In this document: positions 1 through 36,916 of the stretch, piece after piece
Numbering within the stretch: the stretch's first letter is position 1
Layout: each line of letters begins with the position of its first letter
IMG/VR virus record: IMGVR_UViG_3300027749_000261
Span: 1-36,916 of that record
Strand: one strand, 5' to 3'
Length of the DNA stretch: 36,916 nucleotides
Origin: a virus
Made by a program: the position numbers and the translations under genes
Notes under the pieces: generated by a model
Told to the model about the DNA's origin: nothing
Databases searched by the model: none
The model's input: only the letters and a program-made list of their open reading frames with translations

Positions 1-174
1 GTAGTGACCTTCAAGCGCACCTCACCTAACGCTTCTACTTCGGGAACGTACCCTTCACAGAGGGGTCAAATCAGTACCAACATGGTTGTAGAATCTATTA
101 GTCACGACTTCCAAGCTCAGCCTGGATTCTGGCACACTTCGTTTATTCTTGACCCTTACCCAATTAGGAGTTAG
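1..174 (+). CDS. minor tail protein, C-terminal fragment (5' truncated by window)
   Basis: An open frame runs from base 1 to a TAG at 172-174 (57 codons, no start inside the window). The peptide ends with a segment reading VESISHDFQAQPGFWHTSF and then ILDPYP. This 'V..I.H......W.T.F.L' ending is typical of the C-terminus of minor tail or baseplate-hub proteins in actinobacterial siphophages, as known from the family. It sits 2 bases before the next fibre gene. It is probably the end of the same polypeptide whose first 288 codons lie at 36051-36916, but joining the two window ends directly puts a TAG in frame. Confidence 0.7.
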   Translation, partial: VVTFKRTSPNASTSGTYPSQRGQISTNMVVESISHDFQAQPGFWHTSFILDPYPIRS

Positions 175-176
175 TC

Positions 177-1250
177 ATGGGGAACATTCCTAACACCAAT
201 ACCGCCAATTTGGTTCTGCAATCAGTTGGCAACGGATCAAACGACTCACGCTGGGGAACTTCTGGTGGCGGTTCAACGCTTCCAACTGGAACCGGCACTG
301 GTCAAATGATTTGGTGGAATGGAACTGGTTGGGTTGTTACTGTTACCCCGACTACAGGAAGTTACCTTTACTGGAACGGAACCGCTTGGGCTAATGCTAC
401 GGCTGGCGACGCTACATCTATTCAGGGTTACCCAGTTAACGTAACGGGAATAGGAAACGGCGACGTTCTTTACTGGTCAAACGTAGGAGCAGTTCAACAA
501 TGGTTAACTGGCCCAACTCCCACAGGTGATGGTCAGATTCAATACTGGAACACTTCTCTTAGTGGTCATTGGTCGCTTTCGGCAGCCGCTACAACAACAG
601 GTCAGGCACTTGTTTGGAATAACAGCACCCTGACATGGGGGCCAGCCAACATAACCCTTGCTGGTGACGTGACTGGTTCGGCCGGAGCAAACACCGTAGT
701 AAACATTCAAAACTACCCAGTCAACATGACAGGCGTAGGAAACGGAGACTTGCTTTACTGGTCTAACGTTGGTACTACGCAGTGGCTTACCGGCCCTACA
801 CCAGGAACTACAGGAGATTATTATTCTTGGAATACAGGTCTTGGTGGTCACTGGGAAATCTTAACTGCTAACCCTGGTGGAGCTTTAAGCAACCGAGGTT
901 GGACAAGCACTTCATTAGTGACATCAACTTTGCCTACATCAGTAGGAAAGATAGTTGAAGTTACTGGAATTACTGGCTTCTCGTCTTACCTCATTGGTTT
1001 TAACATAACCGCTACAAACGGTGATACAACAGGCAGAAACTTAAACGCTTACATTTATCAAGGTAGTTCTGCAGTGTCTCAACAAAGGCAATACATGGTA
1101 GGTAGCCAAACAGGGTCAACTAGCGTTTCTTACATAGCGTCTGGACTTACTTCTGGTACGAGCTACTCATTTGCAGGTTACGCTTTTCAAGGTGGATCAA
1201 CCACAGGTACAGTATTATTTGCCACAATAACCGTACTCGGAATAGCATAA
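177..1250 (+). CDS. tail fibre / virion surface protein with Trp-Asn repeats
   Basis: This 357-aa protein is rich in Gly, Thr, Asn and Trp, with no Cys and no membrane segment. Short motifs of the form YLYWNGTAW or WWNGTGW recur. Two longer internal copies, each beginning near 'YPVN.TG.GNGD.LYWSNVG' and ending in 'GHW', occupy roughly residues 85-135 and 178-225. Such repeats are usual in trimeric beta-structured tail fibres. The C-terminal 110 residues are non-repetitive and probably form a globular tip. The ATG is preceded by TTAGGAG, and the gene lies directly after the minor tail gene. A fibre role is inferred from composition and position; no enzymatic motif is visible. Confidence 0.6.
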   Translation: MGNIPNTNTANLVLQSVGNGSNDSRWGTSGGGSTLPTGTGTGQMIWWNGTGWVVTVTPTTGSYLYWNGTAWANATAGDATSIQGYPVNVTGIGNGDVLYWSNVGAVQQWLTGPTPTGDGQIQYWNTSLSGHWSLSAAATTTGQALVWNNSTLTWGPANITLAGDVTGSAGANTVVNIQNYPVNMTGVGNGDLLYWSNVGTTQWLTGPTPGTTGDYYSWNTGLGGHWEILTANPGGALSNRGWTSTSLVTSTLPTSVGKIVEVTGITGFSSYLIGFNITATNGDTTGRNLNAYIYQGSSAVSQQRQYMVGSQTGSTSVSYIASGLTSGTSYSFAGYAFQGGSTTGTVLFATITVLGIA

Positions 1251-1258
1251 GGATAATC

Positions 1259-1438
1259 ATGGGAATCAACACAACAAGCGTTTTGACTTGCGATGGATGC
1301 AATGAAACTATGACAGGCGACATGACCTTCGTAGTTCTTCAGCCTCAGTCCAACAGCGAGACACCATTCATCACAATGCCAGTCGTGGTTTGCAACGCCA
1401 AGTGCTTGCAAGAATACGCTGCAACTCTAGGAGCATAA
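1259..1438 (+). CDS. small CxxC protein, unknown function
   Basis: This 59-aa protein starts at an ATG eight bases after the fibre gene and ends in a TAATG overlap with the endolysin gene. It carries a CDGC motif near residue 11 and a second Cys pair (CNAKC) near the C-terminus, suggesting one zinc site. I do not recognise the family. Its place between fibre and lysis genes and its perfect packing support it as a real gene. Confidence 0.55.
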   Translation: MGINTTSVLTCDGCNETMTGDMTFVVLQPQSNSETPFITMPVVVCNAKCLQEYAATLGA

Positions 1439-1923
1439 TGACAGACGTTCGACAGAACATTGTTGCTTGGGCTAAGTGGGCTGCAGCTCACCATGACAAG
1501 TTCAATTACACACAAGGCCCTACTCGCATGAACAACATTGGCAAGCCTAACTTACTGCCGGTCAACGCTGACTGCTCATCATTCGTTACCCTCTGCTACA
1601 ACTGGGCTGGCGCTAATGATCCAAACGGAATGGGCTACAACCACACCGGCTACACAGGCACACTCCTATCACACGGCAAGAAGATTGCCCTCAAGGATGT
1701 AATGCCTGGCGACGTTATCGTTTACGGTGGTGGCACTGGCGAACACACAGCTCTAATTGTCGGCGTTAACGGTAGCAAAAACCCCCTCACTATTTCTCAC
1801 GGACAACAGGGAGACCCTTCGTACTGCCATGTCAGTCAAGATGGTCGTCTGCCTCAAACCTACCTTCGTTTCAACACCAACGCTATTGCTGACCGCTTCA
1901 TTCACACACCTCCGGCCAAGTAA
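1438..1923 (+). CDS. endolysin, NlpC/P60-CHAP-type peptidoglycan peptidase
   Basis: This 161-aa protein probably cleaves peptide bonds in host peptidoglycan at lysis. The catalytic Cys is seen at residue 46 in 'NADCSSF'. 'PGDVIVYGG' follows around residues 90-98, with candidate catalytic His in 'GEHTALIVG' (H103) and a further His in 'ISHGQQGDP' (H121). This Cys-His order is that of the NlpC/P60 and CHAP superfamily. There is no signal peptide, so export through a holin is expected. The ATG at 1438 forms TAATG with the gene before. An in-frame upstream extension to 1390 exists but would overlap that gene. The stop overlaps the holin-like gene, making a lysis cassette within the fibre genes. 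Confidence 0.8.
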   Translation: MTDVRQNIVAWAKWAAAHHDKFNYTQGPTRMNNIGKPNLLPVNADCSSFVTLCYNWAGANDPNGMGYNHTGYTGTLLSHGKKIALKDVMPGDVIVYGGGTGEHTALIVGVNGSKNPLTISHGQQGDPSYCHVSQDGRLPQTYLRFNTNAIADRFIHTPPAK

Positions 1924-2186
1924 TGAACGCTAACTCCTGGAACTTCTGGCTAACGCTTATCTCCTCTGCCTTCTTTGTAGTCGGTGGAGTATGGAGCATT
2001 ATCCGTTTGGCGCACAATGTTCTTGCTAGGTCAGTAACAGACCGACTAGAGCAAATCCACAAAGAGACCCAAACCAACGGTGGCAGTTCTTTGCGTGATG
2101 CTATTGACCGCATTGAAAAGAAGCTCGACGCTGTTACATCAGACCTTGATCGACACCTCGGATTCCACGACGCTATCGGCGACTAA
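1923..2186 (+). CDS. holin-like membrane protein
   Basis: This 87-aa protein has one strongly hydrophobic segment (about residues 9-27) and a charged helical, coiled-coil-like C-terminal half (about residues 38-80: heptad-like RLEQIHKE and IDRIEKKLDAV). It starts in a TAATG overlap with the endolysin gene. One membrane span plus a charged tail next to an endolysin fits a class III-like holin or a holin accessory protein. The sequence alone cannot separate these. Confidence 0.6.
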   Translation: MNANSWNFWLTLISSAFFVVGGVWSIIRLAHNVLARSVTDRLEQIHKETQTNGGSSLRDAIDRIEKKLDAVTSDLDRHLGFHDAIGD

Positions 2187-2193
2187 TTTTTAC

Positions 2194-2251
2194 CGCAGTA
2201 CCTTTCGCAGTACCAAATTAACAAACAACAAACCTGCTAAAATATATAGCA
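2194..2251 (+). promoter_or_regulatory. possible promoter with 9-bp direct repeat
   Basis: The 85-bp spacer before the next gene holds a direct repeat CGCAGTACC at 2194-2202 and 2206-2214 (12-bp period), followed by TTAACA at 2218-2223 and an A/T-rich TAAAATATATA at 2238-2248. Reading -35 as TTAACA gives a 19-bp spacer to TATATA. This is a plausible but unproven promoter for the fibre genes downstream, with the direct repeat as a possible binding site. Confidence 0.35.
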
Positions 2252-2271
2252 CATAACACTTAGGAGACAAA

Positions 2272-2646
2272 GTGGCTCGCTTACCTATTGCCCAAGAAAA
2301 CACTGGCCTTAATGCCATGTTCGTACCATCAACGACTTACTACCTTGCACTTTACACAACTGACCCATCAACAACTGGTGCGTCTGGTGAAGTAACCGGT
2401 GGCTCATACGCTCGTCAGGGAATTGCTTTCGGTTCTGCTTCATCAGGATCACAGGCTTCAACTAACGCACAGACCTTTACTGGTATGCCAGTTCTTTCAG
2501 GTGGAGCGCCATACTTCGGCCTTTTCTCTGCATCAACTGGTGGAACCTACCTCGGTGGTGGAACAACTACTGGACTTTCAGGCGCTATCTCAGCCGGTTC
2601 AACAGTTACATTCGCTATCGGTGCAGTAACTACATCACTGAGCTAA
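2272..2646 (+). CDS. phage virion/tail fibre accessory protein
   Basis: This 124-aa protein starts at GTG with TTAGGAG upstream. It opens with 'LPIAQENTGLNAMF' and continues with 'YYLALYTTDPSTTG..EVTGGSYARQ', a pattern found in a widespread family of small phage structural proteins next to fibre genes. The rest is a small Ser/Gly/Thr-rich beta domain. It begins a new block after the 85-bp spacer and overlaps the next tiny gene by TAATG. Confidence 0.6.
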   Translation: MARLPIAQENTGLNAMFVPSTTYYLALYTTDPSTTGASGEVTGGSYARQGIAFGSASSGSQASTNAQTFTGMPVLSGGAPYFGLFSASTGGTYLGGGTTTGLSGAISAGSTVTFAIGAVTTSLS

Positions 2647-2738
2647 TGGGCGGAGAACAAGAGTTCACAGCAAACGCTGTCGGAACTGTAACTCCCCCTG
2701 CTCCTGTGGAAGAGGAAACTCAGACCACAGAAGCCTAA
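2646..2738 (+). CDS. tiny acidic protein, unknown function
   Basis: A 30-codon frame starts with ATG in a TAATG overlap with the gene before. The product is Pro/Glu/Thr-rich and very acidic at its end, with no recognisable domain. It is supported by the overlap and by filling the gap to the next gene, but not by any homology I can name. Confidence 0.4.
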   Translation: MGGEQEFTANAVGTVTPPAPVEEETQTTEA

Positions 2739-2753
2739 CCCAAAGGCAATCTG

Positions 2754-3722
2754 ATGGATGCATTAAAGAACTTCGCTTATTCACTCGTAGCAACAGCACC
2801 GTCTCCTGCCACGTCTGGTACAAGTTTGGTTGTCACGGCTGGTCAGGGATCATACTTCCCTGCCACGCCGTTTGACGCAACTATCTGGCCTAGCGGAGCG
2901 CAACCAACAAACACCAACGCTGAAATCGTCAGGGTAACAAATGTCTCCACTGACACCTTCACGATTACCAGAGCGCAGTACGGAACCACAGCTCAAAGTA
3001 TTGCCGTTGGCTATCAAATTGCACAGACAGTTGACGCAAACCTTCTTAACCAACTAGCACCTCTTTCGGGCGCTACGTTCACCGGTAACGTCACCGCTCC
3101 TGCACACATAGCCTCTGGTCTTACCGGCGCTACGGCTGCTTCTAGGTACGTTGGAGCAACAACTAACGGCGCACCTGTATCAGGAACGTTTGCCGTTGGT
3201 GATTTCATCATTGACCAGACCTCAACTATTTGGGTTTGTCTTGTTGCCGGTACGCCTGGTACTTGGTGGCCTCTTATTGAAGCCCACATGGTTAGTCGTT
3301 CAGCAACCGCAACCGCAACCGCAAACGAAGTAACTATTTTTACTGGCTCTACCGCTTCACAAACAATCAGCGTTATTGCCTTGCCTATTGACGGTGCAAC
3401 GTGGACAATTATTAACCGTTCATCAGTTCCAGTCACCGCAGGATTTGGCGCAAGTTCAATGCTTCCACTTGGCTCTACGTCAAGCGTGACTTCACTTGTT
3501 GTACCAGTCAACGGTGCATACTCGTTCATTAACTACGCTGCTGGCCAGTGGTACATGACCGCAAGTAACAACCTTGCAAACGCTGTCGGAACTCTAACAA
3601 CCGCTTCACCTACCTTCACTGGTACAATTACCGCAACTGGAACAACAATCGTCACTCAAACAGGTGGCGCTTTTGCAAACGACGACGACCAAACAATGAC
3701 AATCATGGGAGCATGGATCTAA
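2754..3722 (+). CDS. tail fibre protein
   Basis: This 322-aa protein has an N-terminal attachment-type domain (about residues 1-100) with the order 'GSYFP..PFDATIW', 'AEIVRVTNV..DTFTITRAQYGTTA' and 'VGYQIAQTV'. That is a beta module common at the start of phage fibres, and a related module is seen inside the connector at 30493. The middle and C-terminal parts repeat 'LSGATFTGNVTAP' and 'ASPTFTGTITATG' segments, the usual stalk motif of trimeric fibres. It ends at a TAA that overlaps the next ATG (TAAATG). Receptor binding is inferred. Confidence 0.65.
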   Translation: MDALKNFAYSLVATAPSPATSGTSLVVTAGQGSYFPATPFDATIWPSGAQPTNTNAEIVRVTNVSTDTFTITRAQYGTTAQSIAVGYQIAQTVDANLLNQLAPLSGATFTGNVTAPAHIASGLTGATAASRYVGATTNGAPVSGTFAVGDFIIDQTSTIWVCLVAGTPGTWWPLIEAHMVSRSATATATANEVTIFTGSTASQTISVIALPIDGATWTIINRSSVPVTAGFGASSMLPLGSTSSVTSLVVPVNGAYSFINYAAGQWYMTASNNLANAVGTLTTASPTFTGTITATGTTIVTQTGGAFANDDDQTMTIMGAWI

Positions 3723-4025
3723 ATGGCAACTACACCAGCAGTCTTATTCCGAGGCGCAGCAGCCACATCATCAACAACGCTCTACACCGTTCCAGCCTCA
3801 ACCACAGCAATCGTCACCAACATCCTTGTTACCAACACCGCCGGTACGGCTGCAACATTCACCATCTCTCTAAACGGTACGGTAATAATTCCTGCTGCTT
3901 CCATAGCCGCTAACTCAACCGCTCTGTTTGACATGAAACAAGTCGTGACTACTGGACAACTGATTGCTGGATTTGCTTCTGCGGTTACAGTCAACTTCAG
4001 TCTCTCCGGCGTGTTGCTGGTCTAG
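3723..4025 (+). CDS. small beta-rich virion protein
   Basis: This 100-aa protein shows alternating hydrophobic residues throughout, with the motif 'TTLYTVPASTTAIVTNILVTNT' broken by Thr/Ala, then 'FTISLNGTVIIPAASIAANS'. This resembles small beta-sandwich accessory proteins often found beside tail fibres in actinobacterial and cyanobacterial phages. There is no Cys and no signal peptide. It starts directly after the previous stop and lies 2 bases before the propeller gene. Function is inferred from context. Confidence 0.5.
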   Translation: MATTPAVLFRGAAATSSTTLYTVPASTTAIVTNILVTNTAGTAATFTISLNGTVIIPAASIAANSTALFDMKQVVTTGQLIAGFASAVTVNFSLSGVLLV

Positions 4026-4027
4026 TC

Positions 4028-5260
4028 ATGGGAGTCAATGTATTCCCTGCTGCTAGCGGTGGAGTTTCATACAGTTCGCAACCACCAGCCTCAGCCTCTA
4101 GCGTTCTGCTAGACGGACAGTTGGTAACGGCATCGTCAATCACAACGAGCGTTACTGGTACTGGCGCACCCTGGCTTCTCTATGCAAACGGAGCAGGAAC
4201 AACAACTATTACTATTGCCGGTACTCCATACACCGTTACTGCTGGTTCTACAGTTGGTACATCTGCGTACACAGGTAGTCAAAGCGTTGTCGTAAGTTGT
4301 TCAACAGCACCAGCAACATTAACCGCAACAACAAGCACCGCTAATCAAAGTTGGTATGCTGCTGCTTTTGGAACAAATACTTTTGTTGTTGTTGGAAATG
4401 CAAGCACTTCTATTAGTATGTACTCAACAAACGGAACAACGTGGTCAGCATCAACAATGGCAAGCACTAAAGCTTGGAACGGAATTGGCTACGGTAATGG
4501 GTATTTTATTGCAACGCAAAACTCTTACACAAATGCTATAAATTATTCTTCTAATGGGATTACTTGGACAGCTGGAACAATGCCAGCGGCAAGCGTTAAT
4601 TATTGGGGGGTTGCTTATGGAAACGGTTATTTAGTTTCTGTTGGATTTACTTCTTCTGGAGGAACAAACGCTGCGTACTCAACAAACGGAACAACGTGGT
4701 CAGCATCAACACTTCCAAGTAGCGCATTTTGGTTTCCTATTGCTTTTGGAACAATTAGTTCTACACCTTATTTTGTTGCTGCTAGTGGTGGGTATGCTGC
4801 AAACTCAAACGTTGCTGCTTACTCAACCAATGGCACAACATGGACTGCTTCAACTATGCCTAGTTCTCAACAATGGATTAGCATTGCTTACGGCAACGGA
4901 ACGTTTGTTGCTGTTCAAGACGGAGGCGGTTCAACGGCTGGTGCATACAGCACTAACGGAACTTCTTGGTCTGCTATGACAATGCCAGGGTTGAGTTCAT
5001 TATCGTGGCAAAGCGTTACTTATGCTGGTGCATACTTTTTTGCAGTAGAAAGAAGTGGAACAAATAACGCTGCGTACAGTTCAAATGGAATTACTTGGAC
5101 ATTATCCATAATGCCTAATACAGGCCCCTGGTTTGCTACAACTTATGGAAATGGTTATTTAATTGCTGTTTCAAATACGGGAACACAATCTGCATACGCT
5201 TTAATTAGTTCAGCTCCAGTAGCCTACGGTATCTACAACGGCGCAACGGTTAGGGCGTAA
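4028..5260 (+). CDS. seven-blade Asp-box-like propeller adhesin, copy 1
   Basis: The first ~100 of 410 residues form a beta domain ('ASSVLLDGQLV', 'ITIAGTPYTVTAG'). After that come seven units starting at 'W..IAYGNGYF.AV', six of them followed by 'AYSTNGTTWSASTMP'-type strands. The 'YSTNGTTW' turn resembles the Asp-box/BNR motif of sialidase-like beta-propellers but is one residue shorter. Seven units suggest one closed propeller, followed by a short tail ending in 'YGIYNGATVRA'. The next gene has the same architecture. Host-surface binding is inferred. The repeats are richer in A and T at third positions than the flanking genes. Confidence 0.65.
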   Translation: MGVNVFPAASGGVSYSSQPPASASSVLLDGQLVTASSITTSVTGTGAPWLLYANGAGTTTITIAGTPYTVTAGSTVGTSAYTGSQSVVVSCSTAPATLTATTSTANQSWYAAAFGTNTFVVVGNASTSISMYSTNGTTWSASTMASTKAWNGIGYGNGYFIATQNSYTNAINYSSNGITWTAGTMPAASVNYWGVAYGNGYLVSVGFTSSGGTNAAYSTNGTTWSASTLPSSAFWFPIAFGTISSTPYFVAASGGYAANSNVAAYSTNGTTWTASTMPSSQQWISIAYGNGTFVAVQDGGGSTAGAYSTNGTSWSAMTMPGLSSLSWQSVTYAGAYFFAVERSGTNNAAYSSNGITWTLSIMPNTGPWFATTYGNGYLIAVSNTGTQSAYALISSAPVAYGIYNGATVRA

Positions 5261-5262
5261 TC

Positions 5263-6471
5263 ATGGGTCAGTCAACATTCCCAGTACCAAGCACAGGGTC
5301 ATCAACTAGCACCGTTCTGCCGGTCAACGCTTCAAGCGTAATCCTCGACGGATCACTAACCTCAGCCGGAACTTACACCACAACGGTCAACGGCAACGGT
5401 GGTATTGCGTACCTCACGGCTACGGACAATGCAGCCACAATCACAGTTGGTGGAACTGCATACACAGTACCGGCAAATACTGTTGTTGCTACGACTGCGG
5501 TAGTGGGTTCAGGGGTAAGTGCAACTGTTGCTGCAAACTTTGCCACAACCGCTCCTGCCACATTTTTATCTTCAACAATGCCGGTAGCAAACGGATGGAT
5601 TTCGGTTGCATACGGTTTAATTGGTGCAACTAATTACTATGTTGCCGTAGCACAAGGTTCTTCAACTGGAGCGTATTCCACCAACGGAACGACTTGGGCA
5701 TCTTCAACAATGCCTGGAGCATCTCTTAACTGGGGTTCTGTAACTTATGGAAACGGTTATTTTGTTGCGGTTGCATCTGGTACTACAACTGCTGCATACA
5801 GTACTAACGGCACAACTTGGTCATCTTCTACAATGCCAGCATCTCGAAGCTGGAACTCAGTTTGTTATGGTAATGGTTACTACATTGCTGTTCCTGTAGG
5901 TTCTACTGCTTTTGCGTATTCCACTAACGGAACGACATGGACTGCTGGAACTTTGTCAACATTTCTTTATTCAGTTGTTTATGGAAATGGTTATTATGTT
6001 GGTGTTTATCAAGGTTCTTCAACAGGTGCTTACTCAACAAACGCAACCTCTTGGACAAACTCAACACTTCCTGGAGCATCTCTTTATTGGAACTCGGTTA
6101 CTTTTGGTAACGGTAAGTTTGTTGCTGTTGCTGGTGGTGCAAATACAACCGCTGCTTATTCTACTAACGCTACGACTTGGGCATCTTCAACAATGCCCGG
6201 GTCTCTTGACTGGAAATCAGTAATTTACGGCAATGGTTATTATGTTGCCGTTGCGACTAGCACCTCAACAGGTGCATACTCAACTAATGGAACAACATGG
6301 ACTGCCAGCACAATGCCTGGTTCTTCTCTTGCATGGTATGGAATAACATACGGCAACGGTTATTTTGTTGCTGTTGCTGGAGCATCCGGTTCGGTTGCTG
6401 CGTATTTTCAACAAGCACTAGGTATGCCTGTAAACTTCGGTATCTACAACGGACCAACAACAATCAACTAA
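5263..6471 (+). CDS. seven-blade Asp-box-like propeller adhesin, copy 2
   Basis: This 402-aa protein is a tandem paralogue of the upstream gene. Its N-terminal domain ('ASSVILDGSL', 'ITVGGTAYTVPA'), seven 'W.SV.YGNGY.VAV' units and end 'FGIYNGPTTIN' line up with copy 1. Six units carry 'AYSTNGTTWASSTMP' or close variants. The blades are more regular than in copy 1, so the DNA holds long near-repeats that could recombine. It follows copy 1 by two bases. A receptor-binding role is inferred. Duplication with divergence would widen or switch binding. Confidence 0.65.
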   Translation: MGQSTFPVPSTGSSTSTVLPVNASSVILDGSLTSAGTYTTTVNGNGGIAYLTATDNAATITVGGTAYTVPANTVVATTAVVGSGVSATVAANFATTAPATFLSSTMPVANGWISVAYGLIGATNYYVAVAQGSSTGAYSTNGTTWASSTMPGASLNWGSVTYGNGYFVAVASGTTTAAYSTNGTTWSSSTMPASRSWNSVCYGNGYYIAVPVGSTAFAYSTNGTTWTAGTLSTFLYSVVYGNGYYVGVYQGSSTGAYSTNATSWTNSTLPGASLYWNSVTFGNGKFVAVAGGANTTAAYSTNATTWASSTMPGSLDWKSVIYGNGYYVAVATSTSTGAYSTNGTTWTASTMPGSSLAWYGITYGNGYFVAVAGASGSVAAYFQQALGMPVNFGIYNGPTTIN

Positions 6472-6480
6472 GGAGAAATA

Positions 6481-6741
6481 ATGTACCCAACAGAAATCCC
6501 ATCAGGGGCAAAGACAGTTACAACACACGAAGGCTGGGAACTCAGTTACTCGGTGGACACAACCGCACCTTTCGCCATCAACGCATGGAACGTCACAAGC
6601 CCATACCCAACCAACGAACCGTTCTGGCACCAGCCACACGACCTCGATGGTGCAGACTGGGCAGACGAAGCCACAGCACAGGCGTTTGCTGACAAGTGGG
6701 TTGACGACAACTTCGTTACACCACCTGCACCTACAGAGTAG
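6481..6741 (+). CDS. small protein beside fibres, unknown function
   Basis: This 86-aa protein is preceded by AAGGAGA seven bases before ATG. It is Trp-rich and acidic, with 'HEGWELSYSVDTTAPFAINAW' in two parts and a helical end 'GADWADEATAQAFADKWV'. Such short WADEA-type helices occur in proteins encoded next to phage fibres, possibly as fibre chaperones. The stop overlaps the next GTG. I do not recognise a defined family. Confidence 0.5.
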   Translation: MYPTEIPSGAKTVTTHEGWELSYSVDTTAPFAINAWNVTSPYPTNEPFWHQPHDLDGADWADEATAQAFADKWVDDNFVTPPAPTE

Positions 6742-6857
6742 TGAACTGTATCCACTGCGCTGTACCAATCGTAGAACTATCTCAGGGCGAGTGGTTTCAC
6801 GACGTAGAAGGCTACACACGAACCTGCCCTCAGACTTTCGCAGAACCTACTAACTAA
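6741..6857 (+). CDS. tiny Cys-containing protein, unknown function
   Basis: This 38-aa frame starts at GTG overlapping the previous TAG and ends 9 bases before the next ATG. It has a CIHC pair at residues 3-6 and a further Cys near residue 29. Possibly it binds a metal. It rests on packing only. Confidence 0.4.
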   Translation: MNCIHCAVPIVELSQGEWFHDVEGYTRTCPQTFAEPTN

Positions 6858-6866
6858 GGAACGCCC

Positions 6867-8333
6867 ATGCTCGGTGGAAACTACATTGGACAGGCTTACC
6901 TTGCCCAGGGTTACGCTGGCAGTACAGTAACAAATGCAACCGGAGCATTGTCGGGAGATTTCTCGGCTAGTGCTACTGGTTCTGCGTTTCTTCCTGGACA
7001 AGCTGCATTAGCAGGCTCGTTCTCTGCAAGTGCTACCGGCACGGCGTTCCTTCCTAGTACGGCTTCATTAACAAGCACCTTCTCGGCTTCTGCCGCAGGT
7101 GTCGTTGTTGCTATTGGAACCGGAAGCCTCTCAGGGTCATTCTCTGGCTCTGGTTCGGCAACTACGTTTATCCCATCGAGCGGTGCGCTTTCTAGCAACT
7201 TCTCTGCTTCTGGTGCTGGCTCGGCGTTCTTGTCGGGCAATGCTTCCCTTTCAAGCAACTTCTCAGCAAGCGCAACAGGATCAGCGTTCGTTCCAGGAAA
7301 CGCCGCACTCTCAGGTGACACCACGCTTTCGGGAACTGGCTCTGCCTTCCTCTCTGCCAACGGTGCGCTCAACTCAAACTTCTCCGCAAGTGGTACGGCA
7401 AATACTTACCTACCTGCCAACGGTGCGCTATCTGGTGATACCACTCTTAGTGGCACAGGTTCAGCTGCATTGTACGCAACTGGTTCTGCCACAGCGTCAT
7501 TCTCTGCCAGTGCAACTGCAACGGCCTTCTTGCCCTCAACCGGAATCCTTGCCTCAAGCTTTAACGGATCAGCCACAGGCTCGGCTGCACTTCTGGGCAA
7601 CGGTTCTTTGTCCTCGGACTTTAGTTTGTCAGCAACCGGCTCTGCCTTTGCCCCTGGCACAGCAAATCTAAATGCAACATTCTCGGCAACAGCAAACGCA
7701 GTTGTTGTACCTGCTGCTGGTGGATTCCTAAACGCCTCATTCTCCGCAAGCGGTACTGCTACAACGTTCATTCCTGCAAACGCCTCACAGACCTCAACCT
7801 TCTCGGCTAGTGGTACTGGAAGCGCAGCACTCTACGCAACTGGCAGTCAGTCAGCTTCGTTCAGCGCCTCTGCTGTTGGCGCGGTTTTCTTGCCAAGTAG
7901 CGGAAGCCTCTCAGGGTCATTTAACGGTTCGGCAACAGGATTTGCTCGACTTACTGGAACCGGCTCAATAGTTGGAACTTACTCAGCCTCGGCGACTGGC
8001 GTAAATAGCCTTACCGGAACTGGTGCGCAAACCTCTACATTTTCCGCTTCTGCGGCTGGTGCAGTCATCAAGGTTGGAACAGGTAGCCTATCTACCACCT
8101 TTAGCGCTAGCGCGTCAGGAACAGCGTTTAAGGCCGGTCAAGGAGCAATCTACGCCACCTTCTCGGCAAGCGGTGTTGGTCAAGTATTCCCATTCACAGA
8201 ACCAGGAAGCGTAACTGGTGACTTTAAGACCGGCGCAGTTCGCGGATCATACAAAGTCGGTAAAGTTGAGGGTGACTTTAATACCGCACAGCTTCAAGGC
8301 AAAGTAAAACCTTTAGCAGAAAGTAATACATAA
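6867..8333 (+). CDS. repeat protein with 21 exact 20-residue repeats (putative fibre)
   Basis: This 488-aa protein has three parts: a 25-residue head, 21 repeats of exactly 20 residues (residues 26-445) without any insertion or deletion, and a 43-residue charged tail. The repeat consensus is 'GSLSGSFSASATGSAFLPG', with a near-invariant Phe-Ser-Ala-Ser core. There is no Cys and almost no charge inside the repeats. A fixed 20-residue period of small polar residues and buried aromatics suggests a beta-solenoid or similar elongated rod. The gene sits at the end of the fibre module, and its TAA overlaps the next ATG. A fibre, adhesin or ice/surface-binding rod is inferred; no homologue is named. 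Confidence 0.65.
   Translation: MLGGNYIGQAYLAQGYAGSTVTNATGALSGDFSASATGSAFLPGQAALAGSFSASATGTAFLPSTASLTSTFSASAAGVVVAIGTGSLSGSFSGSGSATTFIPSSGALSSNFSASGAGSAFLSGNASLSSNFSASATGSAFVPGNAALSGDTTLSGTGSAFLSANGALNSNFSASGTANTYLPANGALSGDTTLSGTGSAALYATGSATASFSASATATAFLPSTGILASSFNGSATGSAALLGNGSLSSDFSLSATGSAFAPGTANLNATFSATANAVVVPAAGGFLNASFSASGTATTFIPANASQTSTFSASGTGSAALYATGSQSASFSASAVGAVFLPSSGSLSGSFNGSATGFARLTGTGSIVGTYSASATGVNSLTGTGAQTSTFSASAAGAVIKVGTGSLSTTFSASASGTAFKAGQGAIYATFSASGVGQVFPFTEPGSVTGDFKTGAVRGSYKVGKVEGDFNTAQLQGKVKPLAESNT
6942..8201 (+). repeat. 21 tandem 60-bp coding repeats
   Basis: The DNA coding for residues 26-445 of the repeat protein has an uninterrupted 60-bp period. Each unit centres on TTCTC(G/T)GC.AG.GC. 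Units are diverged at the nucleotide level but never gain or lose a codon, so length appears to be under selection. Confidence 0.85.
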
Positions 8334-8677
8334 TGTCATACAACGTAATTGCTGGTAGCACCATACAGTTCTACACCAGCGTTCCATTCACGGCTCTTAG
8401 CGGAGCGGTTGTGAACCCAGACAAGGTTAATTTCAGCTACTCCATTCAAGGGCAGACCGAGCAGACATTTACCTGGGTTAACCCAACAGGCGACCCAACT
8501 AACACAATCAAGCAGGGCGCAGGGGGAACAGGCTATTTCTACGCCAACATCTCAACCGTTGGACAGCCTGGCACTTGGAATTGGCAATGGTATGGCTACC
8601 CATCTTCAGGCGTGGACACCACAGCCACACAGGTTGCAGCTCAGGGAACAGTCGTTGTATCTGCGAGCGACTTGTAG
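8333..8677 (+). CDS. beta-sandwich virion protein
   Basis: This 114-aa protein starts in a TAATG overlap with the repeat protein. Alternating hydrophobic strands, the motif 'VNFSYSIQGQTEQTFTW' and an Ig-like ending 'GTWNWQWYGYP...AAQGTVVVSAS' match a common small phage protein that gives a single beta-sandwich domain. It is the last gene of the tail fibre module. The end of the converging HNH gene overlaps its last 37 bases. Confidence 0.5.
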   Translation: MSYNVIAGSTIQFYTSVPFTALSGAVVNPDKVNFSYSIQGQTEQTFTWVNPTGDPTNTIKQGAGGTGYFYANISTVGQPGTWNWQWYGYPSSGVDTTATQVAAQGTVVVSASDL

Positions 8678-9078
8678 CGCAACCGACTTTTAATTCGATG
8701 ACATTCTCGACAATTACGAGAACCACGATTGTCTAAAAACAAATTATCACCAGAATAAGAATGACCTTGAGGGCAGTGAGTTTTTTTTGCATTAATTGAA
8801 GCAAGACCTTTGCCTCGTAATGTGTTCACTTTTGAAGTAACTACTTCTAAATGACTTGGATTTACACATTGCCGAACTCGACACAAGTGATCTATTTGCA
8901 TACCCTCTGGTATAAAACCGTTAATTGTTTCGTAGGCAACCCTATGGGCTAAACGCATTTTTTTGTTATGCCAAAACAATCCGTAACCGTAGTTGTTTGT
9001 TCCTCCAGTCCATAGCCAACATGAGTCGGTCTTTTGGACTTTGAGCCATAGGCGTTCGGCGGTGCTAATCTTAGACAT
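8641..9078 (-). CDS. HNH endonuclease, free-standing homing type
   Basis: This 145-aa protein is encoded by the only minus-strand gene of the window. It opens with 'WLKVQKTDSCWLWTGG..YGYG', then 'AHRVAYE', 'PEGMQIDHLCRVRQCVNPSHLEVVT' (catalytic D63-H64, N73, H77). This is the order of the HNH_3 family of phage homing nucleases. A second zinc-like site (H101, C102, C123, C126) lies at the C-terminus. AAGGAG stands nine bases before its ATG. Its strand, its A/T-rich composition and its position at a module border suggest later insertion. It overlaps the preceding + strand gene by 37 bp. Confidence 0.85.
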   Translation of the reverse strand: MSKISTAERLWLKVQKTDSCWLWTGGTNNYGYGLFWHNKKMRLAHRVAYETINGFIPEGMQIDHLCRVRQCVNPSHLEVVTSKVNTLRGKGLASINAKKTHCPQGHSYSGDNLFLDNRGSRNCRECHRIKSRLRYKSLADTTTVP

Positions 9079-9106
9079 ACTGACACTCCTTTTAAGTGTT
9101 GGTCGT

Positions 9107-9144
9107 AGCAGGGGCAGTTAAGAGCTGCGCCCTGCTTTCATTTT
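9107..9144 (+). terminator. intrinsic terminator-like hairpin
   Basis: The arms AGCAGGGGCAG (9107-9117) and CTGCGCCCTGCT (9125-9136) pair over 11 bp with one bulged G, with a 7-base loop, followed by TTCATTTT on the + strand. It lies behind the HNH gene start region, and would stop + strand transcription coming from the fibre module. Confidence 0.6.
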
Positions 9145-9155
9145 AGCATAATGTC

Positions 9156-9164
9156 TGGTAAAGT
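9156..9164 (+). promoter_or_regulatory. extended -10 element TGGTAAAGT
   Basis: TGG-TAAAGT fits an extended -10 (TGn-TAnnnT) without a good -35. It lies just after a terminator-like hairpin and 38 bases before the next gene. Very similar elements occur at 10690 and 22282, also between a gene end and a new block. Confidence 0.35.
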
Positions 9165-9201
9165 TCTTGGTGGGCGGAGAACCCAACCGAGGAGGCATTA
9201 A

Positions 9202-9429
9202 ATGGATTTGTCAGAGTTCTACGAAGACAAGCGCAGACCATGTTTGTTTTCAAGAGCAACAAAAGATTTAATTAAAGAAGACATTGAAAAACTAGAAGCG
9301 GCATTAGCCGAACTAGAAATCTCTGTTTCTTCTATTTCTAATTGGTTGCAAAAACGAAACGTGAAAGTTTCATGCCCGACAATTAGAAGACACCGAAAGA
9401 AGGAGTGCGACTGTGGCAAAGATGCTTGA
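9202..9429 (+). CDS. small helix-turn-helix-like DNA-binding protein
   Basis: This 75-aa protein has GAGGAGGC five bases before its ATG. Its C-terminal half 'SVSSISNWLQKRNVKVSCPTIRRHRKKECDC' (read in two parts, residues 41-72) looks like a helix-turn-helix: a helix, a short turn, then a Ser/Thr-rich recognition helix with RRHRKK. The N-terminal half is an acidic helix. It overlaps the metallophosphoesterase gene by 17 bases. A regulator or sequence-specific partner of that enzyme is possible. Confidence 0.5.
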   Translation: MDLSEFYEDKRRPCLFSRATKDLIKEDIEKLEAALAELEISVSSISNWLQKRNVKVSCPTIRRHRKKECDCGKDA

Positions 9430-10609
9430 CGAGTTCGAGCGTCGTCACAAGAAGGAACACCCGACTGGTTGGGAACCATCTCTGCAATGGGATGGTAGCA
9501 AGGGAACGATTACCGCACAGCTTGACAACGAGCCTGATGACGCGGTATGGGCAACACTTATTGAGGACTGGGGATTAGACCCACGCCGAACAATGGTTGT
9601 GGATGGCTCCTTGCAGATCCGCGCATGGGATGTAGGCGACGGCGAAGGTGGCACTCGTAGGCATAAATACTACCGAGCCACAATCAAGCCACGAGAACTG
9701 ACTGTGGATAGAGCAGACATTGACGCTCTATGCAAGTTAGTCGAGAAGCGCAAGCCAGCCAAGCCAGTCAAGAATGAATCCAAGCGAGCCTTTCTCGTAT
9801 TGCTTTCAGACTGGCAACTTGGTAAAGGTGAGAACGGCGGAACCGAAGCGACAACGCAACGGATTATTAACGCCTGTGACAAAGCTGTGCAAAGGTTCAA
9901 AGACCTAAGCAAACTTGGTCAAGCGCCTAGCGTTGTTTACCTAATCGGATTAGGCGACCTGTCAGAAGGTTGCTCTGAGTTTTACGCTATGCAGGAATGG
10001 CAGACCGACCTTAACCGTCGAGAGCAAGAGCGCCTAGCAAGACGACTCATCCTAAGTTTCATTGACGCTTTCGTTGACCTCGGCGTACCTGTCGTGGCTA
10101 CTGGAGTGCCTGGAAATCACGGTGAGAACCGCAAGAATGGCAAGGCATACACCGATTTTACAGACAACTCAGACGTATCAGTATTTGAGACGGTAGCTGA
10201 AATCATGGCTGCTAACCCTGAACGATACGGCAATGTTTCTGTGCCGATTGAACTATGCGCTGACGATTTAACAATGACCCTTGACCTTATGGGAGTGCCA
10301 GTTGCCTTTGCGCATGGACACCAATTTAGGTCAGGCACTAACTCTCAGGCTAAGGCCGAGGGATGGTGGAAGGGTCAGGCTCTAGGGCGAACAGGCGTTA
10401 GTGATGCAGAGATGCTTTGCTTCGGACACTTTCATCACTTTGTTATGAGTGAAGCCACAGGGCGCACAGTCATTCAGGCTCCGGCTATGGATGGCGGATC
10501 CAAGTGGTTTACAGGTTCATCAGGTCAGTCTTCACAGGCTGGCATGGTGACACTTTGTGTTGGTTCGCAAGTAGGGGTTCGTGGTTGGAGTGACCTGCTG
10601 ATACTATAA
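9413..10609 (+). CDS. metallophosphoesterase (calcineurin-like)
   Basis: The 398-aa product has a ~120-residue N-terminal domain and a calcineurin-like phosphoesterase domain (about residues 125-390). All five metal-binding motifs are visible: SDWQ (D133, Q135), GLGDL (G181-D182), GNH (234-236), AHGH (H301, H303) and FGHFH (338-341). The family hydrolyses phosphodiesters or phosphomonoesters with two metal ions. Related actinophage proteins lie among DNA-metabolism genes and resemble SbcD/Mre11-type nucleases. The start is a GTG with AAGGAG upstream. A strong terminator follows 35 bases after the stop. Confidence 0.8.
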   Translation: MAKMLDEFERRHKKEHPTGWEPSLQWDGSKGTITAQLDNEPDDAVWATLIEDWGLDPRRTMVVDGSLQIRAWDVGDGEGGTRRHKYYRATIKPRELTVDRADIDALCKLVEKRKPAKPVKNESKRAFLVLLSDWQLGKGENGGTEATTQRIINACDKAVQRFKDLSKLGQAPSVVYLIGLGDLSEGCSEFYAMQEWQTDLNRREQERLARRLILSFIDAFVDLGVPVVATGVPGNHGENRKNGKAYTDFTDNSDVSVFETVAEIMAANPERYGNVSVPIELCADDLTMTLDLMGVPVAFAHGHQFRSGTNSQAKAEGWWKGQALGRTGVSDAEMLCFGHFHHFVMSEATGRTVIQAPAMDGGSKWFTGSSGQSSQAGMVTLCVGSQVGVRGWSDLLIL

Positions 10610-10644
10610 GTGTCGCATACATTCTTACTCGAAACTTGCATTGC

Positions 10645-10682
10645 AAAACCCCGATACTGTCGAGAGATAGGGTCGGGGTTTT
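10645..10682 (+). terminator. intrinsic terminator
   Basis: The arms AAAACCCCGA (10645-10654) and TCGGGGTTTT (10673-10682) are perfectly complementary, with an 18-base loop and a U-rich right side. It terminates the metallophosphoesterase transcript. It also lies inside an in-frame upstream extension of the next gene, which argues for that gene's internal ATG at 10709. Confidence 0.85.
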
Positions 10683-10689
10683 CTCTATG

Positions 10690-10698
10690 TGGTAAACT
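10690..10698 (+). promoter_or_regulatory. extended -10 element TGGTAAACT, near-leaderless start
   Basis: TGG-TAAACT lies directly behind the terminator and only 10 bases before the ATG at 10709, with no ribosome-binding site between. The expected transcript would begin within a few bases of the ATG. Confidence 0.4.
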
Positions 10699-10708
10699 TT
10701 ATCCCCCT

Positions 10709-10861
10709 ATGGAACTCCACTACGTCTGCTCTCTTTGTCAATCTATTGTCATTATTCACCGAGGCGACCTAAGCAGAATTATGTTTGGCAAACTTCCAAA
10801 CAAGCTCTTAGAAGCCGAGACAAAACACAAGTGCGTCAGCACACGAAAGGCAGTTGCATGA
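10709..10861 (+). CDS. small CxxC protein, unknown function
   Basis: This 50-aa protein carries CSLC near residue 7 and one further Cys near the end, so a partial zinc site is possible. The same frame is open back to a GTG at 10610, but the terminator at 10645-10682 lies inside that extension. The extension also looks non-coding, so I chose ATG 10709. The stop overlaps the next ATG (ATGA). No family recognised. Confidence 0.5.
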   Translation: MELHYVCSLCQSIVIIHRGDLSRIMFGKLPNKLLEAETKHKCVSTRKAVA

Positions 10862-11358
10862 ACGACATCAAAACACCTTTTCCAGGCGACATTGTCTTTG
10901 CTCACTCAAACGGTGTTGCTGGTCGTTTAATACGCTTTGGAGAGTTTCTAAGATGGCGCAAAGGCAGCCACTGGAATCACGCTTGCGTTGTTTCTCGCAT
11001 TACCCAAGACGGAACGGTTTACGTTATTCAAGCTGACATTAAAGGCGTGAACGAAGCCTTGCTGGAATCAGTTGGCGAATACATAATCCTTGACCCACCT
11101 GCAAGGGTAAATCGCAACAAGATTTTAGCGTTTAGCAAAGCGCAACTAGGATCATCTTACGGACTGCTTTCAATAGGTTCAATAATCGTGGACATTATTA
11201 CGCCATCGTGGTTCCCTGCTATGCGTCGTAAAAACTCATGGATTTGCTCTGCCGTAACTGGCGAGGCTCTTCGCTACGGTGGCTGGCTTTACAACTTCCC
11301 CGACATCTACACCGTCACTCCGGCGCAGCTCTTTGATGCATTGGAAAACACTCCTTAA
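10858..11358 (+). CDS. permuted NlpC/P60-type (YiiX/YebB-like) cysteine hydrolase
   Basis: This 166-aa protein starts with 'PGDIVFAHS', then 'GSHWNHACVV' (His41), 'YVIQADIKGV' and, late in the chain, 'SWICSAVTGEAL' (Cys130). His before Cys is the circularly permuted papain-like order of the YiiX/YebB group within the NlpC/P60 superfamily. Members act as amidases or peptidases on peptidoglycan or lipids. A hydrophobic stretch near residues 103-120 may be membrane-associated. It lies far from the lysis cassette, so a role early in infection is as likely as lysis. ATGA overlap with the upstream gene supports the start. Confidence 0.65.
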   Translation: MNDIKTPFPGDIVFAHSNGVAGRLIRFGEFLRWRKGSHWNHACVVSRITQDGTVYVIQADIKGVNEALLESVGEYIILDPPARVNRNKILAFSKAQLGSSYGLLSIGSIIVDIITPSWFPAMRRKNSWICSAVTGEALRYGGWLYNFPDIYTVTPAQLFDALENTP

Positions 11359-11370
11359 GTACTGTACAAT
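11341..11370 (+). promoter_or_regulatory. promoter for the small RNA (TTGGAA-18-TACAAT)
   Basis: TTGGAA at 11341-11346 and TACAAT at 11365-11370 are separated by 18 bases. The -35 lies inside the end of the preceding gene. The expected start is near 11376, and a terminator follows at 11413, leaving room only for a short untranslated RNA. Confidence 0.55.
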
Positions 11371-11375
11371 TACAG

Positions 11376-11456
11376 AACGCTGAACAAGCGATTTGAGCCT
11401 CCTCGCTCTTCTAAATCCCCTCACTGGCCTCGACTCCGGTGGGGGGATTTTTCTGT
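11376..11456 (+). ncRNA. candidate small RNA with anti-Shine-Dalgarno hairpin loop
   Basis: An RNA of about 80 bases is predicted between the promoter at 11341 and the terminator at 11413. Its first hairpin pairs GAA (11382-11384) with TTC (11409-11411) and AGCGA (11387-11391) with TCGCT (11403-11407), around a small internal loop. The 11-base apical loop TTTGAGCCTCC (11392-11402) presents CCTCC. GCCTCCTC (11397-11404) is an exact complement of GAGGAGGC, the ribosome-binding site of seven genes in the window; GAGCCTCCTC pairs over ten bases with the site before 17270. A C-rich loop plus terminator hairpin is the build of known target-binding small RNAs (for example actinobacterial 6C RNA). 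It contains no credible ORF. Existence and function are inference. Confidence 0.5.
11413..11456 (+). terminator. strong intrinsic terminator
   Basis: Arms 11413-11427 and 11436-11450 pair over 15 bp with two G-U pairs (outer part AAATCCCC with GGGGATTT). The loop has 8 bases, and TTCTGTT follows. It is the strongest terminator-like structure in this part of the window. Confidence 0.85.
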
Positions 11457-11461
11457 TATTG

Positions 11462-11490
11462 TTGCAATCAGTGTCCACATGGTGTACGAT
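11462..11490 (+). promoter_or_regulatory. promoter (TTGCAA-17-TACGAT)
   Basis: TTGCAA (11462-11467) and TACGAT (11485-11490) with a 17-base spacer lie between the terminator and the next gene. The spacer contains GTGTCCA at 11471-11477, the same half-site that forms a palindrome in the 16469 promoter. Confidence 0.5.
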
Positions 11491-11528
11491 TACTAAGTCC
11501 ACCAAAAGGACAAGGCCGAGGAGGGCTT

Positions 11529-11801
11529 ATGTTGCAGACAGTAAATCAGTGCTTTGCTTGCGAACTAATAGACGTAGGCAAGTGGCAGAACTCGCATGAG
11601 TTTATGTGCTTTGAGTGCATGGATCAGTACGAGCTAACGATAGTAAAGAATGTTTATCCGCAACCGGAGGAAATGTGCAAACCACAGTTACAGAATGGAA
11701 TGGCCTTGCGACTGGCGACGACCTCAAAGTTAAGGGAGAACGCGGCTACTACAAGTTCCGTTCGGCTGCACTTGATGAAGACGGAGCAGTCAAATGGATA
11801 A
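11529..11801 (+). CDS. small zinc-ribbon-like protein
   Basis: The ATG has GAGGAGG upstream. The first ~50 residues contain CFAC and CFEC pairs separated by ~20 residues, the layout of a zinc ribbon. The remaining ~40 residues overlap the next gene by 127 bases in another frame and are low in structure. The real end of function may lie before the overlap. No family name can be given. Confidence 0.5.
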   Translation: MLQTVNQCFACELIDVGKWQNSHEFMCFECMDQYELTIVKNVYPQPEEMCKPQLQNGMALRLATTSKLRENAATTSSVRLHLMKTEQSNG

Positions 11802-11905
11802 CCGTAATAGGTGGCCCAATGCACCACTCATCATTTCGTCACTTTACAGCAGACCGTATAACTCCAAAGAAAATAGGAAGGAGGAAGAAAAGTGAAACTA
11901 ATTGA
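11675..11905 (+). CDS. small conserved actinophage protein, unknown function
   Basis: This 76-aa protein starts at GTG with GGAGG five bases upstream. It contains 'TEWNGLATGDDLKVKGERGYYKF', here residues 5-27, a pattern I associate with small actinophage proteins of an SH3-like beta fold with 'W.GL..GD.V.V.G.RG.F.F'. It ends in a basic tail. The upstream in-frame extension to ATG 11615 lacks a ribosome-binding site. It overlaps the next gene by 14 bases. Confidence 0.55.
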   Translation: MQTTVTEWNGLATGDDLKVKGERGYYKFRSAALDEDGAVKWITVIGGPMHHSSFRHFTADRITPKKIGRRKKSETN

Positions 11906-12143
11906 CACACTCACCGAACTAGATTTCGTACGCGAATCTGAGGGCGAATTTAGCAACACCTACAAAGCATCGGGCTTTGACTTACGCAGCAATGTATTTG
12001 TCAACGAATCTCTCAACGAGAGCCAAGTGCAGGTATGCCTTATGCCCCACGATCCTGACGATGAACCACTATGGGTTACGTTTAGCAAGTATTGTTCGGC
12101 AGTAGATAACCTACTCAAATTATGGACAGGGCAAAATGACTGA
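11892..12143 (+). CDS. hypothetical protein
   Basis: This 83-aa acidic protein starts at GTG with GGAGGAAG upstream. No motif is recognised. Its end 'SAVDNLLKLWTGQND' is helical. It overlaps both neighbours by a few bases, as expected for a translationally coupled operon. Confidence 0.5.
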   Translation: MKLIDTLTELDFVRESEGEFSNTYKASGFDLRSNVFVNESLNESQVQVCLMPHDPDDEPLWVTFSKYCSAVDNLLKLWTGQND

Positions 12144-12321
12144 CCTACAACAGCTACTTCAAGACAGGCTAGGTATGGATTTAACTAAGTACCTTAAGAA
12201 CTGTCTGAAACAAGGACTCTCCTGTCGCAAGATAGCGGAGGCATTAAAAGACGAGACTGGTGTTCATGTCTCGAAGTCGGCGGTCTTTAACTGGATTGCT
12301 GATGTCACAGGCAGTAAATAG
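12136..12321 (+). CDS. small helix-turn-helix protein
   Basis: The C-terminal part of this 61-aa protein, 'LKQGLSCRKIAEAL' then 'GVHVSKSAVFNWI', is a clear helix-turn-helix of the resolvase/Hin-like kind: a helix ending in 'KIAEAL', a turn and a Ser-Lys-Ser recognition helix ending in NWI. It probably binds DNA as a local regulator. It starts inside the end of the gene before and lies 33 bases before the Erf gene. Confidence 0.6.
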   Translation: MTDLQQLLQDRLGMDLTKYLKNCLKQGLSCRKIAEALKDETGVHVSKSAVFNWIADVTGSK

Positions 12322-12354
12322 AATATAAACAAATAGAAGCCTGAGGAGGCACAA

Positions 12355-12957
12355 ATGAATAGCAGTGAAATCAACGAATTGGCGGCGGCTCTTGTAGCAG
12401 CTCAAGGTGAGTTCAGTGCAGTACCGAAGGGCGCAGTCAATCCCTTCTTTAAGAGTAAGTATGCAGCTCTGCCTGATGTAGTGGCGAGTGCTAGTCCGGT
12501 GTTGTCTAAGCATGGGTTGGCAATTAGCCAGCACATCACTTACGACGAGAACGGCAACGATGCGCTTATGACCTACTTGATGCACAAGTCAGGGCAATAC
12601 ATTGCTTACTCAATGAAGTTGCACCTAGTCAAAGATGATCCGCAAGCGCAAGGGTCGGCGGTTACTTACGCTCGACGCTACTCATACATGAGTGTTCTTG
12701 GACTTGTTGCAGACGAGGATGACGATGGCAACCGAGCGACACAGGCACAAGCAAGGGTTATCAAGAAGCCAGCCGAACTGACACCTGGACAAGAGAAGCT
12801 GAAGGCCGCACTTGGCAAGAAGTTTAAGGAAGCCAATGACCGCAAGACTTGGGTCGAGTCAGTAGTGTTCCATGACATTAAAGGCATTGCCGAATTGACA
12901 GAAGAAGAAGTAGCACTATGCAGTATCCAACTAGCCTTAGAGGAGGCAAAAGCATGA
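12355..12957 (+). CDS. erf: Erf-family single-strand annealing protein
   Basis: This 200-aa protein carries the ERF signature in order: 'NPFFKSKYAALPDVV' (about 29-43), 'VLSKHGLAISQ', 'AYSMKLHLVKDDPQAQGSAVTYARRYS' in two parts and 'SVLGLVADEDDDGN'. ERF proteins anneal complementary single strands and partner with an exonuclease in phage recombination and genome circularisation. Here the likely partner is the YqaJ-type exonuclease at 19071. The helical C-terminal half (after residue 130) is variable in the family. GAGGAGGC lies four bases before the ATG. The gene overlaps ssb by ATGA. Confidence 0.9.
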   Translation: MNSSEINELAAALVAAQGEFSAVPKGAVNPFFKSKYAALPDVVASASPVLSKHGLAISQHITYDENGNDALMTYLMHKSGQYIAYSMKLHLVKDDPQAQGSAVTYARRYSYMSVLGLVADEDDDGNRATQAQARVIKKPAELTPGQEKLKAALGKKFKEANDRKTWVESVVFHDIKGIAELTEEEVALCSIQLALEEAKA

Positions 12958-13352
12958 GCAACAACAACAGCATTACGATTATCGGGAACATTGGACAAGA
13001 GCCAGAACTGCGCCACCTATCTTGGGGAGACGCTATTAGTTTCTCTGTAGGTGTCAACAAGCGCGGCTTTAACGACAAGCCAGACACGACATCATGGTTT
13101 AACTGCGTGGCAACAGGAGACTTGGCGAGCAACATTGCCAACACCCTGCACCAGGGAAACCGAGTCATTGTGACCGGCGAGTTGATCCAGCGTACTTGGG
13201 ATGATAAAGATGGAAACAAGCAAAGCAAACTAGAGATTGTCATTGAAGGCGTTGGCCCAGACCTTCGATTCAATACGGCTCGACTAGAAACGCACATCTC
13301 CAAGAAGCAACCACAGCCAGTCATAGTTACTCAAGAGGACTACGCGTTCTGA
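12954..13352 (+). CDS. ssb: single-stranded DNA-binding protein
   Basis: This 132-aa OB-fold SSB contains 'SITIIGNIGQEPELRHL' at the N-terminus, then 'SFSVGVNKRG', 'TSWFNCVATGDLASNIANTL', 'GNRVIVTGEL' and 'KLEIVIEGVGPDLRF'. It ends in 'EDYAF', an acidic-aromatic tip like the partner-binding tail of bacterial SSB. It would protect single strands during recombination with the adjacent Erf protein. I chose ATG 12954, which has GAGGAGGC six bases upstream and overlaps the erf stop, over an in-frame ATG at 12918. Confidence 0.9.
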   Translation: MSNNNSITIIGNIGQEPELRHLSWGDAISFSVGVNKRGFNDKPDTTSWFNCVATGDLASNIANTLHQGNRVIVTGELIQRTWDDKDGNKQSKLEIVIEGVGPDLRFNTARLETHISKKQPQPVIVTQEDYAF

Positions 13353-13606
13353 TGCAGGGGTTAGACGCATACGAAGCTGCGTTCATTTCAACCAATGAGG
13401 GTATGGAGTGCATCATGGAATTAAATACTCTCTACATGAAGGCTTGCAATGACGCAGCCGAAATGTTGGGGGCTGCTCTTGGGGTAAGTACGGGCGCAGC
13501 AAAGGTTATGATTCTTGGTGATAGTTTTGAGAGGCTAAAGGAAATAGCAAATAGTCTGACTGCTGTTAGGTCGGTTCTAAATGAAGCCGTTAAGGAGATG
13601 AAGTAA
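13352..13606 (+). CDS. hypothetical protein
   Basis: This 84-aa, mainly helical protein shows no motif. It starts in a TGATG overlap with ssb and ends in a TAATG overlap with the next gene, so it is translated with the recombination genes. A helper of Erf or SSB is possible but not shown. Confidence 0.45.
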   Translation: MQGLDAYEAAFISTNEGMECIMELNTLYMKACNDAAEMLGAALGVSTGAAKVMILGDSFERLKEIANSLTAVRSVLNEAVKEMK

Positions 13607-13887
13607 TGCCACCAGTAAAGCTATCTATTGCCTGCATGGCCATTGTGGACTCGATTGTTGAGAACTACGGTGACATCATGCTTACAGATACTCACGCGGA
13701 GCAGATTTGTGGTGTAAAGAAGGAGATACTGGTCAAGGATCTAACTACGACTCAGCTCCTTCAGTATGCCCTTATTCACGCTCATTTAACGATTAACGAC
13801 CTAGCCTCTGCCCTAGAGCAGATAAAGGCGACAAAGCCCAACAGGGAGCAACGTAGGGCAAACAAGAAGCTCATACTGCCCTCATAA
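13606..13887 (+). CDS. hypothetical protein
   Basis: This 93-aa helical protein has a strongly basic end ('KPNREQRRANKK'). No family recognised. It is the last gene of the erf-ssb operon, followed 25 bases later by a strong terminator. Confidence 0.45.
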   Translation: MPPVKLSIACMAIVDSIVENYGDIMLTDTHAEQICGVKKEILVKDLTTTQLLQYALIHAHLTINDLASALEQIKATKPNREQRRANKKLILPS

Positions 13888-13911
13888 TCGCTTCAACCCC
13901 CCGAAGTGACT

Positions 13912-13948
13912 AGAACCCCTGCCGAACTCGACACCGGCAGGGGTTCTT
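13912..13948 (+). terminator. strong intrinsic terminator
   Basis: The perfect 13-bp arms AGAACCCCTGCCG (13912-13924) and CGGCAGGGGTTCT (13935-13947) enclose a 10-base loop. It closes the operon that starts near 11490. The -35 of the next promoter begins on its last base. Confidence 0.85.
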
Positions 13949-13976
13949 GACTTTAGACTTGAAGTTGGTCTAGTGT
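13947..13976 (+). promoter_or_regulatory. promoter (TTGACT-18-TAGTGT)
   Basis: TTGACT (13947-13952) and TAGTGT (13971-13976) with 18 bases between them match almost exactly the layout of the promoter at 19015. It would drive the membrane protein and WhiB genes. Confidence 0.6.
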
Positions 13977-14014
13977 CGTGGTAAGGGAAAATCCCTGCGC
14001 CAGAGGAGGCACAG

Positions 14015-14185
14015 ATGTTTAAGTTAAGTTACCGCACCGGAAGAAAATTAGTTTGGGGAACAGCTGCGATTGTATTTATGTATGTTGATTTGACCGCAGA
14101 AGGTGGCATTAGTTTCTGGGCTACCGTTTACGGACTTGGCACAGCAGTAGTTGCAGCGACTTTTCTAGCCCTAATCAGCAAGTAG
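14015..14185 (+). CDS. small membrane protein
   Basis: This 56-aa protein has a basic N-terminus (KLSYRTGRK) and two hydrophobic stretches (about residues 13-26 and 33-54) joined by a short acidic turn. GAGGAGGC lies four bases before the ATG, and its TAG overlaps the GTG of whiB. No function is recognised. A two-span protein made from an early promoter might act on the host envelope. Confidence 0.55.
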   Translation: MFKLSYRTGRKLVWGTAAIVFMYVDLTAEGGISFWATVYGLGTAVVAATFLALISK

Positions 14186-14658
14186 TGGAGTGGCGTAAAG
14201 ACGCTGCCTGTCTAGGCTATCCGGTAAACGATTGGTTCCCTGAAACTAAAGAATTAAACCTGCAAGATGGGCCTTTATCTATTTGCGAGAAGTGTCCAGT
14301 CATTATGGAGTGTTTAGAGTACGCGTTGGTGTATGAAAACGAAGGCATTTGGGGCGGCACATTGCCAGCCGACAGAGTGCGGATCAGACGCGAACGCAAT
14401 ATTAGACTTATGCCTGTATTGGGCAAGCCCAGGTTCAAGCATCCGAACTGTGGAACAAACGCTGGTTATGTTTGGCTGCTTAGATACAACAAAGCCAACC
14501 CTGAAATACCTAAAGAAATCTGTAAGTTTTGTTTAGTGGCTCATCAGCTCTATAACGAAATACAACCAGATTCTACAAAAAGAACACGTCAAAGAAAAGG
14601 TCGAAGGCCAACATTGCCTATGGATAAATCTGAGTGGACTACTGGAGGAATCTTCTAG
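14185..14658 (+). CDS. WhiB-family Fe-S transcriptional regulator with C-terminal extension
   Basis: The 157-aa product has all four cluster-binding cysteines of the Wbl family (C9, C34, C37, C43) in the usual AAC...CxxCPV....C spacing. The 'EGIWGGT' turn (about residues 52-58) and a following basic helix 'RVRIRRERN' also match. Wbl proteins occur only in actinobacteria and their phages; they bind the domain 4 region of sigma-A and alter promoter use. The extra C-terminal ~75 residues add a possible second metal site (Cys near residue 89, then CKFC) and a very basic 'KRTRQRKGRRP' segment like an AT-hook. A switch of early or middle phage transcription is inferred. It starts at GTG overlapping the previous stop. 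Confidence 0.85.
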   Translation: MEWRKDAACLGYPVNDWFPETKELNLQDGPLSICEKCPVIMECLEYALVYENEGIWGGTLPADRVRIRRERNIRLMPVLGKPRFKHPNCGTNAGYVWLLRYNKANPEIPKEICKFCLVAHQLYNEIQPDSTKRTRQRKGRRPTLPMDKSEWTTGGIF

Positions 14659-14839
14659 TTTGCTTTGTTACAAGCTTCTGTGATAGAACCTAACACCAAA
14701 AGCGCGAACGGCAAAAGGTGTCAGGGCAACACAGTCATTACGCCCGACAAGAGACACAAAACCAAAGACACCAGAAGTCGTGCGTCTCGGCTTCGAAAGA
14801 GGACTAGCAGTAAGTTCCAGCATTAGTTAAGATAAAAGC
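14659..14839 (+). other. non-coding 181-bp region, possible structured leader or RNA
   Basis: No convincing ORF is present: the longest frame here is 29 codons from a GTG. The region begins with TTACAAGC (14668-14675), also found in the repeats before terS. It holds a symmetrical hairpin with ACACC (14693-14697) pairing to GGTGT (14717-14721), with inner AAAA/AAAA and GC/GC. It ends in the -10 box of the next gene. A weak -35/-10-like pair (TTGCTT-17-ATAGAA, 14660-14688) could start a transcript. It may hold a regulatory RNA, a binding site or an origin; I cannot decide. Confidence 0.3.
14828..14833 (+). promoter_or_regulatory. -10 box TAAGAT giving a leaderless mRNA
   Basis: TAAGAT ends six bases before the ATG at 14840, and no purine-rich ribosome-binding site is present. 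A sigma-A start seven bases downstream of the -10 would fall on the A of the ATG, the classical leaderless arrangement of actinobacteria. Confidence 0.5.
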
Positions 14840-15214
14840 ATGAAACTCTTGACCGAGGACAACGGAGACAACACACCGACAGACGACTACCTCGCCTTGA
14901 TGGTTTTTCTTTGGAGAACAGGAACCTCGGTAAATCTAAATGTTGGTACACAAGAGCTAAGGGTGTATCCGGTTCCTGATGAACCTTTGGCTCAGTGGAT
15001 TCAGAAGTGGTTTAACAAACTGATCCATTGGTTGCCTGGAGAATGTGACAGCTGCAAGCATTGGGTCTTAGAACGAACTGAGTGTTTCTGGGGCGCTCAT
15101 CCTCATTTGTGCCCTACCTGCTCTATTTGGGCGGTAAGTACTTTTGAGGCAAAGGGTAAATGGCCTGAGCCTATTTGGTACGAAAGAGAGTTTGGTGTAG
15201 ATGACGAGGATTAA
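14840..15214 (+). CDS. hypothetical zinc-binding protein
   Basis: This 124-aa protein has an acidic N-terminus and then, around residues 68-95, CDSCKHW followed by a Cys and CPTC, a zinc-ribbon layout. It is Trp-rich. It probably starts without a leader. The stop lies inside the HNH gene that follows. No family recognised. Confidence 0.5.
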   Translation: MKLLTEDNGDNTPTDDYLALMVFLWRTGTSVNLNVGTQELRVYPVPDEPLAQWIQKWFNKLIHWLPGECDSCKHWVLERTECFWGAHPHLCPTCSIWAVSTFEAKGKWPEPIWYEREFGVDDED

Positions 15215-15581
15215 CCCAGTATCTAAGAAGCGAGCATCTCTAAACATTCTTCGACGTTCTTTTGTTAAGAAGATTCTTAATGACCGAATGATGTGCGAGG
15301 CTCGTATTCAGGGATGTACCTATATGCCTACTGACGTGCATGAGATTCTTACTCGTGGTCGAGGTGGATCAATAGTTGACGAGGATAACGTTCTAGCTCT
15401 GTGTCGAACTTGTCATCACTTTATTACTTGCGAGCCAGCGTGGGCAAAAGAAAATGGGTTTGTGGTTTCGTGGTCAGTCAACATAGAAGCCGACCTTGCT
15501 GCTGCGGAACGAGCCAGACACTCTTTTGTGTTTGGAATGGTAGGCGACACTTTTGAGGATGTTGAGTGGGATGACGATTGA
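15201..15581 (+). CDS. HNH nuclease
   Basis: This 126-aa protein has a basic N-terminus, then 'CEARIQGCT', 'DVHEILTRGRGG' (H47), 'NVLALCRTCHHFI' (N63, C68, C71, H72). The two Cys pairs (C32/C39 and C68/C71) form the structural zinc site around a beta-beta-alpha metal HNH core. Similar HNH proteins in actinophages nick or cut double-stranded DNA and often aid packaging or recombination. The gene sits directly before a second nuclease gene, so a joint role in DNA processing is plausible. It starts 14 bases before the end of the previous gene. Confidence 0.75.
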   Translation: MTRINPVSKKRASLNILRRSFVKKILNDRMMCEARIQGCTYMPTDVHEILTRGRGGSIVDEDNVLALCRTCHHFITCEPAWAKENGFVVSWSVNIEADLAAAERARHSFVFGMVGDTFEDVEWDDD

Positions 15582-15912
15582 TCCGTTATTTGGAAAAGGC
15601 ACTTGGCGCGATACCGAACTTGAGAAGGACTTTCAAGAGCGCGTTTGTCACATTGCTCGACTCTATGGTTGGCGTATATATTCAATACCTGACTCAAGGC
15701 GCGTAAGTCTTGCTGGCTATCCTGACCTAACGATGTGGAACGTTGAACAGAAAAGATTTATTTGGGCTGAATTAAAACGTGAAAAAGGCAGACTGTCGGA
15801 AAGTCAGAAAGTCGTACTTACGGAATTAGAAACGCTTGGAGTCGCAGAAATGTATGTATGGCGACCATCAGACTTTGACAGAATAATTGAACTATTGAAA
15901 GGCAAGCCATGA
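15571..15912 (+). CDS. VRR-NUC-type nuclease (PD-(D/E)XK)
   Basis: This 113-aa protein follows the VRR-NUC order: an N-terminal helix 'ELEKDFQERVCHIARLYGW', then 'SLAGYPDLTMW' (catalytic Asp), 'FIWAELKREKGRLSESQ' (E-x-K) and 'VWRPSDFDRIIELL'. Phage members of this size act as structure-specific nucleases, possibly on branched DNA like Holliday junctions. With Erf, SSB and the YqaJ exonuclease it completes a recombination toolkit. The frame opens earlier at TTG 15553, but ATG 15571 gives the family's usual length. It overlaps the HNH gene by 11 bases. Confidence 0.75.
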   Translation: MTIDPLFGKGTWRDTELEKDFQERVCHIARLYGWRIYSIPDSRRVSLAGYPDLTMWNVEQKRFIWAELKREKGRLSESQKVVLTELETLGVAEMYVWRPSDFDRIIELLKGKP

Positions 15913-16421
15913 GCAAGAACGCTGAACGAATGATACGAGACAAGAATCGAGCCATGAATACGCTAAACGCATTAAACGAAACGCTCATCAACGACCTAGT
16001 CCGTCGAGCTTCTGTCAGGGCAACCGTTGACCAGTCACCTGACGAGGGCGCTAAGTCCAAAGGCGGCATCTCCAACCCAACGCTCAACGCCGTAGTTCGT
16101 ACAATGTCTGGCAAGCGAGTGGCTGATCCCATCTATGACTCGGTCAAAGAACTGGCAGTCATGCTGTCAAACATCTCGGAACTTGCACAGCGCATTGACG
16201 AGCGAGTGGCGTTCATTACTGATACCAAATCTAGTATCAAAGAACTTGTTGTGGTCTACTGCGAAGCCTGTCAGAGAGAAGTAGCTGGAACGGTCAGCGA
16301 CAGAATTAGATCCGGTTATTGCCAGGCTTGCTACCAGGCTTGGAGACGTGAGGGTATGCCAAGTCGCTACCAGTTTGAGCTGCAACGCCGTGAAGAACTA
16401 GCCGAAAGCCTTGAAAACTAA
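15909..16421 (+). CDS. hypothetical protein with C-terminal zinc finger
   Basis: This 170-aa protein has a helical N-terminal region (about 1-45), a linker, a second helical segment and a C-terminal CEAC...CQAC zinc knuckle (about residues 118-143), followed by a charged helix. It may bind nucleic acid or another replication protein. It overlaps the VRR-NUC gene by ATGA and ends 47 bases before the 16469 promoter, so it closes the operon that begins at 14840. Confidence 0.5.
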   Translation: MSKNAERMIRDKNRAMNTLNALNETLINDLVRRASVRATVDQSPDEGAKSKGGISNPTLNAVVRTMSGKRVADPIYDSVKELAVMLSNISELAQRIDERVAFITDTKSSIKELVVVYCEACQREVAGTVSDRIRSGYCQACYQAWRREGMPSRYQFELQRREELAESLEN

Positions 16422-16468
16422 GGGTTTTAGCCTGTGGAAAAGTTTTTATAAATAATCCTAAAATTGGC

Positions 16469-16518
16469 TTGTGTCCACCAACTGGACACGCTATAATTTA
16501 GGTATCACCAAATGGTGA
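16469..16518 (+). promoter_or_regulatory. promoter with two overlapping palindromic operators
   Basis: TTGTGT (16469-16474), a 17-base spacer and a perfect TATAAT (16492-16497) make the best sigma-A-like promoter of the window. The palindrome GTGTCCA-CCAAC-TGGACAC (16471-16489) covers the -35 and spacer. A second palindrome TCACC-AAAT-GGTGA (16505-16518) lies at the expected start of the RNA. Binding at the first would block polymerase; the second could be another operator or an RNA hairpin. Confidence 0.7.
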
Positions 16519-16536
16519 ATGTCTGAGGAGGCAAAG

Positions 16537-16839
16537 ATGAAAGCAGTAAACAAAGCAACAGTTTCAAAAGTACTTTCAGCAGCACGTCACACCAAGTCAG
16601 AAGCACAGTCAACTCGCGTACGCGGATACCGTCCTGACTCAACAGGATTCAAAACATTTACTGGTGAAAATGGCAGCGTTAAAGTTTACTTGGTTACTTC
16701 TTTGTTTTTTAACAATGAAGTTGCTCGTAACGGATTTACACTTGAGCGTTTTCTTTCATCATGGACATCTACATTGCAGAAGTCTGGTTTTGTTGTTGAA
16801 AACAATGGCGAGTTTGTTCACGTTTTGGGGCGTAACTAA
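16537..16839 (+). CDS. hypothetical protein under the operator-controlled promoter
   Basis: This 100-aa basic protein has an N-terminal helix 'KATVSKVLSAARHT' and a beta-alpha C-terminal half with 'FTLERFLSSWTSTLQKSGFVVE'. It may bind DNA or RNA. GAGGAGGC lies four bases before ATG 16537; an earlier in-frame ATG at 16519 would put that site inside the gene. It is the first gene behind the strongest promoter, so it is likely expressed early and in quantity. No family recognised. Confidence 0.5.
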   Translation: MKAVNKATVSKVLSAARHTKSEAQSTRVRGYRPDSTGFKTFTGENGSVKVYLVTSLFFNNEVARNGFTLERFLSSWTSTLQKSGFVVENNGEFVHVLGRN

Positions 16840-17072
16840 TGCAGTCAACAACATTACAACGCGGTGCAGAAGAGCGTAAAGTAACTCTTTACGAGAACGG
16901 TGACTCATACTTGATTACCGTAACTGTCTTGCAGTCGCTGTTTCACGAAGTTGGTCACACCGAAACGCTTTACACACCTAAGTCAGAGGCACAAGCGGAG
17001 TTCCTTTTTGGATCAGCAGTCAGGTTTCTTCAGGGCTTTCAGTACATAGTCACAGATGGGGTACTTGCCTAA
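16839..17072 (+). CDS. hypothetical protein
   Basis: This 77-aa protein starts in a TAATG overlap and ends in another. Beta strands 'RKVTLYENGDSYLITVTVLQ' (two parts) are followed by 'KSEAQAEFLFGSAVRFLQGF'. No motif. It is co-translated with the gene before. Confidence 0.45.
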   Translation: MQSTTLQRGAEERKVTLYENGDSYLITVTVLQSLFHEVGHTETLYTPKSEAQAEFLFGSAVRFLQGFQYIVTDGVLA

Positions 17073-17239
17073 TGCCAAGAATAATTACTGACCTCGGAAC
17101 TATGTGCATGAAGTGTAAAGAGCAGCTGACCGAGAACATTGACCGTTGCGGAGAGCCTAATTGTGAGTGCCATGAGTACCATTGGGTACATGAGCGCACC
17201 AATCAAGGCGAATGTGACTTGGACACCGAAATCCTGTAA
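17072..17239 (+). CDS. small zinc-finger protein
   Basis: This 55-aa protein has seven potential metal ligands in a short span: C12 and C15 (CMKC), C26, C31, C33, H34 and H37, with C48 further on. This suggests one or two zinc sites. It starts in a TAATG overlap. The promoter of the next block lies in its last codons. No family is recognised. Confidence 0.5.
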   Translation: MPRIITDLGTMCMKCKEQLTENIDRCGEPNCECHEYHWVHERTNQGECDLDTEIL

Positions 17240-17247
17240 ACTGTATT
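17219..17247 (+). promoter_or_regulatory. weak promoter (TTGGAC-17-TGTATT)
   Basis: TTGGAC (17219-17224) and TGTATT (17242-17247) with 17 bases between them lie in the end of the zinc-finger gene. TAAACT at 17237-17242 is an alternative -10. TGGACAC, the half-site of the 16471 palindrome, overlaps the -35. Confidence 0.35.
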
Positions 17248-17269
17248 AAGAGCAAATGAGGAGGCTCGC

Positions 17270-17575
17270 ATGACCGGATTAACATTATTTGACGTACCGC
17301 CTTACCAAGCGCACTCGGAAATTAGCCTTGACGCTGCGATTTCAATGAGTGGCAAAACCAAGACATTGCGCGAACTTGTATTTGACGCACTAATAAGCAA
17401 GCCAATGACCGACGAGGAATTGTCAGTCGCTTTGGATCTTGCGCCCAACACCTGCCGACCACGACGAGTAGAACTTGTTAGAGCTGGTCGCATTGTGGAA
17501 GCTGGGAAACGACCAACCGCAAGCGGTAGAAGTGCAACCGTATGGGCGGTAACTCCGAACATTGGACAATCTTGA
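17270..17575 (+). CDS. winged-helix DNA-binding protein
   Basis: This 101-aa protein has a helix 'KTLRELVFDALISKPMTDEELSVAL' (in two parts) followed by a recognition helix 'APNTCRPRRVELVRAG' and a wing 'GRIVEAGKRPTASGRSATVWAV'. This is a clear winged helix-turn-helix of MarR-like topology found in many actinophages. It is a likely regulator, perhaps of the palindromic operators nearby. GAGGAGGC lies four bases before the ATG, extended to GAGGAGGCTC, the best match to the candidate small RNA. Confidence 0.65.
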   Translation: MTGLTLFDVPPYQAHSEISLDAAISMSGKTKTLRELVFDALISKPMTDEELSVALDLAPNTCRPRRVELVRAGRIVEAGKRPTASGRSATVWAVTPNIGQS

Positions 17576-17964
17576 GAAGATACCTTGTTGCCCTAGCAGT
17601 AATGTTTACATTAGTAATTACTATTCCAGCAAACGCAGACGTACAGAAACCAGTACCGACAACTGTACAGATTGTGAAAGCAAGGGATGTACCGCCAGAG
17701 CCAGTTATACCGCCAGCAATCATGGCAAAGTGGGAAAAGGTGAACATCTGTGAGACAGGTGGCAACTGGCACACAAGGGGGCCTATCTACTCCGGTGGAC
17801 TTGGAATCCTTGAAGTGAATTGGATGGCGTATGGTGGTTGGAAGTTTGGTGCGGAGTACGCAGCTACACCAGCAGAACAAGTATTTATAGCAATGAAGAT
17901 TCAAGCAGACAACGGATACGCAGGTTATGTGCCAGACCAAAATGGTTGTGGTCACGGATGGTAA
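17542..17964 (+). CDS. secreted Rpf-like muralytic protein (transglycosylase fold)
   Basis: The N-terminal segment (RRYLVALAVMFTLVITIPANA, residues 12-32 in two parts) is a typical signal peptide. The domain from residue 64 reads 'WEKVNICETGGNW', 'YSGGLGILEVNWMAYGG', 'ATPAEQVFIAMKIQ' and has a late Cys (C136). This is the resuscitation-promoting factor order, with catalytic Glu71 and a C70-C136 disulfide. Rpf enzymes cleave glycan strands and wake dormant actinobacteria. The gene is among early genes and away from the endolysin. Neither ATG 17542 nor TTG 17572 (overlapping the previous stop as TTGA) has a clear ribosome-binding site; TTG would give the more typical signal peptide start. Confidence 0.7.
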   Translation: MGGNSEHWTILRRYLVALAVMFTLVITIPANADVQKPVPTTVQIVKARDVPPEPVIPPAIMAKWEKVNICETGGNWHTRGPIYSGGLGILEVNWMAYGGWKFGAEYAATPAEQVFIAMKIQADNGYAGYVPDQNGCGHGW

Positions 17965-17973
17965 GGGGATTTA

Positions 17974-18651
17974 ATGGGAAAATTACGATTACTTGATTTG
18001 TTTTGCGGAGCTGGTGGCGCTTCTATGGGATACCACAACGCAGGGTTTGAAGTTGTGGGCGTTGACATAAACAACCAGCGCAACTACCCTTTTGAGTTCC
18101 ATAAGGCAGATGCCATGACTTTTCCTCTTGACGGTTTTGACGTGATTCACGCAAGCCCACCTTGTCAGGCGTACTCAATTACAAAGCACACACACGGTAA
18201 AGAACACCCAGACCTACTTGGGCCAACTCGACAACGGCTTCAGGCCAGCGGTTTGCCCTACGTCATTGAGAACGTAATTGGTGCAGAAATGCCTGGTTCT
18301 ATTGTGTTGTGTGGATCGTCATTTGGTCTTACCGCAACAGATGTAGACGGAACACCGTTGGTTCTAAAGCGACATAGGCAGTTTGAAAGCAACTTACCTA
18401 TTGAAGGATTCCCCTGCCGCTGTTCTTTCTACAAAGCTAAAGGCTACAAAGTGGGTGGAGTTTACGGGGGGGGGTCAACAGACCGTTTCCATGCAGAGAA
18501 TGTAAGACACGGTGGTTACACGCCATCAAAAGCAGTAAGAGCAGAACTCATGGGAATTGATTGGATGAGCATTGCTAACCTTAATCAAAGTATTCCACCT
18601 GCTTACACAACATTTATTGGATTACAAATTGAAGGGATGATTCGTGACTAA
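17974..18651 (+). CDS. DNA (cytosine-5) methyltransferase, phage type
   Basis: This 225-aa protein transfers a methyl group from S-adenosylmethionine to cytosine C5. Motif I 'LDLFCGAGGASMGY' (7-20), motif IV 'SPPCQAYS' with catalytic Cys64 and motif VI 'ENV' (99-101) are seen. The protein is short, with little target-recognition region. No restriction enzyme lies nearby, so protection against host restriction is likely. A run of nine G (18466-18474) encodes exactly three Gly codons, a possible slippage site. AAGGGG precedes the ATG. Confidence 0.85.
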   Translation: MGKLRLLDLFCGAGGASMGYHNAGFEVVGVDINNQRNYPFEFHKADAMTFPLDGFDVIHASPPCQAYSITKHTHGKEHPDLLGPTRQRLQASGLPYVIENVIGAEMPGSIVLCGSSFGLTATDVDGTPLVLKRHRQFESNLPIEGFPCRCSFYKAKGYKVGGVYGGGSTDRFHAENVRHGGYTPSKAVRAELMGIDWMSIANLNQSIPPAYTTFIGLQIEGMIRD

Positions 18652-19018
18652 ATGGTACAATCTGCCGGCGCGTGAACTTATACCGCCAATGACTCAAAAG
18701 GGAATCCTTGACGAGATTGAGATAATTGAAGACCTTGTGGATCAAATGAACGAGGCAGGACAACAGGCTGCAATCTGCGAGGCAACTTACAAAGCCTTGT
18801 ACGCTCAGACCCGACTAACAATTCGAGCCTTAACCAAGACTAAATTGACTGTTGACGAGGTAGAGGCTGATGCTACGGTTCAGTGCGAGGAAGCACACTT
18901 GGCTTACTTAATTGCCCAAAACAGGCTAATAACCACGCGTGAGGCGTTACGAGCTGCACAGTCCAGGCTTGACGCTTGGCGCTCATTGTCCGCAGGGTTT
19001 AGATCCGCAGGTGGTTGA
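18644..19018 (+). CDS. helical protein common in actinophages, unknown function
   Basis: This 124-aa protein is almost wholly helical, with the pattern 'CEATYKALYAQTRLTIRAL...VDEVEADATVQ', 'AYLIAQNRLITTREALRAAQSRLDAWRSLSAGFR' in parts. I recall similar proteins next to recombination genes in actinophages, with an invariant 'A...AREALR....LD..RSL.A..R' end; their function is not known to me. It starts at GTG overlapping the methyltransferase stop, with GAAGGGA upstream. Confidence 0.55.
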   Translation: MTKWYNLPARELIPPMTQKGILDEIEIIEDLVDQMNEAGQQAAICEATYKALYAQTRLTIRALTKTKLTVDEVEADATVQCEEAHLAYLIAQNRLITTREALRAAQSRLDAWRSLSAGFRSAGG

Positions 19019-19044
19019 CAATCCGAATGTCACAGGTGTAGTGT
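19015..19044 (+). promoter_or_regulatory. promoter (TTGACA-18-TAGTGT)
   Basis: The consensus -35 TTGACA (19015-19020), an 18-base spacer and TAGTGT (19039-19044) lie 26 bases before the exonuclease gene. It is nearly the twin of the promoter at 13947. Confidence 0.7.
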
Positions 19045-19070
19045 TCAATTAGAGCTTGAGGAGGCACTAA

Positions 19071-20081
19071 ATGTTAAAAGCAAAAGTAATAGCCAACACC
19101 AATGAAATCACTCGTGACGAGTGGCTGGAGTTGCGCAAGACAGGTATTGGCGGTTCAGACGCAAGCATCATTTTGGGTAAGAACTCGTATCAGAGCGAAT
19201 ACTCATTATGGGCTAACAAGCGTGGATTGACTGAGAACGACGAAGCAGGTGACGCAGCCAAGTGGGGCAATCGATTAGAGCGCACCGTTGCAGAAGCGTA
19301 CGCCGAGGAAACAAACTCAGCCGTTGTTTGCTGGCCTGTAATGCTTCAGGGCGACAGACCGTTCCTGCTTGCCAACGTGGACTTCTTTATTGTTGAGCCA
19401 GATGGGTTTGCGGAGCCAGGAAAAGTCACCGACCTTGACTGGGAGCCGACCAGGATTCTTGCGATTTTGGAAATCAAGACGACTGGTATTTCAGGCAAAG
19501 GCAATGCTAAGGGCTGGGCAAACAATCAAGTACCAGAGGCTTACCTATACCAGGGTATGCACTACGCGCTTACTACGAACATCCACAACGTCGTTTTCGC
19601 CTGTTTAGTGGGTGGAGAGGGTCTAGTCATTAGGGAAATGGAATACACTCATCAACAACTCTCAGACCTGCAAGAAGCCGAGGCGTTCTTTTGGCATAAG
19701 GTAGTCAACAACATTGAGCCGGACATTGTAGGACACCAAGCCGACTTTGACACCCTGAAGGCGGTTTACCCATCATCAGAAGGTGGCGTGACGATTGAGG
19801 GTGACGACTTTATAAAGGATCTAATCTACGAATACAGAGAGGCTAAGGCTTGCCTAGACGAAGCCCAAGCCGACGTTGACTCCATCCGCGCACAGCTACT
19901 CAGAATTGTGGGTGATGCCGAGGCAGTGACACTTGACGGTGACACGCTTTACACCTACAAGTCCACAAAGGACAGGGAGTTGCTGGACACTAAAGCACTT
20001 AAAGAGCAGCTACCAGATGTGTACGCTCAATTTGCTAAACTAAGCCCAGGACACCGAACACTTAGGGTTAAGGGAGAATGA
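19071..20081 (+). CDS. YqaJ/lambda-type 5'-3' exonuclease
   Basis: This 336-aa protein has the YqaJ order: 'RKTGIGGSDASIILG' (22-36), the catalytic Asp in 'LANVDFFI' (D104), 'LEIKTT' (E134, K136), and the 'P..YLYQGMHY' helix (155-165). These ring-shaped exonucleases resect one strand of double-stranded DNA and hand single strands to an annealing protein, here Erf. The C-terminal ~100 residues add a coiled-coil-like helix and a small domain ending 'GHRTLRVKGE'. GAGGAGGC lies five bases before the ATG. The stop overlaps the next ATG. Confidence 0.9.
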   Translation: MLKAKVIANTNEITRDEWLELRKTGIGGSDASIILGKNSYQSEYSLWANKRGLTENDEAGDAAKWGNRLERTVAEAYAEETNSAVVCWPVMLQGDRPFLLANVDFFIVEPDGFAEPGKVTDLDWEPTRILAILEIKTTGISGKGNAKGWANNQVPEAYLYQGMHYALTTNIHNVVFACLVGGEGLVIREMEYTHQQLSDLQEAEAFFWHKVVNNIEPDIVGHQADFDTLKAVYPSSEGGVTIEGDDFIKDLIYEYREAKACLDEAQADVDSIRAQLLRIVGDAEAVTLDGDTLYTYKSTKDRELLDTKALKEQLPDVYAQFAKLSPGHRTLRVKGE

Positions 20082-20266
20082 TGACTGCAAGCGAAAGACA
20101 AGGGATGTTGGCCATCTGGCAAATACAACAACTTATTGACGGTCTTGTGCTGTCCGGAGTTCCACAAGAAAACATAAATGAAGCAATGAAGTATGCAAGC
20201 AACAAAACCCTTAAAGATTTTTACGCCGAAGTAGATCCATTTAACAACGGAGGAACAGCACAATGA
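20078..20266 (+). CDS. hypothetical protein
   Basis: This 62-aa protein is helical, with AGGGAGA before the ATG and ATGA overlaps at both ends. No motif. It is translated directly after the exonuclease and may assist it. Confidence 0.45.
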   Translation: MMTASERQGMLAIWQIQQLIDGLVLSGVPQENINEAMKYASNKTLKDFYAEVDPFNNGGTAQ

Positions 20267-20433
20267 CTGAAGACTGCGAACACGGACATTGGAGCAAACC
20301 CTACCGGCAAGAGCCAGTAGAGGGAGGTGGAACAAAATGGTTTGGCAGCACATCGGCAGACGAAGCTGTGTTTAAGAAGTACATTTCATTCTTTTGCCCT
20401 GACTGTGGAATCCGCATACCGGAGAACCCATGA
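20263..20433 (+). CDS. small zinc-binding protein
   Basis: This 56-aa protein has C5, H7 and H9 near the start and a CPDC pair near residue 45, giving four or more ligands for one zinc ion. ATGA overlaps bind it to both neighbours. Family not recognised. Confidence 0.5.
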   Translation: MTEDCEHGHWSKPYRQEPVEGGGTKWFGSTSADEAVFKKYISFFCPDCGIRIPENP

Positions 20434-20681
20434 ATCCTGAAGAACGCCAAAAACTACGAGAAAAGCACGTTAAGACTATCGAACTTTATTGCGCTGCCTG
20501 CGCTGTGGTCGGTTTTGACGGCGAATCGCTAAGCCGCAAGCAATACCCTTGCGACGTAATAAAAGTACTTGACTCTTACGACAAACAAGATGCTGACATT
20601 CTTGAGATTATTCACACTTACGACCAAGAACCTATTAGTGCAATCGTTCGCATTTGGAACCTGTTAGGTAACAGAGCATGA
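20430..20681 (+). CDS. hypothetical protein
   Basis: This 83-aa protein is charged, with C21, C24 and C41 but no clear zinc layout. It is mainly helical, ending 'SAIVRIWNLLG'. It lies in the chain of ATGA-overlapping genes from 20078 to 21285. Function unknown. Confidence 0.45.
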   Translation: MNPEERQKLREKHVKTIELYCAACAVVGFDGESLSRKQYPCDVIKVLDSYDKQDADILEIIHTYDQEPISAIVRIWNLLGNRA

Positions 20682-20851
20682 GCGAAGAAGACTTTGCCGA
20701 GTTCTTAGACGGTTTTAACGAGAGCAAAGAGCTACGTCGCAAGGTTGACAACATCTTCCAGGGTGCAAACGAGCGCAACTACTGTCGAACCTGTCATGGC
20801 TACCGACCTGATTACTCACGACCCTGCCTGAACTGCGGAGAGGTTGACTGA
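20678..20851 (+). CDS. small zinc-ribbon protein
   Basis: This 57-aa protein has an acidic helix (residues 1-30) and then CRTC (36-39) and CLNC (50-53), a compact zinc ribbon. Overlaps ATGA and TGATG at its ends. It may bind nucleic acid or another phage protein. Confidence 0.5.
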   Translation: MSEEDFAEFLDGFNESKELRRKVDNIFQGANERNYCRTCHGYRPDYSRPCLNCGEVD

Positions 20852-21051
20852 TGTGGTCATGGGTACTGGCAGCAATCGGATCAACTGGCTTGTTCTTTGT
20901 TGGTGAGAAAAAAGTCAGAGGCTGGTTTATTCTCTCAATCAACGAATGTGTATGGGTGGTGTATGCCATACACACACACCAGTACGGTTTTATTGCCTAC
21001 AGCGCTTTGTATCTCATTATGTATTACAAAGCAATAAGGAATTGGAAGTGA
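20851..21051 (+). CDS. small membrane protein, PnuC-like fragment
   Basis: This 66-aa protein has two or three hydrophobic stretches (about 4-18, 25-42 and 47-60). 'LSINECVWVVYAIHTHQYGFIAYSALYLIMYYKAIRNW' (in parts) matches the last spans of PnuC-type nicotinamide riboside transporters. Such short versions are common in actinophages and their function is unknown. It heads a row of tiny membrane proteins. Confidence 0.55.
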   Translation: MWSWVLAAIGSTGLFFVGEKKVRGWFILSINECVWVVYAIHTHQYGFIAYSALYLIMYYKAIRNWK

Positions 21052-21143
21052 GTGCTATGTCTTATTTTATTATTGGGTTGATTTGGGCTATCGGTGTTGT
21101 TACTGGAGCGATTCTTATGCTTATTTGGGACATGATTAAATGA
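21048..21143 (+). CDS. tiny single-span membrane protein
   Basis: A GTG overlapping the previous stop (GTGA) opens a 31-codon frame; ATG 21057 would give 28. Nearly all of it is one hydrophobic helix (FIIGLIWAIGVV, then GAILMLIW). AAGGA lies upstream. It overlaps the next gene by ATGA. Confidence 0.5.
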   Translation: MSAMSYFIIGLIWAIGVVTGAILMLIWDMIK

Positions 21144-21211
21144 GTACCACATCAACAATAATTACCCTTGTCTGCATTTGGACTCTGGCGTGGATGGCTA
21201 TGAAGGCATGA
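21140..21211 (+). CDS. tiny single-span membrane protein
   Basis: This 23-codon frame consists of a single hydrophobic helix (TIITLVCIWTLAWMAM) and a Lys near the end. It is linked by ATGA overlaps on both sides, which is its main support. Confidence 0.4.
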   Translation: MSTTSTIITLVCIWTLAWMAMKA

Positions 21212-21285
21212 ACTCTTGGGTAATGGTCTTGGACACTCTAATTATGACGGTTGGCATGGTCATGGTCTCAAGGAATAGACGATGA
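21208..21285 (+). CDS. tiny single-span membrane protein
   Basis: This 25-codon frame is Met- and Val-rich, with a hydrophobic helix and a basic end (SRNRR), so the C-terminus probably faces the cytoplasm. It has ATGA overlaps with both neighbours. Confidence 0.4.
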   Translation: MNSWVMVLDTLIMTVGMVMVSRNRR

Positions 21286-21773
21286 CAGTCGTAGCTGGAC
21301 TTGTAACGCCAGATGGGTGCTGGATAGGGGCAGACAGCCTTAGTTCCACCGATGACGGCCTAGCCTCGCTATCAGCTACGCCCAAAGTGGCTCGGTTCGG
21401 CAACTTGCTCATTGGCTTCTCAGGGTCATGGAAAGCCGGTCAACTATTCTTTGCGGTCGCAGGCAAAGCCCATAACCCAACACTTGAGCAATTACTTGAG
21501 AGCGTCAAACTACCTGACGACGTTAAGGACGAATGGGAACTACTGGCCATTGAACGTGGACACCTATACGAGATTAACTCTGACCGAGGCATGATTGAAG
21601 CCAGGAAAGACTCAGACGGCTATTGCTATGGGGCAGTGGGTTCAGGCGCAGCTCCAGCGCTTGGATCACTATTCACCGACCACGAGGATGAGGGCAGTCT
21701 GTACCAAGCACTTGAAGCCTCAGCCATGCACACGACCAACGTGAGGTCACCATTTCTGGTATTGAGCCTGTAA
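21282..21773 (+). CDS. Ntn hydrolase, proteasome beta-subunit-like
   Basis: This 163-aa protein matches the N-terminal part of proteasome beta/HslV folds. After Met removal the chain would begin with Thr, the nucleophile ('TVVAGLV'). Asp18 ('GADS') and Lys35 ('PKV') are at the positions of proteasomal Asp17 and Lys33. 'GFSGS' follows, and 'GAVGSGAAPALGSL' (about 117-130) carries the Ser of the active site. It is shorter than bacterial subunits. Phage relatives are known but their substrates are not. It could act as a self-assembling peptidase or amidase. It follows the tiny membrane genes by an ATGA overlap. Confidence 0.75.
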   Translation: MTVVAGLVTPDGCWIGADSLSSTDDGLASLSATPKVARFGNLLIGFSGSWKAGQLFFAVAGKAHNPTLEQLLESVKLPDDVKDEWELLAIERGHLYEINSDRGMIEARKDSDGYCYGAVGSGAAPALGSLFTDHEDEGSLYQALEASAMHTTNVRSPFLVLSL

Positions 21774-21805
21774 GCAATTTTTTTGTTGCAGGAGCCGCAG
21801 CGCTT

Positions 21806-22237
21806 ACGTCTAATAACGATAAGTGGACAACCCCTAAAGACCTGTATGCCAAATTGCATGAAGAGTTTGGATTTGTTTTAGACGCTGCCGCATTAGAGAA
21901 CTCAGCTTTGTGCGATAAATGGTTTGGGCCAAACCACCCTGACACTTCAAGACGTGATGCTTTGGTAATGGATTGGTCTAAAGATGCTGATGGCGGTGCT
22001 ATTTTCTTAAACCCACCATACGGCAAGGACATGAAGCTATGGATGAGGAAAGCACACCTTGAATCTCGCGGGGGGGGGATTATTGTTTGCGTAGTTCCAG
22101 CCCGAACAGACACAGCTTGGTGGTGGGATTACTGCGTACCCCACGAGATTAGATTTATACGAGGTAGGCTTAAATACGGTGGGGGGAAACAAGCTGCACC
22201 GTTTGCTTCTGCCATCGTAATCATTCGACCTTTGTAA
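21806..22237 (+). CDS. phage DNA N6-adenine methyltransferase (Dam type), non-AUG start
   Basis: This ~143-aa protein carries 'NNDKWTTPKDLYAKLHEEFGF' (two parts), 'FLNPPYGKDMKLWMRKA' (catalytic NPPY at 69-72), 'VPARTDTAWWWDYC', 'EIRFIRGRLKYGGG' and 'PFASAIVI'. This is the phage Dam family (PF05869), which methylates adenine N6. No ATG, GTG or TTG lies in frame before the conserved N-terminus. The first standard start is TTG 21854, which would cut the domain. AGGAG (21790-21794) stands 11 bases before ACG 21806, which I take as the start; ATT 21752 is another option. Nine G (22070-22078) encode three Gly. Confidence 0.7.
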   Translation, partial: TSNNDKWTTPKDLYAKLHEEFGFVLDAAALENSALCDKWFGPNHPDTSRRDALVMDWSKDADGGAIFLNPPYGKDMKLWMRKAHLESRGGGIIVCVVPARTDTAWWWDYCVPHEIRFIRGRLKYGGGKQAAPFASAIVIIRPL

Positions 22238-22290
22238 CCACAACTACAAGCCTGTAATTACAAGCGTGTAACCAATTTATGTGGTAATCT
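22231..22290 (+). promoter_or_regulatory. tandem palindromic repeats and extended -10 before terS
   Basis: Two copies of TACAAGCnTGTAA (22245-22257 and 22259-22271, 14-bp period, 12 of 13 bases identical) are each palindromic (TACA/TGTA). They are flanked by TGTAACCA at both sides (22233 and 22267). TGG-TAATCT (22282-22290) follows as an extended -10. This may be an operator for the late operon or a terminase recognition (pac/cos) site. The remaining bases to the terS start at 22346 hold only its ribosome-binding site AGAGGTG. Confidence 0.5.
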
Positions 22291-22345
22291 TGATAGACTG
22301 TATTTTTACTGTCCATAACGTGAACATTTACAGAGGTGCTTTGAC

Positions 22346-22849
22346 ATGACTCAATCTTCACCTGGCGGTTTTATCCGCACCGAAGACCAAGCCATGCTCG
22401 ACACACAGGCTCTTAGGTTGCGTTCAATGGGGTTGACATACCAAAAGGTTGCAGACGAATTAGGCATCTCTAAGCAGACTGCCTACAACCGTTGCTCTCG
22501 CGCCTTAGCTGCAATACCAGCAGAAGTAGTCCACGAATACCGCAGACTAGAAAACGAACGCCTTGACACGCTTCTTGAAGTAGTTATGAAGAAGGCAGTA
22601 GATCCTAACAACAAAGCGGCCATGTTCGCTATTGACAGGGCATTGGCAATCTTTGACCGCAAAGGAAAACTCAACGGAACCGACGCGCCTACAAAGAGCA
22701 TTAGTATTACAATGGATGCACTTGACATGGAAATCTCGCGTCTATCTGCTGAACTAGGGGTCAATGGACATGAGCTTACAGCACGAGTTCTTAGCGAAAT
22801 CAGCGACGGTGGAGATACTCCAGTCGTTGTCAATGGAGAAGCAAGCTGA
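22346..22849 (+). CDS. terS: terminase small subunit
   Basis: This 167-aa protein has an N-terminal helix-turn-helix, 'LRSMGLTYQKVADELGISKQTAYNRCSRAL' in two parts (residues 25-54), a central helical oligomerisation region and 'NKAAMFAIDRALAIFDRKGKLNG' (about 89-111), then an acidic tail. This is the layout of TerS proteins that bind viral DNA and load the motor subunit. It lies directly before terL and overlaps it by 80 bases. AGAGGTG precedes the ATG. Confidence 0.75.
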   Translation: MTQSSPGGFIRTEDQAMLDTQALRLRSMGLTYQKVADELGISKQTAYNRCSRALAAIPAEVVHEYRRLENERLDTLLEVVMKKAVDPNNKAAMFAIDRALAIFDRKGKLNGTDAPTKSISITMDALDMEISRLSAELGVNGHELTARVLSEISDGGDTPVVVNGEAS

Positions 22850-24209
22850 CCTTGCCAAAGAGCAACTCAGTTTTAGCCGTTACCGCACAAGCGCAAGACC
22901 ACAGCAACTCCCACCAGAAGGCGAATGGCGCGTTTGGTTGTGCATTGCTGGTCGTGGATGGGGAAAAACGTTTGTAGGCGCAGGATGGTTATGCGAACAA
23001 GCGTTACTGCAACCCAACACAGACTGGGCGGTAGTCGCTCCAACTTTCACAGACGTTCGACGTACCTGTGTTGAAGGCCCATCAGGGATACTCAAAAGCC
23101 TTATGCCAGGCCAACTTAAGTTCTACAACCGCTCCAATGGTCAGATAACTCTGTCTAACGGATCAAAGATTCACATGATTTCAGCCGACGAACCAGACCG
23201 AGCCAGAGGGTTAAACCTCGCAGGTGCTTGGCTAGACGAGTTTGCGGCATGGAGATACGAAGAAACATGGACTGCTGGTCTTGCACCGGCGCTCCGAATT
23301 GGAAACCCACAAGTTGTTATCACGACGACACCTCGCCCGACGAAACTTATTAAAGAGTTCATAAGCCGCACAGACGGTTCAATAGTCATCACAAGAGGTA
23401 GTACGTTTGATAATGCAGCTAACCTGTCTGAGGCTGCGCTCGCTGAACTGCGAAACCGTTATGAGGGAACTCGTCTCGGAAGACAGGAACTTTATGGTGA
23501 GGTCTTATATGACACACCAGGGGCTCTATGGAGTCTTGAAATGATTGAGTCAGCTCGTATTAAAGAAGCACCTGACTTTGTGCGCGTTGTGGTCGCTATT
23601 GACCCTGCGACAACCTCCGGTGAGAACGCTGACGAAACCGGAATAGTTGTTGTTGCTAAGGGAACGGATGGTAGGGGTTATGTTCTTGCTGATCGCAGTT
23701 GTCGTGATACTCCTTCTGGGTGGGCGCACCGAGCAATAGCCGCTTACCATGAATTCAACGCTGACCGCGTGGTTGCTGAAAAGAACCAGGGCGGTGACAT
23801 GGTTGAACTAACAATCCGATCCGTTGAGCCGACAATCCCATTCAAGGGCATTGTGGCTAAGGTCGGCAAACGCCTTCGTGCTGAACCGATAGCTGCGCTC
23901 TATGAGCAAGGCCGCGTATCTCACATTGGCGCTTTCGATTTACTTGAAGACCAAATGACCGGCTGGGTTCCTGACTCCGGTTACTCACCAGACCGACTTG
24001 ATGCCTTAGTGCATGGGTTGGCTGAACTTGGACTTGCTACCGGCGCATCAGCCGACAGGTTCTTTGCACAACTCGCACCGTCTTGTACGGCTTGCGGTAT
24101 TCCAAATGACGTAGATGCATTTAACTGTAAAGGCTGTGGGCTTGCATTACGAGAAGCAGTAGCGCAGTTGTACACTTCCGGCATAAACCCATCACACCGA
24201 GGACAATAA
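22770..24209 (+). CDS. terL: terminase large subunit with C-terminal zinc ribbon
   Basis: This 479-aa protein is the packaging motor and headful or site-specific nuclease. Walker A 'GRGWGKT' (61-67), Walker B 'AGAWLDE' (151-157) and the nuclease Asp in 'AIDPATTSGENADETG' (about D278, D288) and 'PDRLDALVHGLAEL' are seen. The last ~40 residues add CTAC and CKGC pairs, a zinc ribbon not usual in TerL. AGGGG lies nine bases before ATG 22770. Starts at 22764 and 22833 are possible, but the family's N-terminal 'LQSLSMEKQADL...ARPQQLPP' favours an upstream start. Confidence 0.9.
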   Translation: MSLQHEFLAKSATVEILQSLSMEKQADLAKEQLSFSRYRTSARPQQLPPEGEWRVWLCIAGRGWGKTFVGAGWLCEQALLQPNTDWAVVAPTFTDVRRTCVEGPSGILKSLMPGQLKFYNRSNGQITLSNGSKIHMISADEPDRARGLNLAGAWLDEFAAWRYEETWTAGLAPALRIGNPQVVITTTPRPTKLIKEFISRTDGSIVITRGSTFDNAANLSEAALAELRNRYEGTRLGRQELYGEVLYDTPGALWSLEMIESARIKEAPDFVRVVVAIDPATTSGENADETGIVVVAKGTDGRGYVLADRSCRDTPSGWAHRAIAAYHEFNADRVVAEKNQGGDMVELTIRSVEPTIPFKGIVAKVGKRLRAEPIAALYEQGRVSHIGAFDLLEDQMTGWVPDSGYSPDRLDALVHGLAELGLATGASADRFFAQLAPSCTACGIPNDVDAFNCKGCGLALREAVAQLYTSGINPSHRGQ

Positions 24210-26939
24210 ATGGCTCTATTCCAGCGAAAGAACAAGACTACGCTTGCTGCGGAAATTGTTGCTGAAATGCAAAAAGCAGGGATGGCTAACTCCCCTCTAG
24301 GAAACGCCGGTGGATACAACTCCGCCTACGCTGCTAACCAAATGGGAACTGCCGGTCAAGGAATCGTAACGACAGTTGGACAAGCTGTGCCAATGCCTCG
24401 CCCTGGATTTGTAGAAGGTGGCGGTGGCTTCGGAGCAATGCTCGGCCCAGCTGCACCACTACTCCCTGCACCTATTGACGTTGTCCTTGACGACTCAGGT
24501 CGCGCTCTACCTCGTAAGTACGAGTATCAGACCGCAATCAACCTCAACATCACACAGACAGAGGTTCCGTTCCAAGTGCTTCACTCACTTGTTGAGCAAT
24601 GCGACATCATTCACCGCGCCATTGAAATCCGCGTGGGTGACATCATTAAGCAAGAAGGCGCTTGGACTCTATCGGATCAAGCCATTGCGACAATTATGCA
24701 AGAAGAGAGTTGCTCACACGCAAAGGCAGCTCTACTAGGTCGCGAGCGTTACGGCGCTGAGATTAACCGCCTGCGTGACTTCTGGGAAAACCCATACGTT
24801 GCTTCTGACCGCTCGTTCTCTGAATGGCTAACAGAATCTCTATGGCAGGTCTTCACTTATGACCAGTGGTGTGTCTACCCTCGCTACAACTTCAAGGGCA
24901 ACGTGCTGGGCTTTGATGTAATCGACGCTCCGACCATCAAGATTCTCCTTGACAACCGAGGCGACATTCCTCACCCACCACAGCCTGCCTACCAACAAGT
25001 CTTATGGGGCTTTCCTCGCGGTGAGTTCATCGCTTCACCAGATGCAGACGGCGAGTTCTACGCTGGCTCAGGTCGCAACAAAGAGTTCCTCACAGACCAA
25101 CTGTCAGTCTTTGTTAAGAACCGTCGCACATGGTCGCCATACGGGTACAGTCCAGTAGAAGAGGCAATCCCAGCCGCTTCGCTTTACTTGAACCGCCAAG
25201 TATGGATGAACTCTGAATACCAGAACGGCTCAATGCCAATGACGTTTATGAAGACTAACTCTCAGGAGTTGGACATTCACAAGCTGGCAGAGTTTGAGCG
25301 TATTCTCAATGGTCGCCTAACAGGCAACACAGCAGAGCGTCACCGCATCAAGGTATTGCCAGACGGGTTTGATCCTGTTGCAATGCCAGAGATGGCTGAC
25401 CGCTTTAAGTCAGACTACGACGAATACATCATCAAGCGCGTTGCATCTATCTTCGGTGTATCCCCAGCAGCTCTTGGAGTTGTAACTAAGGCCGGACTTG
25501 GTGGCGGTAAGGGCGCACAAGAAGGCGAAGCAGAAGCAACAGAGTCAGTCTCAACTAAGCCAATGGAAGACTATGTAGTCTCCGTTATTAACTCTCTCTC
25601 ACGCCGCTACCTCAATGCAGACAAGAACGTCACATTTGTTCTTAATGACCGCAAGGGCGCACGCGAAGACCTAGAACGCTCTAAGGCATTACAGACAGCG
25701 TTGTTCTCAGGTCAGAAGACACTCAACGACGTACAGGGCGAACTCGGTCAGAACCTCTACGACATGGCTGAGGCCGACGAGCCTTTCATTGTCGCTGGTA
25801 ATGCAATCCAGTTCCTCAAGGGAATGTTGTCAGTTGACACATCAGGCGAAACAGTATCTCAAGCAGAGACAGCCGTTGAAGCCAACAAGCCAGCCGATGC
25901 ACAGCCACCTAAGCAGTCACCAGTAGGGCTAGACATCCCTGCCGTTGGCGCACCTGCGGATCAGAAGTCAGCAATTAGCGAAGAGCTGAAGGACTTTGGT
26001 CGTTTCGTCAAGTCACGCCACAAGCGCGGCAACTGGAGAGCGTTTGACTTTACCGTATTTGACGCAGAACTTGCTGACAACCTCAACGAGCAGGCTTACT
26101 TCATTGTCAAGGGCGCAACACCAATGCCTGACAATATCTACGAGTGGGCATCTGACATTGTGAACAGCGAGATAACTGATACCCCAAAAGGTTTAGTTAC
26201 TAAACGACAGGTTCACGAATTGCCAAGCTACCCAGAGGTGGAGGCAGTGTCAAAGAAGCACTCTAAGGCTATGCGTATTGCACTTGCAACAGGAGTTGTC
26301 GGAGTAGGCGCAGCAATCTCACAGGCACTACGAGCAATCCCTAAGCCGCTTGAAGACGCAGAACACATGAGGGCAGTTGCTCATGGCGCTGTCAGAAGCA
26401 ACGTCTCAGTTAAAAATACAAAAGCCGTAAACGTTCTAAAAGACATTTACACAGCCGGTGGCAAAGCCGGAGGTAAAGACGCAGCTCGCGTAGTTCGCTC
26501 AGACGCAGTGTTGGCAGGTAGAGGGTTACAATCCCTTCTTGACAAGGCTGGCATCACGATTCAAGGTATTACGCAGACAACAATGACCCGAATCTCAGAC
26601 TCATTACTCATAGGCATTAGCGAGGGAATGAGTGCTAGAGACATCGGCACTGCGATTGACTTAATTATTAACGATCAAACTCGCGCAGACATTATTGCTG
26701 TTACAGAAACAAACCGTGCCTACAACGCCTCGGCAGTAGATACGTATCAGTCGGCTGGCATTGAACAGTTTGATTGGTTAGCCTATGACGGTGCTTGCGA
26801 TGAATGTTCTGCACAAGAAGACGCTAATCCTCACGACATTACAGACGACTACCCACCAGAACACCCTTCTTGCCGTTGCTCAGTAGCGGCTGTATTGCCA
26901 GATACGACAACAGACACATCTACCGATTCAGGAGAATAA
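24210..26939 (+). CDS. portal protein fused to MuF-like capsid maturation domain
   Basis: The N-terminal ~550 residues of this 909-aa protein are a portal ('RKYEYQTAINLNITQTEVPF', 'DIIHRAIEIRVGDI', 'YGYSPVEEAIPAASLYLNRQ', 'RVASIFGVSPAALGV'), the dodecameric DNA gate of the head. A linker rich in Pro and Ala follows. The end (about 770-900) is MuF-like: 'TETNRAYNASAVDTYQSAG', 'WLAYDGACDECSAQEDANP', 'HPSCRCSVAAVLP'. In most phages portal and MuF are separate genes. No stop or frameshift lies between. The start follows the terL stop by one base. Confidence 0.85.
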   Translation: MALFQRKNKTTLAAEIVAEMQKAGMANSPLGNAGGYNSAYAANQMGTAGQGIVTTVGQAVPMPRPGFVEGGGGFGAMLGPAAPLLPAPIDVVLDDSGRALPRKYEYQTAINLNITQTEVPFQVLHSLVEQCDIIHRAIEIRVGDIIKQEGAWTLSDQAIATIMQEESCSHAKAALLGRERYGAEINRLRDFWENPYVASDRSFSEWLTESLWQVFTYDQWCVYPRYNFKGNVLGFDVIDAPTIKILLDNRGDIPHPPQPAYQQVLWGFPRGEFIASPDADGEFYAGSGRNKEFLTDQLSVFVKNRRTWSPYGYSPVEEAIPAASLYLNRQVWMNSEYQNGSMPMTFMKTNSQELDIHKLAEFERILNGRLTGNTAERHRIKVLPDGFDPVAMPEMADRFKSDYDEYIIKRVASIFGVSPAALGVVTKAGLGGGKGAQEGEAEATESVSTKPMEDYVVSVINSLSRRYLNADKNVTFVLNDRKGAREDLERSKALQTALFSGQKTLNDVQGELGQNLYDMAEADEPFIVAGNAIQFLKGMLSVDTSGETVSQAETAVEANKPADAQPPKQSPVGLDIPAVGAPADQKSAISEELKDFGRFVKSRHKRGNWRAFDFTVFDAELADNLNEQAYFIVKGATPMPDNIYEWASDIVNSEITDTPKGLVTKRQVHELPSYPEVEAVSKKHSKAMRIALATGVVGVGAAISQALRAIPKPLEDAEHMRAVAHGAVRSNVSVKNTKAVNVLKDIYTAGGKAGGKDAARVVRSDAVLAGRGLQSLLDKAGITIQGITQTTMTRISDSLLIGISEGMSARDIGTAIDLIINDQTRADIIAVTETNRAYNASAVDTYQSAGIEQFDWLAYDGACDECSAQEDANPHDITDDYPPEHPSCRCSVAAVLPDTTTDTSTDSGE

Positions 26940-26943
26940 CAAC

Positions 26944-28434
26944 ATGGCCCAAGACATTACCTATGCGTACTTCGGCAACCTAACAGCAAAACGTGGCGAA
27001 GATGGCTACATCCGAGTGAAGGGTCTTGCAACAGACGCAACACTCGACCTCGACGAGCAAATCTGCGACCCAGAATGGCTTAAAGAAGCGATGCCAGAGT
27101 GGTTTAAGATTGGAAACATCCGCGAGATGCACCAGTCAAAAGCAATTGGTAAGGCTATGGAGATGGAGCAGTCGGGTACAGGGTACGTTGTTGAGGCCAA
27201 GATTGTTGACTCAGAAGCCGCTCGCCTTGTTGAAGAGGGTATCTACACCGGATTCAGCGTTGGCATCAAATCAGCTCGCATTGAGAAGTCAGCAGAAGCA
27301 CCAGGCGGAATGATCCGCTCAGGCAAAATTGTTGAGGTGTCACTCGTTGACCGCCCAGCAAACCCATCATGCGTTATCGAACTTGCTAAATCAGTCAAGG
27401 GCGAATTAGTGAAAGGCTCTGCAATGGCAGACATAGAAAAAGATGCCATCGACACAGAGGCAATCATGACCGAACCAAACGGCGCACCAGAAGAACTATA
27501 CGAGCGCATCCAAGCTTGTACTCACTGTGACGGAACTGGTAAGAAGACCAACACCGCCAGCGAAGAGTTCGACACACCATGCGACGTATGTGCTGGAACC
27601 GGCGAACAGCCAGACGGTATGCTTGAAAACATTTTGCAGAACTCACCATCTATTCCTGAGACTATGGAAAACCGTGACATGAAGTCAGCCGACGCAGAGG
27701 CAGAAGTTGTTGCCGCAGACGAAGAGGTTGCCGTTGAGGAATCAGCTGCAAAGACCGTAGGCGCACTAAAGGCTGCTATTGAAGCAAGCCTTACAAAGGC
27801 CGCTGACAGCAAGGCGCACGACCCAGCAGACCTCAAGGCCGTGCGTGACAGCATGATTGCACTCATCAAGTCTGAACTAGACGAAATGCTCGCAGGCAAC
27901 GAAAACGAAGTATGCGATGTAACAGACCTTCTTTGCGCACTATCCATTTTCTTGGAATGGTGGACAGGGGAAGCATCAGAGAATGAAACAGAAGAACCAT
28001 TCACCGATTGGGAAATGGGCGAAACGTCAGGAGACGACACAATGGCTTACATGGGATTAGGCGTATCAGCCGACCTTATTAAATCAGCATCAGCAGAAGA
28101 CGCAACACCTGAAACAAAGGATGAGTTGCGCTCAGAGATCGTCAAGGCTTTAGGTCTTGAAGAAACCATCACAACAAAGGCAGCATTGGACGAAGCAAAA
28201 GAGGAAATCAATCTCCTAAAGGCAGCGTTGGATGAAGTGCGTGAGATGGCAGTACCTGGTGGCCCAGCTATCAGAGCAACAAGAGAACAGACTTCTAAGT
28301 CTGCTCAGGTTATCGCCGCAGAAGTAGAGGCAATCCGCCTCCGCGAAATGGCGAACAAAATGACCAGCCCAGAATTGCGTAATCAGTACCTAGCCGAAGC
28401 AGCACGCTACGACGCTAAGTCTAAGCAGTTCTAA
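26944..28434 (+). CDS. capsid maturation protease with scaffold region and zinc insertion
   Basis: The N-terminal ~150 residues of this 496-aa protein are a HK97-type serine protease domain: 'KGLATDATLDLDEQICD', His63 in 'REMHQSKAIG', Ser105 in 'YTGFSVGIKS' and 'EVSLVDRPANPSC'. It trims scaffold and capsid proteins. Residues 192-220 carry CTHCDGTG and CDVCAGTG, the CxxCxGxG motif of DnaJ zinc fingers. The long acidic C-terminal region with coiled coils (about 380-470) is scaffold-like. So protease and scaffold appear fused in one gene, with a chaperone-like zinc hairpin between them. Confidence 0.85.
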   Translation: MAQDITYAYFGNLTAKRGEDGYIRVKGLATDATLDLDEQICDPEWLKEAMPEWFKIGNIREMHQSKAIGKAMEMEQSGTGYVVEAKIVDSEAARLVEEGIYTGFSVGIKSARIEKSAEAPGGMIRSGKIVEVSLVDRPANPSCVIELAKSVKGELVKGSAMADIEKDAIDTEAIMTEPNGAPEELYERIQACTHCDGTGKKTNTASEEFDTPCDVCAGTGEQPDGMLENILQNSPSIPETMENRDMKSADAEAEVVAADEEVAVEESAAKTVGALKAAIEASLTKAADSKAHDPADLKAVRDSMIALIKSELDEMLAGNENEVCDVTDLLCALSIFLEWWTGEASENETEEPFTDWEMGETSGDDTMAYMGLGVSADLIKSASAEDATPETKDELRSEIVKALGLEETITTKAALDEAKEEINLLKAALDEVREMAVPGGPAIRATREQTSKSAQVIAAEVEAIRLREMANKMTSPELRNQYLAEAARYDAKSKQF

Positions 28435-28463
28435 CTAACCATCTAACAGAAAGGGATTGAGAC

Positions 28464-30125
28464 ATGGCACTAGCCGCTCCTTCCATTGACGACCTATTTG
28501 GCGGACTTCCTGCCGAACAGCGCGTTGAGCGTTTCGAGGCATACAAGTCAGCCTTGAGCGCAGTACACACAAACACATTGACTGCTCACCGTCGCGGTGA
28601 ACTTTCATTCAGCCCATCAACCGGAATCACTAAGACTGCCTCTGCTGCAACACGCACAGAAGAGGCTCTTACTGACCTCTCTAAAGTTGTTTCAGGCGAC
28701 CAGCTTGCAGCAGTTACATCTGCTCTTGCAGGGATCCAGGACGTAAGCAAGAACATCACCCTTACATCACCACTTAACAACACCATCTCAGGTATTTCAG
28801 GTCTCGTACCTTACGACCTTGACCCAGTACTTTCATTGCTTATCCCGAAGGAACTTTACCTTCGCAACAGCACTGCTCGTATCAAGGCACAAGGACAGGC
28901 ACTTGAATTCCGTCGTATCACCGGTCTTTCTAACGCCGGTGTTGGTGGAGTAGCGAACCTAAGTTCATTCTTCAACTCGAACTCAGCTTCAACTTCATTC
29001 AACGGTGTTACTCTTAACCGCCCAACACAGATCACCTACGCAGCTGACAAGATTGTCAAGTCTTTCGTAGAACAAGGTTTGTCAGACAGCGTTGCACTAC
29101 AAGCAGAGTTTGCAGGACAGGGTTACACGGATCTCCGTCAGCTCTCACACACGAGCCTCATCTGGTCGCACTTCCTCGCAGAAGAGCGCAACATGATGAA
29201 CTCTTGTTCAACTGCTCTAAGCACAACCGGACTTACGTTCACTGCTGCTGCTGACGCAACTGGAACAGGAATCACAGTAGGAACTTCAGGAACAACTGTT
29301 CAGGTGACACTCTCATCTGCATACGGTGAAACTGCTCCTCTTGCTGCTGGAACAATCACAACTGTCTCAGGACAGGGTGTTAAGGTCACATTCACAGGAA
29401 CTATTCCTGCTGGCTGTGTTGGAATTAACATCTACGCTACAACAACAACACCTGCTGTATTCAAGGCATCTACACCAAGCACCGCTTCTGGCGTTACTGG
29501 TCTTGCTTTTGCGTCATCATCTGCTGCTGCTTCTGGCGACAACTCATACAACACATACGCTGCTGGCGCTAACTCAGGTACAGGATACGACGGATTCGTC
29601 AACACATTCCTTACACTTGGTGGATACCAGTCTGCGTTGAACAACACTGTTGCGTCACAGTCAACTGCTGATGACTTCCTACAGGCTGCTTTCGTAAGTC
29701 TCTTCAACTCAACAATGGGCGACCCAGACGTAGTCATCACGACTGCTGCTGTACGACGCGCACTTGCTAAGGCGATTCAGACAAGCGCAAGCACATCTTC
29801 ATACCGTCTTAACTACGAAACTGGCAAGGACGGCATCGTTCTTGGTTCACTCGTACAGGCTGTACAGAACCAGGCAACTGGCAAGATGGTTGACCTTGTA
29901 ACACACCGTTTCGCACCGGCTGGTGTTGCTTTGATTCACACAAAGCAGCTTCCATTCCCAGACTCAGGCGTGGCACAGACAGTAGAAGCACACAACGTTG
30001 TTGACAGCATGATCATTGAGTGGCCACAAATTGGTTTCTCATACGACATCTCAAGCTACACATACGGCGCGCTTGCGTTCCGTGCGCCAGCTTGGTCAGG
30101 CATCGTAACCGGAATCACTGGTTGA
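28464..30125 (+). CDS. major capsid protein (HK97 fold) with inserted beta domain
   Basis: This 553-aa protein follows the protease gene. It has a helical N-terminal region (about 1-110) that is probably cut off by the protease. The shell domain begins near 'LVPYDLDPVLSLLIPKELYLRN' and includes 'ALEFRRITGL', 'STSFNGVTL', and a late 'GDPDVVITTAAVRRALAKAI'. Residues ~250-375 are a Thr/Ser/Gly-rich beta insertion ('TGITVGTSGTTVQVTLSS', 'GVKVTFTGTIPAGCVGINIY') that looks like an Ig-like surface domain. It is the most probable surface decoration of the capsid. AAAGGGATTGAG precedes the ATG. Confidence 0.85.
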   Translation: MALAAPSIDDLFGGLPAEQRVERFEAYKSALSAVHTNTLTAHRRGELSFSPSTGITKTASAATRTEEALTDLSKVVSGDQLAAVTSALAGIQDVSKNITLTSPLNNTISGISGLVPYDLDPVLSLLIPKELYLRNSTARIKAQGQALEFRRITGLSNAGVGGVANLSSFFNSNSASTSFNGVTLNRPTQITYAADKIVKSFVEQGLSDSVALQAEFAGQGYTDLRQLSHTSLIWSHFLAEERNMMNSCSTALSTTGLTFTAAADATGTGITVGTSGTTVQVTLSSAYGETAPLAAGTITTVSGQGVKVTFTGTIPAGCVGINIYATTTTPAVFKASTPSTASGVTGLAFASSSAAASGDNSYNTYAAGANSGTGYDGFVNTFLTLGGYQSALNNTVASQSTADDFLQAAFVSLFNSTMGDPDVVITTAAVRRALAKAIQTSASTSSYRLNYETGKDGIVLGSLVQAVQNQATGKMVDLVTHRFAPAGVALIHTKQLPFPDSGVAQTVEAHNVVDSMIIEWPQIGFSYDISSYTYGALAFRAPAWSGIVTGITG

Positions 30126-30138
30126 TTCTGTTAAATCG

Positions 30139-30204
30139 CTAGGTGCTTGCATCTAGCCATTGAGGTTGAGCGGTGCAGGGAGTTCCCCTTCTCCCTGCGC
30201 TGCT
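30139..30204 (+). terminator. two stacked hairpins behind the capsid gene
   Basis: The first hairpin pairs CTAGGTG (30139-30145) with CATCTAG (30150-30156) around a CTTG tetraloop. The second pairs 30169-30182 with 30191-30204 over 14 bp with two G-U pairs (core GCAGGGAG with CTCCCTGC) and an 8-base loop. No T-run follows, so partial termination or 3'-end stabilisation of the capsid mRNA is more likely than full termination. Confidence 0.6.
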
Positions 30205-30231
30205 CCCTCTCATTCGCTAAGGGAGAATAAA

Positions 30232-30492
30232 ATGAGACTTGTCGGTTCCGATAATGGTCTTAAAGAAATACAAGTTAACGAAGGCAAGGTCATTCCTCGA
30301 CAAAAGGATGGCACATTCCACGTTGACGGAGGTACTGCCAAGTCTCTCGTTAAGTCAGGAGACTTTGCTGTGGCTGGAATTAACTTTAGAAACGCTAGTG
30401 GTTACAGGTGCGACGCTTGTAACTTTGTCAGCCTGTACCGCGACAAGTGCGGTAAGTGTGGTTGCACCGAACTCACCCCAGAAGAGGAATAA
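30232..30492 (+). CDS. small head protein with zinc ribbon
   Basis: This 86-aa protein starts at ATG 30232 behind GGGAGA, and ends with CDAC (about residues 59-62) and CGKCGC (74-79), a zinc ribbon. The N-terminal part is a small beta domain ('EGKVIPRQKDGTFHV'). Genes at this place often code for head completion or accessory proteins. An in-frame extension upstream to 30160 would run through the hairpins and was not used. Confidence 0.55.
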   Translation: MRLVGSDNGLKEIQVNEGKVIPRQKDGTFHVDGGTAKSLVKSGDFAVAGINFRNASGYRCDACNFVSLYRDKCGKCGCTELTPEEE

Positions 30493-31416
30493 ATGTCAAT
30501 CGTAGCCCCATTTGTTTACTCCGGTGGAATGGTCGAACCATACGTCTCACTCTCTGAGGTCAAGTTCAGTCCTACGGCTTCTGCCATTGACTTTACTAAC
30601 CTTATTGAAAACGCTTCACAGGCAGTACAAGACCGCGCACTATCTGAGCTAATTGTTCGTGCATCGTCTAAGGCTGACAGCTACACAATGGGAGTCTACG
30701 GATCACTATGCGCCACCTCTAACACAGAGAATGGTCGCTACTACATGAACCGTGCAGGGCAGATTGTTATCAACCCCTACTTCACACCTATCCTTGCTGT
30801 GCAGTCGTTCTCGGCTGGATGGGGGCCAGGTGACGGACTACAGCCAATTACTCTCTCTACGTCTAACTGCGCCATTGAGCGCACACAGTTCATCATTACT
30901 AGCCAATCCACTATGGGTCTTTACTTTGGCAACCTCGGTATTGTTGGCGGCAATATGCAGTCCGGTACAGAAATCTTCTGCCAATGGACTTATGTAAACG
31001 GCTGGGCTAATTCTTTTACCAACGCAACGTCAAACGCTGGCGCTACAACTATCAGCGTAAACAACGTAACTGGAATCTTCCCAGGGCAAAACCTAACTAT
31101 CTGGGATGGCCAAAAGGATGAGTACGTTCAGGTTTCCCCTTCATGGGTTCCAGGTGTAACCACTTTGACATTTACAAACCCATTGAAGTACGCACACGGA
31201 TCAGGTGTAAACATCTCAGCTCTACCTGCTTCTGTAAAGCAAGCGGTAATTCACTTTGTTGTTGCTCTAATAAAGGAGCGCGGTCAGGGTGGTCTTGTCC
31301 TAAACGAAATAGGCGAGCCAACAGCAGTGTCATCAAGCACCGAAAGTTCGGCAACGGATGAAATGCAGGGTTTCAAACTTCTAGATGGCTTTAAGTCAAT
31401 TTGGAGCCGTGCATAA
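30493..31416 (+). CDS. head-tail connector / adaptor protein
   Basis: The N-terminal half of this 307-aa protein has an adaptor-like helix set ('AVQDRALSELIVRASSKADSYTM', in parts). Residues about 175-245 contain a beta insertion, 'GATTISVNNVTGIFPGQNLTIWDG' (in parts) and 'VTTLTFTNPLKYAHGSGVNI', the same kind of module as the N-terminus of the fibre at 2754. 'SVKQAVIHFVVALIKERG' closes the helical core. It directly follows the capsid genes, where gp6/gp15-type connectors are found. Confidence 0.6.
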   Translation: MSIVAPFVYSGGMVEPYVSLSEVKFSPTASAIDFTNLIENASQAVQDRALSELIVRASSKADSYTMGVYGSLCATSNTENGRYYMNRAGQIVINPYFTPILAVQSFSAGWGPGDGLQPITLSTSNCAIERTQFIITSQSTMGLYFGNLGIVGGNMQSGTEIFCQWTYVNGWANSFTNATSNAGATTISVNNVTGIFPGQNLTIWDGQKDEYVQVSPSWVPGVTTLTFTNPLKYAHGSGVNISALPASVKQAVIHFVVALIKERGQGGLVLNEIGEPTAVSSSTESSATDEMQGFKLLDGFKSIWSRA

Positions 31417-31934
31417 TGTCACGCGCCACAGTACGAGCCGCTATTGCTTCGTACTTGACAAACGCTGGTGTTACCAACTTGTCAAGCGTCAAGCAGTTCC
31501 CAGCAAAACTAACACCAGAGGGCGACTTCTTTGAGGGTGAAGACCCAGGACACAGTTCTGGCGCAATCATCTTTCTTTACATTGAGAACCAAGCAGAGAA
31601 CCGTATTGCTTTAGGTGGCCCTCATCATGGTCGCAAAGTTATTGACTACTCGTTCATTCTCGACTGCTACCTACGCTCTACGCACGCTAAGTCAGAAGAC
31701 GCAGGGTTTGACAACGAAGAGTTCTTAGATTCTTTGGTTACCGCAATCCGCGCAGACCGTAACGCTGGCGCACCTAACATCATTTTTCAATGGGGAGAAG
31801 GCGCAAACGGCGCAGCTGGTGGGCCAGACATTGACATCACTTCTTATTACCCACGCCAAATTAACGGCAAAGCATCAGCAACGCAAGTGACTTCGGTTGT
31901 CCGAGTTCACGTTGTTGAAATTATAGATTCTTGA
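31416..31934 (+). CDS. tail terminator / neck protein candidate
   Basis: This 172-aa protein has a mixed alpha-beta pattern with an N-terminal helix 'RATVRAAIASYLTNAG' and a strand-rich body 'HHGRKVIDYSFILDCYLRS' ending 'TQVTSVVRVHVVEII'. Size, pattern and place before the major tail protein fit a tail terminator (HK97 gp10/lambda gpU-like). ATG 31416 overlaps the preceding stop (TAATG). Function is from context. Confidence 0.5.
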   Translation: MSRATVRAAIASYLTNAGVTNLSSVKQFPAKLTPEGDFFEGEDPGHSSGAIIFLYIENQAENRIALGGPHHGRKVIDYSFILDCYLRSTHAKSEDAGFDNEEFLDSLVTAIRADRNAGAPNIIFQWGEGANGAAGGPDIDITSYYPRQINGKASATQVTSVVRVHVVEIIDS

Positions 31935-31948
31935 CAATTAGGAGCATT

Positions 31949-32176
31949 ATGGCTAACTACACATACACAGACGCAACTGCCAGGGTGTACCCTGACATTG
32001 AACACAACGGATCTACACTCGAAGCTCTACCAGGTCAAATCTATGCACTAGACGCTGACCCTGGTGATGGTCGTTGGGAATCAACCCAAGCCAAGCCAAA
32101 AGCCCCTGTAACACCGCCAGAAGCCCCTGTAGAGGCCGACAGCACAGAATCAGAATCAACCCCAACCACTAACTAA
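31949..32176 (+). CDS. small acidic protein before major tail gene
   Basis: This 75-aa protein starts at ATG 31949 with TTAGGAG upstream. The first half is a small beta fold ('RVYPDIEHNGSTLEALPGQIYAL'), the second a Pro/Glu/Ser-rich disordered tail. Such proteins often lie beside the major capsid or major tail protein gene. No family is named. Confidence 0.5.
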   Translation: MANYTYTDATARVYPDIEHNGSTLEALPGQIYALDADPGDGRWESTQAKPKAPVTPPEAPVEADSTESESTPTTN

Positions 32177-32188
32177 GGAGCGCCTCAG

Positions 32189-33205
32189 ATGGCCTTTTTA
32201 TCCGCCAATAGCTATATGGGTCTTGTCGTTGAAGCGACACGAGGAACCCTACCTACAGGAGGAACACCGGTTTACATTCCGGTAACGTCTCCACAGGTAA
32301 CGCCAATGCAGACATTCCTGCGTGACGAAGCGTTCCGAGGCTCACCAACTGTCGTTTACGACCAAGTTCAGGGTGTACGTCACGACGAGTACGACGCTAA
32401 GTTCTACCTCTTTGCTGACACATTCGGCACACTTGCTAAGTCAATTCTTGGTGGCACTGACACTGTAACTGGCTCAACCTATTACACGCACAACATCAAG
32501 CTTCTTAACAACGCCGCTATCGGTTCACAGCCACAGTCATACTCAATCTTTGACTTTGACGGTGCTAACCAATTCGTCATGACAGGCGCACAGGCTGACA
32601 GCCTTGCAATTACCTTCGGTGCAGAAGCAGCAGCAGACGCAACAGTTAAGTTCATGGCTAACCCATACACTTCATACACAAGCGCACCTGCTCCGTTCAC
32701 AAGCCTTTCATTGTCAACTGAACACCTTATTCCTGCTTGGGATACTGTTATCACAGTGAGCGGAATCAACTCAGGCGCAGCTCTTACCTACATTCAGACT
32801 GGTGAATTGACCCTTGCTCGCAAGACTGCACCTATCTTCACAATGGGTACACAGGCTCCGCTTGTTAACTTTGCTGGCCCTATCGAAGTATCAGGTAAGT
32901 TCACAGCCGTTGTAAACACAAACGCAGACGCTTGGTCAACTGGATCATCAGCCGAGGCGCTTACACGCTCACCACAGGTAGTCACAATTACTATGACTGA
33001 CCCTAACGACATAACATCAGGAACAAATCACAGCATTGCTTTCACAATGACTTCTGTTCAGTTCCACGATGTAAAGCGCACACGCGGCAAGGAATACACC
33101 GAAGTAGAATTGTCATTCACTGCAAACGCAAACGCAACCGACGCTACGACTGGTTACTCACCTGTCTCGGCTACGATTGTAAACGCCACCGCAACTCCAT
33201 ACTAA
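32189..33205 (+). CDS. major tail protein (tail tube)
   Basis: This 338-aa, beta-rich protein has the typical opening 'YMGLVVEATRGTLPTGGTPVYIPV', then 'FRGSPTVVYDQVQGVRHDEYD', 'GELTLARKTAPIFTMG' and a C-terminal part 'RTRGKEYTEVELSFTANAN'. It follows the neck genes and precedes the tail assembly chaperone genes, as expected for the tube subunit. TAAGGAG stands nine bases upstream of the ATG. Confidence 0.8.
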   Translation: MAFLSANSYMGLVVEATRGTLPTGGTPVYIPVTSPQVTPMQTFLRDEAFRGSPTVVYDQVQGVRHDEYDAKFYLFADTFGTLAKSILGGTDTVTGSTYYTHNIKLLNNAAIGSQPQSYSIFDFDGANQFVMTGAQADSLAITFGAEAAADATVKFMANPYTSYTSAPAPFTSLSLSTEHLIPAWDTVITVSGINSGAALTYIQTGELTLARKTAPIFTMGTQAPLVNFAGPIEVSGKFTAVVNTNADAWSTGSSAEALTRSPQVVTITMTDPNDITSGTNHSIAFTMTSVQFHDVKRTRGKEYTEVELSFTANANATDATTGYSPVSATIVNATATPY

Positions 33206-33224
33206 ATAACCCAAAGGGGATGAA

Positions 33225-33623
33225 ATGCCAGCAGTAAACCTTCCAAACAATCAGTCAGCCATCTTGTATTCGCGTGACGAAATCTCCGAGCGTACAGCTC
33301 GCAGTATCTCTCGTGCGTACATGAAGGCGGCTGGTTCGGCAGCGAAACTAACTAACCTCGGATTTGATGAGGCTAAGCCTGAAACATGGACTGTCTTTGC
33401 TGACATTTCAGATGAGGACAGAGATGCTCTCGATGGCTACCAGGCTGCACTTATTGTTGGTCTAGTCAAGTCATGGTCATACGGCGATTTGCCTACTAAC
33501 GACTCTGCGCTCGACCTGCCTAAGCCTGTCTTTGAGGCATTGGCTGAGGCTTGCGCTACTGAGTTCAACAGCACAACGGACTTCTCGCCAGACATTGACC
33601 CAAAAGCCCCTACCGCCGACTAG
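33225..33623 (+). CDS. tail assembly chaperone, short form (gpG-like)
   Basis: This 132-aa protein is helical and acidic, as usual for gpG-type chaperones that coat the tape measure protein before tube assembly. It lies between the major tail and tape measure genes. A slippery CCCAAAA at 33599-33605 lies near its 3' end in the correct frame. Ribosomes that do not shift make this form. Confidence 0.8.
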   Translation: MPAVNLPNNQSAILYSRDEISERTARSISRAYMKAAGSAAKLTNLGFDEAKPETWTVFADISDEDRDALDGYQAALIVGLVKSWSYGDLPTNDSALDLPKPVFEALAEACATEFNSTTDFSPDIDPKAPTAD

Positions 33624-33811
33624 CGCGGCTGGAGGCATCACTCAGAGGTAGAGACTCTGATGTTGACATAGAGGTTGTAAATCTTTTTCGTGAGTACCAG
33701 TTTCGCAAGACATTTGGTGGATCACACGAAGACTTCATGAATCAACCACGACAAATTACAGACTGGCTTACCGCCATTGACAACACTATGAACGAGGTTC
33801 AGCGTGGCTGA
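33225..33811 (+). CDS. tail assembly chaperone, frameshifted long form (gpGT-like)
   Basis: A -1 shift on CCCAAAA (C CCA AAA, 33599-33605) moves ribosomes from codon 127 of the short form into a frame open to a TGA at 33809-33811. It adds 68 residues ('RRLARLEASLRGRD', 'VVNLFREYQFRKTFGG', 'QITDWLTAIDNTMNEV'). The total is about 195 residues. The extension has no start codon and ribosome-binding site of its own and ends in an overlap with the next GTG. This is the classical G/GT arrangement of siphophages. Confidence 0.8.
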
Positions 33812-34262
33812 GATTATTATTTCAGGCATTAGCGATTTTGACAAGGCTCTAAAAGCAGACATTGCCAAAGCAGACGCAGCAGCTCAAAACATAGTGGTAA
33901 AGGGCGCACTTATTATTGAGCGCAAAGCCAAAGAAGAGTTCCGCGCTCGACCTTCAGGGTCACAAACAGTTTCTAAGTCTGGTCGTGTTTATTACAAAGG
34001 CGCTCCTAAATACCCTGCTGTACCACCTAAGCCGACACAACGCTCAGGAAACCTTCGCAACTCAATCAAAACTCAACAGGTCAAATCTTTGGGTCTAGGT
34101 CGCTGGCAATCAGACACCGGCCCATCAGTTAAATACGCAGGATTTGTTGAGTACGGAACATCAAGGTCGCGTGAGTTTCCTTACATGACCCCAGGCGTAA
34201 AGAATAGCAACGAAGAAATCAACCGAATCGCTCAGGAGGAGTGGCGTTTAGCCCAAGAATAA
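33804..34262 (+). CDS. HK97 gp10-like tail completion protein
   Basis: This 152-aa protein starts at GTG overlapping the long chaperone stop. It has an N-terminal helix, a basic middle, and the signature 'VKYAGFVEYGTSRSREFPYMTPG' (in two parts, about 110-132), which marks the HK97 gp10 family of neck or tail completion proteins. Its usual place is before the major tail protein, so its position between chaperone and tape measure is uncommon. Confidence 0.7.
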   Translation: MAEIIISGISDFDKALKADIAKADAAAQNIVVKGALIIERKAKEEFRARPSGSQTVSKSGRVYYKGAPKYPAVPPKPTQRSGNLRNSIKTQQVKSLGLGRWQSDTGPSVKYAGFVEYGTSRSREFPYMTPGVKNSNEEINRIAQEEWRLAQE

Positions 34263-35836
34263 TGGCACTACTACCTCCTGTTATAGCAACACTCATAGCT
34301 GATACCAAAGAATACCAAGCCAAGATGACCGAAGCGCAAGCCAAGATGGCTGCGTTTGGTAAAGAAACAATGTCAACTAGCGAGAAGATGAAGGCCTTTG
34401 GGTCTAAGGCTGCCTCTGCTGTTATTGGTGTTGGCGCTGCACTTGGTGTTTATGCAGTTCACGAAGCGTACAAGTTTCAAGAAGCGCTAGACAAAGTTCA
34501 AAATCAGGCTGGTCTTACTGTCAAACAGACAGAAGAACTTGGTAAGTCAATTCAAAAAATCTCCAACGTAACAGGCGTTACTAATGAGAAACTTCTTGAG
34601 GCTTCACTTATTACAAAACAAGCAGGACTCAGCGCGGCTGCTGCAACCGACTTATTAACTGCCTCTGCTAAAGCATCAGTCATAACCAACTCTTCGGTTG
34701 TTGATGTTACAAAAGCAATAGTCGCAGCTCAGACTTTGCAGATTACTAAGGGCATGGAAATTGCCGACCTTACAGGAGTTCTGGTCAAAGGATCATACGC
34801 TTTTGTAGGTGGACTCCAAGCCGAAGAAGCAATGCTCTCTGGCAAGATTGGTGTATCACTTGCCAAGTACGGACTTGGACTCAAGGCCATTATCCCACTT
34901 GGTGCAGAGTTTGCAAAGATTGGACTTCCTACAAAGTCTATTGTTGCGTTCACTAAGTCTCTTGGACTTATTACTGCTCCTATTAAAGACGCTAAGGGTA
35001 ACTTTACCGCGTACGCAAAGTCTCTAACAAGTCTTGGACTAGATCAAGAAAAACTTGCTTCATCTATGCGCTCTGGCGACATTGTTGGTTTGTTTACTCA
35101 AATCAAATCCGCAGCAGGTGGCAACGCTTCCAAAGAAGGAATACTTGCCTCGGCTGTATTCGGCACTGCTGGGTCAGGCGCGGCTCTTGCAATTCTAAAA
35201 GACTATAACGCATACCTTAAAGAATCTAAAAACCTATCTGGTGCTGGTGCTGGAACTCTTGGCACAGGGTTCTCTGAAGCACTAAAGCAAATTGGCCCTC
35301 AACTAAATGTTGTAAAGTCTAACTTTAATAACTTAATGATTAACGCAGGTAAATTACTTCTCCCTACTGTTGCAAAGATTGCTAGTTGGGCAAGTGGTTT
35401 TGCTTCAGAACTTAACAAGAACAAAGCACTAAGGGATGTTCTAGGTGTTGGCGCAGGAGCCGCATTTGGACTTGCAGTTGCAACTAAAATACAAAAGGGT
35501 ATTCAGTCAATCATGGGGCTATTTGGCAAAGGCGCACAAGTTGCTGCTACAAATGCCAACACCGCAGCTCTCGAAGCCAACACTATCGCTCTAGGTGGTA
35601 AGGCAGCAGGTGTGGGTGCGCTTGCCTCTGGCGCTAGTTTTGCTAAAAATGCTTCTAAGTTTGTTCCTGCCGTTGCGATAAGTGCAGCCGCCGTTGCAGC
35701 ATTAGAATACTTTGGATCACGTGGCCCTAAAACCACATCTTCTTACGGCAGAGTGGAATCCTATCTCCAAAAGCCCTCTGGCAAAACCACAGTAAACTTA
35801 ACTCTTCACAGTCGTTCGGCAAAGAGTGGTAGATAA
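34262..35836 (+). CDS. tape measure protein
   Basis: This 524-aa protein has an N-terminal coiled-coil region ('IADTKEYQAKMTEAQAKMAAFGKE', in parts), hydrophobic helices (about 43-65 and 390-410), a central TP901-type region 'EALDKVQNQAGLT...ELGKSIQKISNVTGV', and an Ala/Gly-rich end. It sets tail length and enters the host membrane on infection. Its small size suggests a short siphovirus tail (family rule of about 1.5 angstrom per residue gives roughly 80 nm). ATG 34262 overlaps the preceding stop (TAATG); GTG 34241 is an alternative directly behind AGGAGGA. Confidence 0.85.
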   Translation: MALLPPVIATLIADTKEYQAKMTEAQAKMAAFGKETMSTSEKMKAFGSKAASAVIGVGAALGVYAVHEAYKFQEALDKVQNQAGLTVKQTEELGKSIQKISNVTGVTNEKLLEASLITKQAGLSAAAATDLLTASAKASVITNSSVVDVTKAIVAAQTLQITKGMEIADLTGVLVKGSYAFVGGLQAEEAMLSGKIGVSLAKYGLGLKAIIPLGAEFAKIGLPTKSIVAFTKSLGLITAPIKDAKGNFTAYAKSLTSLGLDQEKLASSMRSGDIVGLFTQIKSAAGGNASKEGILASAVFGTAGSGAALAILKDYNAYLKESKNLSGAGAGTLGTGFSEALKQIGPQLNVVKSNFNNLMINAGKLLLPTVAKIASWASGFASELNKNKALRDVLGVGAGAAFGLAVATKIQKGIQSIMGLFGKGAQVAATNANTAALEANTIALGGKAAGVGALASGASFAKNASKFVPAVAISAAAVAALEYFGSRGPKTTSSYGRVESYLQKPSGKTTVNLTLHSRSAKSGR

Positions 35837-36054
35837 TGGCAGACTTCAATTCAACCGAGAATCAAGACTGGAACATAACGCTAGACCTCGGTATCATTGC
35901 CGAAGACCTAGCCAAAGACCCTGCGTTCATTGCCGCAATCTCTAAAGAGGTTCGCAATCAAATGACTAAAGACGTGCGCTGGATGGGCAACCTATTCGCT
36001 AAGTGGGCTTCTACAAACCCACCTGCAAAGCCGACTAGGAATCGTTCACAATGA
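35836..36054 (+). CDS. small tail protein, unknown function
   Basis: This 72-aa protein starts in the overlap with the tape measure stop (TAATG) and ends in an ATGA overlap with the minor tail gene. It is helical, with 'LGIIAEDLAKDPAFIAAISKEV' and a basic end. It could be a chaperone or a small tip component. Confidence 0.45.
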   Translation: MADFNSTENQDWNITLDLGIIAEDLAKDPAFIAAISKEVRNQMTKDVRWMGNLFAKWASTNPPAKPTRNRSQ

Positions 36055-36916
36055 CGCTTGCTTCGCTTCCTACTCTGTTGGTAGAAATTGCGTTCAACCC
36101 TACGGACATTCAGAGCCTTACTCAAACTTGGACTGACGTAACGCCTTACGTTCTAAACCTAAATACCAAAGCAGGTCGCCAGCACTTTCTTGACCGCGTA
36201 GAAGCTGGAACGCTGAACATTAACGTCAGCAACCGCAACGGTTTCTTTCTCAACGGATCAGTCAACGGTACTGGTTATGTGATTCAACCTCGCATCCCTA
36301 TTAGGGTGACTGCAACGTGGAGTGGCACACCCTACCCAATCTTTTTTGGAATCATTGACGACGTAGAAGAAAAGATTACTGACCAACTAAACAGCGACCT
36401 GTCTATTAGGGCAACCGACTTGATTAAGTTCTTGTCGCTTCGCTACATGGCCTCGTCTAACTTTTGGAATCAGTACGCCACAAGCGCAAGCGCAACCGAC
36501 TGGTATCGCTTTACAGCTCCTACCTCTGTAGTTTGCACCAGCGCAGTTAACGCAAGTGGAACAGTTACTTATCAGGGCATTAACAACTTTTCAGTAGGCC
36601 AACAAGTATTTGTCAATAACTTTGGTGGCACTGGAACCTGCAACACATCTACTGGCCCAGGCACAGTATCTTCGGCATCAAGTTCTCAGTTTGTTCTTAC
36701 CGGAATTGGTGGAACGTCTGGCGCTTCATCGGGAACTGGATCAGCGTACCTTGCCACCCTTTCTAATGGCATTGCATCAGCAAACACTGGATACGCCGGA
36801 TACGGAGTTGTTACCTTCCCACCTAACGGTGCAATGGTTTACAGTAACGACGGATGCCTTGACTTAGGAAATGGACAGGGCGCAGCTTCGGGTGTTGCCG
36901 TTCTACCTGGTCACAC
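36051..36916 (+). CDS. minor tail protein, N-terminal part (3' truncated by window)
   Basis: An open frame of 288 codons runs to the end of the window. The opening 'LVEIAFNPTDIQSLTQTWTDVTPYVLNLNTKAGRQH' (in parts), 'VEAGTLNINVSNRNGFF', 'RIPIRVTATWSGTPYPIFFGIIDDVEE' is the pattern of distal tail and hub proteins of actinophages. An inserted Gly/Ser/Thr-rich beta module (about 165-245) follows, then 'WNQYATSASATDW' near residue 143 and the late 'GVVTFPPNGAMVYSNDGCLDLG' look like a concanavalin/lectin-type carbohydrate-binding start. The end may be the fragment at 1-174. Confidence 0.75.
   Translation, partial: MTLASLPTLLVEIAFNPTDIQSLTQTWTDVTPYVLNLNTKAGRQHFLDRVEAGTLNINVSNRNGFFLNGSVNGTGYVIQPRIPIRVTATWSGTPYPIFFGIIDDVEEKITDQLNSDLSIRATDLIKFLSLRYMASSNFWNQYATSASATDWYRFTAPTSVVCTSAVNASGTVTYQGINNFSVGQQVFVNNFGGTGTCNTSTGPGTVSSASSSQFVLTGIGGTSGASSGTGSAYLATLSNGIASANTGYAGYGVVTFPPNGAMVYSNDGCLDLGNGQGAASGVAVLPGH

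Follow-up and report, generated by a model that had tools for sequence, protein, structure and literature searches.

The window analysed here, a 36.9-kb contig of an uncultured virus taken over its whole length, is likely to encode a trans-acting phage small RNA of about 80 nt, which would pair with the ribosome-binding sites (RBSs) of the phage's own early regulon and probably repress them. All the main genes of this contig lie on the + strand. A WhiB gene, together with an exonuclease whose relatives in cultured phages are found mostly in actinobacteriophages, point to an actinobacterial host. On the + strand, an amidase-like gene is followed by a promoter (P1), a short RNA region, a terminator, a separate early promoter (P2) and the first early gene (Table 1).

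The first-pass annotation had described the RNA region as a complete transcription unit lacking an ORF, with a promoter, a hairpin exposing an anti-Shine-Dalgarno (anti-SD) loop and a strong terminator. Promoter and terminator are both present at 11341-11370 and 11413-11450. The exposed C-rich loop was also recovered, but not the 4-bp stem drawn around TTTGAGCCTCC (-1.9, outside the minimum-energy fold). The favoured fold consists instead of a CGCU/AGCG stem-loop, then GAGC-(CUCCUC)-GCUC, then the terminator. The -35 box of P1 is weak, and chance alone would produce promoters as good as this one at least as often in the window (8 found versus 11.7 expected). As a single promoter match is no better than chance, the case for P1 rests on conservation. 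The best TANNNT -10 box lies at -8 to +11 from the amidase stop in other phages, a signal partly due to the stop codon TAA/TAG itself, and individual promoter calls are weak. The conserved core of the amidase begins at about 10861 in the amidase alignment, and a weak match to Peptidase_C92 was obtained with the L113 ortholog only.

Table 1. Features of the small-RNA locus and its putative target sites in the window
Feature	Position	Strand	Remarks
Target GAGGAGGC before gene 9202	9189..9196	+	
Papain-like (C92-like) amidase ORF	10735..11358	+	Directly 5' of RNA unit; phrog_1128, E=7e-11
Promoter P1, TTGGAA-18-TACAAT	11341..11370	+	CTGTACNATTA kept in all four close relatives outside coding sequence
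Predicted small RNA, about 79 nt	11377..11455	+	Start deduced from -10 box; fold z = -5.3
Anti-SD hairpin GAGC-(CUCCUC)-GCUC	11395..11408	+	-3.6 kcal/mol; loop bases 98-100% unpaired
CCTCCTCG core of anti-SD hairpin	11398-11405	+	Retained in all four close relatives
Intrinsic terminator, 15 pairs	11413..11450	+	Arms covary between relatives
Early promoter P2, TTGCAA-17-TACGAT	11462..11490	+	Separate from P1; spacer with near-palindrome 11473-11487
CGAGGAGG, SD of first early gene (start 11529)	11518..11525	+	8-bp match to RNA
Target GAGGAGGC before gene 12355 (ERF ssDNA-annealing protein)	12343..12350	+	
Target GAGGAGGC before gene 12954 (SSB)	12940..12947	+	
Target GAGGAGGC before gene 14015	14003..14010	+	Orthologs: CCTGAGG where RNA has CCTCAGG
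Target GAGGAGGC before gene 16537	16525..16532	+	
Target GAGGAGGCTC, 10 bp, before gene 17270 (phrog_1123)	17258..17267	+	
Target GAGGAGGC before gene 19071 (RecE exonuclease)	19058..19065	+	

The complement of the loop had been reported before seven early genes. We indeed found seven copies of GAGGAGGC on the + strand, versus 0.74 expected on both strands, each just 5' of a start codon (ORF starts in the target scans were computed, not annotated). The sole further copy lies on the - strand, opposite the candidate loop, whose reverse complement it is. The ten-base pairing announced before gene 17270 was confirmed at the site GAGGAGGCTC, and GAGGAGGG before 11529 constitutes an eighth partner of the RNA. 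The predicted pairing energies of the window RNA with these eight targets range from -18 to -28 kcal/mol, versus a mean of -9 for 30 other starts. Two further readings of the first-pass annotation were discarded. A decayed RBS on the minus strand is ruled out, as no ORF begins there and the + strand unit is kept in relatives. Competition for ribosomes does not follow either: the sense of the RNA is that of the 16S tail, the wrong polarity for such a competitor, and it would thus bind messages.

The same region was found in three IMG/VR contigs, at 94, 80 and 76% identity. Alignment of these close relatives showed that the -10 stretch CTGTACNATTA, the CCTCCTCG core and the terminator are preserved within otherwise diverging intergenic sequence, and that the terminator arms vary in matching pairs. 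In the most diverged of them, G002, the flanks UUCC/GGAA can again close a hairpin around UCCUC; two folds compete there and the loop is partly paired.

In order to find the slot in other phages, we used the amidase as a marker in alignment-based scans, which yielded additional loci. The relatives all come from metagenomic contigs, many being fragments, and represent eight independent clades; the many exonuclease relatives without an amidase slot were set aside. The slot behind the amidase is filled in 22 of the 23 amidase-clade contigs analysed, across eight divergent clades, by a short RNA region with a C-rich segment, followed by a terminator and then by an early promoter with its gene. The C-rich segment is carried in the hairpin loop in the window clade and in clades B, C, E and F, and at the 3' foot of the hairpin in clades D, G and H; the clades have layout in common rather than sequence. 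The stem of clade D shows compensatory changes at 4 of 6 pair positions, its loop CATC and foot ACCTCC being invariant. No element of this kind follows the more distant amidases (about 38-47% identity). We also looked for relatives that lack the loop and keep GAGGAGGC, and found the opposite: L137 (L186), the lone amidase-clade phage without the RNA, has RBSs of the AAAGGGA type and no GAGGAGG.

In most of these freshwater phages, the unpaired C-rich segment of the RNA is complementary to a phage-specific extended SD code present at several early genes: GAGGAGGC, seven times, in the window, and CCUGAGG, GGGAGGAUG or GACUUAGGAG in other phages. The RBS motif of each phage was taken as the most enriched 7-mers just 5' of start codons, chosen blind to the RNA. 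In 15 of 22 phages, the RNA contains the reverse complement of a top-five 7-mer, for 0.2 expected from other segments of the same contigs, and the probability that a segment of this size matches by chance is 0-5% per phage. The seven phages without such a match or a multi-gene code are six clade D phages and L143, whose RNA matches the first gene only, over ten bases, at the non-canonical SD CAGGAGATGG. Cognate RNA-code complementarity exceeds non-cognate complementarity, both when phages are permuted (P = 5e-5) and by clade (P = 1e-4, exhaustive permutation of the eight clades); permuting whole clades removes most of the effect of relatedness from this test. CCUGAGGAGG stands before the genes of clades B and E, and there the pairing involves the CCUGAGG 5' extension, the 5' part of which is not read by 16S rRNA, which reads AGGAGG.

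At orthologous genes, the code changes in step with the RNA. Before RecE, it is GAGGAGGC in the window clade, CCTGAGG(A) in L138, L139, L144 and L151, and TAGGGAGGA in L117, and each version fits the RNA of the phage that bears it. The same holds for the orthologs of gene 17270 (GAGGAGGCT, CCTGAGG, GAGGAGGT and TTAGGAG), and those of gene 14015 likewise switch between GAGGAGGC and CCTGAGG. Targeting of orthologs is not constant across clades, SSB being targeted in the window clade only. Compensatory changes of RNA and target are present at several unlinked targets, and without action of the RNA in trans it would be difficult to account for matched code changes at genes kilobases away. The proposal that the RNA pairs with the RBSs of the whole early set thus finds strong support in its coevolution with them across eight phage clades.

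In the mechanism that we propose, transcription of the small RNA would start at a dedicated promoter, P1, and stop at a dedicated terminator. The hairpin of this RNA would present the C-rich segment to the extended SD code of about eight genes of the same phage, among them RecE, ERF, SSB and the first early gene. With the SD masked by pairing, ribosomes would translate these genes less, and the target messages might also be destabilised. In the other clades, an RNA occupying the same slot would bear a different C-rich segment matched to its own code. The role of the RNA could be to reduce or stop early functions, for instance once replication has started or the early promoters have been shut. 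We infer both its transcription and the repressive effect of pairing from sequence; as the pairing covers the SD, repression of initiation is the most likely outcome. The RNA may limit recombination and replication functions, since the targets of known function are RecE, the ERF annealing protein and SSB. A role in lysogeny is speculative because no integrase was found, neither tyrosine nor serine recombinases being detected in 19 records, most of them fragments.

Matches to the first early gene are long in several phages (10 bp in L143 and L156, 9 in L144, L117 and G002), and in L143 this gene is the sole cognate RBS match. This could reflect a block in cis, where read-through from the upstream operon or from P1 would fold the anti-SD segment onto the SD of the first early gene, without any free RNA. 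However, the distant RecE, g17270 and g14015 sites match equally well or better and coevolve with the RNA, later genes match better than the first one in L147 and L151, and a strong terminator separates the two segments, which makes this explanation unlikely. Alternatively, the amidase transcript could simply end here, the region being its 3' UTR and terminator and the C-rich stretch an accident; the amidase stop codon immediately precedes the region, and promoter matches are weak when taken singly. We find this highly implausible in view of the RBS-motif match in 15 of 22 phages, where chance would give 0-5% per phage, and of the conservation of the -10 box, CCTCCTCG and the terminator.

Coevolution shows pairing and not its direction: the RNA might pair with early messages and raise their expression or stability, or mark them for a phage RNA-binding protein. 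The invariant loop CATC of clade D, which pairing does not explain, could be accounted for in this way. The paired bases nevertheless overlap the SD, an arrangement that usually blocks initiation, as demonstrated experimentally for NfeR1 on ntrB (PMC10746234), and we regard activation or marking as improbable. A generic anti-SD RNA devoted to host shut-off, whose matches to phage genes would be a by-product of pairing between a C-rich loop and SD sequences, would suit clade D, where the RNAs bear a generic ACCUCC that resembles the 16S tail and the phages show no special code. Elsewhere, by contrast, the loop fits the divergent, even non-canonical, code of its own phage better than the codes of other phages, and we give host shut-off little credence.

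The trans-acting repressor RNA that we favour appears likest in its action to c4 of phages P1 and P7 and to the bacterial anti-SD RNAs NfeR1/alpha-r14 and 6C; it is a member of none of these groups as judged from sequence. The c4 gene precedes its target and shares its orientation. The window loop is complementary to the RBS of the downstream gene over 8 bp, and such matches reach 10 bp in other phages; the match between RNA and first-gene RBS is weak or absent in clade D and L151. In P1 and P7, this short phage RNA pairs in trans around the RBS of its target, the complementary sequences probably lying in loops (PMC12197685, PMC8546580). Whereas c4 is a 77-base RNA processed from a longer transcript and controls one antirepressor operon, the RNA described here has a predicted promoter and terminator of its own and about eight dispersed genes sharing one code. 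The predicted succession of separate P1, terminator and P2 would argue against c4-like processing from a transcript shared with the target.

NfeR1 and alpha-r14 expose an anti-SD motif in unpaired regions of hairpins with divergent stems and block initiation at multiple targets (PMC10746234). The phage RNA shares with them an unpaired anti-SD segment in a hairpin, divergent stems and multiple putative targets. In contrast to these bacterial RNAs, which have three CCUCCUCCC hairpins and metabolic targets, it presents one C-rich segment (CCUCCUC in the window) that varies between clades and follows the phage's own code. The C-rich loops of 6C RNA / B11 of actinobacteria pair with G-rich 5' UTRs (PMC10470900); 6C is a host gene with two C-rich loops, whereas the phage RNA has one and no match to Rfam 6C. 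Highly expressed non-coding RNAs of unknown function have been reported in mycobacteriophages L5 and D29 and in Rhodococcus phage WC1 (PMC5712189, PMC10986025). They come from a region of about 500 bp at the genome end, and the sections of these two reports used here describe no target or anti-SD code.

At the gathering threshold, neither the window nor ten related loci matched an Rfam family, and nothing credible appeared at E up to 10 (231 bases), c4 and 6C being absent. The best Rfam match, NsiR1, was rejected: it reached 19.5 bits where 39 are needed and reflects a hairpin-plus-terminator resemblance. The INPHARED cultured phages yielded neither a DNA match nor a relative of the amidase, the bacterial and archaeal genomes scanned contained no relative, and a DNA pattern for the leader gave three matches, all attributable to chance.

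We see even chances that these RNAs form a widespread phage small-RNA family, undescribed in open PMC papers, that acts as a translational master regulator through a lineage-specific RNA-SD code. Most phage small RNAs known to date regulate a single gene or act on a gene of the host; the RNA found here appears to reach an entire group of genes for replication and recombination via a common SD code. RNA and code diverge together between lineages, which makes natural compensatory mutants available. A coevolving code would explain why the SD sequences of these phages differ from the best 16S match, and it suggests what the abundant actinophage RNAs, so far unexplained, might do. If true, it could set apart immunity groups when related phages co-infect, in the way that c4 does for P1 and P7.

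Several other features of these loci were observed. Most of the 23 phages have a 15-base near-palindrome (6-3-6, for example GTCCACgtgGTGGAC in L144) in the region of their early promoter, often between the -35 and -10 boxes; in the window it is found at 11473-11487, in P2, and at 16473-16487, in a second early promoter. It looks like a repressor operator, which suggests that a repressor may act at P2 but not at P1. The invariant CATC of clade D is present in the hairpin loop of L109, L111, L112, L113, L116 and L134 and does not pair with the SD; it is possibly a protein-binding site or a second pairing site. The early leaders of clade D might be structured 5' UTRs: in L111, L112, L113, L116 and L134, a CGAAGCGCAGTA-like segment lies some 20-50 nt upstream of the first early gene, just 5' of the SD, and a short variable stem flanks it. 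Finally, a small early gene matching DUF7246 (11675-11905 in the window) is conserved beside the RNA locus in many of these phages.
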